In this document: piece by piece, positions 1-64,000 of the stretch | Numbering within the stretch: the stretch's first letter is position 1 | Layout: each line of letters begins with the position of its first letter | Assembly (NCBI RefSeq): GCF_000225505.1 | Contig: NZ_BACI01000060.1 | Coordinates: forward strand, 62,001-126,000 | Length of the DNA stretch: 64,000 bases | Source of the DNA: Gordonia alkanivorans NBRC 16433 | GTDB lineage: Bacteria; Actinomycetota; Actinomycetes; Mycobacteriales; Mycobacteriaceae | Direction of reading: 5' to 3' | The notes under the pieces: model-generated | What the model was told of the DNA's origin: nothing | The model's database searches: none | What the model saw: only the letters and a program-made list of their open reading frames with translations | Made by a program: the position numbers and the translations under genes

Positions 1-502
1 CCCCATCGAGCCGTTGTGGGACTTCATCGCCACCCGGCGATGTGTCATCGCGATAGCCCGTGAACTGGAGCGCCGGGACCCGGACCGGGTCACCACGTCG
101 TGGTGGAAAGAGGAACGCGGGGAACGGATCTTCATCGACTTCAACCAGAACGCCCGCGACCGCACGATGGCGTCGCCGTACTCCGTACGACGCAGCGCGA
201 TCGGTCGGGTGTCGACGCCGGTGACGTGGGGCGAACTGGCCGACGTCGATCCCGACGACTGCACGATGGCAACCGTCCCGAAGCTGCTCGAGCGCCGCGG
301 CGATCCGTGGACCGACATCGCCGATCACCGGCGCGGCATCGAGAAACTGCTGGAGATGGTCCAGCAAGACGATGCGGACGGGTTGGGCGACATGCCCTAC
401 CCGCCCAGCTATCCCAAGATGCCGGGCGAACCGCCGCGCGTACAACCCAGCAAGAAGGTCGCCGAACACTGGGACGAGAAGGGCAACCGGATCGAGGACT
501 GA
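1..502 (+). CDS. LigD-type primase-polymerase domain protein, 5' truncated by window edge
   Basis: The reading frame is open from base 2 and ends at 502, so only the last 166 or so codons are present. The motifs IFIDFNQNARD and MASPYSVRR, followed by VSTPVTWGEL, are the C-terminal signature of the archaeo-eukaryotic primase-like polymerase domain of LigD (NHEJ polymerase), and the tail carrying PPSYPKMPGEP is usual in stand-alone actinobacterial versions. No ligase domain follows, so it resembles the free-standing LigD-like polymerases of mycobacteria (Rv3730c/PolD1 type), which fits the gene order to the right. Expected role: nucleotide addition and gap filling in DNA repair. The catalytic N-terminal half is outside the window and cannot be checked. 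Confidence 0.82.
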   Translation, partial: PIEPLWDFIATRRCVIAIARELERRDPDRVTTSWWKEERGERIFIDFNQNARDRTMASPYSVRRSAIGRVSTPVTWGELADVDPDDCTMATVPKLLERRGDPWTDIADHRRGIEKLLEMVQQDDADGLGDMPYPPSYPKMPGEPPRVQPSKKVAEHWDEKGNRIED

Positions 503-589
503 CGCCCAGCTCGCAGGAGCGCTACTTCGGTGCGCAAGCGCTAGCTGCAAATGGCGCCTCGCGGCGGAACTGGCGATTTTGGCGGCACC

Positions 590-1438
590 TCAGCGGCGCA
601 GTGCCTCAGCCGCCCACTCCGCGAAGGTCTGCCATCCGACGTCGGGGAACCGGCGGTGCAGTTCGGGGATGTCGACCTCGTAGCCGCGTTCGCCGAGGAA
701 GGTGAACATCGCACTCATGTCGGGCGACGGGATGCGTTCGGGATCATAGGATTCCGCGCTGACCGTCGTTCCGAGTGCGTCGCCGACGATCTCCGCCATC
801 TCCAGGGGCGTCGGCTGGTCGGAGGCGATGTCGATCCGTTCGCCGGTGTACGCACCCGGGTTCCGGAACAGCGTCGCGACAAACCGGCCGAGATCGCGGC
901 GTGAGAGTTGTTGCAGCGGTTGGTCCGCAGGCATCGCGATCGGCATGACGCCGGCGGCGAGCGCGTCGGACCCGGCGAGCAGGTTGTCGTAGAAGTAGGC
1001 CGGCCCGACGATCGTGTGCGGGATGTCGGTGGCGGCGAGCATCCGCTCGACCTCGAACTTGGAGTCGAAGTGGGGGACGGCGGTGTCGCGGTCGGCGGAG
1101 GCCACCGACGAGAAGACGAGGTAGGGGAGCGCGGCCGCGGTCGCCGACTCGATCAGCGCGGTGCCCTGGGCGACCTCTGCGTCGACGCCGGACTCGAAGG
1201 GCGTCGTCAGCGCGAAGGCTCCCGCCGCGCCGGTGAACGCATCGGTGAGTCCTACGCCACTCACGATGTCGCCGACGGCGAGTTCGACACCGCGGTCGGC
1301 GAGCGCCGCGGCCTTCGACGACACGGCGTCGCGGACGAGGGCGCGCACCGCGAAACCGGCGTCGAGCAGCGCGTCGAGGACGGCACCGCCCTGTCCGCCG
1401 GTCGCCCCGATCACGACGATGGGGGAGGAATCGGACAT
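590..1438 (-). CDS. NmrA/HSCARG-type NAD(P)-binding protein
   Basis: The 282-residue product opens with a beta strand and the dinucleotide-binding loop GATGGQGG (about residues 11-18). The rest has the atypical short-chain dehydrogenase layout of the NmrA family: a VFSSVASAD segment near residue 110 and DIPHTIVGPAYFYDNL near 140, where classical enzymes would have YxxxK. Members are redox sensors or NAD(P)H-dependent reductases, often quinone reductases. It starts with ATG at 1438 and faces the polymerase gene convergently, leaving 87 bases between the stop codons in which I see nothing. The substrate cannot be told from sequence. Confidence 0.8.
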   Translation of the reverse strand: MSDSSPIVVIGATGGQGGAVLDALLDAGFAVRALVRDAVSSKAAALADRGVELAVGDIVSGVGLTDAFTGAAGAFALTTPFESGVDAEVAQGTALIESATAAALPYLVFSSVASADRDTAVPHFDSKFEVERMLAATDIPHTIVGPAYFYDNLLAGSDALAAGVMPIAMPADQPLQQLSRRDLGRFVATLFRNPGAYTGERIDIASDQPTPLEMAEIVGDALGTTVSAESYDPERIPSPDMSAMFTFLGERGYEVDIPELHRRFPDVGWQTFAEWAAEALRR

Positions 1439-1517
1439 GCCCCGACCCTAGTGCCGACCGAGCGGCCGGCAAGCGGGTTTGGGTGTGGGAGTCCCCGGCG
1501 GCTATCATCTCGACGTT

Positions 1518-1606
1518 GGAGGATTCGCCTAGTGGCCTATGGCGCTCGCCTGGAACGCGGGTTGGGTTAACAGCCCTCAGGGGTTCGAATCCCCTATCCT
1601 CCGCCA
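1518..1606 (+). tRNA. tRNA-Ser (anticodon GGA)
   Basis: A class II tRNA can be folded by hand. The acceptor strands GGAGGAT (1518-1524) and ATCCTCC (1596-1602) pair perfectly and are followed by discriminator G and an encoded CCA. The anticodon stem CTCGC/GCGGG encloses the loop CTGGAAC, giving anticodon GGA. A long variable arm (TTGGG...CAGCCC) and the T arm AGGGGTTCGAATCCCCT complete it. The long variable arm and GGA anticodon identify serine, reading UCC/UCU codons. Confidence 0.96.
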
Positions 1607-1607
1607 C

Positions 1608-1656
1608 CGAAGGTCCGTGGTGCACGACCCGCAAGGGAGCGCACCCCGGACCTTCG
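1608..1656 (+). terminator. Hairpin just after tRNA-Ser
   Basis: CGAAGGTCCG (1608-1617) pairs with CGGACCTTCG (1647-1656), and further pairs in GGTGC/GCACC extend the stem. It begins two bases after the CCA end. There is no strong T tract, as is common in actinobacterial terminators. Confidence 0.6.
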
Positions 1657-1764
1657 TCGTATCCGGGAGACGATCACCCGCCTCGCCTGCACGGACCGAG
1701 GCCGTCGCGGGGGTGGTGACCACCCGGTGTCACCCGGCTGTGAACCCTCGCTACACTGGACGAC

Positions 1765-3201
<1,437 letters not shown>

Positions 3202-3312
3202 GCCACTCGTCTCGCCGACACGCCGCTGTCAAACGCCGGATCGGCGTTAGATAGCTCTCATTCGGCGATGAGTAGCCGGTATGTGCCGACTCTTATGCCA
3301 CTCTTGTAAATC

Positions 3313-4773
3313 GTGAATCTGCCCAGGCCGGTTCTTCTCGCATCCGGTTTCGCCATCGTGGGGGTCATCGCGCTTGTCCTCCAGGATGTCGTCGTGCCCT
3401 GGGGAGCCCAGTTCTGGGGTCTGCTGAACAACCAGATCGACCTGGCCGTCTATCGGCAGGGTGCTCAAGCGGTCACCGAAGGCGCCAGCCTCTACGACGT
3501 CAAGATGATCGGCGACCTCGACTACACGTACTCACCGTTCTCGGCGTTGCTCTTCACTCCGCTCGCGTTGATCTCCTTCGACGTGGCGCGATGGTTGTGG
3601 ACCGCGGGCATCGTGGTCGCCCTCTATCTCGTCGTCATGCTCAGCTTCCGCAGTCTCGGCCGGCCGGTGACGTGGCCGCTGCGGGTCATCGCGATGTCGC
3701 TCGTCGCGGTCGCGATGCTGCTCGAGCCCGTCCGCACCACCATCTGGTACGGCCAGATCAACGTCTTCCTGATGCTCCTCATCCTGGCCGACCTGACCCG
3801 TCCCGACACCAGCAGGACCAAGGGCGTGGGCGCCGGCATCGCCGCCGGGATCAAGCTCACGCCGCTGATCTTCGCCGGTTACTACGCGGTGCAACGCAAC
3901 TGGCGCGCGTTCTTCGGTGTCATCGGCGGCTTCGTCATGACCGTCGCGATCGGGTTCATCGTCCTGCCGCGTGACTCCTGGGCCTACTGGACCGGCAAGC
4001 TGTTCCAGTCCGAACGTGTCGGTTCGGCGCAACTGCGCGGCAACCAATCGATCCGCGGAATGCTCGCCAACCACCTCGACACCGACCACCCGTCGACACT
4101 CCTGTGGGGAGCCCTGGCACTGACCGCGCTCGTCGCCGGATTCGCGGTCGCCACCTATGCCCACCGCAGGGGCCAGGAACTGCTCGCGATCAGCATCGTC
4201 GGCATGACCGCATGCGTGGTGTCGCCGATGTCGTGGGGGCACCACTGGGTCTGGTTCGTGCCGATCGTGGTGATCGGGGTCCACCTGGCCCTCGACCTGA
4301 GGCGAACCCAGCTCGAGCGGGGCCTGGCGGCGGTGGGTGTTGCGGCGCTCGTGTTGCTCGCGTTCGCGTGGCCGACGCACGTCCCCGCGCTCGTTCCCGA
4401 TGGCTACTACACCGGGCTCTACGTGAAGACGCGGGTCACATGGCTCAACTGGTTCACCGTCAGCCCCTATCTGTTCGCGTTCGTGGGAATCCTGATCGCG
4501 ACGGTCGTCGCCCTGCGGGTTTTCGGCTCCCGTTCGACCACCGCGGCCGAGCCGGCTGCGGTCATCGCCCCGGGGGTCGCGGCAGCGGTCATCGCCGACG
4601 GCGGACTGGCCGGCGAGCCGGCCGAGGGCGGGAGTCCGCGGGTCGTCGAACCGTCGGCACGAGCCGACGCCGAGCGGGTGAACGTGTCCGACGACATGGC
4701 CGATGACCTGGTCGGAACCGCCGGTGAGTCGATGGGTGAAGCACCCGAGACGGGGGCGTCGCCCGCAGTGTGA
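3313..4773 (+). CDS. GT87-family polyprenol-phosphate-mannose-dependent mannosyltransferase
   Basis: The 486-residue integral membrane protein has about ten hydrophobic segments. Early in the chain comes the acidic loop motif DLAVYRQGAQAV with YTYSPFSALLFTPLA, typical of the DUF2029/GT87 family (C-type glycosyltransferases such as PimE and the Rv2181-type alpha-1,2-mannosyltransferases). IKLTPLIFAGYY near residue 180 and SWGHHWVWFVP near 315 are further family motifs. Such enzymes use lipid-linked mannose outside the membrane to build PIMs, LM and LAM. The last 70 residues are a hydrophilic Ala/Glu-rich tail. Start is GTG at 3313 directly after a T-rich region. The precise glycan target is not known. 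Confidence 0.85.
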   Translation: MNLPRPVLLASGFAIVGVIALVLQDVVVPWGAQFWGLLNNQIDLAVYRQGAQAVTEGASLYDVKMIGDLDYTYSPFSALLFTPLALISFDVARWLWTAGIVVALYLVVMLSFRSLGRPVTWPLRVIAMSLVAVAMLLEPVRTTIWYGQINVFLMLLILADLTRPDTSRTKGVGAGIAAGIKLTPLIFAGYYAVQRNWRAFFGVIGGFVMTVAIGFIVLPRDSWAYWTGKLFQSERVGSAQLRGNQSIRGMLANHLDTDHPSTLLWGALALTALVAGFAVATYAHRRGQELLAISIVGMTACVVSPMSWGHHWVWFVPIVVIGVHLALDLRRTQLERGLAAVGVAALVLLAFAWPTHVPALVPDGYYTGLYVKTRVTWLNWFTVSPYLFAFVGILIATVVALRVFGSRSTTAAEPAAVIAPGVAAAVIADGGLAGEPAEGGSPRVVEPSARADAERVNVSDDMADDLVGTAGESMGEAPETGASPAV

Positions 4774-4816
4774 GGCAGGCGCATCCGATGTCACGGGTCG
4801 CCGGTACTCTCGACGC

Positions 4817-7411
4817 GTGGCTCTGTATCGCACCTATCGCCCGGCTACCTTCGCCGACGTCGTGGGGCAGGAGCACGTCACCGATCCGTTGAGCCGTGCC
4901 CTCGACTCGGGGCGCATCAACCACGCGTACCTGTTCTCCGGTCCGCGCGGGTGTGGCAAGACGTCGTCGGCGCGAATCCTGGCGCGGTCGTTGAACTGTG
5001 CCGAGGGTCCCACCTCGCGTCCGTGCGGCACCTGCACGTCGTGCGTGGCTCTCGCTCCCGGCGGTCCCGGCAACCTCGACGTCATCGAACTCGACGCAGC
5101 CAGCCATGGCGGCGTCGACGACACCCGCGAGCTGCGCGACCGCGCGTTCTATGCGCCGGCCGAGTCGCGTTATCGCGTGTTCATCGTCGACGAGGCGCAC
5201 ATGGTGACCAACGCCGGCTTCAACGCGCTGCTCAAGATCGTGGAGGAGCCGCCGGAGCACCTGATCTTCGTGTTCGCGACGACCGAACCCGAGAAGGTGC
5301 TGCCGACGATCCGTTCGCGTACGCACCACTACCCGTTCCGTCTGCTCGCCCCGCCGGTCATGCGCGGGCTGCTGGAGAAGATCTGTGAGCGGGAGGGCGT
5401 GACCGTCGCGCCCGAGGTCTACCCGCTGGTCATCCGTGCCGGTGGTGGTTCGCCGCGTGACTCGCTGTCGATCCTCGATCAGCTCCTCGCCGGCGCCGAC
5501 GACCAGGGCGTCGCCTACGAGCGCGCACTCGCACTGCTCGGCGTCACCGACGTCGCACTCATCGACACCGCCGTCGACGCGCTGGCGTCGGCCGACGGCG
5601 CGGCTCTGTTCGGGGCCGTCGAGAAGGTCGTCGACGCGGGGCACGACCCACGACGCTTCGCGGTCGATCTCCTCGAACGGCTCCGCGACCTGATCCTGCT
5701 GCAGGCCGTTCCCGATGCCGCCGACCGCGGCCTGGTCGAGGCGCCCGGTGATCAGCTCGCACGCATGCAGAGCCAGATCGAGACGCTCGGCCCCGCCTCG
5801 TTGACGCGCTTCGCCGAGATCGTGCACGACGCCCTCGGCGAGATGCGCGGAACCACGTCACCGCGCCTCCTGCTCGAGGTGATGTGCGCGCGCATGCTGC
5901 TGCCCGGCGTGTCGAACGACGACGCCGCTCTGCTGCAGCGGCTCGAGCGTCTGGAGTCGGGAATCGGCACCACGTCGATCCCGGTGCCCGCGAAACCCGC
6001 TGAGCCCGAACCGGAACCGAAGTTCGTGCGTCCGTCGCAGCGCAAGGCGATGGAAGAGGCGAAGGCGGCCGAGGAGGCACGCCGCACTGCGGCCGAGGTT
6101 GCCGAGGCCGACACCCCGGTCGCCGCGCCCGCTCCGGAACCCACCGCGCCCGAACCGCCTGTGCCGGCGGTGAAGCCCGCGGCGGTCGAACCGGCGCCGG
6201 CCGAACCCGCCTCTGCACCTGCGGTTTCCGAGCCCGACCCGGCGCCGCCCGCCGCGGAGCCGGTCGCTGCCGCACCGCCGGTGGACGTGGTTGCCGCCGT
6301 CGAGACCGACGACGCGGACATGCTCGAGGAGCTGGGTGTCGAGCAGCCCGCGCTCGACGCCATCCCCGATCCCGACGCGCTTCCCGACCCCGACGCCCTG
6401 CCGGAACCCGAGGCGCTCGATCTCGGGGATCTCGACGCCGCCGACGCCGACACTCCCGACACCGAGACCCTCGACACCGAGACCCTCGACGCCGAGGCTC
6501 TCGAAGTCGACGCTGCGGCACCGACTCTCGACCTTCCCGGGGCAGAGCCCGAGGCAGAGAACATCGCGCCGGCCCCGGTCTCGGAACCCGTACGCCCTGG
6601 CGTCCGGAACGGCGGCACCCCGACGGCACCGGAACCGCCCTGGCGGGCACCCGTGGCCGAACCGGCTCCGGAGCCGACCCGGGAACCCACTGCCGAGCCG
6701 GCCCAGCCGGCCTACACCGACGACATCCCGTTGCCGGACGAGCCGGTCGACGAGTACTCGGTCCCGCCGCCCGACGCGATGCCGGTCCGGGCGAAGCGCC
6801 CCGAACCGGAGCCAGAACCGGAACCGGAACCAGAACCGGCTCCCTCGGGCGGGCTCGACGCCGACGCGATCCGCAAACGCTATCCGGAGATCCGGGCCGC
6901 GGTGCGGGAGCGGTCGAAGAGTCTCGAGCCGATGTTGTCTGCGGCGGTCATCGCCGATCTCGAGGGCACCACGGTGGTGCTCGGCCACCCGGTCGAGGTG
7001 CTCGTCGGACGACTCTCGGCACCGCACGCGGTGACGATCATCCGGGAGGCGCTTTCCGAGGTCTTCGGCACACCGCTCGACGTGCGCACCGTGCATCAGG
7101 CGCCGGGCACTGCGGTCGCGTCGTCGGCGGCCGGTGGCGCACAGTCCGCGAAGCAGCAGGCCAAGCCCCGGCAGTCGTATTCACGCCCGAGCCGGTCTCG
7201 TGACCAGTCGGCGGCTGCGCCTCCGCCGCCCGAACCGGTGGCCGAGCCGGAGGAGCCCGAGCCGCCACGCGCGGACGAGGACATCCCCGACGAGGAGCGG
7301 GCCGAGATGGTCGCCGACGCACGCACCGGAGCCCCCGAACAACGTCTCGATCCCGATCAGGTCGCGCTCGAACTTCTCAAGTCCGAGCTCGGGGCACGAC
7401 CGATCGAGTGA
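4817..7411 (+). CDS. dnaX: DNA polymerase III subunit gamma/tau with long acidic Pro/Glu linker
   Basis: This is the clamp-loader ATPase of the replisome. The N-terminal AAA+ module shows Walker A GPRGCGKTSSAR at residues 42-53, a zinc-binding cluster with CGTCTSC, Walker B IVDEAHMVT, and sensor region TTEPEKVLPTIRSR. The protein has 864 residues, well beyond the roughly 580 of M. tuberculosis. The excess is a low-complexity linker from about residue 395 to 675 built of Glu, Pro, Ala and Asp, with short repeats such as PDPDALPEP, DTETLDTETLD and a PE tract, before the tau-like C-terminal region. GTG at 4817 is chosen because ALYRTYRPATF is the conserved N-terminus. TACTCT at 4805-4810 places a leaderless mRNA start exactly on it. 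Confidence 0.96.
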   Translation: MALYRTYRPATFADVVGQEHVTDPLSRALDSGRINHAYLFSGPRGCGKTSSARILARSLNCAEGPTSRPCGTCTSCVALAPGGPGNLDVIELDAASHGGVDDTRELRDRAFYAPAESRYRVFIVDEAHMVTNAGFNALLKIVEEPPEHLIFVFATTEPEKVLPTIRSRTHHYPFRLLAPPVMRGLLEKICEREGVTVAPEVYPLVIRAGGGSPRDSLSILDQLLAGADDQGVAYERALALLGVTDVALIDTAVDALASADGAALFGAVEKVVDAGHDPRRFAVDLLERLRDLILLQAVPDAADRGLVEAPGDQLARMQSQIETLGPASLTRFAEIVHDALGEMRGTTSPRLLLEVMCARMLLPGVSNDDAALLQRLERLESGIGTTSIPVPAKPAEPEPEPKFVRPSQRKAMEEAKAAEEARRTAAEVAEADTPVAAPAPEPTAPEPPVPAVKPAAVEPAPAEPASAPAVSEPDPAPPAAEPVAAAPPVDVVAAVETDDADMLEELGVEQPALDAIPDPDALPDPDALPEPEALDLGDLDAADADTPDTETLDTETLDAEALEVDAAAPTLDLPGAEPEAENIAPAPVSEPVRPGVRNGGTPTAPEPPWRAPVAEPAPEPTREPTAEPAQPAYTDDIPLPDEPVDEYSVPPPDAMPVRAKRPEPEPEPEPEPEPAPSGGLDADAIRKRYPEIRAAVRERSKSLEPMLSAAVIADLEGTTVVLGHPVEVLVGRLSAPHAVTIIREALSEVFGTPLDVRTVHQAPGTAVASSAAGGAQSAKQQAKPRQSYSRPSRSRDQSAAAPPPPEPVAEPEEPEPPRADEDIPDEERAEMVADARTGAPEQRLDPDQVALELLKSELGARPIE

Positions 7412-7443
7412 CCGTCGAGACGAAGGGCTGGTAGAACGCAGAG

Positions 7444-8172
7444 ATGCAGATCCGATCGGTCCTACGTCTGACCACGGCGCCGGCAGCAATGGCTGCGGCG
7501 CTGACGTTGTCGATGGCATGTGCCGAGGCGGCTCCCGTCGACTCGCCGTCGCCGACGCCGAGGCACTCCGTCGACCGGCAGACACGCGCGGTCGGCCTCG
7601 TCGACGTGAAGAGCGTCGTCGCGGACGCAGTGCTGGATCTGCGCTACGCGACGACCGACAACTTCGTCGGTGAGCGGCTGTATCCGCCGGATGCTCGCTG
7701 TCTGGTGCACGAGTCGATGGCGCCGGGTCTGAGGACCGCGGCCCAGAAACTTCGGGCCGGGGGTCAGACGCTGGTGTTCTGGGATTGCTACCGGCCGCAT
7801 TCGGTGCAGCAGAAGATGTTCCAGAAGGTCCCCGACCCGGCGTGGGTCGCAGCCCCGGGTCCGTACTCGACCAGCCATGAGACCGGTCGTTCGGTCGACG
7901 TCACCCTGGCGGTCCGCAGTCCGGGCTGTCCGGCCCCGCGCAAGATCGGCAACCTCTGTCGCGTCGACATGGGCACCGACTTCGACTCGTTTACCCCGCG
8001 TGCGAACGCATATGCGACACAGGGGGTCTCGGCGCCGGCGCAGGCTGCTCGGGCGCGATTGCGCCAGGCGATGGCCGACGGAGGACTGACCGTCTATTCC
8101 GGCGAATGGTGGCACTTCGACGGCCCGGGCGCGGACGTGCGCCGGCCGATCGTCGACGTCCCCCTGGTCTGA
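7444..8172 (+). CDS. Secreted M15D D-alanyl-D-alanine dipeptidase (VanX/DdpX-like)
   Basis: A signal peptide occupies about residues 1-29, with the hydrophobic core TTAPAAMAAALTLSMACAEA. The mature domain has the M15 zinc-ligand pattern TSHETGRSVDV (SxHxxGxxxD) and the distal EWWHFDG (catalytic Glu and third ligand His). A YRP motif (WDCYRPHSVQQKMF) is also that of VanX-like enzymes. These cleave D-Ala-D-Ala or related dipeptides; the secreted form suggests turnover of peptidoglycan peptides rather than cytosolic vancomycin resistance. ATG at 7444 follows dnaX by 32 bases. No VanHA-like partner genes are nearby, so a resistance role is not supported. Confidence 0.85.
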   Translation: MQIRSVLRLTTAPAAMAAALTLSMACAEAAPVDSPSPTPRHSVDRQTRAVGLVDVKSVVADAVLDLRYATTDNFVGERLYPPDARCLVHESMAPGLRTAAQKLRAGGQTLVFWDCYRPHSVQQKMFQKVPDPAWVAAPGPYSTSHETGRSVDVTLAVRSPGCPAPRKIGNLCRVDMGTDFDSFTPRANAYATQGVSAPAQAARARLRQAMADGGLTVYSGEWWHFDGPGADVRRPIVDVPLV

Positions 8173-8254
8173 GCCGCCCTGGCCTGAACAATCCCGGGAC
8201 CTCGACGACGGGACCCCGCCGGGCATCCGACGGGGTCTCGTTGGTCGAGCAGGC

Positions 8255-9574
8255 TCAGGCGTTCCACCAGGGCCGCAGGGGGACCTGATGGCCGCCGCGG
8301 TCGTCGAGCTTGGTCGCCAGCACGTGATGGAGCTGGATGATGTTGCGGTCGAAGCCGATCCGGCATCCCGCCATGTACAGGCCCCACAGGCGGGCGGTGC
8401 CCTCGCCGACCTCGGCCACGGCCTCGTCCCAGTGCTCGACGAGGTTGGCGTTCCAGTCGCGCAGGGTCATCGCGTAGTGCTCGCGGAAGTTCTCCTCGTG
8501 GAGCACTTCCATGCCGCCGATGTCCTGGAGCTTGGAGATGATCTTGCCCGAGCCGGTGAGCTCCCCGTCGGGGAAGACGTAGCGGTCGATGAACGAACCC
8601 GCCTTGCTGCGGCTCGCGTTGTCGGGCCGGGTGATGCAATGGTTCAACAGCATTCCGCCCGGTCGCAGCTTGTCGCGCATGAAACCGAAGTAGGCCGGGT
8701 AGTTGCCGACGCCGATGTGCTCGGTCAGGCCGATCGACGAGACCGCGTCGAAACCGGATTCGGTGATGTCGCGGTAGTCGCTGTGACGCACCTCGGCGAA
8801 GTCCGAGAGTCCTTCGTCGACGATGGCCTTCTGGGCCCACTCCGCCTGCTCGGCCGACAGCGTCGCGCCGATCGCGTGCACCCCGCGCTTGGCGGCGTAG
8901 CGGACCATTCCGCCCCAGCCGCAACCGATGTCGAGGAGCCGGTCACCGGGCTTGAGGCGCAGCTTCTCGAAGATGAGGCGGTACTTGTTGTCCTGGGCGG
9001 TCTCGAGCGACGCGTCGTGGTCGGGGTACACCGCACACGTGTAGGTCATCGACGGGCCGAGGACCCACTCGTAGAAGGTGTTCGAGACGTCGTAGTGGTA
9101 GTGGATGACCTCGGCGTCACGAGCTTTGCTGTGGCGCAGGCCCTCCGCGAAACGGCGCCAGCGCGGTACGGCCTCCTGCGGCGGCGGGGCGATCGGCTTG
9201 AAGTGTTCGATGCCGAGCGAGCGCGCGATCTGTGCCAGGGCCAGCGGCGACGGACGGTGGAAGTCCAGATCGCTCGCGAGCGCCTTCAGCGCGGGGTACG
9301 GATCGCCGGGGTGTGCGCCGATGAGTTCGAGGTCACCGGCGATATAGGCGCGGGCCAGACCGAGATCGCCGGGCGCCGTGACGAGGTAGGTGGTGCCGCG
9401 CGGAGTCTTCAGGTTGAGGCCGTACTGGGCGTCGGCCGGGCCTGCGCTGCTGCCGTCGTACGCCGAGATCCGGATGGACAGGTTGCCGCCCAGGAGGGTC
9501 TCGAAGATCTCCGACAGGGACATCTTCCCCGAATGGGAGTCCGCACCGATCGGTGCGTCTTTGAATGTCGTCAT
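8255..9574 (-). CDS. SAM-dependent fatty-acyl methyltransferase of the CFA synthase family
   Basis: The 439-residue protein has an N-terminal lipid-binding extension and a C-terminal class I methyltransferase domain with DIGCGWGGM (SAM loop, about residues 210-218) and SIGLTEHIGVGNYP. These are signatures of cyclopropane fatty acid synthases and of the related enzymes that methylenate oleoyl chains. Its ATG at 9574 overlaps the TGA of the upstream FAD oxidoreductase gene (ATGA), so the two are translationally coupled. This gene pair equals Rv3720-Rv3719 in position. Paired methyltransferase/FAD-reductase genes in mycolata are known to make 10-methyl branched acids such as tuberculostearate. 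That function is an inference here; cyclopropanation alone is the alternative. Confidence 0.88.
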   Translation of the reverse strand: MTTFKDAPIGADSHSGKMSLSEIFETLLGGNLSIRISAYDGSSAGPADAQYGLNLKTPRGTTYLVTAPGDLGLARAYIAGDLELIGAHPGDPYPALKALASDLDFHRPSPLALAQIARSLGIEHFKPIAPPPQEAVPRWRRFAEGLRHSKARDAEVIHYHYDVSNTFYEWVLGPSMTYTCAVYPDHDASLETAQDNKYRLIFEKLRLKPGDRLLDIGCGWGGMVRYAAKRGVHAIGATLSAEQAEWAQKAIVDEGLSDFAEVRHSDYRDITESGFDAVSSIGLTEHIGVGNYPAYFGFMRDKLRPGGMLLNHCITRPDNASRSKAGSFIDRYVFPDGELTGSGKIISKLQDIGGMEVLHEENFREHYAMTLRDWNANLVEHWDEAVAEVGEGTARLWGLYMAGCRIGFDRNIIQLHHVLATKLDDRGGHQVPLRPWWNA

Positions 9575-10971
9575 TGGCGTTTCACCGCTTTCGCATAGAG
9601 GTCCAGAAGGCGGCCGCGGGGGTCGTACCGCTTCTTCAGGAGCCGATAACTCTCTCCGCCGTAGAGTTCGTCGAACTCTTCCGGCTCGTAGAAACTTTCC
9701 GAGTACAGCGACTTGTGGCCGTCGAGTTCGGCGACCTTGCGTTCGATGATCTTGTTGGTGTGCCCGGGATCGCCCGGGGTGACCGGCACGGCCGACCAGA
9801 AGCCGACGTTGACGTAGGCGCGTTGCGGTTCGAGCGGGTAGAGCGGCCACGGGCGCACCGGATCCGAACCCGGCAGGGCCGGTTCGCGAAGGCGCAGCGG
9901 GCACAGCCAGATCGGTTCGATCGGAATGTTGTCCAGGAACCATTCGACGTAGTCGGTGGTGTGCTCGATCGGCACCTCGATGTCCTGCACGACCCGTTCG
10001 CCCGGCGGGAGGCCCTTGCGGGCGTTGAGGCGGTCGCCGATGTCCCAGCGCTGGTCGAGTCCGATCAGCTTCCAGTAGAAGCTGCTGCGCAGGTAGCGCT
10101 TCGGCCACCAGCGGCGGATCTTCGGATTCTGTGCCCCGAACGCCCGTGAGCACCAGAACCAGTCGGTGTCCCAGCGCCAGAGGTAGTCGTGGATGGTGAG
10201 ACGGTCGGTGGTCTTGTTCTGAACCGACCGGTAGTAGATGTCCATCCCGGTGTAGTCGCTGACCGGGCCTTCCTCGTCGGTCTGGCGTCCGAGCGTGAGG
10301 TAGGACTCGTGGGCGGAGAACACGACTCCGTCGAGGTAGTCGACCTGTTCGCCGTCGTAGGTCTTCTCGGTGACGATCGTCTCCATCGTCGCCTGCAGCT
10401 CGGCGATCGAGGTGAATCGCACGTGCCGCAACGCGACGTAGGGCTTCACCGGTTCGAGCTCGATGCGCAGACGGACCGAATAGCCCAGCGTGCCATAGGA
10501 GTTCGGGAAGCCGAAGAACAGGTCGGCGTGCTCGTTGGTGGGCGTCGCGGTGATGATCTCGCCGTCGCCGGTCAGGATGTCGATCTCCGACACCGACTCA
10601 TGCGGCAGTCCGGAACGGAACGACGTGCTCTCGATACCCAGGCCGGTCACCGCGCCGCCGAGGGTGATCGTCTTGAGTTGCGGGACCACCAGTGGTGCCA
10701 GACCGTAGGGCAGGGTCGCCGCGACCAGGTTCTCGTAGGTGCACATCCCGGCGACGTCGGCGGTGCGGGCATCGGGATCGACCGAGATCACCCGGTCGAG
10801 TCCGGAGACGTCCAGTCCGGGATGTGGATTGGCTGCGCGCTTACGGAAGAGGTTCGACGTCTTCTTCGCAAGGCGCACGGTCGCGTTCGGGGGGATGGCA
10901 CGATAGCTGGCCAGTAGGGCGGACACCCCCTGGTCAAATGCCTGTCCCCCCATCTCCAAGCCAGAGCTCAC
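9571..10971 (-). CDS. FAD-linked oxidoreductase coupled to the CFA-type methyltransferase
   Basis: The 466-residue protein carries an N-terminal FAD-binding type 4 (PCMH) domain: VISVDPDARTADVAGMCTYE near residue 65, then LGGAVTGLGIESTSFRSG near 105. The C-terminal part is rich in Trp and Tyr (RRWWPKRYLRSSFYW). It resembles the DHCR24/DWARF1-like reductases and the mycobacterial Rv3719 protein. In the coupled pair it would reduce a methylene intermediate made by the methyltransferase, using FAD and NADPH (inference from characterised pairs). GTG at 10971 is the start used here; ATG at 10953 is possible. It is transcribed divergently from the SRPBCC gene across 63 bases. Confidence 0.85.
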   Translation of the reverse strand: MSSGLEMGGQAFDQGVSALLASYRAIPPNATVRLAKKTSNLFRKRAANPHPGLDVSGLDRVISVDPDARTADVAGMCTYENLVAATLPYGLAPLVVPQLKTITLGGAVTGLGIESTSFRSGLPHESVSEIDILTGDGEIITATPTNEHADLFFGFPNSYGTLGYSVRLRIELEPVKPYVALRHVRFTSIAELQATMETIVTEKTYDGEQVDYLDGVVFSAHESYLTLGRQTDEEGPVSDYTGMDIYYRSVQNKTTDRLTIHDYLWRWDTDWFWCSRAFGAQNPKIRRWWPKRYLRSSFYWKLIGLDQRWDIGDRLNARKGLPPGERVVQDIEVPIEHTTDYVEWFLDNIPIEPIWLCPLRLREPALPGSDPVRPWPLYPLEPQRAYVNVGFWSAVPVTPGDPGHTNKIIERKVAELDGHKSLYSESFYEPEEFDELYGGESYRLLKKRYDPRGRLLDLYAKAVKRQ

Positions 10972-11034
10972 CCGGTTAGCCTAGGACTTGATCAGTTCGC
11001 CCGCCAATCGTTTCGTCCCGAGGAGTGTTCCATC

Positions 11035-11472
11035 GTGGGTCAGGTTTCCGCATCGCAGTCGATCGACATCACCGCCGCCCCGGACGCCGTCATCGGAGCC
11101 CTCGCCGACTACACCGAGGTGCGTCCGGCGATCCTCCCGGCCCACTACCGCGACTACAAGGTCATCAGCGGCGGCAACGGCGACGGCACCGTCGTGCACT
11201 GGATCCTGCAGGCCACCGAGAAGCGGCAGCGTGACGTCCAGGCCACCGTCAGCGTGACCCCGGACACCGTGACCGAGCGCGACGCCAACTCCACGATGGT
11301 GACGACCTACACGGTCGCCCCGTCGGGCAGCGGTTCGCGCGTCACGACCACCACCACCTGGAAGGGTGCCGGTGGCATCGGCGGCTTCTTCGAGAAGACC
11401 TTCGCGCCCAAGGGGCTCAACCGCATTCAGGCCGAGGTGCTCGGCAATCTCAAGAAGCGCCTCGAGAACTGA
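11035..11472 (+). CDS. SRPBCC (START-like) family protein, Rv3718c type
   Basis: The 145-residue cytosolic protein has the polyketide-cyclase/START-like fold pattern: a beta strand SQSIDITAAPDAVIGALADY at the N-terminus, central beta strands with alternating charges, and a long C-terminal helix (KGLNRIQAEVLGNLKKRLEN). Such domains bind hydrophobic ligands in a deep pocket. GTG at 11035 has a good AGGAG eleven bases upstream. It is divergent from the lipid-modification pair, as in M. tuberculosis, so a lipid ligand is plausible but not shown. Confidence 0.75.
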   Translation: MGQVSASQSIDITAAPDAVIGALADYTEVRPAILPAHYRDYKVISGGNGDGTVVHWILQATEKRQRDVQATVSVTPDTVTERDANSTMVTTYTVAPSGSGSRVTTTTTWKGAGGIGGFFEKTFAPKGLNRIQAEVLGNLKKRLEN

Positions 11473-11540
11473 CCCCGCGCAGGAGGGGGCGGGCGCGGCC
11501 TTCGCCGCTCCCGATCCGGGACGGCGTCGACTCGACACGG

Positions 11541-12407
11541 GTGGTGCTGCGGTCCGGGCCGGAATGCACCGTCGCCGAGGCACTGCTGGCGTCGCCGAGC
11601 CTCGCGGATCTCGGGATCGAGGAGTTGCACGCGCGTGCCGCGGCCGGCGAGATCGTCGACGCCGACGGGCAGCCCGTCGACCTCGACGCGCCGTCGCGGG
11701 TGAACGTCTCGCTCTACCTGTACCGCGACCTGCCCGACGAGGTCCCGATCCCGTTCGACGTCCCGGTGCTCTACCGCGACGAGAACATCGTCGTCGTGGA
11801 CAAGCCGCATTTCCTGTCCACCATGCCGCGGGGTCGTCACGTGACGCAGACCGCGCTGGTACGACTCCGCCGCGAACTGGGCAGCGACACGATCTCGCCG
11901 GCCCACCGCTTGGACCGGCTCACCGCCGGTGTTCTGCTCTTCACGCTGCGGCCCGAGGTCCGGGCGGCGTATCATGACCTGTTCGCCTCCCGGCTGGCGC
12001 GCAAGGAGTACCGCGCGCTGGCGCCGGTCGACGAGAGACTCACCGAGACCGTCACCGTGCGCGACCGGATCGAAAAAACCGCCGGTGACCTGCGGGCCCG
12101 CGTCGTCGACGGGCCGGTCAACGCCATCAGCGACGTCACCCTCGTCGAACAGACCGACCGTGGCGGCGTCTACCGGCTGGTGCCGCACACCGGACGCACG
12201 CACCAGCTGCGGCTGCACATGTCGTCCCTGGGTGTGCCCATCGTCGACGATCCGCTGTATCCCGACGTACGCCCCGAGCTCGCGGAACGGGCCGATCACG
12301 GGGACTTCTCTTCCCCGCTGCGGCTCGTCGCACACGCCCTGGAGTTCACGGACCCGCTCGACGGGACGGAGCGCCGGTTCGTGAGCCGTCGCTCGGTGGT
12401 GTCCTGA
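11541..12407 (+). CDS. RluA-family pseudouridine synthase; N-terminus uncertain
   Basis: The catalytic motif HRLDRLTAGVLLF (Asp at about residue 123) and the later HTGRTHQLRLHMSSLG are those of RluA-type enzymes, which isomerise uridine in rRNA or tRNA. An N-terminal S4-like segment with RVNVSLYLYRDLPDE is also present. GTG at 11541 is the first ordinary start in the frame, yet the family motif PLPIRDGVDSTR lies just upstream in frame (about 11505-11540), behind a perfect AGGAGG at 11481. No ATG, GTG or TTG exists between the preceding in-frame stop and 11541. Either a non-standard start (CTG at 11469 or an AUC-type codon) is used or this copy has lost its start. Confidence 0.8.
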   Translation: MVLRSGPECTVAEALLASPSLADLGIEELHARAAAGEIVDADGQPVDLDAPSRVNVSLYLYRDLPDEVPIPFDVPVLYRDENIVVVDKPHFLSTMPRGRHVTQTALVRLRRELGSDTISPAHRLDRLTAGVLLFTLRPEVRAAYHDLFASRLARKEYRALAPVDERLTETVTVRDRIEKTAGDLRARVVDGPVNAISDVTLVEQTDRGGVYRLVPHTGRTHQLRLHMSSLGVPIVDDPLYPDVRPELAERADHGDFSSPLRLVAHALEFTDPLDGTERRFVSRRSVVS

Positions 12408-12472
12408 AATGCCGCCCCTGGTGGATTTCGGCGGCTGACCTCGGGGCGGGCGGCAGAAGTACCCTGGCGACC

Positions 12473-12802
12473 GTGACCATCCGCGCGTCGTACGAACGAC
12501 ACCCCGACCTGGGCTGCGAGGCCGTCGTGTTCATCGACGACGAGTCGCTGGCGTGTTTCCAGATCCAGCGAGATCTCACCGGCGGCCCCCGGGCCGACGA
12601 ACACTGCGTCACCACCGGGGCGAGTGCGCCAATCTACGGCGGGATCGTCGAGTGGCGGCGGGTCGAGGACCGTTTCGAGTTCTCTCTCACACGACGAGCC
12701 GGTCATCTGTTCGGCGACGAGGTGCTGTCCTTCGAGATCAGCCCGGTCGACGAGGTGAGCGTCGACGACATCGCCGCGCATGTCGATCGATTGTTGCGCT
12801 GA
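12473..12802 (+). CDS. Small Imm10-like protein
   Basis: The 109-residue protein has the layout of the Imm10 immunity family: [16 protein letters not shown], then [18 protein letters not shown], then a strand [20 protein letters not shown] and a C-terminal helix ending VDRLLR. Imm10 proteins neutralise secreted polymorphic toxins in other bacteria. No toxin gene is adjacent; the neighbours are a pseudouridine synthase and ybaB-recR. GTG at 12473 sits seven bases after TACCCT (12460-12465), indicating a leaderless transcript. The family assignment comes from pattern memory and needs a profile search. Confidence 0.5.
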
Positions 12803-12824
12803 CCCGGGGGCTACCCTGGACGGC

Positions 12825-13196
12825 GTGACGCAACCATTCGATCCCAGCGCATTGTTCGGCGGCGGCCAGGGCGGCGAGAACCCGATGGCGGGTCTGCTGG
12901 CCCAGGCGCAGCAGATGCAGGAGAAGCTCCTGTCGGCACAGAACGAGATCGCCGCGGCGGAGATCGTCGGGAGCGCGGGCAACGGCCTGGTCACCGTGAC
13001 CGGCAACGGCACCGGCGAGGTGACCGCGGTGTCCATCGACCCCAAGGTCGTCGACCCCGAGGATGTGGAGACCCTGCAGGATCTGCTGCTCGGCGCGCTC
13101 GCCGACCTGTCGCAGAAGCGTGAGCAGCTCACGAGCGAGAAGATGGGTCCGCTGGCCGGAGGCCTCGGCGGCGGCATCCCCGGGCTCGGCGGCTGA
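12825..13196 (+). CDS. YbaB/EbfC family nucleoid-associated protein
   Basis: The 123-residue product has the family core: a coiled-coil helix ([24 protein letters not shown]), then a beta hairpin with [20 protein letters not shown], then [22 protein letters not shown] helical sequence and a Gly-rich tail. YbaB proteins are dimeric tweezers-shaped DNA binders, almost always next to recR, as here (52 bases apart). GTG at 12825 is preferred, because TACCCT lies at 12812-12817 and the sequence after it ([12 protein letters not shown]) resembles mycobacterial starts. Confidence 0.92.
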
Positions 13197-13247
13197 TCGC
13201 GCCCGCCGCGCGATCCTTCCCACCACACCAGAGAACCCGGGCACGCG

Positions 13248-13859
13248 ATGTATGAAGGACCGATCCAGGATCTGATCGACGAACTGGCCAAACAGCCGGG
13301 GCTCGGTCCCAAGGGTGCGCAGCGGATCGCCTTCCATCTGCTCGCGGGGGAGAAGTCCGACATCGACCGGCTGATCGCCGCGCTCGGACGCGTGCGCGAC
13401 GACGTCGTGTTCTGCGCCGAATGCGGAAACGTGTCGGCGAACCGGCTGTGCCGGATCTGCTCGGATGCGCGACGCGATGCCACCAAGATCTGCGTCGTCG
13501 AAGAACCCAAGGATGTGCACGCGATCGAGCGGACCAAGGAGTTCACCGGTCGCTACCACGTGCTCGGCGGGGCCCTTGATCCGTTGTCGGGGATCGGGCC
13601 CGACCAACTCCGTATCCGCGAGCTGCTGCGTCGGCTCGCCAATCAGGAGGACGGCGTCGACGTCAGCGAGGTGATCGTCGCGACCGACCCCAACACCGAG
13701 GGCGAGGCCACCGCCACCTACCTGCAGCGCATGCTCAAGGATTTCCCCGGGCTGTCGGTGACGCGCCTGGCGTCGGGTCTGCCGATGGGCGGCGACCTCG
13801 AGTTCGCCGACGAACTGACCCTCGGCCGGGCCCTGTCCGGGCGCCGGATTCTCGCCTGA
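13248..13859 (+). CDS. recR: Recombination mediator RecR
   Basis: The 203-residue protein contains the helix-hairpin-helix [18 protein letters not shown], a four-cysteine zinc finger ([18 protein letters not shown], about residues 56-73), and a Toprim domain with [12 protein letters not shown] and [15 protein letters not shown]. RecR works with RecF and RecO to load RecA on gapped DNA. Length and domain order are normal. ATG at 13248 follows ybaB. Confidence 0.97.
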
Positions 13860-13905
13860 GGAACCGAACGCGGGCGTACCTCGTGAGCCCGGCTAAGGTC
13901 GGGGA

Positions 13906-15531
13906 GTGATATCGCTGAAGCGGGGGCGTCGACGAGTCCGGGTGATCGCGGCGGGGGTGGCCGCTGTCGCCGTCGCCGGCCTGGCGGACACGGCACGGGT
14001 CGTGGCTCCCGCCGGGGCTGCGGTGCCCGAGCTGGAATGGACGTCATGTCCCGCCGTGCACGGCGTGCCGGCGAGCGTCCGGTGTGCCGCGGTCGAGGTC
14101 CCGCTGAATCACGCCAAGCCGAACGGGCCCACGATCGAGCTGTTGGTGAGCCGTGTTCCCGCACGCGATCGGGCGCAGCGCCGCGGTGTCCTGATGGGCA
14201 ACCCGGGAGGCCCCGGCGGCGACGGGATCGCGATGTTCAGCCAGTTGCGTGTGCCGGACGAGGTGCGCGATCAGTGGGATCTCGTTGCGGTGCAGCCGCG
14301 TGGGCTGGTGTCGGGCACTCCGCTCAAGTGTGACCCGATCACCGGATCGGAGCCCGAAACCTTCACCGCCGCAGGGAAACTCAATCGAGATCGGTGCGAA
14401 CGGCAAACGCCGGGTGTCGGGTCGACCCTCACCACGGAGAACACCGCACGCGACATCGAGGTGGTCCGTCGGGCGCTGGGCGAGTCCGCGATCAGCCTGT
14501 ACGGCATCTCCTACGGGACGTTGCTCTTCGCGACCTACGCGACGCTGTTCCCCCAGCGGGTGGATCGCATGGTCCTCGATTCCGGCTTCGATCCCGGCGT
14601 CGTGTGGAACGCACTCCTGGATACGCAGACCCCCGGTTACAAGGCCCGCGTCCACGCCATGATGGCCTGGATCGCCCGAAACGATCGCATCTACCATCTC
14701 GGTGCCACTCCGCTTGCCGTGTACCGGAAGTGGAGCAACCGTGTCAGCGCCGAGGCGGGCGTCCCGCCGTCTCTGGTCGCGCCACCGGCACGGGTCGGGG
14801 ACGTTCCGCCGGGGCTTCGCGCCGTCGCCGACCAGTACATCGCCGGGACCGACCTGACCGCGGATGCGCGTGCACGGTTCGAGAACTTCGTTGCGACGCT
14901 GCTGACACCCGGTTCGGTGCAGGCGAACTCGGGACTCCTGATCCTGACGCGGGCGTTTGCGCCCGATCGGAACCTCTGGCCGGTCATCGCGATGATGACG
15001 GCCGGTACCGCCCGGAAGTTCGCCGAGCCCCCACCCGCGGTTCTCGAAGCTGCGACGGTCTCACAGGACATGCAGGGGATCGTCCTGTGCAACGAGAACC
15101 AGGTGCCGGCCGACCCGTCGATGAGCCTCCCGGCGTTCATCACCGGCTACGTCACCGCCGACCCGTTCGAGGCGCCGGGATTCGTCTACCGGTCGGGGAT
15201 GGCCTGTGCGGGAGCGGCTCCGGTCACCCGCCCGATCCAGATCCGGAATCGGGGCCTCGCCGTACGGCCGTTGCAGATCCAGAGCATCGGCGATCCCCAG
15301 ACGCCGTACCGCGGAAGCCTGGTCATGCGGCGGCAGATGGACAGCCACCTGATCACCGTCGGCGGGGGAGACCACGGTCAGTTGGGCCGTGCGAACCGGC
15401 CGCTCGACGCCGCCATCGCCGAGTACCTGCGGACCGGGCGGACCGCGGTCACCCGTGTCCCGGAGGCGCCGATCACCGCACCACTGACCACGTTCCCGCC
15501 GGGTCTGTCCGCGGGTGTGGCGGTGCGGTGA
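13906..15531 (+). CDS. Secreted alpha/beta hydrolase with TAP-like C-terminal domain
   Basis: A signal peptide is present (basic start LKRGRRRVRV, hydrophobic core IAAGVAAVAVAGLA, A-rich cleavage region near residue 38). The 541-residue protein has an oxyanion segment GNPGGPGGDG, nucleophile elbow GISYG (Ser202) and a late His in GGGDHGQ, with TAP-like C-terminal sequence before it. The family includes tripeptidyl aminopeptidases and exported mycobacterial carboxylesterases/proteases. TAAGGT lies six bases before GTG 13906. It overlaps the next gene by four bases (GTGA), forming an operon with a P-loop kinase. The substrate is unknown. Confidence 0.8.
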   Translation: MISLKRGRRRVRVIAAGVAAVAVAGLADTARVVAPAGAAVPELEWTSCPAVHGVPASVRCAAVEVPLNHAKPNGPTIELLVSRVPARDRAQRRGVLMGNPGGPGGDGIAMFSQLRVPDEVRDQWDLVAVQPRGLVSGTPLKCDPITGSEPETFTAAGKLNRDRCERQTPGVGSTLTTENTARDIEVVRRALGESAISLYGISYGTLLFATYATLFPQRVDRMVLDSGFDPGVVWNALLDTQTPGYKARVHAMMAWIARNDRIYHLGATPLAVYRKWSNRVSAEAGVPPSLVAPPARVGDVPPGLRAVADQYIAGTDLTADARARFENFVATLLTPGSVQANSGLLILTRAFAPDRNLWPVIAMMTAGTARKFAEPPPAVLEAATVSQDMQGIVLCNENQVPADPSMSLPAFITGYVTADPFEAPGFVYRSGMACAGAAPVTRPIQIRNRGLAVRPLQIQSIGDPQTPYRGSLVMRRQMDSHLITVGGGDHGQLGRANRPLDAAIAEYLRTGRTAVTRVPEAPITAPLTTFPPGLSAGVAVR

Positions 15532-16088
15532 CGGCGGCCGACCGCGTCGCCCCCGAGATCGGTGCGCGGGTCGCCGAACTCGCCGGGCAGCTCGACTCGG
15601 GCATCGTCGCCATCGACGGACCGTCGGGAGCGGGCAAGTCGACGGTCGCGGATCTACTGGTCGCGCAACTGCGTGAGCGGGGCGCCGGGGTGACGCTGGT
15701 GCGCACCGACGACTTCGCCTCCTGGGACGACCCGGTCGCCTGGTGGCCCGAACTGGAAGCCGATGTGCTGCATTCCTTCGTCCGGCGATGGGACTACCGC
15801 TATCGGCCTCGGGTGTGGCGCGACGGTGTCGCGACGCCCGGGCCGCCGGTGTGGATCGAGTGGCAGCCGCTGCTGATCATCGAAGGGGTGTCGTCGGCGC
15901 GGCGTCGCATCGCCGACCGGTTGACCCACGCCCTGTGGCTCGACGGCGGAACCGAGGCCGAGCGTCTGGAGCGGGCCGTCGCACGGGACGGCGAGGGGTC
16001 GCGCGCCCACCTGCAGCAATGGCAGGAGTTCGAACGCGGCTGGTTCGCGGTCGACCGCACGCGCGAACGCTGCGTCGTACTGGACTGA
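15528..16088 (+). CDS. P-loop uridine-kinase-like protein
   Basis: The 186-residue product has Walker A GPSGAGKST near residues 26-34, a DDF acid pair (VRTDDFASW) at the position used by uridine kinase-type enzymes to bind the nucleoside, and an LIIEGVSSAR strand equivalent to Walker B. The length and DDF motif fit the small actinobacterial uridine/phosphoribulokinase-like kinases. Start GTG at 15528 overlaps the hydrolase stop codon, implying coupled translation. The true phosphoryl acceptor is not predictable. Confidence 0.72.
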   Translation: MTAADRVAPEIGARVAELAGQLDSGIVAIDGPSGAGKSTVADLLVAQLRERGAGVTLVRTDDFASWDDPVAWWPELEADVLHSFVRRWDYRYRPRVWRDGVATPGPPVWIEWQPLLIIEGVSSARRRIADRLTHALWLDGGTEAERLERAVARDGEGSRAHLQQWQEFERGWFAVDRTRERCVVLD

Positions 16089-16121
16089 TCGCTCCACCGC
16101 CGCTCGCGGTTACTGTCGGAT

Positions 16122-16862
16122 ATGGGCACCCGACGGCACTTTCGTGATCCGGGATTCCGTGACCTCGCGGAGCTCGATGCGCTGCTGATCGACTGTCGCG
16201 CATGCCCGCGGCTCGTCGAGTGGCGCGAACAGGTGGCCCGTGAGAAGCGTCGGGCGTTCGCCGACCAGGAGTACTGGGGACGGCCGGTCCCGGGCATCGG
16301 ACCGGCGGATGCGCGGTTGCTGATCGTGGGTCTCGCGCCGGCCGCCCACGGCGGCAATCGCACCGGCCGGATGTTCACCGGCGACCAGTCCGGTGACTTC
16401 CTGTTCTCCGCCATGTATCTCGCCGGCCTGGTGAGTCAGCCGCACTCGGTGTCGATGGACGACGGGCTGGAACTGTTCGACACCCGGATCACCGCGCCCG
16501 TGCACTGCGCTCCGCCGCAGAACAAACCGACGGTCGAGGAGCGGGACCGGTGCTCGCACTGGCTGCACGGTGAGCTCGAATTGCTCGCTCCGACGGCGCG
16601 ATCCGTGATCACGCTGGGCGCCTTCGGTTGGCAGTCGACGCTGCGCACGTTCGGCGCGCTCGGCTGGACGGTGCCGCGGCCGGCGCCGAAGTTCGGGCAC
16701 GGCGCGTCGACGATCCTGACCCGCGGCGACGCGGTCCTCGAGGTGTTCGGGTGCTACCACGTGAGTCAGCACAACACCTTCACCGGACGGCTGACCGTCG
16801 AGATGCTCGTGGACGTGCTGAAAGCCGCGGCGGAGTCCGCGGGGATCGTGCCGGGGGAGTGA
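16122..16862 (+). CDS. Family 5 uracil-DNA glycosylase (UdgB type, Fe-S)
   Basis: The 246-residue enzyme has an early CRACPR pair, motif A GLAPAAHGGNRTGRMFTGD, an APVHCAPPQNKP segment with a third cysteine, and motif HVSQHNTFTGRLT after GCYHVS, which supplies the fourth cysteine. These four cysteines hold the 4Fe-4S cluster of family 4/5 UDGs. Motif A with Ala instead of a catalytic Asp or Asn is the mark of UdgB, which removes uracil, hypoxanthine and other deaminated bases. ATG at 16122 lies five bases after TACTGT. It converges with gatD, four bases apart. Confidence 0.9.
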   Translation: MGTRRHFRDPGFRDLAELDALLIDCRACPRLVEWREQVAREKRRAFADQEYWGRPVPGIGPADARLLIVGLAPAAHGGNRTGRMFTGDQSGDFLFSAMYLAGLVSQPHSVSMDDGLELFDTRITAPVHCAPPQNKPTVEERDRCSHWLHGELELLAPTARSVITLGAFGWQSTLRTFGALGWTVPRPAPKFGHGASTILTRGDAVLEVFGCYHVSQHNTFTGRLTVEMLVDVLKAAAESAGIVPGE

Positions 16863-16866
16863 GTGC

Positions 16867-17589
16867 CTACCGCCGCCGGCCGGCGGCGAGGCGTTCCTTG
16901 CGCAACCGGCTGACCTCCGGGAGGTCCAGCGGCGCAAGCGATTCGACGCCCACCGCGGTCGCGAGTAGGTGGTCGGCGAGCTCCGGGTTGCGAGCCAGCG
17001 CCGGACCGTGCATGTAGGTGCCGAGCGCGCTGCCCTGCACGACGCCCTCGGTGCCGTCGCCGACGCCGTTGCCGACGCCGTGCTTCACACGTCCGAGCGG
17101 CTTGGCATCGGAGCCCAACGTTGTTCCGCCGCGGTGGTTCTCGAAGCCGGTGAGCGGCTGCGTGAGCGCGGCGAGCGTCGGTTCGGTGACCAGTTCGCCG
17201 ATGCTGCGCTTCTCCTGCGGTGCGGTGGTCAGGTCGAACAGCGAGATGCCGTCGACCCGTTCACCGGCCGAGGTCTCGTACCAGTGGCCGAGCACCTGGA
17301 TGGCCGCGCAGATCGCGAGGACCGGGCGTCCCGCCGCCGCGGCCTGCTGCAGGCCGGGGTAACGGGTCAGGTGGCGGGTGGCCAGACGCTGGGCGTAGTC
17401 CTCGGCGCCACCGAGGGTGTAGACGTCGAGGGAGTTCGGTACCGGGTCGTCGAGCGTGATGTGCACGACCTCGGCGTCGATCCCGCGCATGATGGCGCGA
17501 CGCTTGAGGACGAGGGCGTTGCCGCCGTCGCCGTAGGTGCCCATGACGTCGGGCAGGACCAGCCCGATCCGCAGCGTCGACTCGCTCAC
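16867..17589 (-). CDS. gatD: Lipid II isoglutaminyl synthase, glutamine amidotransferase subunit
   Basis: The 240-residue class I amidotransferase of the CobB/CobQ-like group has the nucleophile in LAICAAIQVLG (Cys about 94) and the catalytic His in GTYMHGP. GatD supplies ammonia from glutamine to MurT, which amidates the alpha-carboxyl of D-Glu in the lipid II stem peptide to D-iGln, needed for efficient cross-linking. Start GTG at 17589 overlaps the murT stop codon (GTGA). Order murT-gatD and position equal Rv3712-Rv3713. Confidence 0.93.
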   Translation of the reverse strand: MSESTLRIGLVLPDVMGTYGDGGNALVLKRRAIMRGIDAEVVHITLDDPVPNSLDVYTLGGAEDYAQRLATRHLTRYPGLQQAAAAGRPVLAICAAIQVLGHWYETSAGERVDGISLFDLTTAPQEKRSIGELVTEPTLAALTQPLTGFENHRGGTTLGSDAKPLGRVKHGVGNGVGDGTEGVVQGSALGTYMHGPALARNPELADHLLATAVGVESLAPLDLPEVSRLRKERLAAGRRR

Positions 17590-18887
17590 TGTTCGGCCTT
17601 TCGTGCACGTGCCGCGCGTTCCATGGCGATACCCAGATCGCGGAAGGCGGTGTAGTTGGCGAGCACCTCGACGCGTCCCGGCGGACACGAGGCGATCGCC
17701 GCCATCGGGTCGGGGATGGTGGTGTGCTCGGCGCCCGCGTAGAGCAGGCGCACCGACAGGTCGGCGGCCCGCTCGCCGGCGGCGACCACCTGCATCGTCT
17801 CGAAGGCCTCGAATCGCACGTCCCACAGCCAGGAGAGGTCCTCGCCATCGGGAACCTGTCCGTTGACCGCGATGACCAGGCCGTCGGCGTCCTGGTCGAT
17901 CATCGACAGGGCCTCCTGCCAGCCGGCCGGGTTCTTCGCGAGAAGCGTACGGACGGAGTGGTTCCCGACCTGGTGGACGCCGTAACGACCGGCGACCTCG
18001 CCGACCGTCCCGACCGCGGCGACGGCTTTGCCCGGGTCCGCGCCCATCGCGACGGCGGCGGCCACCGCCTGCGTCGCGTTACCGCGGTTGGCCCGGCCGG
18101 GGACGGCCAGGGTCAGGGGAGCGGAGAAGCCGCCGGGGCCGTAGATGTTCTCGTCGTCGAACCACCAGTCGGGCGTGGGTCGGCGGAAGTTCTCGTCTCC
18201 GGTCGACTGCCAACCGTCGCCGGACCGCACGATCGGTTCGCCGGTGCGGGGACAGCTCACCGAGTCGCCGACCCAGCCGGCGCCCGCGGCCACCCACACC
18301 ACGTCGGGCGCGTCGAAGGCGGCCGAGGTGACCAGGACGTCGTCGCAGTTCGCGACCACGGTGGTCGACGGGTGACGGGCGATGCCCTCGCGGAGCCTGC
18401 GCTCGATCAGGTTGATCTCGCCGACCCGGTCGAGCTGGTCGCGCGACAGGTTCAGCAGGACCAGCACCTCGGGATCGACCGCGTCGCTGACGTGCGGTAC
18501 GTGGAGTTCGTCGACCTCCAGCGCGCACAGTGGCGCGGTGCGGCTGAGGGTGAGGGTCGCGATGATGCCGGCGTCCATGTTGGCGCCGTCGGCCTGCGTG
18601 GCGACCTCGCCGAGCTCGGCCATCGCGGCGGCGGTCATCCGGGTGGTCGTCGACTTGCCGTTGGTGCCGGTGATGATCGCGGAGCGTTTGCCGGCGGCGA
18701 GACGACGCATGATGTCGGGATCGATCTTGGCGGCGACGAGGCCGCCGATCATCGAACCCTTGCCGCGGCCCGCGGTGCGCGATGCCCAGCGAGCCGCTGC
18801 GGCCGCGGCCAGCGCGACCGAGGTGCGGGCGGGCACACGGGTGCTCGGGCGAGATGCGGATCCGGCAGACGATGGACGGTCGGGCAT
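17586..18887 (-). CDS. murT: Lipid II isoglutaminyl synthase, Mur-ligase-like subunit
   Basis: The 433-residue protein has the Mur ligase ATP loop ITGTNGKSTTTR (about residues 75-85), the ALEVDELHV acidic motif, LLNLSRDQLDR near 165, and a C-terminal DUF1727 region (LLAKNPAGWQEAL). It activates the D-Glu carboxylate with ATP and receives ammonia from GatD. ATG at 18887 is chosen because the residues after it resemble the family and longer forms have no homologous-looking sequence. Divergent from the HSL esterase gene with 75 bases between. Confidence 0.93.
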   Translation of the reverse strand: MPDRPSSAGSASRPSTRVPARTSVALAAAAAARWASRTAGRGKGSMIGGLVAAKIDPDIMRRLAAGKRSAIITGTNGKSTTTRMTAAAMAELGEVATQADGANMDAGIIATLTLSRTAPLCALEVDELHVPHVSDAVDPEVLVLLNLSRDQLDRVGEINLIERRLREGIARHPSTTVVANCDDVLVTSAAFDAPDVVWVAAGAGWVGDSVSCPRTGEPIVRSGDGWQSTGDENFRRPTPDWWFDDENIYGPGGFSAPLTLAVPGRANRGNATQAVAAAVAMGADPGKAVAAVGTVGEVAGRYGVHQVGNHSVRTLLAKNPAGWQEALSMIDQDADGLVIAVNGQVPDGEDLSWLWDVRFEAFETMQVVAAGERAADLSVRLLYAGAEHTTIPDPMAAIASCPPGRVEVLANYTAFRDLGIAMERAARARKAEQ

Positions 18888-18962
18888 GGCCACGAGTGTT
18901 CCACAGGGCGGATGCCCGGGTTGCTCGTGCCGACAGGCGACCAGCAAGTAGGCTCGGCGACT

Positions 18963-20057
18963 GTGAGCCGCGACACTTATCTCCGCCTGTCCCTGCCCGC
19001 ACGAATCCAACGTGGCGTGCTACTCGCCGCGGCGAGGATTCCCGACGCCGCGATGGCGGTTCTCGGCCGGCGTGCGCCCGTCAACTCCGATGGTGAGCGG
19101 GTGGCACCGGAATTCGTCGCGGTCGGCTGGTCCACCGAGCACGTCCCGGGGTCGAATCCGTTCGCGGGTGAGGTCCACCAGTCGCGCGCCAGTACGGATG
19201 AGCTCGGCGCCGCGATGGCCGAGAAACTGCCGCCGATGGCCGTCGAGGAAGACCTGGTCATCGACGGTCCGGCCGGTCCGATCCCGGCCACGCGCTACCG
19301 CTCGTCGACCGAGTCGGACGGGCTCGTCGTCTACTTCCACGGCGGTGGGTTCGTCACCGGCAGCCGGATCAGCCACGACACCTTCGTGCGTCGGCTCGCG
19401 CACGGCACCGGACTCGACGTGCTGTCGGTCGAGTACCGGCTCGCACCCGAGAATCCGTTCCCTGCCGGAGTCGACGACGCCGTCGCGGCCTGGCATTTCG
19501 CCGTGGACACGGCACCGCGGTGGGGTCTCGATCCCGCGCGGATCGTCGTCTCCGGGGACAGCGCGGGCGGAAACCTCGCGACCGTGGTCTCCCGACTCGT
19601 CCGCGACGAGCCGGTCACACCGGTCTTCCAGCTGCTCATCTACCCGGTCACCGACGCCACCGCGGAGACCCCCTCGCGTCGTGAGTTCGCGAACGGGTAC
19701 TTCCTGACCCTGGACGGAATCCACTGGTTCAACGACCGCTACGTGCCGGATGTCGCACAACGCAAGGACCCGCGTTGTTCGCCGCTGCTCGCCGACGACC
19801 TCAGCGGCCTTCCGCCGGCACACGTCATCGTCGCCGGGTTCGACCCACTCCGCGACGAGGGCCTCGCCTACGCGAAGAAGCTGGAGGAGGCGGGTGTACC
19901 CGTGACGCTGCGCCGAGAGGGATCGCTGATCCACGGCTTCATCAACATGACCCTGATCAGCTCCGGCGCCCGCGCGGCGGTGGACCGGATGTGCGCCGAG
20001 GTCCGGCGAGCCCTCGACGAGTCGCCCCGCGCTGACCAGGGGTCGATTGCCGGCTAG
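18963..20057 (+). CDS. HSL-family alpha/beta hydrolase (esterase/lipase)
   Basis: The 364-residue protein carries the hormone-sensitive-lipase signature YFHGGGFVTG (oxyanion hole), nucleophile motif SGDSAGGNLA, the acid in AGFDPLRDEG and the base in SLIHGFINM. It is probably cytosolic; no signal peptide is seen. These enzymes hydrolyse short- to medium-chain esters, like the mycobacterial Lip proteins. GTG at 18963 follows TAGGCT (18949-18954) by eight bases. Its TAG shares a CTAG palindrome (20054-20057) with the convergent EamA gene. Confidence 0.9.
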   Translation: MSRDTYLRLSLPARIQRGVLLAAARIPDAAMAVLGRRAPVNSDGERVAPEFVAVGWSTEHVPGSNPFAGEVHQSRASTDELGAAMAEKLPPMAVEEDLVIDGPAGPIPATRYRSSTESDGLVVYFHGGGFVTGSRISHDTFVRRLAHGTGLDVLSVEYRLAPENPFPAGVDDAVAAWHFAVDTAPRWGLDPARIVVSGDSAGGNLATVVSRLVRDEPVTPVFQLLIYPVTDATAETPSRREFANGYFLTLDGIHWFNDRYVPDVAQRKDPRCSPLLADDLSGLPPAHVIVAGFDPLRDEGLAYAKKLEEAGVPVTLRREGSLIHGFINMTLISSGARAAVDRMCAEVRRALDESPRADQGSIAG

Positions 20058-21049
20058 CGGTCGCGGGCTGCAGTCGCCGCGCACGCCAGGTCGACGTCGG
20101 CCGCCGAGTCCGTGTTCGTGGTCGCCGTGCTCGTGGTGGCTGTAGTCGTGGTCGGCGGCTTCGTGGATGCGGCCTCGGCCGCAACCCGCTGACGTCTGCG
20201 CGACCGCGGCCGGGCCATCACGCCGACCGCGCAGCCGCCGACGACGATCACCGCACCGACGATCTCACCGACGGTCGGGACCTCGCCGAGGAAGGCGAAC
20301 GACGCGCTGATCCCCACGACGGGCACCAGCAGCGACATCGGCGACACCCGGCTCGCGTCGTTGCGGCTCAGGAGCACAGTCCACAGGCCCGCGCCGACGA
20401 GGGTTCCCAGGGCGGCCAGGTACACGAGTCCGCCGAGGGCGCGCAGGCCGGTCTCCGTGCCGATCGTCATCAGCGCGTCGAAGCCGGCGGACGGTCCCTC
20501 GATGATCAGGCTCGCCAGGTAGAGCGGCGGAGTCGCGACGACGGCCATCCACATGGTCATGCGGAAGGAGTCGTCGGGCTGGGCGAGACGGCCACCGATG
20601 TTGCCGATCGCCCAGCTGAGGCCACCGAGGATGGTGAGGCCGATCGGGAGGAGCGCGGCCACGCCGATGTCGCTGCCGGTCGCGCGGTCGACGGCGATCA
20701 GGCCCATGCCGCCGACTGCGACGATCAGGCCCACCACCTGTGCGACCGTCATCCGTTCACGCAGGAACAGCACGCCGAGAACCACGGTGAAGGGCGCCGA
20801 CGTCTGCAACACCAGCGAGGCCAGTCCGGCCGGCATCCCCAGGCTCATCGCCAGGAACAGGAACATGAACTGCACGGTCCCGAACCCCGCCACGTAGACG
20901 AGGAACCACTTGAGGCGGACCTTGGGAAAACGCACGAACAGGATGACCGGGATCGCCATGACGGCGAAGCGCAGCGCTGCCAGAAAGAACGGCGGGAAGT
21001 GTTCGAGACTGAAGTGGATCGCGACGAAGTTCAGTCCCCACAAGAACAC
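20054..21049 (-). CDS. EamA/DMT-family exporter, apparent 1-nt deletion at N-terminus
   Basis: Ten hydrophobic helices in two EamA repeats, followed by a Thr-rich tail of about 50 residues, identify a drug/metabolite transporter (10-TMS DMT). It lacks the first residues of helix 1 if read from GTG 21049 (FLWGLNFVAIHFSLEHF). An ATG at 21084 begins MSTRDRLLA in a different frame, and one extra base inside the CTCGCCTCTGC segment would join it in frame as LAFCVVFLWG, the usual family start. So either a real frameshift or a read error removed the proper start. Solute unknown; EamA members export amino acids or drugs. Confidence 0.75.
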   Translation of the reverse strand: MFLWGLNFVAIHFSLEHFPPFFLAALRFAVMAIPVILFVRFPKVRLKWFLVYVAGFGTVQFMFLFLAMSLGMPAGLASLVLQTSAPFTVVLGVLFLRERMTVAQVVGLIVAVGGMGLIAVDRATGSDIGVAALLPIGLTILGGLSWAIGNIGGRLAQPDDSFRMTMWMAVVATPPLYLASLIIEGPSAGFDALMTIGTETGLRALGGLVYLAALGTLVGAGLWTVLLSRNDASRVSPMSLLVPVVGISASFAFLGEVPTVGEIVGAVIVVGGCAVGVMARPRSRRRQRVAAEAASTKPPTTTTATTSTATTNTDSAADVDLACAATAARDR

Positions 21050-21182
21050 GACGCAGAGGCGAGCAACCGGTCACGAGTGGACATGACCACCATCGTCCGA
21101 GGCGGCGCGATGAAGGACAATCGAATTTAAGCGGAAGGATTGTTCAGATCATCTGAACAATCCGTCCCACGTGCATCGTGGG

Positions 21183-21545
21183 TCACTGCTGTGCTGCGGC
21201 GACCTTCGCCCGGACGTCGTCCATGTCGAGAGCCTCGACCGCGCCGATGAGCTCCTCGAGCTGTGCGGCGGGGAGCGCTCCGGGCTGGTTGAACACGAGG
21301 ATGCCGTCGCGGAAGGCCATCAGCGTCGGAATCGACTGGATGCCGAGGCTACCGGCGAGCTGCTGCTCGGCCTCGGTGTCGATCTTGCCGAAGAAGATGT
21401 CGGTGTGGGACTCGGAGGCCTTCTCGAACACGGGGCCGAACATGCGGCACGGGCCGCACCAGCTCGCCCAGAAGTCGAGAAGCACGATGCCGTCGGCCTC
21501 GATGGTGGGTTGAAAGGTTTCCAGGGTCACGTCTTGTGTTGCCAT
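21183..21545 (-). CDS. Thioredoxin
   Basis: The 120-residue protein has the active site FWASWCGPCRMF (residues 28-39) and the cis-Pro loop SIPTLMAF, with the full thioredoxin fold length and no signal peptide. It is a cytosolic disulfide reductase that needs thioredoxin reductase, which is not encoded nearby. ATG at 21545 is preferred over an upstream GTG three codons earlier. It is divergent from the LysR gene. Confidence 0.92.
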   Translation of the reverse strand: MATQDVTLETFQPTIEADGIVLLDFWASWCGPCRMFGPVFEKASESHTDIFFGKIDTEAEQQLAGSLGIQSIPTLMAFRDGILVFNQPGALPAAQLEELIGAVEALDMDDVRAKVAAAQQ

Positions 21546-21646
21546 GATCGGCACAACCGATTCGGGGGTGGAGACATTCCTTGTCGGCGGCTCGGCTCAC
21601 CTCGCACCTGAGCAGGAGCCGACCGGTTTGTCGGTACCTTTGGCCC

Positions 21647-22531
21647 ATGGAGGTCCGCCGACTGCGATTGCTGCGTGAGTTCGCCGATCGTGAGTCGATC
21701 GGTGCGGTCGCCGACGCGATGCACATGACGCCGTCGGCGGTGTCACAGCAACTGAAGGTCCTCGCCGACGAGGCCGGCGTCCCGCTGTTCGAACCCGACG
21801 GTCGGCGCATCCGGCTGACCGAGGCGGGCCGCGCGCTGGTCTTGCGCGCCGACGAGGTGATCGCCGCCGTCGAACGGGCCCAGGAGGAGATGGCGTCATA
21901 TCGGTCGGGCCGGGCCCGCGTACGGCTCGCGATGTTCCCGTCGGGTTCGACACTGTTGCTGCCGACCGTCCTCGATCGCGCCGCCGAATCCGGGATCGAG
22001 GTGCACGCTTTCCACCTCGACGTCGGATATCCGGATGCGGCACCTGCTCTCGCCGACTTCGACGTCGTCGTGACGCACCGGGACGAGCGGACACCTGCGG
22101 TCAACCAGTCGCGCGTGTGGGTTGCCGAGCTGATGCGCGAGCCGGTCGACGTGATCGTCCCCGCCGACAGTCCGCTCGCCGACGCCGACGAGGTGGCGGT
22201 GTCCGAGCTCGCCGAACACGATTGGATCAGCGTCGAGGGTGGGTTCCCGGTCGACGATGTGCTGCAATCCATTTCGGCGGTAACGGGGGTGGCGCCGCGT
22301 GTCACCCAGCGCATGCTGGACTTCACCACCATCGAGGCCCTCGTCGCCGGTGGCCACGGGATCGCGTTGATGCCGCGGTTCGCGGTCCGTCACCCAGGTG
22401 TGAAGCGGCTGGAACTCAAGGGCGTTCGCGCGGCACGCGTGTACGAGGCCCTCTCGCGGCCACGCTCCCGGACGGCGGTTGCGCAGGTCGTCGAGCTTCT
22501 GATGGCCACGGGCGCCGACCACGGTCAGTGA
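21647..22531 (+). CDS. LysR-family transcriptional regulator
   Basis: The 294-residue protein has an N-terminal winged helix (RLRLLREFADRESIGAVADAMHMTPSAVSQQLKVLADEAG) and a periplasmic-binding-like effector domain. TACCTT at 21635-21640, six bases before ATG 21647, suggests a leaderless mRNA. Divergent neighbour is thioredoxin, 101 bases away, a plausible target; convergent neighbour is an acyl-CoA dehydrogenase. The inducer is unknown. Confidence 0.9.
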   Translation: MEVRRLRLLREFADRESIGAVADAMHMTPSAVSQQLKVLADEAGVPLFEPDGRRIRLTEAGRALVLRADEVIAAVERAQEEMASYRSGRARVRLAMFPSGSTLLLPTVLDRAAESGIEVHAFHLDVGYPDAAPALADFDVVVTHRDERTPAVNQSRVWVAELMREPVDVIVPADSPLADADEVAVSELAEHDWISVEGGFPVDDVLQSISAVTGVAPRVTQRMLDFTTIEALVAGGHGIALMPRFAVRHPGVKRLELKGVRAARVYEALSRPRSRTAVAQVVELLMATGADHGQ

Positions 22532-22538
22532 TCGAAAA

Positions 22539-22577
22539 AGGCCGGTGGCCCACGCATTTCGCGTGATCCACCGGCCT
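22539..22577 (-). terminator. Terminator of the acyl-CoA dehydrogenase gene
   Basis: AGGCCGGTGG and CCACCGGCCT form a 10-bp stem with an inner AT-rich loop. Read on the minus strand it is followed by a run of five T, a proper intrinsic terminator after the fadE stop at 22595. It may also stop LysR transcription from the other side. Confidence 0.8.
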
Positions 22578-22594
22578 GGTTCGTGTCCTGAGGA

Positions 22595-23746
22595 TCAGAC
22601 GCCCAGGCTCTTGCCGACGATGTCCTTCATGATCTCGGTGGTGCCACCGAAGATCGTCTGGATGCGGGCATCGGTGTAGGCGCGGGCCACGCGGTACTCG
22701 TTCATGTAGCCGTAGCCGCCGTGCAGCTGCAGGCAACTGTCGATGACACGCTTGGCGAGCTCGGTGCACCACCACTTGTTCTTGGAGGCGTCGATGGCGT
22801 CGAGTTCACCGTCGAGCACACCCTGGAGGCAGCGGTCGATGTAGACCTCGGCGATGTCCAGCTCGGTCGCCATCTCGGCGAGCGTGAAGCGGTTCGCCTG
22901 GAAGGTGCCGATGGGACGACCGAATGCCTTGCGGTCCTTGGTGTACTGCAGGGTCTCCTCGAAGATCGCGCGTGCGCCGGCGATCGCGCCGATGCCGATC
23001 GACAGACGCTCGGACGGGAGGTTCTGCATGAGGTGGTAGAAGCCCATGCCCTCCTGGCCGAGCAGGTTCTCGACCGGGACGCGCACGTTGTTGAAGTGCA
23101 GCTCGGCGGTGTCCTGCGCCTTGAGGCCCATCTTGTCGAGCTTGCGACCGCGCTCGAAGCCCTCCATGCCGCGCTCGACGACCAGGAGCGAGAACGCCTT
23201 GTGGCCGGCCGCGGGGTCCGGGTTGGTGCGGCACACGACCACCACGAGGTCGGAGTTGATACCCGACGAGATGAAGGTCTTGTTGCCGTTGAGGACGTAG
23301 TGATCGCCCTCCAGCTTCGCCGAGGTCTTGATGCCGGCGAGGTCCGAACCGGCACCGGGTTCGGTCATCGCGACGGCGAGGATCGTCTCACCGGTGGCGA
23401 TACCCGGCATCCAACGCTTCTTCTGCTCGTCGTTGGCAAGGTGGACGAAGTACGGTGCGACGACGTCGTTCTGGAGGCTCAGGCCGGGTGCAGCGCCGTC
23501 GAACTTGGCGAACTCCTCGACGACGACCGCGTTGAAGCGGAAGTCGTCCATCGCGCCGCCGCCGCCGTACTCCTCCGGGATGTTGAAGCCCAGGAGGCCC
23601 GCGTCGCCGGCTTTCTTGAAGATCTCACGGTCGACCTGACCGGCCTTGGTCCATTCCTCGTTGTACGGACCGCACTCGCGGATCAAGAAGTTGCGCGCGG
23701 TTTCCCGCAGGGCCTCGTGCTCGTCTTCGAAGATCTTGCGTTTCAT
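22595..23746 (-). CDS. Acyl-CoA dehydrogenase
   Basis: The 383-residue flavoenzyme has the FAD/substrate motifs VAMTEPGAGSDLAG (near 135), FISSGINSDLVVV, the QANRFTLAEM arginine/glutamine region, and the C-terminal catalytic area LHGGYGYMNEY.VARAYTDAR.TIFGGT. It oxidises acyl-CoA at the alpha-beta bond and passes electrons to ETF. Length is standard. A TetR regulator is encoded 36 bases upstream in the same direction, probably its local regulator. Chain-length preference cannot be read from sequence. Confidence 0.93.
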   Translation of the reverse strand: MKRKIFEDEHEALRETARNFLIRECGPYNEEWTKAGQVDREIFKKAGDAGLLGFNIPEEYGGGGAMDDFRFNAVVVEEFAKFDGAAPGLSLQNDVVAPYFVHLANDEQKKRWMPGIATGETILAVAMTEPGAGSDLAGIKTSAKLEGDHYVLNGNKTFISSGINSDLVVVVCRTNPDPAAGHKAFSLLVVERGMEGFERGRKLDKMGLKAQDTAELHFNNVRVPVENLLGQEGMGFYHLMQNLPSERLSIGIGAIAGARAIFEETLQYTKDRKAFGRPIGTFQANRFTLAEMATELDIAEVYIDRCLQGVLDGELDAIDASKNKWWCTELAKRVIDSCLQLHGGYGYMNEYRVARAYTDARIQTIFGGTTEIMKDIVGKSLGV

Positions 23747-23782
23747 GGACTTTCTCCCTTTCGTGGACCGGAAACAGTGGTG

Positions 23783-24451
23783 TCAGTCGTCGTTCTTCGT
23801 GCTCTGCGCACCCACGACCCGCAGGGCGATCGAGGCGTAGGACGCCGCGACCTCTGCGGGTGTGCGAGCACCGGACGGGCGGTACCAGGTGGTGACCGCT
23901 TGGCAGGCGCCGAACAGATAGCGCAGGACGTCTTTGACGTCCTGGTCGAATCGGAACTCGTCCGAGTCCAGGCCTGCCTGGATGACGTCGGCGAGCATGT
24001 TCTCGGTCTCGGTCCGCATCGCGATGTAGGGCTCGCGGCGCGGGTCCTCCGGGTCGAGATGGCGGAACTCGCTTGCGACACTGGCCAGCTCGAGATCGCT
24101 GGTCATGTGCAGAACGATGGACTCGATCGCGTTCGACAGCTTCTCGCTCGGCGTGCGCCCTTCCTCGATCGCTGCTCCGACCCAGGCGAGGACCGACGTC
24201 ATCGCCGCTTCGAGCAACTCCACGAGGATGCCGAGCTTGTTGTCGTGGTGGTAGTAGAGCGTCGGCAGGGACACCCCGGCGCGCGACGCGATGTCGCGGA
24301 TCGAGGTTCCGTGGAACCCGCGCTCGTAGAACGCGCGCTTCGCCGCGACGAGTGTCGTCGGCAGCGGCACCGGCTCGCGCCGCCGCCAGTCCAACCCCTC
24401 GGTGTCGACCGTGAACCGTTTTCCGGCAGCGGCTTTCGCTGAGTCAGACAC
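23783..24451 (-). CDS. TetR-family regulator of the acyl-CoA dehydrogenase operon
   Basis: The 222-residue protein has a TetR helix-turn-helix (AAKRAFYERGFHGTSIRDIASRAGVSLPTLYYHHDNKLGIL, about residues 35-75) and a C-terminal ligand domain. GTG at 24451 is the start used here. Upstream there is a strong ribosome site GGAGGA before ATG 24476, but that ATG opens a 10-codon frame that stops exactly over the GTG; see the entry at 24444. The palindrome TAACGATCGTTA at 24539-24550 lies where an autoregulatory operator would. Acyl-CoA sensing is an inference from the neighbour. Confidence 0.87.
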   Translation of the reverse strand: MSDSAKAAAGKRFTVDTEGLDWRRREPVPLPTTLVAAKRAFYERGFHGTSIRDIASRAGVSLPTLYYHHDNKLGILVELLEAAMTSVLAWVGAAIEEGRTPSEKLSNAIESIVLHMTSDLELASVASEFRHLDPEDPRREPYIAMRTETENMLADVIQAGLDSDEFRFDQDVKDVLRYLFGACQAVTTWYRPSGARTPAEVAASYASIALRVVGAQSTKNDD

Positions 24452-24476
24452 GTTCGATGATCGTGGCTTCGGGCAT
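24444..24476 (-). other. Ten-codon frame with strong ribosome site overlapping the TetR start
   Basis: GGAGGA stands six bases before ATG 24476. The frame reads MPEATIIERV and ends at TGA 24444-24446, overlapping the GTG of the TetR gene. Either this is a translated leader peptide coupled to the regulator, or it is the regulator's true N-terminus separated by a lost base: adding one base would give one continuous protein. The sequence alone cannot decide. Confidence 0.5.
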
Positions 24477-24538
24477 GGGTTTCCTCCGTGTGGTGTCGCG
24501 AACCGGTGCGGACCCAGCATGGCGCCCATCACTTTATC

Positions 24539-24550
24539 TAACGATCGTTA
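24539..24550. promoter_or_regulatory. Palindromic operator TAACGATCGTTA
   Basis: A perfect 12-bp palindrome 62 bases upstream of the leader ATG. TetR family members that control fatty-acid genes commonly bind such palindromes in their own promoter. This one probably governs the tetR-fadE operon. Confidence 0.65.
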
Positions 24551-24611
24551 TACAGGTGTAGCACGCATCCGTTCGGCGAATCAACAGGCTCGGAGGGATC
24601 CGGCATACGAC

Positions 24612-24648
24612 GACGCCCCCGCCCCGTCGGAAACGGGGCGAGGGCGTC
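24612..24648 (-). terminator. GC-rich hairpin after the ABM gene
   Basis: GACGCCCCCGCCCCGT (24612-24627) pairs with ACGGGGCGAGGGCGTC (24633-24648) with a single mismatch. It lies 15 bases past the stop of the minus-strand monooxygenase gene. No T tract. Confidence 0.65.
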
Positions 24649-24662
24649 AGCGGATCAGCGGG

Positions 24663-24983
24663 TCAGATCGCGCCCTTGTTGGCGTCACCTGCGGGAACGG
24701 GGGAGAACGTCTTCACGTCCAGCGGGCCGGCCAGCAGCGGCCTGATCTTCTTACCGAGCTCGGTCAACGCCGGTGCGCCGCCGTGGGTGGCCAGCGCCTC
24801 GAAGGACTCCCAGCGCTCGATCATGACCAGGTCGGTCGAGTCGCCGGTGGCCTCGTGCAGTGCGTACTTGCCGCAACCGGGCTCGCCGTGCACCTCGGGA
24901 ATGGCGGCCAGCACCGCGTCGCGGACAGCCTGCTCCTCGCCGGGCTTCGGCGAGATGGTGGCGACGACGATCACTTCGGACAT
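24663..24983 (-). CDS. ABM-domain protein (putative quinol monooxygenase)
   Basis: The 106-residue protein matches the antibiotic biosynthesis monooxygenase fold: VIVVATISPKPGEEQAVRDAVL, then CGKYALHEATGDSTDLVMIERWES, then a C-terminal strand. Small ABM proteins are dimeric, cofactor-free oxygenases or lipid/quinol-active enzymes such as YgiN. It begins with ATG at 24983 and lies 89 bases after the interrupted LLM gene in the same direction, so it may once have been co-transcribed with it. Confidence 0.8.
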   Translation of the reverse strand: MSEVIVVATISPKPGEEQAVRDAVLAAIPEVHGEPGCGKYALHEATGDSTDLVMIERWESFEALATHGGAPALTELGKKIRPLLAGPLDVKTFSPVPAGDANKGAI

Positions 24984-25072
24984 GGGTGGGTACTCCTCGG
25001 GATGGGGACGGGATCGCTCGTGACGTTATGGGAGTGCGGTCGTGCGCGTGGCGAAATCGACGATGGTCGAAC

Positions 25073-25849
25073 TCAGCGCCAGCCCAGTTCTGGTGCCACA
25101 TACTTCAGAATCGACTCGATGACGTGTGCGTTGTACTCGACCCCGAGCTGGTTGGGCACGGTCAGCAGCAGGGTGTCGGCCGCGGCGATCGCCTCGTCCT
25201 CGCGCAGCTGCTCGATGAGCTTGTCCGGCTCGTCGGCGTAACTGCGGCCGAACCGCGCCACGCTGTTGTCGATGATGCCGACCTGATCGGACTCGTCGCC
25301 ACCGCGGCCGAAGTAGGCCCGGTCGCGGTCGTCGACGAGTGCGAAGATGCTGCGGCTCACCGAGACCCGCGGTTCGTGCGGGTGGCCGGCGTCGGCCCAG
25401 GCCTTGCGGAAGCGCTGGATCTGCTCGGCCTGCAACTGGTGGAACGGGACGCCGGTGTCCTCGGTCAGCAGCGTCGACGACATCAGGTTCATGCCCTGCT
25501 GCGCAGTCCATTCGGCGGTCGCGCGGGTGCCGGCACCCCACCAGATGCGGTCGCGGAGACCGGGCGACTGCGGCTCGATGGGCAACAGTCCGGGCGGGTT
25601 CGGGAACATGGGTCGCGGGTTGGGGCGGGCGAAGCCGCCGCCCTCGATGACGCGGAGGAACACCTCGGTGTGCTGGCGGGCCATGTCGGCGTCGGTGGAA
25701 CCCTCCGGCGGAACGTAGCCGAAGTATTTGTAACCCTCGATGACCTGCTCGGGGGATCCACGGCTGATACCGAGCTGCAGACGCCCGCCGGCGATGAGGT
25801 CGGCTGCGCCGGCGTCCTCGGCCATGTACAGCGGGTTCTCATACCGCAT
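25073..25849 (-). pseudogene. LLM-class flavin-dependent oxidoreductase, 3' fragment cut by the mobile element
   Basis: The 258 codons from MRYENPLYMAEDAGAADLIAGG to ELGWR are the C-terminal three quarters of a luciferase-like F420/FMN oxidoreductase. The missing start is found at 34421-34669, which ends GTGVIDMR; joining the two restores a single protein of about 340 residues, normal for the family. The frame continues for eight codons into the element (to 25873), giving an artificial start there. Without the N-terminal barrel strands the fragment is unlikely to be active. The pair was therefore inactivated by the integration. Confidence 0.92.
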
Positions 25850-25859
25850 ATCGTGGTTG
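25845..25859. other. Left attachment site (attL) of the integrated element
   Basis: CGCAT (25845-25849) is the block shared with the right end, where the interrupted gene resumes. Inside the element follows ATCGTGGTTG; the element-side arm ATATCGTGGTTG (25848-25859) is an inverted copy, with one mismatch, of CAACCCCGATAT at 34403-34414. Integration site deduced from the split gene. Confidence 0.85.
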
Positions 25860-25887
25860 CAACGCCCGTTCACGTAAGCTTGGTTGC

Positions 25888-27324
25888 ATGGTCGAACTGG
25901 TAGCGCTGAGGAAGACGAACGAGGTGGCCGCGTACGTCCGCGCCTCCATGGACCGCAAGGGCGACCGCTGGACGGTCGATACGCAGCTGAGGAAGATCAG
26001 GGCGCTGGCCGAGGCCAAGGACTGGAACGTCGTCGAGGTCTACGAGGACAACGCGGTGTCGGCGACGAAGAAGCGCCGCGCTGGCACCCGGTGGGCCGAG
26101 ATGCTGGACGACGCCCGCGCGGGCCGGTTCTCGATGGTGGTCGCCGTGGACATGGACCGGCTCCTGCGCAGCACGAAGGACCTGAACACGCTGATCGACC
26201 TCGGTCTGCGCGTCGTCACCGTGGACGGCGAGATCGATCTCTCGACGGCGGACGGCGAGTTCCGGGCGACGATGCTCGCCGCTCTCGCCCGGTTCGAGGC
26301 GCGTCGCAAGGCCGAGCGACAGATCAGGTCGAACGAGCGCCGACGTGCCGAGGGCATCCCCACGTCCGCCTGGAAGGCGTTCGGATGGTCGAGGGAGGGT
26401 GAGCTGATCGAGGAAGAGGCCGACGCGGTTCGGCGGGCCTTCGACGCGTTCCTCGGCGAGCCGTCGCTGTCGATCCGGCGCATCCGCGAGGACCTGAACA
26501 GCGCTGGTCACCTCACCGCCCGCGGCTCGGAATTCTCCGTCGATGCCGTGCGCTACCTGCTCGCGAACCCGCTTTACTGTGGCTACATCAAGCACTACGC
26601 ATCCGGCGAGCTGTACCCGGTGCAGGGCGAGGCGTTCCCGCCCATCGTCAGCGAGCAGACGTGGCGGACCGCGGTGGCGAAGCTGGAGGACAACGTGCGG
26701 AGGTCGGCCAGGCAGGGCAACCAGCCGAAATACCTCCTGTCGACGATCGGGCTGTGCGGGAAGTGCGGTGCGACGCTCGTCTCGGGGACGAACAGCCGCA
26801 AGCAGCCGACGTATCGCTGCGGCGAGCAGTTCCACCTCACCCGCCAACGCGAGCCCGTCGATGCGATGGTCACCGAGGCAGTGCTCACCCGCCTGTCGTC
26901 GGTGGACGTGCACGACCTCGTGATGCCGCAGGAGGACGACGGGCCGGACCGCGAGGAGCTGCTGACCGAGCGGAACGCCCTGGTCGAGCGCGTAAAGGAG
27001 CTGAGCCCGCTGCTGCGCGACATCCATCAGCCGGTCCTGGAGATCACCGCGGCGATCAACGACGTGAAGGTCCGCATCGACGAGATCGACGCGGAGCTGC
27101 TCGACCGCTCGGTATCCGTGGCGGCGAAGCTGCTGGCAGACGTGGAGGAGGCGGTCGGCACCGCGGAGCGTCGCGAGGTTGTCGAGTCGAAGTGGAAGGC
27201 GTTGGACATAGACCGCCGCCGGATGCTCGTGGACGAGCTGGTGACTGTGACCATCGAGCCCATCGCGCCCGGTCACGTGAAGTTCGACCCCGACCTCATT
27301 CGCATAGAGCCGCGTCGCGACTGA
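25888..27324 (+). CDS. Large serine recombinase (site-specific integrase)
   Basis: The 478-residue protein has an N-terminal resolvase domain with the catalytic serine in YVRASMDRKGD (Ser20) and the conserved DMDRLLRS and EFRATMLAALARFE helices. These are followed by a recombinase domain (GYIKHYASGELYPV), a zinc ribbon starting CGKCG (Cys290, Cys293) and a coiled-coil region (residues about 350-440) with heptad Leu/Ile. This is the standard large serine integrase architecture of phages and integrative elements. It lies 38 bases from the left end, as usual for integrase genes beside attP. It would catalyse insertion into, and with a directionality factor excision from, the LLM gene. Confidence 0.95.
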   Translation: MVELVALRKTNEVAAYVRASMDRKGDRWTVDTQLRKIRALAEAKDWNVVEVYEDNAVSATKKRRAGTRWAEMLDDARAGRFSMVVAVDMDRLLRSTKDLNTLIDLGLRVVTVDGEIDLSTADGEFRATMLAALARFEARRKAERQIRSNERRRAEGIPTSAWKAFGWSREGELIEEEADAVRRAFDAFLGEPSLSIRRIREDLNSAGHLTARGSEFSVDAVRYLLANPLYCGYIKHYASGELYPVQGEAFPPIVSEQTWRTAVAKLEDNVRRSARQGNQPKYLLSTIGLCGKCGATLVSGTNSRKQPTYRCGEQFHLTRQREPVDAMVTEAVLTRLSSVDVHDLVMPQEDDGPDREELLTERNALVERVKELSPLLRDIHQPVLEITAAINDVKVRIDEIDAELLDRSVSVAAKLLADVEEAVGTAERREVVESKWKALDIDRRRMLVDELVTVTIEPIAPGHVKFDPDLIRIEPRRD

Positions 27325-27328
27325 CTCA

Positions 27329-27365
27329 TGAGTCAACTCGTCATTGCAATGGTGAGTCGACTCGT
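27329..27365. repeat. Two direct copies of TGAGTCRACTCGT
   Basis: TGAGTCAACTCGT (27329-27341) and TGAGTCGACTCGT (27353-27365) are 24 bases apart, just after the integrase stop. The core GAGTCGACTC is palindromic. Two turns of spacing suggests cooperative binding of a regulator upstream of the small coupled ORFs, perhaps the HTH protein at 27718. The rest of the 181-base gap to 27506 shows no gene. Confidence 0.6.
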
Positions 27366-27505
27366 GGGAGAGTGGTTGCAGACAAGAAGATCCCACCGGG
27401 GCCGCGACTTAGAAGCGCGGGGTTCTGCTCCCGGATGAGTAGCCGGTCAAACAGCCCAACTACCGTGGCGGGGAACCGGAAGATACTCATATCTGAGGAC
27501 TTCCG

Positions 27506-27718
27506 ATGTCTGTCGTTATCGACGTTCCCCGCGCATCCGCGCTTGACTGCCCTGCTCTCGATCAGGACTCGTCTCCCGTTCCGCATGCTGATGGGCTCGA
27601 TCCCGTCATCGCCGCCGCCCGCGCCGCCGGTCGCCGAGCCGGTGAGCGCCTGGCACTCACTCCGCTGACGCCGCGACAGCGCGCCGCCGTCGCCGCCGTG
27701 ATGGGCGGTGGTCGCTGA
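27506..27718 (+). CDS. Small uncharacterised element protein, 70 aa
   Basis: I do not recognise a family. The product has a Pro/Ser-rich first half and an Ala/Arg-rich helix at the end (IAAARAAGRRAGERLALTPLTPRQRAAVAAVM). A ribosome site GAGGA lies eight bases before ATG 27506, and its TGA overlaps the ATG of the next gene (TGATG), so it is likely translated. Analogous short proteins precede replication genes on actinobacterial plasmids and integrative elements. Confidence 0.55.
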   Translation: MSVVIDVPRASALDCPALDQDSSPVPHADGLDPVIAAARAAGRRAGERLALTPLTPRQRAAVAAVMGGGR

Positions 27719-27966
27719 TGAGCGCGAACTCCGCCGCCTTCGATCACCTGACCAGCTTCCGCTGGCGACAGGGCGACCCGTCCCTCGCCGATGGCGAGGC
27801 CCAGCTCTACGACCTCGGCGTGCTCCGCTCCGTGCTGGAGGAGGCCGTCGAGATCGCCGTCGCCGACGCCCGCGCCGACGGGGTGACCTGGGCCAGGATC
27901 GGCGACGCCCTCGGCGTCACGCATCAGGCTGTCATCAAGCGCTACGGCCGGGGCGGTGGTCGCTGA
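27718..27966 (+). CDS. Small helix-turn-helix protein of the element
   Basis: The 82-residue protein ends with VTWARIGDALGVTHQAVIKRYG, a clear helix-turn-helix of the kind common in small actinobacterial DNA-binding proteins. The N-terminal half (EEAVEIAVADARADG) is helical. It is translationally coupled to the 70-residue protein upstream. It could regulate the rep/mob genes or act as an excision factor for the serine integrase; neither is shown. Confidence 0.7.
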   Translation: MSANSAAFDHLTSFRWRQGDPSLADGEAQLYDLGVLRSVLEEAVEIAVADARADGVTWARIGDALGVTHQAVIKRYGRGGGR

Positions 27967-28128
27967 TGCACGCCGACGCACGCAACCTCAGCACCGCACC
28001 CGCCGACCTGACCCCGCCCGGAGGGCCTGGCCTGGCACCCGCCGAAGGCGGGCTGCCCATCGCCGTGATGACGGTCCGCAGCCGTGCTTCGCACTCCAAG
28101 AGTTTCGGGGGCCTCATTCGTTCCTACG

Positions 28129-28265
28129 GGCGCGGCAAGGGCTTGTCGATTGCCGCGCCTTGCAACAACGCGCCTGGTCAGAAGCCGATTCCGTCTTCGC
28201 TGCGTCGCGTCGCCTCGCGGGTTCATTTGAGGTCTCATTTGGGGGTCAATACGGGGTCATTTAGG
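28129..28265. other. Candidate replication origin of the element (hairpin plus phased repeats)
   Basis: The 342-base stretch between the HTH gene and rep (27967-28308) holds no convincing gene. It contains a 10-bp hairpin, GGCGCGGCAA (28129-28138) and TTGCCGCGCC (28150-28159), with an 11-base loop. Nearer to rep there are four degenerate TCATTTG-like units starting near 28222, 28233, 28244 and 28256, spaced 11-12 bases, one helical turn. A hairpin whose loop is nicked and adjacent iterons that bind Rep form the usual plan of rolling-circle origins for HUH Reps. Function is inferred. Confidence 0.5.
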
Positions 28266-28308
28266 CGCCGCACCCCCTCTGCGGCCCTCCACGCCGCCTG
28301 CGACGGGG

Positions 28309-29730
28309 GTGGTCGCCGTGGCTAAGCAGGAGAACAACCCGACGAGCATCGGGCTCACGCAGTACCTCGATCCGTCGTACTGGACCTGGGCTGCCGAGGA
28401 CCCGAACGGGGCCGCGCTGCTCGAGCAGGGAGCCGGGGCGATCCTCGCCTACGTCGCGCAGCGGCTCGAGGCCATCGGCTGCGAGGTCATCGAGGCCTAC
28501 GGAATCGTGCACGACAAGGATGAGCGCGAGGTCTGGAGCGACACGGAGAAGGCTCTGGTGGTCGAGCCGAAGCCCGATCACCTGCACGCGGTCATCAAGT
28601 TCGCCAGCCGTGCGAAGAGCGCGCCGCTGGATCGGCTCGCGTTCGGCATCGGCGTCGAGCCCCAGTACGTCGAGAAGCCGGGCCGCGGTCGGTACGCCTT
28701 CGACAACATGCTGTCGTACCTGACTCACGTGAAGTATGCGGACAAGCATCAGTACGCGCCGTCGGAGGTCGCCACGGTGCGCGGGCCGGACTACCTCGGG
28801 ATCGACGCCCAGCGCCGGGAGACCTGGCTCAAGGGGCGCGCCCACGTGAAGAAGAAGGTCGTCGCGGAGAACTTCGAGGACATGCGGGAGCGGGTGCTGC
28901 AGGGCGAAATCACGCGGGATCAGATCATGCTCACGGACGAACTGTTCGACATCTACTCGCGGCATCAGCGGGAGATCGACGACGCGCTGTCGGCCTACGG
29001 CCAGCGCCGCGCGTACCGGGCGGCCGCGAAGCTGCGCGCCGGTGCCTTCTCGACGCACGTGGTGTTCGTCCACGGGGATGCCGGGATCGGCAAGACTCGG
29101 TTCGCAACGGATTTCATCACCGAGGCGATTAGCGCGGCCAATGCACATGGCGAGCGGTGGCAGGTCTACCGTGCCGCGACGGGGAACCCATTGGATGACT
29201 GGCGGGGCGAGGAGGTGCTGCTGCTGGACGATCTGCGGGCCTCGGCGATGGACGCGAACGATTGGCTGCTGCTGCTCGATCCGTATAACGCCTCGCCTGC
29301 GAAGGCTCGGTACAAGAACAAGGGCGAGGTGGCTCCGCGCCTCATCGTGATTACGGCGACGATCGAGCCGGTCGAGTTCTTCTACTACGCCCGCCAGAAG
29401 GGCAACGTGGACGAGGCGCTGGACCAGTTCATCCGCCGCCTGGCGTCGGTCGTGAAGGTCTACCGCGCCGACGACATCAACCGCTACCTCGTGCAGCACA
29501 TCGGGAAGATCGAGCCCTACGAGTGGCACCAGTGCAGCATCCCGACCGCCGCGCACACGCCCGGCATGTACGGCAACGCGTACCACCAGAACGCCGGGTC
29601 GCGGGAACTGACGTACGGTCCGGAGACCTCGGCGGAACACGACGCGGACGGTGCGGTCGCGGAGCTGCTCAGCGGGCTCGCGGTGCGAAGTCCGGACGTG
29701 CCGCTGGCGCTGATCGAAGGTGCCGCATGA
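28309..29730 (+). CDS. Rolling-circle replication initiator with HUH endonuclease and SF3 helicase domains (CRESS/pCRESS type)
   Basis: The 473-residue protein has the Rep_2-type endonuclease motifs in order: motif I region AYGIVHDKDE, motif II DHLHAVIKF (His91, His93) and motif III YLTHVKYADKHQY (from Tyr137). A superfamily 3 helicase follows, with Walker A HGDAGIGKT (Lys262), Walker B VLLLDDLR near 304-311 and motif C-like LIVITATIEP. This two-domain plan is shared by certain bacterial plasmid Reps and by circoviruses and geminiviruses. GTG at 28309 is used; GTG 28318 is an alternative. It overlaps mobC by four bases (ATGA). It should nick the origin, attach covalently to the 5' end and unwind. 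Confidence 0.88.
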   Translation: MVAVAKQENNPTSIGLTQYLDPSYWTWAAEDPNGAALLEQGAGAILAYVAQRLEAIGCEVIEAYGIVHDKDEREVWSDTEKALVVEPKPDHLHAVIKFASRAKSAPLDRLAFGIGVEPQYVEKPGRGRYAFDNMLSYLTHVKYADKHQYAPSEVATVRGPDYLGIDAQRRETWLKGRAHVKKKVVAENFEDMRERVLQGEITRDQIMLTDELFDIYSRHQREIDDALSAYGQRRAYRAAAKLRAGAFSTHVVFVHGDAGIGKTRFATDFITEAISAANAHGERWQVYRAATGNPLDDWRGEEVLLLDDLRASAMDANDWLLLLDPYNASPAKARYKNKGEVAPRLIVITATIEPVEFFYYARQKGNVDEALDQFIRRLASVVKVYRADDINRYLVQHIGKIEPYEWHQCSIPTAAHTPGMYGNAYHQNAGSRELTYGPETSAEHDADGAVAELLSGLAVRSPDVPLALIEGAA

Positions 29731-30317
29731 GCACCGATCAGCATTCGCTCTTCCAGGGGGTCGAGGGGGCCGGAGGCCCCTCGCAAGCAGGGCTGGAGGA
29801 CACGAGCGTCAGCGATGTGTCCGACAGGCCTACTGCTTGCCACTCTGGCGTACAGGTGGAGCAGCAGACCGACTCCCAGGTGAACACCGGTCGGGCTGAT
29901 GCGGAGGCTGTGCGTCAGAGTCACGGCGGCGCGAAGCGTCGTCGTGGGGGCCGCGCGAAGCTCGATACCGACTTCGGGGAGGAGACGCTCGCGGCGCTTC
30001 GCACTCGTGCGAAGCGGCTCGGGCTGGCTCCGAGCACGTGGGTACGGACCGTCGTACGCGATGCCCTCCACGCCTCCCGCTCGGAGGAGTTGGACGCCGC
30101 CGTGGCGGCGCACCTGCTCGGGGTCGAGGCGCGTGTGCAGGCGTCGGCGGACGCTCGTGAGCTGGCTGCCCAGGTGCGCCCGCTGGCGATCAACGTCAAC
30201 GACTTGGATCGCCGCGCGCGCGCCGGTGAGGCGGTGGCGCTGTCGTCGGAGGTGCCCGAGCTGATCGAGCTGCTGCGCGAGGTCCGCGCCTTGCTCGGGG
30301 ATCGGACGGCCGCATGA
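29727..30317 (+). CDS. MobC-like relaxosome accessory protein
   Basis: The 196-residue protein has a disordered, Gln/Ser-rich first 65 residues, a basic patch (AKRRRGGRAKL) and then a ribbon-helix-helix-like segment (LAALRTRAKRLGLAPSTWVRTVVRDAL). A C-terminal helical part with PLAINVNDLDRRARAG follows; that sequence resembles the MobC motif NLNQIARR. MobC proteins bind oriT and help the relaxase melt it. ATG 29727 overlaps rep, and its end overlaps mobA (ATGA). An inverted repeat GAGGGG/CCCCTC at 29763-29782 lies in its start and might belong to oriT. Confidence 0.72.
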   Translation: MSTDQHSLFQGVEGAGGPSQAGLEDTSVSDVSDRPTACHSGVQVEQQTDSQVNTGRADAEAVRQSHGGAKRRRGGRAKLDTDFGEETLAALRTRAKRLGLAPSTWVRTVVRDALHASRSEELDAAVAAHLLGVEARVQASADARELAAQVRPLAINVNDLDRRARAGEAVALSSEVPELIELLREVRALLGDRTAA

Positions 30318-31600
30318 GCACCACCCACTACAGCCCGAGCACCAGCGCCGCCGACACCGAGCGCTATATCCGCGGGAAGGAGGACGAGCGGGGCGTCGCG
30401 ATCACGTGCGAAGTGCCGGGAGGCCCTGGCGCATTCTCGGCGCGCGCACGGGCGCTCACGCAGAACACCACGCGCGAGGTCGAGGCGCTGCATTACCGGC
30501 AGTCTTTCAGCGACGAGGAGTTCGACCCGAAGAACCCGGAGCACGTGCAGCGGGTGAACGATCTCGGCTATCAGCTCGCGAAGAGGATGCACCCCGACTC
30601 GGACTGCCTCGTGGTCAGTCACGTGGATGGCCGGGGCAGAAAGCCGCATAACCACATCTTGGTCATCAATCACAGCAACCGGACCGGAAAGGCGCTCTCG
30701 GACTACCGGACGTTCCACGATCGCAAGGCCGGGAACCAGCGGGGCGTGCAGTCGGCGAACGACGAGCTGATGCGAGAGCACGGGCTCTCGGTCGTGAAGC
30801 GGCTGGAGCACGCGCCGAAGGACTGGGAGCTGCGCCGCGAGGACTTCGCGGAGGGCGGGCTCGACCGCGAGATGGGTGACCGGATGAGCGCCGCACTGGC
30901 CGACCCCCGCGTGGTGGACAAGGCCGGTCTCGAAGCGGTGATCGAGGAGCAGAACCAGCAGCTCGACGACGCCGGGGAACGTGTGCCGAGGATGCGGCTG
31001 CACAGCCCCGTCAGCAAGAAGGGCAAGCGCGCCGGGCAGGAGACCTGGACGCTCTACATCGAGGACCGCCGCGGCGAGTCCGGCCGCGCCGATCGCCGCA
31101 AACGCGCGAGCGCGCTCTCGGCGGACTTCACCCCGGAGGGCGCGCAGGCGTTCTTCGACTACCACCAGCAGCAGAAGGAGCAGGAACATGAGCGCAGCGC
31201 TCGACAGGCTGAAGCAGCAGAACGGGCCCGTGCAGTCGCCGCAGCCGCTCGGCAGTCCGGAGACGATGGAGCTGTTGACCTCGATCCTCGCCGCCGTCGA
31301 GGCGCAGAATACGAGGATTGCCACGCTGACCGAGCAGCAGAAGAAGCTCGCGGGGTTCGTGAAGGTCATGGACGAGGAGACGACGAGGCGGCTGGAGCGG
31401 ATCACGACCCCGGCGTCGACCTCCTCGCCCTCCAGCGACGTGTCCGCGAGGATCGCGAGTATCGAGAGCAGGCAGAACGAGATCGCGAGCACGCTCGGCG
31501 AGTTCGCGCAGAGTCTCAACGGCGAGAGCTTGAACGCCGCGTCGCGAACCTTGGTCGCGGAGGCGCAGAAGAATCGCGCGGCTACGGCCTCGGCGATTGA
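30314..31600 (+). CDS. MobA relaxase (MOBP-like)
   Basis: The 428-residue protein has the relaxase histidine triad in HVDGRGRKPHNHILVIN (His103, His112, His114), preceded by the YGxQLAKRMHPDSDCLVVSH-type strand and an N-terminal Tyr-containing region suited to nicking. The C-terminal 140 residues are an Arg/Glu/Ala-rich coil of low complexity; this part is overlapped out of phase by mobB (31188-31600). The relaxase cuts one strand at oriT and pilots it into a recipient through a helper's secretion system. Its ATG overlaps the mobC stop. Confidence 0.85.
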   Translation: MSTTHYSPSTSAADTERYIRGKEDERGVAITCEVPGGPGAFSARARALTQNTTREVEALHYRQSFSDEEFDPKNPEHVQRVNDLGYQLAKRMHPDSDCLVVSHVDGRGRKPHNHILVINHSNRTGKALSDYRTFHDRKAGNQRGVQSANDELMREHGLSVVKRLEHAPKDWELRREDFAEGGLDREMGDRMSAALADPRVVDKAGLEAVIEEQNQQLDDAGERVPRMRLHSPVSKKGKRAGQETWTLYIEDRRGESGRADRRKRASALSADFTPEGAQAFFDYHQQQKEQEHERSARQAEAAERARAVAAAARQSGDDGAVDLDPRRRRGAEYEDCHADRAAEEARGVREGHGRGDDEAAGADHDPGVDLLALQRRVREDREYREQAERDREHARRVRAESQRRELERRVANLGRGGAEESRGYGLGD

Positions 31601-32087
31601 GGGTCTGAAGGTGCAGGCCACAACGAACCAGAAGCTTGTGAGCCAGGTCGGCGGCGCGGTGCAGCGGATCGAGAAGCGTACTGAGGAGCGGGTCGAGAAG
31701 GCCGTCGAGCAGGTCGCCGGGGAGGCCTCGGCCACGATGACCGCGAACCTCGACGCCTCGAACGAGCGCGCCGAGCGGATGATGGCGGCGACGGCGAAGC
31801 TCGAAGCGCGTCAGCTCTGGTCGGCCGCCGCTGCGATGTGCCTCGCCCTGCTGCCGGTGGTCGTGGTCGTCGCCGGGCTCTGGATGGGCATCGCCGGTCT
31901 CATCACGGGCGCTCAGTGGGCGCTCGACGTGGACGGGCGCATCTGGCTCGGCATCGGGCGCTGGCTCGTGGTCTCCGTGGGTCTCGCCGGGGCCGGCTAC
32001 GGGCTCTTCGCGTCCGTCCGCTCGGCCGCCGGTCTCGTGGAGACGTGGAAAGGTCGCGGGGTGCCGAAGTGGCCGAGGTGGCGATGA
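31188..32087 (+). CDS. MobB-like membrane-anchored mobilization protein, overlapping mobA
   Basis: The 299-residue protein starts at ATG 31188 behind AAGGAGCAGGA, 413 bases before mobA ends, in another frame. Residues 20-200 are helical and coiled-coil (ILAAVEAQNTRIATLTEQQKK, then IASIESRQNEIASTLGEF). Two transmembrane helices follow (AAMCLALLPVVVVVAGLWM and LGIGRWLVVSVGLAGAGYG). MobB proteins of mobilizable plasmids likewise sit inside mobA, are coiled-coil membrane proteins and help the relaxase dock at the coupling protein. Clean amphipathic periodicity in this frame shows it is really translated. Confidence 0.78.
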   Translation: MSAALDRLKQQNGPVQSPQPLGSPETMELLTSILAAVEAQNTRIATLTEQQKKLAGFVKVMDEETTRRLERITTPASTSSPSSDVSARIASIESRQNEIASTLGEFAQSLNGESLNAASRTLVAEAQKNRAATASAIEGLKVQATTNQKLVSQVGGAVQRIEKRTEERVEKAVEQVAGEASATMTANLDASNERAERMMAATAKLEARQLWSAAAAMCLALLPVVVVVAGLWMGIAGLITGAQWALDVDGRIWLGIGRWLVVSVGLAGAGYGLFASVRSAAGLVETWKGRGVPKWPRWR

Positions 32088-32105
32088 TGGCTGGATCCGC
32101 TCGAG

Positions 32106-32417
32106 CTACCGGTTCCGATCAGCGGTCGAAGGATTTTCGCAGCAGCCGGTCCTGCGGCCTCGGTGCCGCCGCCCTAACCTGACGAGCATCCCCGCCGTGA
32201 CGGCCATCACGACGGCGATCCCGGCACCGATGATCCAGGGGTTACCGAGGAGCCCACCGACGCCCGCGAGTGCTCCGCCCGCCGCGATGAGCGGCAGGCC
32301 GCAACAGAGCAGCAACGGAAGCGCGCAGCATGCCAGCAAGAGCAGTCCGGTCCCTGCAGCGACGACGGGACCGGCGCGCCGTTCGTCGCGGTCCTGATCG
32401 GCGCTCGTCGTCTGCAC
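32106..32417 (-). CDS. Small MerF/MerT-like mercury uptake membrane protein
   Basis: The 103-residue protein has two transmembrane helices (GTGLLLLACCALPLLLCCGLP and WIIGAGIAVVMAVTAGMLV), with vicinal cysteine pairs ACC and LCC in the first helix and GCC in the cytosolic tail. MerF and related transporters use exactly such Cys pairs to hand Hg(II) from outside to the tail and then to MerA. It is 40 bases downstream of merA on the same strand. It is longer than classical MerF by an N-terminal hydrophilic stretch and a basic tail. Start GTG at 32417. Confidence 0.72.
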   Translation of the reverse strand: MQTTSADQDRDERRAGPVVAAGTGLLLLACCALPLLLCCGLPLIAAGGALAGVGGLLGNPWIIGAGIAVVMAVTAGMLVRLGRRHRGRRTGCCENPSTADRNR

Positions 32418-32457
32418 CTCTTCAGGATGAGATCTCCCCGATTGCCTGCGCTGCCGG

Positions 32458-33879
32458 TCATGCGCAGCACGACAGCAGCGACGGGTCGGTGGTGAAGGCC
32501 TTCGCGGCGATCCGGATGCCCTCGGCCATCGTCAGGTAGGGAGCCCAGGCGTCGGCGATCTCGGCGACGGTCTTGCCGAGCACGTGGACACCGGCGGCGG
32601 CGAGCTCTCCGGCGTCCTTGGCGACGGCGGTCAGGCCGAGGATCTCGTTCGTGTCGGCGTTCACGACGATCTTGATGAACCCGCGGGTGTCCCGGTTGAC
32701 CAGCGCGCGGGGCACGTGGTGCAGCGGCAGGACGCGGCAATCGCAGCGGATCCCCGCAGCAAGCACTTCCTTCTCGGTCATCCCGACCGCTCCGATCGCG
32801 GGCCCGGTGAACGTCACCCGCGGCAGGCGGGAATAGTCGACGGCACGATCGGCGTCGGCGAACGCGTTCTCGGCGACGAGGGTGCCGTGGTGGGCGGCGA
32901 CGTAGACGAACTCGGGGTGCCCGGTCACGTCGCCCGCGGCCCAGATCCGCGGGTTCGAGGACCGCAGCCGGTCGGAGACGACCACCTCGCCGGAGTCCCC
33001 GGTCTTCACCCCGACCGCATCGAGGTTCAGGCCATCGGTGACGGGACGGCGTCCGAGGGCGACGAGCACCTGCTCGGCGCGGAACTCCTGCGAGTCGCCG
33101 GACACGTCGGCGGTCACGACGGCCTCGCCTCCCGTGCCGCGGGAGACCCGGGTGGGCACCACGCGGCGGACGACGCGGATGCCTTCGTCGGCGAACGCCT
33201 CCTGAAGCGCCTTGGACACCTCCGGCTCCTCCTTCGAGGCGAGCCGGGACCGCACCAGCAGCGTGACCTGCGAGCCGAGGCGAGCGAACAGCTGCGCCTG
33301 CTCCAGGGCGACGTAGCCGCCGCCGAGCACCAGCAACGACTCAGGAACCTCAGCGAGTTCCATTGCCGTGGTCGAGGTCAGGTACCCGGTCTCCTCCAGG
33401 CCGTCGATCGGCGGAGCCCACGGGCGAGAACCAGTCGCGACCAGGAAGTGGTCGGCCTCGATGGTCTCGACCGTCCCGTCGCCGGCGATGATCTCCAGTA
33501 CCGGGGCGTCTGGGCCGCCGGCGAACGATGCATCGCCGCGGCGGACCTGCCAGCCGTAGGAGTCGGCGACGTCGGCGTACTTCTCGCCGCGCAGCGACTC
33601 GACCAGCGCCTGCTTCCCGGCGATCAGCGCAGGCATGTCCACTGTCTCAGCCGTCGCCGCGATCCCCGGGAACCGGCCTGAAGCGTCGGCGGCGACGTGA
33701 CGGGTGTCGGCAGCGGCGATGAGGGCCTTCGACGGCACGCAGCCGGTGTTCACGCAGGTGCCGCCGAGCGTCCCGCGCTCGATCATCACCACCGACTTGC
33801 CGAGCGTGGTCGCACGGATGGCGGCGGCGAATGCTCCGCCTCCGGATCCGATGATGGCGAGGTCGTACTTGGTAGGCAT
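32458..33879 (-). CDS. merA: Mercuric reductase
   Basis: The 473-residue flavoprotein has the FAD-binding start DLAIIGSGGGAFAAAI, redox-active GTCVNTGCVPSK, NAD(P)H loop LLVLGGGYVALEQAQLF, FAD motif RIWAAGDVTG, the dimer-interface LTAVAKDAGELAAAGVHVLG and the diagnostic C-terminal cysteine pair LLSCCA. It reduces Hg(II) to volatile Hg(0) with NADPH. It lacks the N-terminal MerP-like metal-binding domain found in many MerA proteins. ATG 33879 has AGGAG nine bases upstream, and its promoter is the MerR operator at 33922-33953. Confidence 0.95.
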   Translation of the reverse strand: MPTKYDLAIIGSGGGAFAAAIRATTLGKSVVMIERGTLGGTCVNTGCVPSKALIAAADTRHVAADASGRFPGIAATAETVDMPALIAGKQALVESLRGEKYADVADSYGWQVRRGDASFAGGPDAPVLEIIAGDGTVETIEADHFLVATGSRPWAPPIDGLEETGYLTSTTAMELAEVPESLLVLGGGYVALEQAQLFARLGSQVTLLVRSRLASKEEPEVSKALQEAFADEGIRVVRRVVPTRVSRGTGGEAVVTADVSGDSQEFRAEQVLVALGRRPVTDGLNLDAVGVKTGDSGEVVVSDRLRSSNPRIWAAGDVTGHPEFVYVAAHHGTLVAENAFADADRAVDYSRLPRVTFTGPAIGAVGMTEKEVLAAGIRCDCRVLPLHHVPRALVNRDTRGFIKIVVNADTNEILGLTAVAKDAGELAAAGVHVLGKTVAEIADAWAPYLTMAEGIRIAAKAFTTDPSLLSCCA

Positions 33880-33921
33880 CGCTGCTCCTGTCAGTCCTTG
33901 GCGTTCTGCTCTGTCTCAGCC

Positions 33922-33953
33922 ATACTGGACCTTCCAGTGCAGGGGAAGGTCAA
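33922..33953 (-). promoter_or_regulatory. MerR-type promoter/operator for merA-merF
   Basis: On the minus strand: -35 TTGACC (33953-33948) and -10 CAGTAT (33927-33922) separated by 20 bases. This over-long spacer is typical of MerR-activated promoters. The spacer holds an 8-bp dyad, GACCTTCC (33928-33935) and GGAAGGTC (33944-33951). MerR bound there would untwist the promoter when Hg(II) is present. Confidence 0.9.
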
Positions 33954-33984
33954 GCCTGCTCCTGCCGAACGATCGGAGGCCGCG

Positions 33985-34374
33985 ATGCGCATCGGAGAAC
34001 TCGCCGAACGCGCGGGCACCACGGCGAAGACGCTCCGCTTCTACGAGGGGCAGGGGCTGCTTCCGCCGGCCGAGCGCACGCAGTCCGGCTATCGCGACTA
34101 CGCACCCGAGACGGTCGCCCGGATCGACTTCGTCCACCGCGGCCAGGCCGCGGGCCTCACCCTCGCCCAGATCCGCCAGATCCTCGACATCCGCGACGGC
34201 GGCCATGCGCCCTGCGAGCACGTGCGCGACCTGCTTGACGTGCGCCTCGCTGAGATCGAGCAGCAGATCGCGCAGCTCTCCGTGCTGCGCGACACTATCG
34301 CGGACCTCAGACAGGACGCCGCGCACCCGGACCCTGAAACGTGCAGCACCGATCAAGTGTGTAGGTACTTGTAG
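33985..34374 (+). CDS. merR: Mercury-responsive MerR regulator
   Basis: The 129-residue protein has an N-terminal MerR winged helix (RIGELAERAGTTAKTLRFYEGQGLLPP) and a dimerisation helix. Cys77, Cys120 and Cys126 match the three mercury ligands of classical MerR (82, 117, 126) in spacing. It is divergent from merA across 105 bases that contain the operator. ATG 33985 has GGAGG 7 bases upstream. It is the last gene before the right end of the element. Confidence 0.92.
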   Translation: MRIGELAERAGTTAKTLRFYEGQGLLPPAERTQSGYRDYAPETVARIDFVHRGQAAGLTLAQIRQILDIRDGGHAPCEHVRDLLDVRLAEIEQQIAQLSVLRDTIADLRQDAAHPDPETCSTDQVCRYL

Positions 34375-34402
34375 ACGACGGTAGCCAATGACTCCAACGC
34401 TA

Positions 34403-34426
34403 CAACCCCGATATGCGCTAGCGCAT
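34403..34426. other. Right attachment site (attR) of the integrated element
   Basis: CAACCCCGATATGCGCTAG is followed by CGCAT (34422-34426), where the interrupted gene's 5' part begins on the minus strand. Joining the two element ends recreates a perfect palindrome around GATATGCGCTAGCGCATATC, the likely core of attP. The element end places a TAG directly after the truncated coding part. Confidence 0.82.
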
Positions 34427-34669
34427 GTCGATGACACCGGTGCCGATCTCGATGCGGCTGGTCTTGGCGCCGATCGCCGACAGTAGCGGGAACGGCGACG
34501 CCAGCTGCCGCGCGAAGTGATGCACCCGGAAGTACGCGCCGTCGGCGCCCAGTTCCTCGGCCGCCACGGCGAGGTCGATCGACTGCAGCAATGTGTCGGC
34601 GGCCGTGCGGACCTGCGATCCGGGCGACTCCGACCAGTGACCGAACGACAGGAAACCGATCTTCTTCAT
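34421..34669 (-). pseudogene. LLM-class flavin-dependent oxidoreductase, 5' fragment
   Basis: ATG 34669 opens MKKIGFLSFGHWSESPGSQ, the N-terminus of the same luciferase-like enzyme whose remainder is at 25073-25849. RVHHFARQLASPFPLL and RIEIGTGVIDMR are family motifs of the first barrel strands. After 83 codons the frame runs into the element and stops at once with TAG (34418-34420). A small truncated peptide could be made but would not fold as a TIM barrel. It lies 67 bases downstream of a TetR gene on the same strand. Confidence 0.92.
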
Positions 34670-34736
34670 GATCGGTAAATGAAACCACGGTCCGGATTGT
34701 TCCCACCCCGAGGGCGAGGAGTACCGGTACCGCAGG

Positions 34737-35348
34737 TCAGTCGCGGACGTCCACCGGCGTCTGGGTTCGTACGTCCGTCGTCACGACCTGGCCCTCACGC
34801 CGGTTCCGGGCCGCATCTGCCAGGGACGTGATGAACTGCTCGGCCGCCCACCGGAGGGCCTCACGGTCCTCGGGGAGTGTGGTCTGTTCGTATCCGGTGA
34901 GGACGAAGTTGGCCCAGCTCGAGTAGCGATGGGCGGCGACCCGGTCGTGGAGAAGCTCCATGGCGATGTCGAAGACCACGTCGTATCGGGAACGATCGGC
35001 GGCCTCCTGCACCTTGCCGACGTCCGGATCCATCGCCGCCCAGGTGCGGATCGCGGCTTCTGCGTCGTGAGGGAGCGACACCGCGAACTCGATGAGGTCG
35101 ACCATCCGGCGTAGTGGGTCGGGTTCGGCCCGGGCGGCCGCGACCTCCACCTCGGTGCGTGATGCGAGCCAGTGTTCGATGAGCTGGTTGGTGTAGTCCG
35201 ACCAGTTCTTGAAGAAGTGATAAAACGAGCCGCTCGTCACCCCGAGCCGGTTGCACACCTCGGACAGCTTCAATGCGCTGTATCCGGAATCGGCGAGGAC
35301 GGCGAGGCCAGTCTCCAGATACAGCTCCCGGGTTGTCGTGGCTCCCAT
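34737..35348 (-). CDS. TetR-family regulator
   Basis: The 203-residue protein has a TetR DNA-binding domain (TRELYLETGLAVLADSGYSALKLSEVCNRLGVTSGSFYHFFKNWSDY) and a helical ligand domain. The start ATG 35348 gives the normal family length; longer readings have no conserved residues. It immediately precedes the broken LLM gene in the same direction, so it probably regulated that enzyme before the insertion. Ligand unknown. Confidence 0.88.
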   Translation of the reverse strand: MGATTTRELYLETGLAVLADSGYSALKLSEVCNRLGVTSGSFYHFFKNWSDYTNQLIEHWLASRTEVEVAAARAEPDPLRRMVDLIEFAVSLPHDAEAAIRTWAAMDPDVGKVQEAADRSRYDVVFDIAMELLHDRVAAHRYSSWANFVLTGYEQTTLPEDREALRWAAEQFITSLADAARNRREGQVVTTDVRTQTPVDVRD

Positions 35349-35429
35349 GCGGCAACGGTATCCAAGAACTCGGCGGGAGGTATGGCGGCGTTGTGCCGTG
35401 TTTCGCGTGGACTGGCACGAAGATGCGCA

Positions 35430-35480
35430 ATGGGCCGGGACCCCGGACGAGGATCGCCCGTCGACGTGGTCCCGGCCCAT
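35430..35480 (-). terminator. leuA terminator hairpin
   Basis: ATGGGCCGGGACC (35430-35442) pairs perfectly with GGTCCCGGCCCAT (35468-35480) about 40 bases past the leuA stop. It separates leuA from the TetR gene on the same strand. The remaining bases 35349-35429 show nothing else. Confidence 0.78.
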
Positions 35481-35520
35481 CAGCCGGAGATGTATTCGAT
35501 TGTCCGTTGCGCGAGGGCTT

Positions 35521-37377
<1,857 letters not shown>

Positions 37378-37403
37378 TCATTCTCCGTGTCTGGAAGGAA
37401 AGT

Positions 37404-37442
37404 GACCGGCGCGTGATTGGGCCCCGCGACGGAGGGCCGGTC
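37404..37442 (-). promoter_or_regulatory. Attenuator-like competing hairpins in the leuA leader
   Basis: On the transcript, directly after the leader peptide stop, GACCGGC (37442-37436) can pair with GCCGGTC (37410-37404). GGCCC, overlapping it at 37438-37434, can instead pair with GGGCC (37424-37420). The two pairings share bases 37436-37438 and exclude each other, as in amino-acid attenuators. No U run follows, so control could be at translation of leuA or through Rho. Confidence 0.55.
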
Positions 37443-37445
37443 GTG

Positions 37446-37487
37446 TCAGACCCCGCCGCGGCAACCGAGAAGGAGTGCGCGCTGCAT
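37446..37487 (-). CDS. leuA leader peptide MQRALLLGCRGGV
   Basis: A 13-residue open frame lies 74 bases upstream of leuA with codons CTC CTT CTC in a row. Consecutive leucine codons before leuA are the mark of ribosome-mediated attenuation: stalling when Leu-tRNA is scarce changes the downstream fold. Its ATG lies seven bases after a TACAGT -10 element, so the transcript is probably leaderless. Not recognised as a previously named gene. Confidence 0.78.
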   Translation of the reverse strand: MQRALLLGCRGGV

Positions 37488-37494
37488 GCGCTCG

Positions 37495-37523
37495 ACTGTA
37501 CTCCTCAGTGCTATCGAGACCAA
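37495..37523 (-). promoter_or_regulatory. leuA promoter
   Basis: On the minus strand -35 TTGGTC (37523-37518), 17-base spacer, -10 TACAGT (37500-37495). The predicted start of transcription falls at or next to the ATG of the leader peptide (37487). Confidence 0.7.
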
Positions 37524-37579
37524 AGGTGCAGGTGGAAGCCTATTCCTGGTCCGTCGGTCGGTGGCAGGCGGGGCCCGCA

Positions 37580-37993
37580 TCAGCGGTCCTCGTCGGGGCC
37601 GAGGACCTCGTCGTCGAACCTCTCGCGCGCGGCGTCGATGGCCGGCAGATGCGTCGACGCCCACTCCAGGAGTCCGTCGATCGGTTCGCGAACGGTCTTG
37701 CCCAGCGGCGTGATCCGGTACTCGACGGAGACCGGTCGTGTGCTGAGCATGCGGCGTTCGATGATGCCGTTTCGCTCGAGGCGGCGCAGCGTGCTGGTGA
37801 GCGACTTCTGCGACACCGCCGGGATGGCGCGGCGCAGTTCGTTGAACCGAGACGGCGCCTCACACAGTTCGTTCAACACGCTCAGGGACCATTTGTCCAG
37901 GACCTGACCCAGCAACTCCCGGGACGCGGCGTCGATCCTCAGTTCGTGTTCGCCTCTCGGCGAGGGCGGTGCGGCTGCAGGGGTATCGGGCAT
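37580..37993 (-). CDS. HxlR-family transcriptional regulator
   Basis: The 137-residue protein has the HxlR winged helix: QVLDKWSLSVLNELCEAPSRFNELRRAIPAVSQKSLTSTLRRLERNGIIERR. A cysteine in NELCEAP sits where redox- or electrophile-sensing HxlR members carry theirs. ATG 37993 is divergent from the RidA gene, with a dyad GTAT/ATAC at 38031-38045 between them. It probably represses ridA and itself. Start further upstream at 38038 would place the operator inside the gene and is rejected. Confidence 0.87.
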   Translation of the reverse strand: MPDTPAAAPPSPRGEHELRIDAASRELLGQVLDKWSLSVLNELCEAPSRFNELRRAIPAVSQKSLTSTLRRLERNGIIERRMLSTRPVSVEYRITPLGKTVREPIDGLLEWASTHLPAIDAARERFDDEVLGPDEDR

Positions 37994-38030
37994 GAGACCT
38001 GGTTTCGTTGAAGTAACCGAACGGAACCAA

Positions 38031-38045
38031 GTATACAAGCGATAC
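38031..38045. promoter_or_regulatory. Operator-like dyad between hxlR-type gene and ridA-type gene
   Basis: GTATACAAGCGATAC has GTAT/ATAC arms, a form seen in HxlR operators. It lies 23 bases before the RidA ATG and 38 bases before the regulator's ATG, covering the presumed divergent promoters. Confidence 0.5.
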
Positions 38046-38067
38046 CTACAAAGACCAGGAGGAACTC

Positions 38068-38475
38068 ATGTCCGTCACGCTCTCCAGCCCCGAAGGCATG
38101 CTGCCGAACGCCCCGTACCACCACGTTGCGGTGGGAACCGGCACCCGACACGTGTACCTCGCCGGACAGGTGGCTCACACCGGTGACGGATCGCCGATCC
38201 CGGCCGACCTCGCTGGGCAGGTCGCCCAGGCGCTGCGGAACGTCGCCCGCGGCTTGCGCGGCGCAGGCGCGGATTTCGGCGACGTCGTGCGTCTGACGGT
38301 GTACGTGACCGACTGGGAACCGGCGAAGATCGGGGACTTCATGGCCGGGATCGAAGCCGTGGCCGACGAGGTGGGACTGCCCACGCCGATGCCGCCGGCC
38401 ACGCTGATCGGCGTGCAGGCGCTGTACGAACCGGAGGTGCTGGTCGAGATCGAGGCGACCGCCATCGTGAACTGA
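38068..38475 (+). CDS. RidA/YjgF-family protein
   Basis: The 135-residue protein contains the family core VYLAGQVAHTGDG, a helix QVAQALRNVARGLRGAGADFGDVVRLTVYVTDW and the end segment PPATLIGVQALYEPEVLVEIEATAI. The arginine that marks active imine deaminases (usually in the R-x-C/V position near 105) is not visible, as VQALY occupies that region, so it may be a non-canonical subgroup. RidA proteins hydrolyse reactive enamines/imines made by PLP enzymes. A perfect AGGAGG lies six bases before ATG 38068. Confidence 0.82.
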   Translation: MSVTLSSPEGMLPNAPYHHVAVGTGTRHVYLAGQVAHTGDGSPIPADLAGQVAQALRNVARGLRGAGADFGDVVRLTVYVTDWEPAKIGDFMAGIEAVADEVGLPTPMPPATLIGVQALYEPEVLVEIEATAIVN

Positions 38476-38665
38476 CCCCTCCGCGCCCCCTCTTCGGGGG
38501 GTGCCGTGCAGGGGCGGTCCCGGTGAAGCTATGACATGCATCTCACCAGGAGCCGCGAGTGACCGAACTCATTCCCACGCCCGGAGGGGTGTACGGGCTT
38601 CGCGCCCGGTCTTCGACAGAGCCGCTCAACCGCGACGCGGCCGCCTGCACAGAAGGACGACGCCA

Positions 38666-40096
38666 GTGACCACGATCCCCGCCGATCCGCCTCGCGCTGA
38701 CTTACCGCCCGACCCCCAGACGCCGCCCGACGCGAAGCCCACCAGCCTCCGACGCGTCGCGGCCGCCAGCTCGATCGGCACGACCATCGAGTTCTACGAC
38801 TTCTTCATCTACGGCACCGCGGCCGCGCTGGTGTTCCCGACGGTGTTCTTCCCGGCAGCCGACGAGGTGACCGGCACGATCGCATCCTTTGCGACCTTCG
38901 CCGTGGCGTTCTTCGCACGCCCGGTCGGCGCCATGCTGTTCGGGCACTTCGGTGACCGGATCGGCCGCAAGCGGACGCTTGTGTGGACGCTGCTGATCAT
39001 GGGCGTCGCGACCGTGGCGATCGGACTCCTCCCGGGGTACGAGACCGGAGTCTTCGGCATCGCCGAATCGGGCATCGGGATCGCGGCTCCCATCGCCCTC
39101 GTCGTACTGCGATTCCTGCAGGGCTTCGCGGTGGGCGGTGAATGGGCCGGCGCGACGCTGCTCACGGCCGAATACGCACCTCCCGGAAAACGTGGTCTGT
39201 ACGCGATGTTCCCGCAGCTCGGACCGGCGTTCGCATTCTTCCTGTCGAGTTTGACGTTCCTCATCGCCACGCTGACCCTCGGCGAGACGAGCTCGGCCTT
39301 CCTCGACTACGGCTGGCGTATCCCCTTCATCCTGTCGTTCGCTCTCGTCGCAGTCGGCCTCTGGGTGCGGCTCGCCGTCGCGGAGACCCCGGTCTTCCAG
39401 GAAGCCCAGCGCCGCAAGGCACTTCAGTCCGAGGCCGCAGACGGGCCCGCACTGCCCTTCATGGATGCCTTCCGATACCAGTGGAAAGAGATCCTCATCG
39501 CCGGCGGTGCGCTGGCGAGCCTGTTCTCCCTCTTCTACATGGGCACGGCCTTCCTCACGAACTACGGCACCAAGAGCCTCGACCTGTCCCGCACGTTCGT
39601 GCTGAGCGCGGGCATGATCGCCGCGATCGTCTTCGGCCTGTCGACCGCGGCGTCGGCGATGTGGTCCGACCGGGTCGGTCGACGTCGGGTCATCCTGACC
39701 TCGTGCATCATCGCCATCCCGTGGGCGCTGGTCCTGTTCCCGATCCTCGAGATCGGCGGCGGCTTCGCCTTCGTCGTCGGCCTGATCGGAACCCTGCTGA
39801 TCTTCGGCATCGCCTACGGCCCGGCGGGTGCGCTGCTCCCCGAACTGTTCGAGGCGCGCTACCGCTACACCGGTGCCGGCATGGGCTACAACCTCGCCGG
39901 GATCTTCGGCGGAGCAATCCCGCCGCTGATCGCCGCCCCGCTGATCGCCGGACCCGGTGCGATCTGGGTGGGTGTCCTGCTCGCCGGCCTGTCCGCGATC
40001 AGTGTGGTCTGCACGATCCTGATCGTGGAGACCAAGGACAAGGCCATGCGCGCCGAGGCCGAGCGGACCGAACAGGAACCCGAGCTCGTCGGCTGA
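38666..40096 (+). CDS. MFS transporter, metabolite:H+ symporter (MHS) family
   Basis: The 476-residue protein has twelve hydrophobic segments. ASSIGTTIEFYDFFIYGTAAALVF at helix 1 is the MHS signature, followed by the MFS loop motif GHFGDRIGRKRTLVWTL and RFLQGFAVGGEWAGA. MHS members carry small carboxylates or osmolytes such as alpha-ketoglutarate, shikimate, citrate or proline/betaine. GTG 38666 gives a normal N-terminal cytosolic tail. The 190 bases upstream contain no other gene. Confidence 0.88.
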   Translation: MTTIPADPPRADLPPDPQTPPDAKPTSLRRVAAASSIGTTIEFYDFFIYGTAAALVFPTVFFPAADEVTGTIASFATFAVAFFARPVGAMLFGHFGDRIGRKRTLVWTLLIMGVATVAIGLLPGYETGVFGIAESGIGIAAPIALVVLRFLQGFAVGGEWAGATLLTAEYAPPGKRGLYAMFPQLGPAFAFFLSSLTFLIATLTLGETSSAFLDYGWRIPFILSFALVAVGLWVRLAVAETPVFQEAQRRKALQSEAADGPALPFMDAFRYQWKEILIAGGALASLFSLFYMGTAFLTNYGTKSLDLSRTFVLSAGMIAAIVFGLSTAASAMWSDRVGRRRVILTSCIIAIPWALVLFPILEIGGGFAFVVGLIGTLLIFGIAYGPAGALLPELFEARYRYTGAGMGYNLAGIFGGAIPPLIAAPLIAGPGAIWVGVLLAGLSAISVVCTILIVETKDKAMRAEAERTEQEPELVG

Positions 40097-40137
40097 AGTC
40101 CCTGAGGCCGAATCGGATACACGGCCGCAGTACGACG

Positions 40138-40174
40138 ACGTCCCCGTCGCGATCATCGATCGCGGCGGGGACGT
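40138..40174 (+). terminator. Strong hairpin between convergent MHS transporter and nitroreductase genes
   Basis: ACGTCCCCG, CGCGATC, GATCGCG and CGGGGACGT form a near-perfect stem with a three-base loop, followed by TT on the plus strand. It ends immediately before the nitroreductase stop codon (40176), so it can serve both genes. Confidence 0.8.
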
Positions 40175-40175
40175 T

Positions 40176-40754
40176 TCACGCGTCGGGCGCGGTGAACGCG
40201 GGCCGTCCCCACCGTCCGGCGAACGCGACCTCGTCGAGCGTCAGGCGGGTCCGCGGGCGCTCGTCGCGGTCGCGGATGTCCTCGGGCAACGACGCGGTGT
40301 CCTCGACGAGTGCGCCGATCCCCAGGAGTACGAGAGGCCGCTTGTCGGCGGGGATGTCGAAGGCCGCGGTCGCGGCGGCGGCGTCGAAGCCGGCCATCGG
40401 GTGGCCGTTGAAGCCGAGTGCCTCGGCCTGCAGGATCATCTGCGATACGGCGAGACCAACGTCGACCGCCGCGTATGTGTGTTCCTTCGGGTCGTCGGGA
40501 CGATCCGTGGTGCACACCAGCACCAACGCGGCCGCCCGCGGTGCCCAGCCCGAGTTCCCCCGGGTCAGGACGCCGGTGAGGGCGTCGAAGGTGGCGTCTC
40601 CGCGTCGGCCGACGACAAACCGGACCGGCTGCATGCGCCCCCAGGTGGGTGCCCACCGCCCGGCGTCGACGATGGTCGTGAGGTTCGCGACGGAGATGGT
40701 GGCGGCGGGGTCGTAACCCCGCGCGCTCCATCGTCCTTCGATCAGTTCATGCAC
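40176..40754 (-). CDS. Nitroreductase-family flavoprotein
   Basis: The 192-residue protein begins ELIEGRWSARGYDP, the FMN-phosphate-binding start of nitroreductases. It has GRWAPTWGRMQPVRFVV and a late LLGIGALVED strand (normally VxIG). These FMN enzymes reduce nitro groups, quinones or enones using NAD(P)H. It overlaps the DHA2 transporter gene by 13 bases, so the two form one transcript under the divergent TetR regulator. Confidence 0.85.
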   Translation of the reverse strand: MHELIEGRWSARGYDPAATISVANLTTIVDAGRWAPTWGRMQPVRFVVGRRGDATFDALTGVLTRGNSGWAPRAAALVLVCTTDRPDDPKEHTYAAVDVGLAVSQMILQAEALGFNGHPMAGFDAAAATAAFDIPADKRPLVLLGIGALVEDTASLPEDIRDRDERPRTRLTLDEVAFAGRWGRPAFTAPDA

Positions 40755-42319
40755 TTGGTCGAGGGTAGCGGCGAACCCTCCTGCGGTTCGTCGGTCACGG
40801 TCCGGGCATCGGCAGTCCAGGGCGTCAGCGGCTTGCGCATCGCGAAGAACACCCCGATGCCGAGAACGGTCATCGAGATCCCGATCGCGAGCGACGCCGC
40901 GTGCATGCCGTCGACGTAGGCCTGGCGGGCCGCGGTCGCGAGTCCGTCGCCCGGCGTACCCATCTCGAGGGCGCGATGGAGCGTCTCACCGAGTGTGTCG
41001 CCGAACGACCAGCCGTCGCGATGTCCGCGGAACACCAGCGTGGCAAGCGAACCGAACAGGGCGAGTCCGAGCGCGTTGCCGAGTTCGAAGCTTGTTTCCG
41101 AGATCCCCGACGCCGAGCCCGACCGCTCCGGTGGGACCGCGCCCACGACGACGACCGACACCAGGCTGAACTGGATGCCGTAACCGATACCGGCGATGAA
41201 CGTGAAGACGAGGTACACCCAGATCGGCGACGACGTGGTCAGCGCGAGCAAACCGAAGTTGCCGGCCGCCGCCAGCACGATCGACCCGAGGAACGCCGCG
41301 CGGGTGCCGACCACCGTAGCGATCCGGGAGGCGCCGATCGAGAACACCGCCACCGCGACCGCCATCGGGAGTCCGGCCACCGCCGCGGCAAGGACGTCAT
41401 GCCCCATCACCGACTGCAGGTAGACACCGGTCAGATAGGACATCCCGCCGAGGGCCATCATGCCGACGAGCGCCACCGAGATCGCGCCGACGTAGTGGGC
41501 GTTCCGGAACAGCTTGAGGTCGAGAAGTGGTGCCGCGGAGTTGCGTTGCTGGACCACGAAGCCGGCGAGCAGTGCCAGGCCGGCGAGCCCGATGACGATG
41601 ACGCCCGCGTCGGCGCCGTCGCTCGCGATGGTCTTCACCGCGTAGACGACGGGCAGGATGCCGGCCATCGACAGCACGACGCCGAGCACGTCGAACCGTG
41701 CGGTCGAGGGTGCCTTGTACTCGGGGATGAGTCGGGGGCCGAGGATGAGGAGGGCGGCCAGCACCGGCACGTTGATGAGGAAGGCCGAGCCCCACCAGAA
41801 GTGGTGCAGCAGCACGCCGCCGATGACCGGGCCGACCGCGGCGCCACCGGCGAAGGCTGCCGTCCAGACGCCGATGGCGCGGCCGCGCTCCCGGTCGTCG
41901 GAGAACATGTTGGCGATCAGCGACAGGCTCGACGGCATCAGCGTCGCCCCGCCGACACCCATCAGGGCGCGAGCGGCGATGAGGATTCCGGCCGTGGGTG
42001 CGAAGGCGGCGAGGATCGACGCCGCGCCGAACACCGCGGCTCCGGCGAGCAGGATGCGACGCCGTCCGATGCGGTCGCCGAGATTGCCCATCGTGATCAG
42101 CAGGCCGGCGATCAGGAAGCCGTAGATGTCCAGGATCCACAGTTGCTGGGCCGCCGACGGCGCGAGCGCGTCGGTGATCGAGGGGATCGCGAGATAGAGG
42201 ACGGAGACGTCCATCGACACCAGGAACACGGGCAGCGTGAGCACCGCGAGTCCCAGCCAGGTTCGTCGGTCGGCGGTACCCGGAAGTTGCCGATCCGACG
42301 GGCCGAGGCGGGTGGACAC
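40742..42319 (-). CDS. DHA2-family (14-TMS) multidrug MFS exporter
   Basis: The 525-residue protein has about fourteen transmembrane helices. Motif A is GNLGDRIGRRRILLAG and motif C is GAAVGPVIGGVLLHHFWWGSAFLINVP. Both are typical of drug:H+ antiporter 2 proteins such as EmrB, SmvA and LfrA. GTG 42319 is chosen, with GAGGAG nine bases upstream and the divergent operators beyond. Together with the nitroreductase it suggests a xenobiotic-response operon. Confidence 0.9.
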   Translation of the reverse strand: MSTRLGPSDRQLPGTADRRTWLGLAVLTLPVFLVSMDVSVLYLAIPSITDALAPSAAQQLWILDIYGFLIAGLLITMGNLGDRIGRRRILLAGAAVFGAASILAAFAPTAGILIAARALMGVGGATLMPSSLSLIANMFSDDRERGRAIGVWTAAFAGGAAVGPVIGGVLLHHFWWGSAFLINVPVLAALLILGPRLIPEYKAPSTARFDVLGVVLSMAGILPVVYAVKTIASDGADAGVIVIGLAGLALLAGFVVQQRNSAAPLLDLKLFRNAHYVGAISVALVGMMALGGMSYLTGVYLQSVMGHDVLAAAVAGLPMAVAVAVFSIGASRIATVVGTRAAFLGSIVLAAAGNFGLLALTTSSPIWVYLVFTFIAGIGYGIQFSLVSVVVVGAVPPERSGSASGISETSFELGNALGLALFGSLATLVFRGHRDGWSFGDTLGETLHRALEMGTPGDGLATAARQAYVDGMHAASLAIGISMTVLGIGVFFAMRKPLTPWTADARTVTDEPQEGSPLPSTKCMN

Positions 42320-42400
42320 GATGTGCTCCTCGATGGTTTCGCAGATGGGGTTTCGACAAGGTTCGTCGCAGCGGTCCTCATCTGCTCGTCCAGCGAGGGC

Positions 42401-42447
42401 GCGTACGGTGTACGCGGGCAAGCGTACGCCAGGTGAGTACGCTGTAC
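42401..42447. promoter_or_regulatory. Cluster of GTAC-type operators between the exporter and its TetR regulator
   Basis: GCGTACGGTGTACGC (42401-42415) is a perfect dyad, GCGTACGC (42422-42429) a palindrome and GTACGCTGTAC (42437-42447) a further dyad. The spacing of about two turns fits two TetR dimers covering both divergent promoters. Confidence 0.75.
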
Positions 42448-42489
42448 GCAATCCGTTTATTCCCGCGGAGGACCAGGAGGGGCGAGCAG

Positions 42490-43164
42490 GTGACATCTGG
42501 CACGACCAAGTTGTCGCCGGCGGTCATCGTCGACGCCGCGATCGGGATCGCCGACGCCCGGGGACTGAACGGTCTCTCGATGCGGCGGGTCGCCGACGAG
42601 CTCGGGGTCGGGGCGATGTCGCTCTACCGGCACGTCGCCGATAAGGAGGCCCTCCTGCTGGCGATGTCAGAAGAGGTCACGCAGCGCTATCCCTACCCCT
42701 ACGAGGACGCGCCGTCGTGGCAGGAGCGGGTCCGGATCGCCGTCGACGTCGACTGGGAGCTGTACCGGCGTCACCCCTGGGTGGTGCTGGCCTATTCGTC
42801 ACCTCGGCTCAGTTACGGCGAGGCCTCGCTGGAATGTCTCGACTGGCTGTCCGCGGGTTTCCTGGAACTCGGTGTCGGCATCGAACGTGCCACCGACATG
42901 GCGCTGACGGTGTGGAGCTTCGTCCACGGCGTCGCGCTGATGGCCGTCGGCGACAAGCTGATCGACGATCAGGTCCAAGGCGACTCCGAGGCGTCGTCGG
43001 TCCGGCTCTCCGACGTGATCGCCGGACGGTCCGACGCCGCGGTGCCCGAACACCTCGCCCGTCTCGCCGGACGCCCCGACGCCGCACACCTGTTGGACCC
43101 GCGCGCCCGGCTCGACGCCGGGATCGGTTATCTCTGTGCGGGTTTCGAGGCCTCCGCGCACTGA
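42490..43164 (+). CDS. TetR-family regulator with TetR_C-type domain
   Basis: The 224-residue protein has a helix-turn-helix VIVDAAIGIADARGLNGLSMRRVADELGVGAMSLYRHVADKEALL and a C-terminal domain like classical TetR_C (WQERVRIAVDVDWELYRRHPWVV). GTG 42490 has AGGAGG 16 bases upstream. It is divergent from the DHA2 exporter and probably represses it by binding the GTAC dyads between them. Ligand likely a drug-like compound. Confidence 0.9.
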   Translation: MTSGTTKLSPAVIVDAAIGIADARGLNGLSMRRVADELGVGAMSLYRHVADKEALLLAMSEEVTQRYPYPYEDAPSWQERVRIAVDVDWELYRRHPWVVLAYSSPRLSYGEASLECLDWLSAGFLELGVGIERATDMALTVWSFVHGVALMAVGDKLIDDQVQGDSEASSVRLSDVIAGRSDAAVPEHLARLAGRPDAAHLLDPRARLDAGIGYLCAGFEASAH

Positions 43165-43180
43165 GCCGCCGGAACCGCGG

Positions 43181-44509
43181 TCACATCGCGTGCGGGAACA
43201 CCGTCAGCATGTGCGCGCCGAACCACGAACTGCCGACGACGATCGGAACGACGACGAGGCCGGCGATCACCGGCCGCGCCCGGGCGAGAGCCATCGCGAG
43301 CGGGATGAGAAGGACGAAGGCGGGCAACAGGAGTCGCGGTCTGCTCATCATCAGGCCGCTCGACAGCACGATCTGGGCGACGAGCAGCGAACCGAACAGC
43401 AACACCGGCCAGGGCAGCCGCGCCCAGACCGCCACACCGAGCATCACCAGGGTGCTCAGTACGATCCACGACGTCGCGGTCGGGGCCACCTCGGCGGAAT
43501 TGACCAGCTGCTCGTTGACGAAGTTGAATGCGGCCACACCCCAGTCGAACTCGGTGTCCCAGCCCTCGGTCTGGATGCGGAACCATCCCGTCGGCGAACC
43601 GGTGTGGGCCCAGACGACGCCCAGATAGGTGAGGTATCCCAGCGGACTGAGGACGATCGCAGCGGCGGCACGCGCACGGTCCGCGCCGGTGACCTCGGTG
43701 GAGCTGCGGCCGGTCCACAGGGACACCAGCGCGGCGAGGACCACCACGCCGATGACGACCGCGGCGGTCGGCCGGCAGAACCCGCAGAGGCCCGCCATCA
43801 CCCCGGCCAGCAGCCAGCGTTTCTCGAGGATTCCGATGAGTGCCCACGTGGCGAGGGCACAGAACATCGCCTCGGTGTAGGCCATGTTGAGCACGATCGA
43901 CATCGGGGTCGCCGCGAAGAGCACCACCAGGAACAGTCCGGTGGCGCGCTCGGGGGCGGGGCCGATGGGGGAGCGACGGGACATCAGCCGCGCGCACACC
44001 ATGCCGAGCCGGGCCGCGCCGACCGCGGCGATGCATCCGAGAACGAGATTGAGGGTCAGCGCCGCACCGAACGGCGTCACACCGGGCAGCTTCGCCAGGA
44101 ACCCGACCAGGTACGGGTACCCGGGGAAGAAGGCATATGCGGTGTCGGCGGTGTGGATTCCGCGCGCATCGGTCAGGCTCGCCGGCACCCCGTCGTATCC
44201 GTGGGTGGCGATCGCCAGCATCCACTGCCCGTCCCACACGGTGAGCGCCTTGCTGAGCGTGATGTCGCGCAGGTCCGCGAACCGTGCGAGCGTGAGGATT
44301 CCGATCGCGCGGATGACCAGATAGACGACGAGGGCGTCGAGGCACCAGCGGTACCGGCGGACCCAGTCGGCGAACGGGGGTCCCGGGTCGGCGGGGCGTC
44401 GGGCCGGCGTCGAGCCGCCCGGAGAGATCGGCCGGCCGTCGACTCCACCCGTGCCCGGGTCGGGGTCGGGACGACGGCCCGGATCGTCGACGTCGGTAGG
44501 GGTGGCCAC
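43181..44509 (-). CDS. Integral-membrane mannosyltransferase (PIG-V-like)
   Basis: The product of about 442 residues has a Pro-rich cytosolic N-terminus and then some ten hydrophobic helices. The luminal first loop carries WDGQWMLAIATHGYDG (a WDxxW/Y motif), followed by AFFPGYPYLV, both marks of the PIG-V/GT-C mannosyltransferase group. Actinobacterial members probably use polyprenol-phosphate mannose for cell-envelope glycans. GTG 44509 is preferred; an upstream start at 44569 would add 20 Arg-rich residues. It is divergent from lysC. Confidence 0.8.
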   Translation of the reverse strand: MATPTDVDDPGRRPDPDPGTGGVDGRPISPGGSTPARRPADPGPPFADWVRRYRWCLDALVVYLVIRAIGILTLARFADLRDITLSKALTVWDGQWMLAIATHGYDGVPASLTDARGIHTADTAYAFFPGYPYLVGFLAKLPGVTPFGAALTLNLVLGCIAAVGAARLGMVCARLMSRRSPIGPAPERATGLFLVVLFAATPMSIVLNMAYTEAMFCALATWALIGILEKRWLLAGVMAGLCGFCRPTAAVVIGVVVLAALVSLWTGRSSTEVTGADRARAAAAIVLSPLGYLTYLGVVWAHTGSPTGWFRIQTEGWDTEFDWGVAAFNFVNEQLVNSAEVAPTATSWIVLSTLVMLGVAVWARLPWPVLLFGSLLVAQIVLSSGLMMSRPRLLLPAFVLLIPLAMALARARPVIAGLVVVPIVVGSSWFGAHMLTVFPHAM

Positions 44510-44677
44510 CCGTGGAATCCTAGGTCGTCGCGGACGACCACCGGCGACGTGCCGTGTGCGACGGATCACAGAACGTCGGTGACCAGGTCAGAGCTGCAAC
44601 CTGCTGCCCGGTAAGGTTGTCCGAAGCAAGCTGACGTCTATCGAACCGGCGCACGAGCCGGCGGGAGGTAACTCGAC

Positions 44678-46971
<2,294 letters not shown>

Positions 46972-46972
46972 T

Positions 46973-48100
46973 TGTACTGACCCGGAACGTTAGGTACAGA
47001 GTTCGGCGAGTCGACGTGACATAGGGAAGACCTCCGAGTGAGGTGTGGAGCTGTCTAAGAACCGCTCCTCAACCCGGAGGTCTTCATGTCCCACCGTAAT
47101 TCACCGCTGTCCCCGACTGGCCGGTTGCGTCTGGCTCGGTGTGTTGTGGACGACCGGTGGCCACTGCGCCGCGCAGCTGACCGGTTCAACGTGTCAGTCA
47201 CCACGGCCAAGCGATGGGCGGATCGCTACCGCGACCACGGGCCGGCCGGAATGGGTGATCGGTCCAGCCGGCCCCGATCGTGTCCGCATCGCACCAGCCG
47301 GCGCCGGGAACGCCGGGTCGTCGGGTTACGCGTCTCCCGCCGCTGGGGGCCAGCCCGGATCGGATACCACCTGGGGTTGAACGTCTCCACGGTGCACCGC
47401 ATCCTCACCCGCTACGGCTGCCTACGACTGTCGTGGATCGACCCGGCAACCGGGGCGCCGGTACGTGCCCGCAGACGCGAGATTCGCCGGTACGAACACC
47501 AAGCGCCCGGAGACTTGATCCACGTCGACATCAAAAAGCTCGGCAGAATCCCCGACGGCGGTGGACATCGCGTACACGGCCGCGCCCAGGGCACCCGCAA
47601 CTCCAGTGCCCACCGCGAGCCTGGACGAACCCGCAAAGTTGCTGGCCGCCCCAACCTGGGGTACGCGTATCTGCATCACGCCGTCGACGACCACTCCCGC
47701 TACGCCTACTCCGAGATCCTCGCTGATGAGAAGAAGGAAACCGCGACCGCGTTCATGACTCGGGCGTTGGCGCACTTCGCCTCGATCGGTGTCACCACCG
47801 CGCGAGTGATGACCGACAACGGGTCGTGTTACCGGTCCCGCATATTTCGGGACTTGTTGCACGACAACAAGATCAAGCACAAGTGGACCAGACCGTACCG
47901 GCCGCAAACCAACGGCAAGGTCGAACGATTCAACCGGACCCTGCAGGAGGAATGGGCCTACGCCCGTCCCTACCTCAGTGAAACCGAACGCGTCGCGGCC
48001 TTCCCCGAGTTCCTTCGCATCTACAATCACGAACGCGGCCACACCGCACTCCGAGGCAACTCACCCGCCGACCACGTACCCAACCTGTCGGGTCAGTACA
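46973..48100 (+). mobile_element. IS481-family insertion sequence, 1128 bp
   Basis: The ends TGTACTGACCCG (46973-46984) and CGGGTCAGTACA (48089-48100) are perfect 12-bp inverted repeats. The 6-bp sequence TCTAGT flanks both sides (46967-46972 and 48101-48106), a clean target duplication of the NCTAGN type known for several IS481 members. One complete transposase gene is inside. The insertion is recent enough that repeats and duplication are intact. Confidence 0.96.
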
Positions 48101-48105
48101 TCTAG
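47086..48105 (+). CDS. IS481-family DDE transposase
   Basis: The 339-residue protein has N-terminal helix-turn-helix domains (PLRRAADRFNVSVTTAKRWADRYRD and a second one ending VSTVHRILTRYG). The rve/DDE core follows: first Asp in DLIHVDIKKLG, second in VMTDNGSCYRS, Glu in TNGKVERFNRTL. The TAG stop at 48103-48105 is not in the element but in the right copy of the target duplication, so insertion into NCTAGN completes the gene. ATG at 47086. Confidence 0.95.
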   Translation: MSHRNSPLSPTGRLRLARCVVDDRWPLRRAADRFNVSVTTAKRWADRYRDHGPAGMGDRSSRPRSCPHRTSRRRERRVVGLRVSRRWGPARIGYHLGLNVSTVHRILTRYGCLRLSWIDPATGAPVRARRREIRRYEHQAPGDLIHVDIKKLGRIPDGGGHRVHGRAQGTRNSSAHREPGRTRKVAGRPNLGYAYLHHAVDDHSRYAYSEILADEKKETATAFMTRALAHFASIGVTTARVMTDNGSCYRSRIFRDLLHDNKIKHKWTRPYRPQTNGKVERFNRTLQEEWAYARPYLSETERVAAFPEFLRIYNHERGHTALRGNSPADHVPNLSGQYI

Positions 48106-48836
48106 TCGGCCTTCGAGGCTCGCACCTCAGGCAGCGAGGGGGAGACGGCTGCCGCCGCCTCGGTGATGATCTCTCGCATCGACGCCTCCGCGGCCTTCGG
48201 GTCGCGGAGGCGTATTGCTCTCGCCACGTCGTCGTGCAGTGCGATCGCGGCCGGGTTCGGGGTCGGCGGCATCATCCCGTGATGGGTTCGACCGGCGAGC
48301 ACCTCGCCGACGACGTCGGCCAGCGACCGGAACATCTCGTTGCCGCTCGCCTCGAGCAGGGTGCGGTGAAAGACCTTGTCGGCCAGCAGGTACGACTCGA
48401 GGTCGCCGGTCCGTCCGTGGACGGACATGTCCGACACCGCGGCCGCGAGGATGCGGCAGTGGTGCTCGTTCGCTCGTTCCGCCGCCAGCGCGGCCGCCAC
48501 GGGCTCGAATCCGCGTCGTAGCTCCGACAGGGTCGCGAGAAACTCCGCACGGTCCGCGCCGTCGAGACGCCACCGGATCAGTCGCGGGTCGAACACGCTC
48601 CACCTGGTGCGCGGCTGGATGGTGATGCCGACCCGGCGCCGCGACTCGACGAGTCCCATCGATTCGAGGACCTTGATCACCTCGCGTGCCACGGTCCGCG
48701 ACACCCCGTGCTCGGTGCAGATGGCGTCGAGCGTCAGCACGCTGCCCGCCGGCTGTGCCCCCGAGACGATGCGCCTACCGATGGCGGCAAGGGTCTCGTC
48801 GTGGCGCTCTGTGGTCCCACCTGTGCTCCGACTCAC
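48102..48836 (-). CDS. GntR/FCD-family regulator of gluconate genes
   Basis: The 244-residue protein has a GntR winged helix (LDAICTEHGVSRTVAREVIKVLESMGLVESRRRVGITI) and a C-terminal FCD all-helical ligand domain with the metal-ligand histidines expected (LADKVFHRTLLEAS; IALHDDVARAI). It is divergent from gntK-gntP and is probably their repressor, relieved by gluconate or 6-phosphogluconate. Its TAG stop (48104-48102) is in the right copy of the IS target duplication and is preserved. Confidence 0.9.
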   Translation of the reverse strand: MSRSTGGTTERHDETLAAIGRRIVSGAQPAGSVLTLDAICTEHGVSRTVAREVIKVLESMGLVESRRRVGITIQPRTRWSVFDPRLIRWRLDGADRAEFLATLSELRRGFEPVAAALAAERANEHHCRILAAAVSDMSVHGRTGDLESYLLADKVFHRTLLEASGNEMFRSLADVVGEVLAGRTHHGMMPPTPNPAAIALHDDVARAIRLRDPKAAEASMREIITEAAAAVSPSLPEVRASKAD

Positions 48837-48961
48837 GATTTCATCTTCTCATTAACGGCCTCTGGCGTAAATGTGCGTACTTAACGCGCGAGGGACTTGC
48901 ATAAGTATGACTATTGAGGCAGTCTCCGTGATCAGCAGCACAGCGATGTGGAGGAGTTGGC

Positions 48962-49465
48962 ATGCGATCACCGGTGGTCGTTATGGGTGTGTCCGGGTCG
49001 GGGAAGTCGACAGTGGGGGCCGCGTTGGCGCAGCGTCTACGCGTTCCGTTCGCGGACGCCGACGACTTCCACTCGGCGGAGAACATCGCCAAGATGTCGG
49101 CCGGTCAGCCGCTCGACGACGACGACCGTCGTCCGTGGCTGGAATCCATCGGGGTCTGGCTGGCCGAACACGGTGACGGTGGGGTGATGAGCTGTTCCGC
49201 GCTCAAGCACGAGTACCGCGACCGTCTCCGGGGGCACGAGCCGTCGGTGCTGTTCGCGCACCTCGCCGGCTCGGTCGAGGTCATCGCCCGCCGCCAGGCA
49301 TCGCGGCCGGGGCACTTCATGCCGACAGCGTTGCTGCGATCCCAATTCGAGACCCTCGAACCCCTGACATCCGCTGAGCGCGGCCTGACCGTCGACGTGG
49401 ACCAGAGCGTGGACGCCATCGTCGACGAGCTGGTCGCGTCGCTCCCCAACGGCGAGGAGAACTGA
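48962..49465 (+). CDS. gntK: Gluconokinase
   Basis: The 167-residue protein has Walker A MGVSGSGKSTVG, then ADADDFHSAENIAKMSAGQPLDDDDRRPWL, the gluconokinase signature with substrate-binding residues, and a C-terminal RPGHFMPTALLRSQFETLEPL segment. It phosphorylates gluconate to 6-phosphogluconate for the pentose phosphate pathway. GGAGGAG lies 12 bases before ATG 48962. gntP follows two bases later. Confidence 0.94.
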   Translation: MRSPVVVMGVSGSGKSTVGAALAQRLRVPFADADDFHSAENIAKMSAGQPLDDDDRRPWLESIGVWLAEHGDGGVMSCSALKHEYRDRLRGHEPSVLFAHLAGSVEVIARRQASRPGHFMPTALLRSQFETLEPLTSAERGLTVDVDQSVDAIVDELVASLPNGEEN

Positions 49466-49467
49466 AC

Positions 49468-50862
49468 ATGTTGTCGACCACCACGATCCTCGCCGCGAGT
49501 GCGGATCTGCCCGAGCCGGTCGCGCCGGGTTGGCAGCTCGTCGTCGCGGCGCTGGCCGGTATCGCGGTCATCGTCGTGGCGATCACCGTCGCCAAGGTCC
49601 ATCCGTTCCTCGCGCTGGTCGGCGGCGGTGCCACGGTCGGCATCGTCGCGGGTGAGTCGGTCCCGACGGTCCTGGAGTCCTTCACCACCGGATTCGGTTC
49701 CACCGCAGCCGGTGTGGGCATCCTGATCGCGCTCGGGGCGATGTTCGCGAAGCTGCTCGCCGACTCCGGAGGCGCCGACGAGATCGTGGACACGATCGTC
49801 GGGCATGCCTCCCCGCGCATGCTGCCGTGGGCGATGGCGCTCGTCGGCGCGATCATCGGACTGCCGATGTTCTTCGAGATCGGCCTCGTCCTTCTGATGC
49901 CGGTGATCTATCTGGTTGCCCGACGCTCGGGCCTGGGCCTGATCCCGATCGGCATCCCCGCGCTGGCAGGCCTCTCGGCCATGCACGGCTTCGTGCCACC
50001 GCACCCGGGCCCGCTCGTGGCGATCGACGCCCTCGGCGCCGACCTCGGCCTCACCCTCGCACTCGGTGTGGGCGTGGCGATCCCGACGATCATCGTCTCG
50101 GGCCCGCTGTTCGCCACCGTCGCCGGAAAGTGGGTGACGGTCGAGGCGCCACACACCTTCGACGTCGACCCCGACGACGGTCCGACCACCAAGAGGCCCT
50201 CCTTCGCCGTCACCATGTTCAGCGTCCTGCTGCCGGTCGTCCTGATGCTGGGCAAAGCGCTCGCCGAGATCTTCATCTCCGACGAGGACCAGCTCCTGCG
50301 TCGCGTTCTCGACATCCTCGGTACGCCGCTGATCGCCCTGCTCATCGCCGTCGTCGTCGCGATGTTCACCCTCGGCCGCGGCTCGGGGATGGACCGCGAG
50401 ACGATCTCGAAGTGCACCGGTGCGGCGCTGCCCGCCATCGCCGGCATCCTGCTGATCGTCTCCGCCGGCGGCGGTTTCAAGCAAGTCCTCGTCGACACGG
50501 GAATCGGCACGCTCCTGGCCGACTGGGCCACCGGCGCGAACGTCCCGATCCTCGTCCTCGCCTGGGTGCTCGCCGCGCTGATCCGCCTGGCCACCGGCTC
50601 CGCGACCGTCGCGACGATCACCGCGTCGTCGCTGATGCTCGGACTCGTCGACGGATTGAGCTCGGGTGAGGTCTCGCTGGTCGTTCTCGCGATCGGTGCC
50701 GGCTCGGTCTTCCTGTCGCACGTCAACGATGCCGGCTTCTGGCTGGTCAAGGAGTACTTCGGCATGACCGTCGGCCAGACCTTCAAGACCTGGTCGATGA
50801 TGGAGACCCTGCTCTCGGTGAGCGGCCTGGTCGTCGTGTTGGCACTCGGCCTGGTGATCTGA
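49468..50862 (+). CDS. gntP: Gluconate:H+ symporter, GntP family
   Basis: The 464-residue membrane protein has about twelve hydrophobic segments with GntP motifs: FEIGLVLLMPVIYLVAR, ALAGLSAMHGFVPPHPGPLVAIDALGADLG and the late RLATGSATVATITASSLM, LSHVNDAGFWLVKEYFGMTVGQTFKTWS. GntP permeases take up gluconate. It is coupled to gntK with GAGGAG upstream of ATG 49468. The cluster gives complete gluconate uptake and phosphorylation. Confidence 0.94.
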   Translation: MLSTTTILAASADLPEPVAPGWQLVVAALAGIAVIVVAITVAKVHPFLALVGGGATVGIVAGESVPTVLESFTTGFGSTAAGVGILIALGAMFAKLLADSGGADEIVDTIVGHASPRMLPWAMALVGAIIGLPMFFEIGLVLLMPVIYLVARRSGLGLIPIGIPALAGLSAMHGFVPPHPGPLVAIDALGADLGLTLALGVGVAIPTIIVSGPLFATVAGKWVTVEAPHTFDVDPDDGPTTKRPSFAVTMFSVLLPVVLMLGKALAEIFISDEDQLLRRVLDILGTPLIALLIAVVVAMFTLGRGSGMDRETISKCTGAALPAIAGILLIVSAGGGFKQVLVDTGIGTLLADWATGANVPILVLAWVLAALIRLATGSATVATITASSLMLGLVDGLSSGEVSLVVLAIGAGSVFLSHVNDAGFWLVKEYFGMTVGQTFKTWSMMETLLSVSGLVVVLALGLVI

Positions 50863-51054
50863 CCGGGCTGACGCCGCCCGCTGAAAAGCGCCCCTGGGAT
50901 CGACCCCCAGTAGCCGCGCCGGCGACATAGTGTCGTCGAGCCCGCGCTGAAGGGCGGATCCCGGGGGCGGTTTTCGGTGACGGCGCGGGTGGTCACAGCG
51001 CGGATGAGGACCCAGTCACCTGACTCAACTTACTGTGGGGTAGGTTACTCGCCC

Positions 51055-52344
51055 ATGAAGCTGAAGTCGGGAATGAGCGTTGGGTCGCGCCGCAGGTCAC
51101 GCCTGCGAAAGACCACGATTGCGGGTGCGGTGGCAGCGGCCTGTGCGGTTGCCGTGATCAGTCCGGCGCCGGACGCGAGTGCGTCCGATTTCTACACCCC
51201 GCCGGCATCCTTCGCCACCGAGCCCGGCTCGGTGATCCGGAGTCAGCAGATCCCGCTGCTCCTGCAGATCCCGGGTGCTCCCGGACAGTGGCCGGGTACG
51301 GCCCGCAAGGTCATGTACACCTCGACCTACCAGGACGGAAAGCCCGCGGCGGTCACCGGCACCGTCGTCGAGCCGACCGCGCCGTGGGCCGGGAAGGGTC
51401 CGCGCCCGACCGTCGTCGTCGGCCCGGGCACCATCGGTCAGGGTGACCAGTGCGCGGCGTCGAAGCTGATGAGCCTGCCGATGTCGATCGACATCACCAA
51501 GCCCAGCATCGGCGTCAACTACACCGCGCCGGAGATGTTCTACATGCTGCTCAACGGTGTTCGGGTGTTCGTCACCGACTACATCGGCATGGGCACCCCG
51601 GAAATCCACACCTACGTCAACCGCTCGGAGACCGGCCACGCCATGCTCGACGGCGCCCGGGCGGCGTTGCGCGCGTCGGGAGCCCCGGCCGACGCGCCGG
51701 TGGGATTCGCCGGCTACTCGCAGGGCGGTGGCGCGGCCGCTTCGGCGGCCGAACTCGCCGCGACCTACGCACCGGAACTGAACGTCCGTGCCAGTTACGC
51801 CGGTGCGCCGCCAGCCGACCTGGCGAAGGTCATCCCGGCCATCGACGGGAGCACCATTGCCGGGGCCATCGGCTTCGCCATCAACGGCCTCACCCAGCGG
51901 TACCCGCTGGTCGCCGACGTCGTGCAGCGGGAGACCAACTCCTCCGGAAAGGCTGCGCTGAAGCACATCTCGACCAGCTGCATCGGCGACATCATCCCCG
52001 CCTTCGGCTTCCAGCAGACGAAGAACTGGACCCGCACCGGCGAGACGCTCTCCTCGGTGATCGCACGGTCGCCGGTGGTGCAGAAGGTCGTCGGCGAACA
52101 GCGCATCGGTCGGCTGAAGCCGAACGCTCCCGTCTTCCTCGAAGGTGGCCTCCACGACGACGTGATCCCGTATGGCCAGGTTGCGCAGCTCGCCGCGGAC
52201 TGGCGGGCCCAGGGCGCCGACGTCCGGTTCGTCACGAACCCGACGCCGCCGATCCTGACCAAGTCGATCGTCAACCACGTGGTCCCGATGCTCGGCACCT
52301 TCCTGCCCGGCATGGAGTTCGTCCTCGGCGAGTTCCGGAAGTAG
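51055..52344 (+). CDS. Secreted lipase, LIP family
   Basis: The 429-residue protein has a signal peptide (basic SRRRSRLRKTT, hydrophobic AGAVAAACAVAVISPAP, cleavage near ASAS at 41). The LIP-type hydrolase domain follows with nucleophile elbow GYSQGGGAAA, Asp in EGGLHDDVIPYGQ and a His in IVNHVVPML. Homologues in Gordonia, Rhodococcus and mycobacteria are secreted triacylglycerol lipases. TAGGTT (51041-51046) eight bases before ATG 51055 gives a likely leaderless mRNA. In the 192 bases before it I see only this promoter. Confidence 0.85.
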   Translation: MKLKSGMSVGSRRRSRLRKTTIAGAVAAACAVAVISPAPDASASDFYTPPASFATEPGSVIRSQQIPLLLQIPGAPGQWPGTARKVMYTSTYQDGKPAAVTGTVVEPTAPWAGKGPRPTVVVGPGTIGQGDQCAASKLMSLPMSIDITKPSIGVNYTAPEMFYMLLNGVRVFVTDYIGMGTPEIHTYVNRSETGHAMLDGARAALRASGAPADAPVGFAGYSQGGGAAASAAELAATYAPELNVRASYAGAPPADLAKVIPAIDGSTIAGAIGFAINGLTQRYPLVADVVQRETNSSGKAALKHISTSCIGDIIPAFGFQQTKNWTRTGETLSSVIARSPVVQKVVGEQRIGRLKPNAPVFLEGGLHDDVIPYGQVAQLAADWRAQGADVRFVTNPTPPILTKSIVNHVVPMLGTFLPGMEFVLGEFRK

Positions 52345-52470
52345 TCGAAGCGCAGAACCACTCGACGCGGATCCACTCGACGCAGGACCACCCGAACCGC
52401 AGACAGGGTCCGCCGGCATCGCTCCGGCGGGCCCTGTTCGTACCGGTGGCCCGGATGGCAGGATCGAAGG

Positions 52471-53145
52471 ATGACCGATCCGCACGGGCCGGGGGACCCC
52501 CACGATCGGGACCCCGAACGCATCCCGACTCAGGCAGAACTCGACGCCGAAGATCTCGCCGAGTTGGAACGATCGTCGCGCGACCGCGACCAGGCGGCGC
52601 TCTACCCGCCGCGGCCGGCCGACCCGGGCAGCCCGCCCGCGGCCCTGGCACTCCACGCCCGCGTCGTCTGGTGGGGTGCGGCGGTCATCGGACTGGTCCT
52701 GGCGGTATACGGCTTCTTCAACCTGAGCACCATCACCGACGACCTGCGGCAGCGCCTCCTCGAGGGGGTCGTGACCGACCCGGCCAACTCCGCACCGGAG
52801 GACCAGGTCGAGACGCTCGCCGGATTCTTCCCGCCGTTCATGCTGGTCATGATCGTCGTCGTCCTGGTGATCGAGTACCTCCTCCTCGTGGCCGCGGTGA
52901 CCCACCACAGCCGCCACTGCCGCAACTTCTTCCTCGCTGCCGTGGTGGTCCACCTCCTCTGCATCCCGGTGGGCGTCGACCTCCTCTTCCGCTATCCCGA
53001 CATCTCGTCGACGATGGTCGTCATCAGCTGGGTGCAGTTCGTACTGCTGGTGATCGCCGCCCTGCTCACCGCGCGCCGGTCGGTCAACATCTGGCTGCCG
53101 GAGTCGACCCGGATGAAGCCGACCCGCATGCTGCGCGGTCGCTGA
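52471..53145 (+). CDS. Four-helix membrane protein of unknown function
   Basis: The 224-residue protein has a charged, Asp/Pro-rich N-terminal 58 residues and then four transmembrane helices (VVWWGAAVIGLVLAVYGFF; FMLVMIVVVLVIEYLLLVAAV; NFFLAAVVVHLLCIPVGVDLL; VVISWVQFVLLVIAALLTA). A short basic tail follows. I do not recognise a family; small actinobacterial envelope proteins of this shape are common. ATG 52471. A clear terminator hairpin follows, so it is a single-gene unit. Confidence 0.7.
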   Translation: MTDPHGPGDPHDRDPERIPTQAELDAEDLAELERSSRDRDQAALYPPRPADPGSPPAALALHARVVWWGAAVIGLVLAVYGFFNLSTITDDLRQRLLEGVVTDPANSAPEDQVETLAGFFPPFMLVMIVVVLVIEYLLLVAAVTHHSRHCRNFFLAAVVVHLLCIPVGVDLLFRYPDISSTMVVISWVQFVLLVIAALLTARRSVNIWLPESTRMKPTRMLRGR

Positions 53146-53147
53146 CA

Positions 53148-53182
53148 CCGTGGAGTGTCGTATCGCTGCCGACACTCCACGG
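53148..53182 (+). terminator. Hairpin after the membrane protein gene
   Basis: CCGTGGAGTGTCG (53148-53160) pairs perfectly with CGACACTCCACGG (53170-53182) over a nine-base loop, starting three bases after the stop codon. Confidence 0.82.
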
Positions 53183-53304
53183 CCGGTTTGTAACGCCCGC
53201 CACCAGGCGGTTTGGTCGGAATGAATACGGGTACAGGCCGGTTGGAAAGAACGTTGGTTCTACGCAGCTGAACATCCACCCACCTGAACCCAGGAGGATC
53301 TCCG

Positions 53305-53736
53305 ATGGCAATCGAACCCGTGTACACCATTTCGTCCAAGGCATCCGGCGGAGGACGCGACGGTGAGGTGGTCTCGGCCTCGGGCCAGATCGACCTCGAC
53401 CTCCAACCGCCGAAGGAGATGGGTGGCAGCGGCGACGGTTCCAACCCGGAGGAGCTCTTCTCGGCCGGCTACGCGGCGTGCTTCCTCGGAGCACTCCGAG
53501 CGACGTCTGAGGCGGCAGGAAGCCCGGTGCCCGACGACTCCACCGTCAACGTGACTGTCGGCATCGGCAAAGACCCCGCCGACGGTGGCTTCGGACTGAC
53601 CGTGGCGATCGATGTCTCGATCCCCGGCGTCGACGAGGCGAAGGCACAGGAGCTGGCGAACAAGGCGCATGAGTTCTGCCCGTACTCCAAGGCCACCCGC
53701 GGCAACATCGAGCAGAAGGTCACCGTCACCGTCTGA
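53305..53736 (+). CDS. ohr: Organic hydroperoxide resistance protein (Ohr)
   Basis: The 143-residue OsmC-fold protein has the reactive cysteine in SAGYAACFLGAL (Cys59) and the resolving cysteine in EFCPYSKATRGN (Cys125), the exact Ohr subfamily motifs. It reduces organic and fatty-acid hydroperoxides using lipoylated proteins or thiols. AGGAGG stands seven bases before ATG 53305. No OhrR regulator is adjacent, which is unusual; regulation must lie elsewhere. Confidence 0.94.
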   Translation: MAIEPVYTISSKASGGGRDGEVVSASGQIDLDLQPPKEMGGSGDGSNPEELFSAGYAACFLGALRATSEAAGSPVPDDSTVNVTVGIGKDPADGGFGLTVAIDVSIPGVDEAKAQELANKAHEFCPYSKATRGNIEQKVTVTV

Positions 53737-53850
53737 CGCGTCGCCCGCCACCAGAACCAGTCGTTTCTTCCATCCGACGGGGCGTAGAACTCAGTCCGAC
53801 ACAGCCCTGCGGTAGCACCCCAGATATGACAAGAAAGGACGCTCTTGATC

Positions 53851-54324
53851 ATGACCACCCCCATCACCAGCACCCTCACCGACGAGCAGCAGTCTGTGGC
53901 CGGTAAGGCCCTGCAGGACACCCTGGTCGACCTCATCGACCTCACCCTGATCGCCAAGCAGGCCCACTGGAACGTCGTCGGCAAGCAGTTCCGGTCGGTG
54001 CATCTCGACCTCGACGAGCTCGTCACCGTGGCCCGTGAGTTCACCGACGCCGCCGCCGAGCGCGCGACCGCCATCGGCGTCAGTCCGGACGGCCGTGCCG
54101 AGACCGTGGCCAAGACCGCCAACACCAAGGGCTTCGGCGAAGGCTGGACCAAGGACACCGAGGTCGTCGACGCCGTCGTGGCGAACCTGAAGGCGGTCAT
54201 CGCCGGTCTCCGCGAGCGCATCGAGGTGACCGAGGAAGCCGACCCGGTGACGCAGGATCTGCTCATCTCGTTCGCGTCGAAACTCGAACAGCTGCACTGG
54301 ATGTGGCAGGCGCAGTCCGCCTGA
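53851..54324 (+). CDS. dps: Dps-family ferritin-like DNA-protection protein
   Basis: The 157-residue four-helix protein has the Dps ferroxidase residues in AKQAHWNVVGKQFRSVHLDLDELV (His, then HxxxDE) and a second conserved helix ending KLEQLHWMWQAQ. Dps forms dodecamers that oxidise Fe(II) with H2O2 and shield DNA. ATG 53851 is used; TTG 53845, nearer to AAAGGA, is an alternative. With ohr 115 bases upstream it forms an oxidative-stress pair. Confidence 0.93.
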   Translation: MTTPITSTLTDEQQSVAGKALQDTLVDLIDLTLIAKQAHWNVVGKQFRSVHLDLDELVTVAREFTDAAAERATAIGVSPDGRAETVAKTANTKGFGEGWTKDTEVVDAVVANLKAVIAGLRERIEVTEEADPVTQDLLISFASKLEQLHWMWQAQSA

Positions 54325-54360
54325 CCAACCGGATGAGCCCTCAATCGGGGCCTCTCACAG

Positions 54361-54391
54361 CAACGGACCCCGCCACCGGCGGGGTCCGTTG
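54361..54391 (+). terminator. dps terminator
   Basis: CAACGGACCCCGCC pairs perfectly with GGCGGGGTCCGTTG around an ACC loop, a 14-bp stem. It lies between dps and the convergent gene at 54427 and can serve both. Confidence 0.85.
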
Positions 54392-54426
54392 TATTCGACT
54401 GTCTCGGTGGCTCTTCGACGAAGGCG

Positions 54427-54945
54427 TCAGTCGCCCGCCGGCTCGCCGGTCTTCGTGTCGGCCACCTCGGCAGCGGGCGTGGACACGCCCGCGTCGTCGT
54501 CGGCGTAGGAATCGCGGAAGGAGACACGCGGGGTCGACGCCGAGTGGTACAGCGCGATGCCGGTGAAGACGAGTGCGGCCAGGATGAAGATCGCCGAGGC
54601 CGCGATCGTGACGATGTGGACCACGGTGGCGTACACGCCGTCCAGCGGCCCGACCGCGACTGCTCCCGCGGCGGCGAGGACTGCACCCAGCAGGGCCCAG
54701 GCCGCCGAGCGAATCCACGGCGCCACCACCGATGCGTAGAAGAGACGCTGATAGATGGTGAGCGAGAACTCGTCCACCGCTGCCAGTCGGACCTCGTCAT
54801 CGCCTGCGAGCTCGCGCAGCTCGCGCGCCAGTGCTGTCTGTCGTTGCAGGGTTGCGGACTCCCGTTCGCGGTAGCGCACGAATGCAGCCGCACCGAACGC
54901 CGACGCGAGAAGACCCAACCCGACCATCACACCCCAATAGTCCAC
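54427..54945 (-). CDS. Membrane protein with three hydrophobic helices, unknown function
   Basis: The 172-residue protein has an N-terminal helix (WGVMVGLGLLASAFGAAAFV), a charged coiled stretch (RYRERESATLQRQTALARELREL) and two further helices (AWALLGAVLAAAGAVAVG; VHIVTIAASAIFILAALVFTGIALY). A hydrophilic Asp/Thr-rich tail follows. No family is recognised. GTG 54945 is chosen, since TAGCGT lies seven bases upstream, placing a leaderless start on it; ATG 54927 is possible. Convergent with dps. Confidence 0.65.
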   Translation of the reverse strand: MDYWGVMVGLGLLASAFGAAAFVRYRERESATLQRQTALARELRELAGDDEVRLAAVDEFSLTIYQRLFYASVVAPWIRSAAWALLGAVLAAAGAVAVGPLDGVYATVVHIVTIAASAIFILAALVFTGIALYHSASTPRVSFRDSYADDDAGVSTPAAEVADTKTGEPAGD

Positions 54946-55162
54946 GGCACACACGCTACAACGCGGTCCGACACCGCTCGTGAACCAGGTCACATGCCCG
55001 CCGGTCGGTGCCGGTCACGACGGTGTGGGCCGAGTACGGGTGCTTGCCGGAGGTCGTAGGGACGTGCTGCCGCTGATACGTTGGGCGACCGTCTGCGCCA
55101 ACGCTGGTCGAGACCCGTCCGACCCCTGGTCGAGCGGAGCCGAGGACGGGAGGAATGCACTG

Positions 55163-56614
55163 GTGACGATTCGGATGATCGGGGCGTCGATCGTCTGCGT
55201 GATGGTTGGGCTCTTCATCAGCGCATCGGCGGGGCAGGCGGATACCGACGGGGTCGTGGCGTTCGCCGAACCACGGCCGGGTGCCGCCGTTCTGACCGGC
55301 GCGGAACCGGATTCGATCCTCATCAGCCGCGAGTTCTACTCCCGATCCGACGAGGCGATCCTCCTCGGGGCGGGTGCGCTCGGCGATCCCGGGACCCGGA
55401 AGCGCGTCGCGGCGGCCGCCGGCGAGAAACACGTCCCCGTGCTCACCGTGCGCCCGGAGACCGTGCACAGCGTCGACGAGGAGTTGCGGCGGCTCGGTGT
55501 CCAGCGGGCGGTCCGCGTCGGCGAGATCGACGGGCTCGACAACCGCAGGTCCATCGACCTCGAGGACCTGCGCGGCAACCTGCGCCCGAGCGCGGACGAG
55601 CCGATCGTGATGGTCGCCCGCGGTATCCCGATGGACGCGATGCTGACCGCCCGTTCTGCGGGGCGCGTCGTCGAGGTGCCCGTCCCCGACCCCAGGGCAG
55701 GTGCCCACGCCGTCGCTGCGGTGAGCGGCGCGTCGTCGGCGACCCCGATCCGCGCGGTCGGTCCCGGCTTCGGCGACGACGAGACGTTCGCGGCCCGCGT
55801 CGATCAGGCGCGTCGGACGCCGGAGCTCCCCGGCGGTGGGCAGATCGTGTTCCCGGGCCGTCGAATGGTCGCGCTGTACGGTTCGCCCGATGCGCCGGCG
55901 TTGGGTCCGCTCGGCCGGCAGGGTATCGAGGCGTCGATCGACCGCGTCCGGCGACTGGCCGCCGACTATCAGCAGGTCAGCGCCGAACCGGTGGTCCCGG
56001 CGTTCGAGATCATCGCGACCGTCGCGTCGTCGGAGCCGGGCGAGGGGTCCCGGTATACGAACATGATCGACCCGGAAGTGCTGCGGCCCTGGGTCGAGGC
56101 CGCCGGCCGCGCCGGGGTCTATGTGACCCTCGACCTCCAGCCCGGACGCATGGACTTCCTGGCGCAAGCCCAGCGGTATGCGGACCTCCTGGCGCTGCCG
56201 CACGTCGGGTTGGCGCTCGACCCGGAGTGGCGTCTCAAGCCGGATCAGGTGCACCTCACGCAGATCGGGTCCGTCGAGGCCGACGAGGTCAACCGCACGT
56301 CGGATTGGCTCGCGGGGCTGGTACGCGATCGGGGACTGCCGCAGAAGCTGTTCGTGCTCCACCAGTTCGACGCCGGCATGCTCGCCCAGCGGAAGAACAT
56401 CGTCACCGATCGACCCGAACTGCAGGTGGTCCTGCACGCCGACGGGCACGGGACGCCGCCGGTGAAGATGGAGACCTGGCGCAGATTGCTACACGATCTC
56501 CCCGCGGGAGTGTGGATGGGCTGGAAGAATTTCTACACGGAGGACAAGCCGACGTTCTCGCCGGCGACGACCATGGCGGTCGCGCCGACACCCTGGTTCG
56601 TCTCGTACCAGTAG
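55163..56614 (+). CDS. Secreted protein with cell-wall-binding-repeat-like N-half and barrel-like C-half
   Basis: The 483-residue protein has a signal peptide (RMIGASIVCVMVGLFISASAGQA). The N-terminal half contains LISREFYSRSDEAILLGAG and HVPVLTVRPETVHSVDEELRRLG, similar in pattern to cell-wall-binding repeat 2 modules. The C-terminal half (YVTLDLQPGRMDFLAQAQRYADLL; VGLALDPEWRL; VLHADGHG) looks like a TIM barrel of a putative glycosidase or glycan-binding protein. Function not known. GTG 55163 has GGAGGA upstream. A DUF2252 gene follows 65 bases later. Confidence 0.65.
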   Translation: MTIRMIGASIVCVMVGLFISASAGQADTDGVVAFAEPRPGAAVLTGAEPDSILISREFYSRSDEAILLGAGALGDPGTRKRVAAAAGEKHVPVLTVRPETVHSVDEELRRLGVQRAVRVGEIDGLDNRRSIDLEDLRGNLRPSADEPIVMVARGIPMDAMLTARSAGRVVEVPVPDPRAGAHAVAAVSGASSATPIRAVGPGFGDDETFAARVDQARRTPELPGGGQIVFPGRRMVALYGSPDAPALGPLGRQGIEASIDRVRRLAADYQQVSAEPVVPAFEIIATVASSEPGEGSRYTNMIDPEVLRPWVEAAGRAGVYVTLDLQPGRMDFLAQAQRYADLLALPHVGLALDPEWRLKPDQVHLTQIGSVEADEVNRTSDWLAGLVRDRGLPQKLFVLHQFDAGMLAQRKNIVTDRPELQVVLHADGHGTPPVKMETWRRLLHDLPAGVWMGWKNFYTEDKPTFSPATTMAVAPTPWFVSYQ

Positions 56615-56679
56615 CGCCGGGAGGCCCACCTCCGGGCTCCGACCGGTGCCCGGGACACGCTCCACAGGGAGGAGCCCCG

Positions 56680-58038
56680 GTGACCACCACCCCCGCCGAC
56701 CTGGCCGCCTGTCCGACGCGCGGCGAACGTGCCGACCCGCTGACGATCCTCGCCGCACAGGCGCGCAACCGCGTGCCCGAACTCATCCCCGTCCGGCACG
56801 CGCGGATGGCGGCGACACCGTTCACCTTCTATCGCGGCGCCGCCGCGGTCATGGCCGACGACCTGTCCCGGACCCCCGACACCGGCATCATCACCCAGCT
56901 GTGCGGGGATGCCCACCTCAGCAACCTCGGCCTGTTCTTCAGTCCGGAGCGTCGAATGGTGTTCGACCTCAACGACTTCGACGAGACCCACATCGGTCCC
57001 TTCGAATGGGACGTGAAACGACTGGCCGCGAGTTTCGCGATCGCGGGACGTGACAACGGGTTCGACGACACGACCAACCGCAAGATCGCCAAGACGGTGG
57101 CGAAGGCGTACCGCCGGACCATCAGACGGAGCGTCTCGATGACGACCCTCGAGTGCTGGTACGCCGGAATCGATGTCGAGTCCATGTTCGCGGATCTGGG
57201 CGACCGCCTGGACACCTCGATGACCGAGCGGACGCAGAAGGCATTGCGCAAGGCCCGGCACCGCAACAGCGCGCAGGCCCTGGCCAAACTCTGCGAGATC
57301 GACCCGGATGGCAACGCGCACATCCGCAGTGAACCGCCCTTGTTGGTCCCCCTGACGGAACGCTTCACCGACGAGGACGCCGCCGTGGTCGAGGAACGGG
57401 TCCGTGAGCGCGTCGACAGTTACCGGGCGACACTGCCGTTGCATGTGCAGACCCTGCTTGCCCAGTTCTCGCTCGTCGACATTGCGTTCAAGGTCGTCGG
57501 TGTGGGCAGTGTCGGAACCCGCGCGTGGATCGTGCTGATGATGGGCAGAAATTTGGAGGACCCGCTCTTCCTGCAGGTCAAGGAGGCACAGCGGTCGGTC
57601 CTTGCCGATCATGTGCCGTCATCGGGTTTCGACAACCAGGGACAGCGCGTCGTCGAGGGCCAGCGGCTCCTGCAGGCAGCCAGCGATCTCTTCCTCGGCT
57701 GGTCGACGGGACTCGACGAGAACGGCGATCGCCGTGACTTCTACGTGCGCCAGCTCCGCGACGGCAAGGGGTCGGTCGTCGTCGAAGCGCTCGGACCCGA
57801 TGCGATGAAACTCTATGCGCGCCTGTGCGGGATGGCACTCGGTCAGGCGCACGCCCGCACGTCGACGCGGTTCGACATCGCGCGGTATCTGTCCGAGACA
57901 GCGGGTTTCGCCGACGCGATGGCGGAGTTCTCGATCTCCTACGCTGATCTCAACGACGCCGACCACGTCCAGATGACGGCGGCGATCAACCGTGGCGAGC
58001 TGAGTGTGCACGACCTCGCCGCGGAGGGAAAGAGCTGA
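56680..58038 (+). CDS. DUF2252-family protein (kinase-like fold)
   Basis: The 452-residue protein has the family motifs PFTFYRGAAAVMADD, QLCGDAHLSNLGLF, VFDLNDFDETHIGPFEWDVKRLAAS and, near the end, AHARTS. GDAHLxN followed by DFD resembles the catalytic HGDxxxxN and metal DFD of aminoglycoside-phosphotransferase-like kinases, so an ATP-dependent phosphotransferase is possible. It is cytosolic. A strong GGGAGGAG precedes GTG 56680. Its substrate is unknown. Confidence 0.78.
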   Translation: MTTTPADLAACPTRGERADPLTILAAQARNRVPELIPVRHARMAATPFTFYRGAAAVMADDLSRTPDTGIITQLCGDAHLSNLGLFFSPERRMVFDLNDFDETHIGPFEWDVKRLAASFAIAGRDNGFDDTTNRKIAKTVAKAYRRTIRRSVSMTTLECWYAGIDVESMFADLGDRLDTSMTERTQKALRKARHRNSAQALAKLCEIDPDGNAHIRSEPPLLVPLTERFTDEDAAVVEERVRERVDSYRATLPLHVQTLLAQFSLVDIAFKVVGVGSVGTRAWIVLMMGRNLEDPLFLQVKEAQRSVLADHVPSSGFDNQGQRVVEGQRLLQAASDLFLGWSTGLDENGDRRDFYVRQLRDGKGSVVVEALGPDAMKLYARLCGMALGQAHARTSTRFDIARYLSETAGFADAMAEFSISYADLNDADHVQMTAAINRGELSVHDLAAEGKS

Positions 58039-58107
58039 CGCGTGCCCGGCTGTGGTACACAGACCGCAGGGCGAACCGACAGTGAGAGCCGACAGGGAGA
58101 CGTGTGC

Positions 58108-59496
58108 ATGGACGACGCGACATTGCGGGATCGGGTGCGGGAGTTGATGGCTCGCGCGAAGTCGGATCTGGCGGAGATGGTGCGGTTCCGGTCGGTCCAC
58201 GACCCGCAGCAGTTCCCGCCGGAGGAATGCGACGGGATGGTCGACTGGCTGCTGACGGCCTTCCGTGAGCTGGGCGTCGACGATGTCGCCGCGCATGTGA
58301 CCAGTGATGGTTCCAAGGCGGTCACCGGACAGATCCCGGGCCCCGAAGGCGCGCCGACGGTCCTGCTGTACTTCCACCACGACGTGCAACCTCCGCTGGG
58401 TGACGACGAATGGGATTCCCCGGTTTGGGAGCTGACCGAGCGCGACGGTCGCTGGTTCGGACGCGGAGCCGCCGACTGCAAGGGCAACATCGCCGTACAC
58501 CTCACCGCGTTGCGTGCGCTCGCCGGCGACCTCGGCGTCACCGTGAAGATCATCGGCGAGGGGTCCGAGGAACAGGGGACCGGCGGACTCGAGCACTTCG
58601 CGGTCGAGAACCCCGACCTGTTGCGCGCCGACGCCATCCTGATCGCCGACTCCGGCAACTTCGCCGTCGGCAGACCGAGCCTCACCACGACGCTGCGCGG
58701 CATCGCCAACATCGACGTGTCGGTCGAAACCCTGGAATCGGCGATGCATTCCGGGATGTTCGGCGGAGCCGCACCCGATGCGCTCGCCGCCCTCATCTCG
58801 ATGCTCGCCACCCTGCGCGACGAGCACGGCAACACCACGATCACCGGCCTCGAAGCCGACGCCGAGTGGCCCGGCGTGTCCTATCCACCCGAGCAGTTCC
58901 GTTCGGATGCAACGGTTCTCGACGGCGTCGAACTCGTGGGGTCCGGGTCGGTGTCGGACATGGTGTGGGCGCGGCCGGCGGCGACGGTGCTCGGTATCGA
59001 CTGCCCACCGGTGGTCGGGTCCTCCGCGGCCGTCCAGCCGCGGGCACGGGCGCGCATCAACCTCCGCGTGCCCCCGGGAATGGACCCGACCTACGCCCAG
59101 GACGCGCTCATCGAACACCTCAAGGCGGTCACCCCGTGGAATGCGCGGGTGTCCTTCGAACGCGAGGCGGTGGGTTCGCCGTTCGTCGGCTCGACCTCCG
59201 GCCCGGCCTACGAGGCGCTCACCGACGCGCTGGCGACCGCCTACGGCAGCGAGGTGCTGATCCAGGGGCAGGGCGGGTCGATCCCCCTGTGCAACGTCCT
59301 GCAGAGCACCTTCCCGGACGCCGAGATCATGCTGTTCGGCGTCGAGGAGCCGCAGTGCCTCATCCACGCGCCGAACGAGAGCGTCGACCCGACCGAGATC
59401 GAGCGGATCGCGCTCGCCGAGGCTCTCTTCCTGCGTGATTACGCGACGCGCACGGCGCAGGCGCAGAAGTCGGACGCCACTACCGGCGAGGTCTAG
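58108..59496 (+). CDS. M20-family metallopeptidase (dipeptidase)
   Basis: The 462-residue enzyme shows FHHDVQPP (metal His and catalytic Asp), GAADCKGNIAVHL (bridging Asp), the catalytic Glu in GEGSEEQGTGG, a dimerisation domain in the middle and the last metal His in CLIHAPNESV. It is like carnosinase/CNDP-type dipeptidases and succinyl-diaminopimelate desuccinylase relatives. ATG 58108 gives the usual length. The TAG stop shares a CTAG with the convergent gene. Confidence 0.88.
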   Translation: MDDATLRDRVRELMARAKSDLAEMVRFRSVHDPQQFPPEECDGMVDWLLTAFRELGVDDVAAHVTSDGSKAVTGQIPGPEGAPTVLLYFHHDVQPPLGDDEWDSPVWELTERDGRWFGRGAADCKGNIAVHLTALRALAGDLGVTVKIIGEGSEEQGTGGLEHFAVENPDLLRADAILIADSGNFAVGRPSLTTTLRGIANIDVSVETLESAMHSGMFGGAAPDALAALISMLATLRDEHGNTTITGLEADAEWPGVSYPPEQFRSDATVLDGVELVGSGSVSDMVWARPAATVLGIDCPPVVGSSAAVQPRARARINLRVPPGMDPTYAQDALIEHLKAVTPWNARVSFEREAVGSPFVGSTSGPAYEALTDALATAYGSEVLIQGQGGSIPLCNVLQSTFPDAEIMLFGVEEPQCLIHAPNESVDPTEIERIALAEALFLRDYATRTAQAQKSDATTGEV

Positions 59497-60560
59497 CGGG
59501 GGTCGGGTGCGTCGGCGAACCGTCGGACGAGGAGGTCCTTCAGCTCGGGCCGGCTCGCCGCGACGAGGATGAACGAGGCCTCACGGAACAGGCGCTCCGC
59601 GTCGTTGCTGCGGCGCAGTGCCTCGCCGCCGCGCGCCGCGACCAGGGCGGCGACCGCGTCCAGGGCGAGTCGGGCGGCGTCGGCGCGGGCCGCCAGCAAC
59701 GCCGCGGCGTCGTTCATCGCCGAGTCGAGGGTCACCCGTGCCTCGTCAGCGCGCTCACGGAGTCGTCGTGCGGCCGGTGCCTGTCCCGCGACGTCGAGGA
59801 GTGCCGTGCAGCGTCGGACGAGTCCGAACGGCAGCGTGCCGTTGAGGCGTACGCCGACGTTCTGATTGGCGAAGAACTCGTCGAGCGTGACCCGGCTGAC
59901 TACCCGGGCCTCGGGAATCGCGAGGCCGCCGACCTGCAGGGACACAGTCGCCGTCGCCGTCGCCGCCGCGGCCGTCAGCTCGACCGGGGACGCCCGGACG
60001 TCGGTTGAAAGGTCTGCGGTGGGCAGGATCGCGGCGACGACGTCGTCGGTCGCCGTGTCGCGGGCGGAGATCTGCAGGAGGTCGACGACACCCCAGCCGC
60101 TGACGAACGGGGCATGCCCGCTGAAGATCCAGCCGTCGTCGGTGCGGGTGGCGGTCATCCGGGGCGGAGTCGGCACGACGCCGGCGTAGGCGACCCCCGC
60201 CCGCAGTCGGCCGGAGACGGTCGGCTCGAGCAGTTCGTCACGTAGCGACGGGTTCGCGGTTCGCGACAGCGAGATGACGACACCGTGGTGCTGGAGCCAG
60301 GTGAACGCGGTTGACAGGCAACCGCTGACCAGTACCTCCAGGATCTCCGTGACCTCACCGAACTCGAGCCCGGGTCCGCCGGCCTCGACCGGGGCGGCGA
60401 TTCCGTAGAGGCCGGCGTCGGCGAGCGCCCGCCAATGGGATGGGGGTACGACGCCGGTCCGGTCGACCTCGGCGGCGGCCGGGAACAGGACGTCGTCGGC
60501 GACGCGAAGCGCCGCTGCTCGCAGGGTGCTCCGGCGCATAACCGGGTCCTGGTTGCTCAC
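59493..60560 (-). CDS. Acyl-CoA-dehydrogenase-fold protein, short and divergent
   Basis: The 355-residue protein has an ACAD-like N-terminal helical region (ALADAGLYGIAAPVEAGGPGLEFGEVTEILEVL), then AYAGVVPTPPRMTATRTDDGWIFSGHAPFVSG, matching the middle beta domain. The usual TEPxAGSD motif and catalytic Glu are not evident. It resembles the DszC/HsaA-like and uncharacterised Rhodococcus ACAD relatives, so the reaction may differ from acyl-CoA oxidation. GTG 60560 follows TAATGT by seven bases, a likely leaderless start. Confidence 0.75.
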   Translation of the reverse strand: MSNQDPVMRRSTLRAAALRVADDVLFPAAAEVDRTGVVPPSHWRALADAGLYGIAAPVEAGGPGLEFGEVTEILEVLVSGCLSTAFTWLQHHGVVISLSRTANPSLRDELLEPTVSGRLRAGVAYAGVVPTPPRMTATRTDDGWIFSGHAPFVSGWGVVDLLQISARDTATDDVVAAILPTADLSTDVRASPVELTAAAATATATVSLQVGGLAIPEARVVSRVTLDEFFANQNVGVRLNGTLPFGLVRRCTALLDVAGQAPAARRLRERADEARVTLDSAMNDAAALLAARADAARLALDAVAALVAARGGEALRRSNDAERLFREASFILVAASRPELKDLLVRRFADAPDPR

Positions 60561-60741
60561 GGCGTCCACATTACGTCGCAGGAGAAGTGGACGTCTGACC
60601 CACTCCCTGAGCGAAGTGGATAGGGAAAGTCCGCGTCCCGCAGCACAATCCCGTGACAAGGACCTGTCGATTTGGGACCAAAGGCCCAAGACCGGGGATC
60701 GGCCCGTCGGTAACCTCTGATGTGGGTTGGAGGAGACTTTC

Positions 60742-60792
60742 GTGAAAGGAATCAGGTGGGCCCAGGTCCCAATGGTGGTGACGGGCAAGTGA
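60742..60792 (+). other. 16-codon upstream frame coupled to the AraC-type gene
   Basis: GGAGGAG lies seven bases before GTG 60742. The frame reads VKGIRWAQVPMVVTGK and its TGA overlaps ATG 60792 of the regulator (TGATG). This is the layout of a translationally coupled leader. Alternatively the regulator begins at ATG 60720, in which case this frame is not meaningful. Confidence 0.45.
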
Positions 60793-61211
60793 TGGACATT
60801 GCGCCGGAACGTGTTTCGCCTAGCGAGCAGGTTTCTCGTGTCGGAGTGTCTGACTTGCGTACCAGTGAGCGGTATCTACGCGCCGCAGTCACCGACCTCA
60901 TCGAGCGTAATTTCCGCGACCCCGATTTCAGTGTCGAGGTGGTCGCACGGCACCTTCACGTGAGTCGACGGCACCTCTACCGGGTCCTCGCCGGCAGCCC
61001 GACGTCGCTGGCCGAGATGATCGCCGACCGTCGTCTGGAGTGGGCGCGTCGCCTGCTGACGGGTCCGGGGAACCTGAAACTCGAAGCGGTGGCGCATGCT
61101 TCGGGCTTCGCCTCGACGGCGACGATGCGCAACCGCTTCCGCGCCAAGTTCGGTCTCACGCCCGACGAATTCCGGCGCACCGCACTGGCAGCCGACGCAG
61201 AAGCCAGTTAA
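60792..61211 (+). CDS. AraC-family DNA-binding protein (HTH domain only)
   Basis: The 139-residue product consists mainly of the AraC/XylS double helix-turn-helix: VTDLIERNFRDPDFSVEVVARHLHVSRRHLYRVLAGSPTSLAEM and the second helix pair ending SGFASTATMRNRFRAKFGLTPDEFRR. There is no ligand-binding domain, as in SoxS/MarA-type proteins. A longer start at ATG 60720 would add 24 unstructured residues. Divergent from the ACAD-like gene. Targets unknown. Confidence 0.85.
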   Translation: MDIAPERVSPSEQVSRVGVSDLRTSERYLRAAVTDLIERNFRDPDFSVEVVARHLHVSRRHLYRVLAGSPTSLAEMIADRRLEWARRLLTGPGNLKLEAVAHASGFASTATMRNRFRAKFGLTPDEFRRTALAADAEAS

Positions 61212-61214
61212 TTG

Positions 61215-61250
61215 ATTTCGGCGCAAGCACTTTGGTGCTTGCGCCGAAAT
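61215..61250 (+). terminator. Perfect 16-bp hairpin after the AraC-type gene
   Basis: ATTTCGGCGCAAGCAC and GTGCTTGCGCCGAAAT pair without mismatch around TTTG, three bases after the stop codon. A strong intrinsic terminator. Confidence 0.88.
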
Positions 61251-61398
61251 TGCATAGCGGCATTCGGGGCCCATCGTGAGTCAATGCATCCCGGCTACCT
61301 GGTGCCGGAATTGTCGGGATTGGGCACGGTGACGTCTCTCGCGTGATACGACTACATCGCACGTCCGTCATGGAACGGGCCGATGGAAGGCGTACAGC

Positions 61399-62652
61399 GT
61401 GAAGAGCTTCCGATGTCGGCCGCCGGGACGGACGCGCGGCCGTGCACCGCTCGTCTCCATCGTCACGTGTGGCCTGGTCCTGTCCGGGTGCTCCTTCGAT
61501 GGCTCGGCAACGGAATCGAATCCCGAACTCAAACAGGTCGATGTCGCAGCGATGAGCGCAACCCTCGACGACACGATCGAGGAACTCCTGGTACCCGGTG
61601 CCCTCGCGCTGATCCAGACCCCGGCAGGCACGTACACCGTCTCGGCCGGCACCACGACAATGGGCGATGACATCGCGCCCGCGGCCGCCGACCAGTTCCG
61701 GATCGGATCGGTCACCAAGACGATGACCGTCGCCGCAGTTCTACAGCTGATCCAGGAAGAGAAGATCGGCGTCAACGACCCGATCGACAAATACGTCCTC
61801 GGCGTTCCCGAGGGTTCCGAGATCACCATCGCGCAGTTGATGAGCATGCGCAGTGGATTGCACAACTACCTCGACACAGACGGATTCCGTGCTGCCTTCG
61901 GATCGGATCCGACGAAGGTGTGGGCCCCGTCCGAGCTCCTGGCCCTCGGCTTTTCCCAGCCCTCGGGCTTCGCGCCGGGCACGCAGTTCGACTACTCCAA
62001 CACCAACACCGTCCGGCTGGGCCTGGTCGTGGAGAAGGCGGAGGACAAGTCCCTCGCGCAGGTGTTCGCCGACCGGTTCTTCGGGCCTCTCGGCCTGACC
62101 CGTACCTCGCTTCCCGCCGCGACCGACACGACCCTCTCGGCGCCGTTCTCGCACGGATATCAGTATGGCCCGCTGCAGGTCTCGGACAAGCCGATGACGC
62201 CCGAGGAGACCGCGGCGGCGAGAGCCGGGTCCCTGCTACCCAACGATGTGACGGTGATGAGCCCCTCGTGGGCCTGGGCGGCCGGTGGCGTCGTCTCGAC
62301 CGCCGACGACCTGATGACCTGGATCAAGGCGTTCGTCGGCGGAGATCTTCTCGACGACGCCAACCAGCAGCTGTGGTGGGACAGCATTCGGATCCAGCAC
62401 GACGAGGATCCCCGGGTGTTCTACGGCTACGGGATCACCGAGGTCCGGTTCGGGGAGAACCGCCTCACCTATCACGAGGGCCAGCTCCCCGGTTTCAACA
62501 CGATGGCGGTCCATGACGAGGCGAACGACGTCAGCATGGTCGTCTGGACCAATCTCTCAGTCACACAGGACGTCGACAATGCGTTCACCGTGATGGCGAG
62601 ACTGCTACAGCACATCTACAACACCCCGGCGGACACACCACCAGCACGGTGA
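61399..62652 (+). CDS. Beta-lactamase-fold serine hydrolase lipoprotein (class C/DD-peptidase-like)
   Basis: The 417-residue protein has a lipoprotein signal with lipobox LSGC (Cys31), the active-site SVTK (SxxK), the second motif YSNTN (YxN) and a distal HEGQLPG corresponding to KTG-type HxG. It belongs to the serine beta-lactamase/esterase/D-Ala-D-Ala carboxypeptidase group and is anchored outside the membrane. Substrate may be peptidoglycan peptides or esters. GTG 61399 is the start used here. The 180 bases before it hold the AraC terminator and no gene. Confidence 0.85.
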   Translation: MKSFRCRPPGRTRGRAPLVSIVTCGLVLSGCSFDGSATESNPELKQVDVAAMSATLDDTIEELLVPGALALIQTPAGTYTVSAGTTTMGDDIAPAAADQFRIGSVTKTMTVAAVLQLIQEEKIGVNDPIDKYVLGVPEGSEITIAQLMSMRSGLHNYLDTDGFRAAFGSDPTKVWAPSELLALGFSQPSGFAPGTQFDYSNTNTVRLGLVVEKAEDKSLAQVFADRFFGPLGLTRTSLPAATDTTLSAPFSHGYQYGPLQVSDKPMTPEETAAARAGSLLPNDVTVMSPSWAWAAGGVVSTADDLMTWIKAFVGGDLLDDANQQLWWDSIRIQHDEDPRVFYGYGITEVRFGENRLTYHEGQLPGFNTMAVHDEANDVSMVVWTNLSVTQDVDNAFTVMARLLQHIYNTPADTPPAR

Positions 62653-62683
62653 GGGGCCCGCCGACGGCCTATGGGACGGATCC

Positions 62684-63298
62684 TCAGATCGTGCAGAGCG
62701 GGGAGTAGTCGCTGCGGCCGCCGGTGGTCGGTGAGACGAGGAACGTGCACGGGTTGAATCCGACCTTCTCGATCTCCTTCGTCAGGCGACGCAGTTCGGC
62801 GTCGGTGACGACCTTGTCGCGGGAGAGCAGGAATCCCGAGGCGCGACTGGGATCGCCGACGATCGAGTACTTGTAGGGGCCGTTCGGGTTCTCGCCGTCC
62901 TCGATGTGGGCGATGATGTAGTTCGGCGCCCCGTTGGGGTTGATGCTCGCCGGCGTCTGCGGGAACCGAACACTCAGCTGGGCGTTCGACTTCGTGTCGA
63001 CGACGGTGGCGCGTCCGAGCACTCCGCCCTTCATGCCCGTCGGTCCGGTGCACTGGTTGTCGACGCCGATGGTCTTCTCGTCGATCCGGGTGTAGAAGGC
63101 GTTGGTGTCCTTGGCGCAGGTGACTCCCCAGAACGAGGGAACGGTGGCGAGCTGCCACCACTTGCCGAGGTAGCGGTCGATGTCGACCTTCTCCACCGGG
63201 GCGAGGGGTGCGGCCTGTGCCGAACCGGTTCCGATGACGAACAGGAGACCGACGACGATGCCGGCCACGAGGGCTGCGAGGGTGCGTGTGACGCGCAT
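62684..63298 (-). CDS. Exported lipocalin-family protein
   Basis: The 204-residue protein has a signal peptide (MRVTRTLAALVAGIVVGLLF, cleaved near AQA). It starts its barrel with VDIDRYLGKWWQLATVPSFW, containing the GxW lipocalin motif. YTRIDEKTIGVDNQC and YSIVGDPSRASGFLLSR match the later strands and closing region of Blc-type lipocalins. Cysteines may form disulfides outside. Likely binds a lipid in the envelope. ATG 63298 with AAAGGAAA upstream. Confidence 0.85.
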   Translation of the reverse strand: MRVTRTLAALVAGIVVGLLFVIGTGSAQAAPLAPVEKVDIDRYLGKWWQLATVPSFWGVTCAKDTNAFYTRIDEKTIGVDNQCTGPTGMKGGVLGRATVVDTKSNAQLSVRFPQTPASINPNGAPNYIIAHIEDGENPNGPYKYSIVGDPSRASGFLLSRDKVVTDAELRRLTKEIEKVGFNPCTFLVSPTTGGRSDYSPLCTI

Positions 63299-63440
63299 GG
63301 TGTTTCCTTTCGTGGCCCGATCATCTCCGTCGAGCCCCAACGGGCTGTTGACCAGGGGTTCGGACCACAGCGGGTCACGGATGGGTCGTGGGCATCCTGC
63401 AGGCCTCGTCGGCCGGCGTCGTCGCTGGTGGAGCGGAAGA

Positions 63441-63866
63441 TTACAGGTTGTAGGCGTTGTTCGGGTTCCAGGTGGAGACCGCCCAGATGACGATGAGGTC
63501 GAGGACGATGATCAGGATCGCCCACGCCGGGTAGTAGGGCAGCCACAGGAACTGGGCGATGATCGACAGCGAGGCGATCACGATGGCCGCGATGCGCGCC
63601 CAGTCGGCGCCGACCGCGAGACCACCGGCGATGAGGATGCCGACGATGCCGAGGATCAGGTGGATCCAGCCCCACGCGGTGAGGTCGAACTCGAAGACGT
63701 AGTTGCGGCCGACGACGAAGAGCTCGTCGTTGGCGATCGCCGAGATGCCCTGGAAGACCGAGACCAGGCCGGCGACGAACAGCAGGGCCGCGGCGACGAT
63801 CGAGATCCCGAGGGCGAAGCCCTGCTTGGCGGACGAGTTCGCCTGCTGATCGGGGGAGGCGCTCAT
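63441..63866 (-). CDS. Small four-helix membrane protein (DUF7144-like)
   Basis: The 141-residue protein has four transmembrane helices: GFALGISIVAAALLFVAGLV, WGWIHLILGIVGILIAGGL, IAAIVIASLSIIAQFLWL and WAILIIVLDLIVIWAVST. A short LFVVGRNYVFEFDLTAWGW motif lies between the first two, typical of a widespread actinobacterial family with no known function. ATG 63866 is preferred with GAAAGGA upstream. The last 134 bases of the window hold no feature. Confidence 0.78.
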   Translation of the reverse strand: MSASPDQQANSSAKQGFALGISIVAAALLFVAGLVSVFQGISAIANDELFVVGRNYVFEFDLTAWGWIHLILGIVGILIAGGLAVGADWARIAAIVIASLSIIAQFLWLPYYPAWAILIIVLDLIVIWAVSTWNPNNAYNL

Positions 63867-64000
63867 GATGGCGTCCTTTCGTGTGGGGTGAACGCCGGCG
63901 CCCAGTGATCCTGAGCGACGGCGCGGGGGGTTGTTGCGGGTGGACCTTAACCAAGAATGGGACGTCCGACCCGGATACCACAGCGTTTCGCTCACTTCGG

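Follow-up and report, generated by a model that had tools for sequence, protein, structure and literature searches.

An integrated Gordonia element with a pCRESS-like Rep, a large serine integrase and mercury resistance genes, found in both orientations at a palindromic TA

Integrated plasmids of the pCRESS type were described in 2019 (Kazlauskas et al., PMC6668415). In the available part of that paper, 97.5% of the Reps outside groups 7 and 9 reside in site-specifically integrated elements, and a YLxH signature, which is also conserved in the helicase-less Reps of the pE194/pMV158 type, marks groups pCRESS4-8. Streptococcal integrative mobilizable elements (IMEs) with PF01719-helicase proteins are also known (PMC5704250, in the part available).

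Large serine integrases of the A118, Bxb1 and TP901-1 type have the same domain layout, a 2-bp core and a symmetric attP, as does the integrase described here. The native cores of Bxb1 and TP901-1 are non-palindromic. According to the accessible portions of the work on these enzymes, the two core bases set the orientation of the product (PMC3556126); attP and attB pair equally well in parallel and antiparallel, and normally only the parallel pair is joined efficiently (PMC3783163). In vitro, A118 mutants with symmetric cores gave 52.5-64.5% deletion and 35.5-47.5% inversion (PMC3556126), and for Bxb1 with a palindromic GC core the two products are stated, with reference to earlier work, to form in equal amounts (PMC10661055). 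The core of A118 is GG and the core described here is TA; the two-way joining of A118 and Bxb1 is reported in these sources for altered cores.

The present locus lies in a window of 64,000 nucleotides from Gordonia alkanivorans NBRC 16433 (contig NZ_BACI01000060.1, positions 62,001 to 126,000), whose own numbering is used throughout. An element of 8,579 bp (25842-34420, both TA copies included) splits a Gordonia gene for a luciferase-like monooxygenase (LLM) on the minus strand. It carries, in order, genes for an integrase, a 70-aa protein, an 82-aa helix-turn-helix (HTH) protein, Rep, a MobC-like protein, MobA, a MobB-like protein, a MerF-like protein, MerA, and a MerR-family regulator. We consider it very probable that this is an integrative and mobilizable element, in which a small plasmid with a Rep of the pCRESS YLxH type is combined with a large serine integrase, a swappable resistance slot, and integration either way round at TA. 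The features are as follows.

25073..25841, minus strand: C-terminal part of the host LLM gene, in frame with the other half when the flanks are joined at TA
25842..25843, no strand: left crossover TA; host and element bases differ on either side of it in the window copy
25844..25868, no strand: left attP arm, an inverted repeat of the right arm with 18/25 positions matching
25888..27324, plus strand: large serine integrase, 478 aa (PF00239, PF07508; phrog_95, 8.1e-90)
27506..27718, plus strand: small open reading frame, 70 aa, from its translation; overlaps the 82-aa HTH gene by 1 base
27718..27966, plus strand: 82-aa HTH protein (phrog_686, 4.7e-7), present in 49/55 rows
28121..28159, plus strand: candidate replication origin, TTCCTACG followed by a hairpin with a 10-bp stem and CTTGTCGAT in the loop
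28223..28267, plus strand: three iteron-like TCATTT repeats upstream of rep; the region differs in copies with a type II Rep
28309..29730, plus strand: Rep, HUH endonuclease (HLHAV, YLTH) and SF3 helicase (PF01719, 1.2e-7; PF00910, 1.7e-8)
29727..30317, plus strand: mobC-like relaxosome protein, from its position; NikA-like match sub-threshold (0.046)
30314..31600, plus strand: mobA relaxase (PF03432, 5.1e-13)
31188..32087, plus strand: mobB-like membrane protein, an open frame with hydrophobic segments that overlaps mobA; present in 49/55 rows
32106..32417, minus strand: small membrane protein with Cys pairs, putatively MerF/MerT-like; an open frame with no specific library match
32458..33879, minus strand: merA mercuric reductase (TIGR02053, 6.8e-168; 559 bits against a cut-off of 454)
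33985..34374, plus strand: merR-family regulator (PF13411, PF09278)
34394..34418, no strand: right attP arm, an inverted repeat of the left arm
34419..34420, no strand: right crossover TA, with the same junction evidence as the left
34421..34669, minus strand: N-terminal part of the host LLM gene, 83 codons, joining the C-terminal half in frame

The domain assignments of the integrase, Rep, relaxase, MerA and regulator are solid; these genes, all named in an earlier sequence-only reading, are present and open and have profile matches. That reading also placed the element between two halves of one host gene, and the flanks, when joined by script at TA, indeed form a single open LLM frame (...IGTGVIDMR|YENPLYMAEDA...); its coordinates, 25850..34426, fall within about 10 bp of the crossover TAs. 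Its MobC-MobA-MobB and merR/merA/merF sets held in part. MobA (PF03432), merA and a merR-family regulator stand, whereas MobC is sub-threshold, MobB and MerF have no specific match, and the regulator fits the CadR/PbrR model better than the MerR model, neither score reaching the cut-off. The names MobC, MobB and MerF are thus suggested by position and composition (hydrophobic segments, Cys pairs). In the integrase, PF00239 (7.9e-24) and PF07508 (2.1e-13) are above the cut-off and the zinc ribbon is below it (18.2 versus 25.3 bits). The protein aligns with TP901-1 integrase around a Ser, which we take to be the catalytic Ser of the latter. The 82-aa HTH protein is a candidate recombination directionality factor or Rep regulator.

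The element has its own integrase and relaxase, and no conjugation-channel family is among the matches of the nine scanned proteins. Neither PF12846 nor PF02534, two conjugation families, was found in the draft host genome, and any helper would therefore need to be supplied from outside it. A free plasmid form was sought among 72,556 plasmid records, in which the integrase had no match at 1e-60. The sequence-only reading had suggested looking for an excision product; exact patterns for the joined-ends circle junction were not seen in the window's own assembly, in the Kocuria genome at locus L029, or in viral contigs. A phage origin was rejected, given that no structural genes occur among nine element proteins (Pfam) or the five checked in PHROGs and that viral contigs hold no relatives.

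Like pCRESS4-8 as presented in the available part of PMC6668415, the element has an HUH-SF3 Rep, a YLxH motif III and site-specific integration, and the Rep of pCPa, which gives its pCRESS cluster its name, is 28% identical to the window Rep over 330 positions (3e-23). As far as that part of the paper goes, the differences are that this element has a large serine integrase, a relaxase and metal cargo, inserts either way round and exchanges its type of Rep; some copies may already be tabulated in the supplement of that paper. The Lactococcus cremoris plasmid pUC073G (CP068704) has the same order of rep, mobC and relaxase, with a Rep 36.9% identical over 81% and a relaxase, typed MOBP by PLSDB, that is 32% identical over 101 aa to the catalytic region of MobA. 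However, pUC073G is a free 4-kb plasmid without an integrase or resistance cargo, and its mobC is not similar. The streptococcal IMEs also encode a Rep-like HUH-helicase protein, but in the part of PMC5704250 available this is the putative relaxase, whereas here there is a separate PF03432 relaxase.

The sequence-only reading is supported in proposing an integrative mobilizable element that joins a pCRESS-like Rep to a serine integrase and mer cargo, but its case for novelty addressed the wrong point: HUH-SF3 Reps in site-specifically integrated elements have been known since 2019 (PMC6668415, available part). In the openly accessible literature, neither a published name for the element nor a natural palindromic serine-integrase core was found. 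Two features look new and are not mentioned in the sequence-only reading: orientation-blind insertion at a palindromic TA core, and the replacement of one Rep type by another while the integrase backbone stays the same. The main interest is this two-way integration and module swapping, rather than the union of parts.

Scanning one genome for each of 84,980 species with the integrase gave 51 distinct loci in 29 genera, 15 families and 7 orders, whose integrases are 91-100% identical to that of the window over the best segment. The analysed set was the window plus 60 loci; after dropping the duplicates L008, L009, L023, L024 and L025 and L010, which is without int, 55 rows remained. The same gene order with other cargo, which the sequence-only reading had proposed to look for, was found in many genomes. 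Further copies within Gordonia lie at L045 (G. araii) and L058 (G. spumicola); sequence from the congeneric relatives G043 and G019 is identical to these over 1.9 kb. Among the other 100 genomes of a search of relatives, three contain the Rep at 94-98% identity and a fourth has a truncated form, with a marginal match (8.6e-4) in a fifth, G068; an order sample (n=397) added G133 at 94% and a marginal match in G193. The integrase occurs at 94-95% in G062, G341 and G368, where the window-type Rep was not found. In a phylum sample (n=396, 1e-150) the integrase was found in the window's own genome only, and in the order sample at 1e-80 it was found in 8/397, including the own genome and one merely 45% identical. 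These sparse matches indicate that the element is widespread but not common.

Several copies are nearly the same over their full length. The window copy is 99.94% identical to those of Tessaracoccus (L028) and Gulosibacter (L026), 99.80% identical to that of Microbacterium (L031), and 99.34% identical to that of Georgenia (L027), yet the LLM parts of these four hosts have merely 49-79% protein identity to that of the window. Such near-identical elements in hosts with divergent LLM genes point to recent transfer between orders.

An LLM half is present in 49/55 rows; of the other six, three are inserted elsewhere and three (L046, L053, L073) are contig ends without a visible flank. Both ends were placed at one LLM codon position in 37 copies. 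Once their flanks are joined, the LLM frame stays open through VIDMR|YENP in 36/37, the exception, L072, having a boundary mis-set by the element-end script; L033 was not closed by that script, and its right TA was located by reading. The joined frame of L049 is short for other reasons. The attB is the codon stretch for this conserved LLM motif in a chromosomal gene, and conserved codons as a target can explain the broad host range. An intact attB pattern was found in 56/101 relatives and in none of the carriers G000, G019, G043, G046, G077 and G062, an absence that is weak evidence alone because 39 element-free relatives also lack the exact pattern.

Because the element-end script itself searched for TA, the presence of the dinucleotide in the 36 copies usable from it carries no independent weight, and the independent check concerns the left end. 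There, TA is present in 48/48 readable copies, 46 bases before the int start in 43 and 45 bases before it in five. In 19 of the 36 copies the crossover can be confined to TA, since on either side of the dinucleotide host and element have different bases. The attP is a near-symmetric inverted repeat: across 19 distinct attP sequences the arms match at a mean of 16.7/25 positions (range 11-22/25), compared with 6.5/25 (sd 2.2) for shuffled arms. The symmetry of attB is 6.4/20, and attB is not clearly an inverted repeat. The TA core is palindromic; the core usual for large serine integrases, though not strictly defining them, is non-palindromic and gives one fixed orientation.

Copies occur in both orientations. 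Of the 37 copies whose LLM junctions are both placed, 24 have the orientation of the window and 13 are reversed, a ratio that leans one way (P 0.099); full-length integrase copies with a readable orientation (n=43) divide 27 to 16. On the integrase tree of these 43, orientation changes at least 13 times, and shuffled labels need a mean of 12.6 changes (sd 1.4), with 224/300 shuffles at 13 or fewer, so there is no sign that orientation is inherited. Oppositely oriented copies can be nearly identical, as in the pairs window/L026 (99.94%), L037/L041 (99.87%), L052/L071 (99.86%) and L049/L050 (99.70%), and the element ends are the same within these four groups. We think it likely that the serine integrase is naturally orientation-blind by virtue of its palindromic TA core and near-symmetric attP, with two-way integration occurring in the wild and tolerated across seven orders. 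Given a directionality factor, the element may also invert while integrated, and pseudo-sites may cause adjacent deletions, as at the Kocuria copy L029. A natural palindromic-core family with dozens of sequenced copies offers a ready test of what orientation control is for.

The HUH motif, YLxH motif III and SF3 Walker A, which together define a pCRESS Rep of the YLxH kind, all lie in the one Rep protein, and residues H91, H93, Y137, L138, H140, G261 and K262 are invariant in 14 aligned family Reps. On these motifs the Rep would group with the 'YLxH' plasmid Reps (pCRESS4-8). Its predicted fold is poor (mean pLDDT 49.7) and supports nothing. The rep slot holds at least four types of Rep. Type I is found in 36/55 rows and type II, 32-35% identical to it, in four; PF01719 is recognised in these two types only. 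Type III, of about 746 aa, was read in L021, L022, L036, L049, L051 and L064 and in part in L057, and is expected by likeness in L050. Type IV, in L069, matches no Pfam model. Other sequence likewise takes the place of mobC and the beginning of mobA in L036, L049, L050 and L021, indicating that the whole rep-mob stretch is exchangeable. A virus-like HUH-SF3 Rep is exchanged as a module within one integrase backbone.

Upstream of rep, TTCCTACG and a hairpin are common to types I and II; CTTGYCGAT is kept within the loop and the stem differs by type. The motif with its hairpin loop is present in 35/36 type I rows (33 by script, L073 and L075 by reading; deleted in L076), in 4/4 type II rows, and in 0/15 rows without these types, a group that includes several truncated rows and contig ends. 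On the window strand the candidate origin has a fold z of -3.40. A conserved loop with a type-specific stem fits a predicted origin that would travel with its Rep.

Cargo occupies the stretch from mobB to the right end, and copies without a placed right end were searched over the 5 kb that follow mobB. In the 49 copies with mobB, merA is found in 18 (partial in L055), cmtR-cadA in 25, and cmtR without cadA in one, with an efflux-type open reading frame by reading. The other five are without merA, cmtR or cadA: L032 and L061, which have an MFS-type transporter by reading, and L040, L053 and L054. The slot of L040 is merely a short stretch, L053 ends there, and L054 has other content. Cargo and even Rep are thus exchanged between copies of one integrase backbone. 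Micrococcus and Corynebacterium plasmids carry merA-regulator DNA 92-93% identical to that of the window, which makes the cargo a common actinobacterial cassette. The element is a compact vehicle that has recently carried mercury resistance, and elsewhere cadmium-type genes, between distant actinobacteria.

The boundaries, the TA crossover, the two orientations, the shared site, the Rep and cargo swaps and the recent spread between orders are established by comparison of sequences. The element is probably a mobilizable integrated plasmid that replicates by rolling circle, and we infer its excision, replication and transfer. In the proposed mechanism, the integrase would join the attP of the circle to attB in the VIDMR|YENP codons. 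The TA overlap reads the same on both strands and attP has near-symmetric arms, so the sites could be joined either way round, and the element would land in either orientation. Excision would require a directionality factor, for which the 82-aa HTH protein is the candidate; the excised circle would be replicated from the hairpin before rep by Rep, and it may be transferred through MobC/A/B on the conjugation machinery of another element.

Copies may flip at integration or afterwards, by attL x attR. One-way integration followed by inversion in place, through the integrase and a directionality factor acting on attL/attR or through homologous recombination, would also yield reversed copies. The two element ends are inverted repeats, a TA core would permit attL x attR inversion, and symmetric cores of A118 gave inversion products (PMC3556126, in the part available). 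However, the ends match over about 25 bp, at 11-22/25 positions, which is short for homologous recombination, and inversion by the integrase still needs a palindromic core, which alters the timing of the flip and not the principle. We regard one-way integration with later inversion as unlikely. Improbable, too, is a Rep that is the actual transfer relaxase with the MobA protein as an accessory, as proposed for the streptococcal elements; PF01719-helicase proteins are listed as putative IME relaxases (PMC5704250, available part), but the PF03432 relaxase is present here and largely complete in 44/55 rows, and the catalytic region of MobA is similar to the relaxase of the MOBP plasmid pUC073G, a plasmid that bears Rep and relaxase together.

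That the locus is a decaying genomic island that has lost its mobility is very improbable. Decayed copies do occur: G046 is without int, hth and the start of rep, int is truncated in L070, L075 and L076 and split in L072, and in the reversed Gulosibacter copy, L026, rep is split in two frames. Yet the listed genes of the window copy are all open, and its near-identity to the Tessaracoccus and Gulosibacter copies indicates that it moved recently. A serine transposase with loose TA targets, in place of a site-specific integrase, is hardly credible. It would account for the copies inserted outside LLM, where TA marks both ends of L022 and L068 and the single visible end of L074, but not for the 37 two-junction copies at one LLM codon position. 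The preferred reading thus remains a site-specific integrase joining attP and attB either way round.

The flank of L022 was read as an ethanolamine ammonia-lyase region. The closest outside integrase seen, at L020, has 41-45% identity to that of the window, and by reading of its locus it adjoins another replicase.

At the window junction, the TA crossover and the first base of the element together form a TAG stop in the window's orientation (window 34418-34420), which terminates the N-half of the interrupted luciferase-like monooxygenase (LLM) gene right at that point. In the Kocuria carniphila copy of the element (L029), the left TA adjoins a gene that we read as encoding an FG-GAP-like repeat protein, instead of the LLM N-half. 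A search for the N-half in this K. carniphila genome did not find it, the best match being 36%. This arrangement looks like a deletion with one endpoint exactly at the TA, perhaps made by the integrase.

Copies of the element in Schaalia and Actinomyces oris (L070, 8591-14585; L075, 8864-18357; and L076, 8864-18045) lie beside both LLM halves, which stand together. These copies have a truncated integrase gene and an additional LLM half, an arrangement that gives the appearance of a restored target gene. A relative in another genome (L010, in G046) is truncated as well, missing the integrase, the small helix-turn-helix gene, and the start of rep, and its rep remnant adjoins the LLM C-half. The rep of the Gulosibacter copy (L026, 12422-13839) lies in two frames, reflecting either decay or a sequencing error; otherwise, this copy is 99.94% identical to that of the window.

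By our reading, a chorismate-mutase-like ORF opens the cargo slot, the segment following mobB, both in the Brachybacterium copy (L040, near 9166) and in the Brevibacterium copy (L054, near 16457). Finally, another Gordonia genome (L020) contains a relative of the integrase, at 41-45%, adjoining what we read as a different, plasmid-type replicase.
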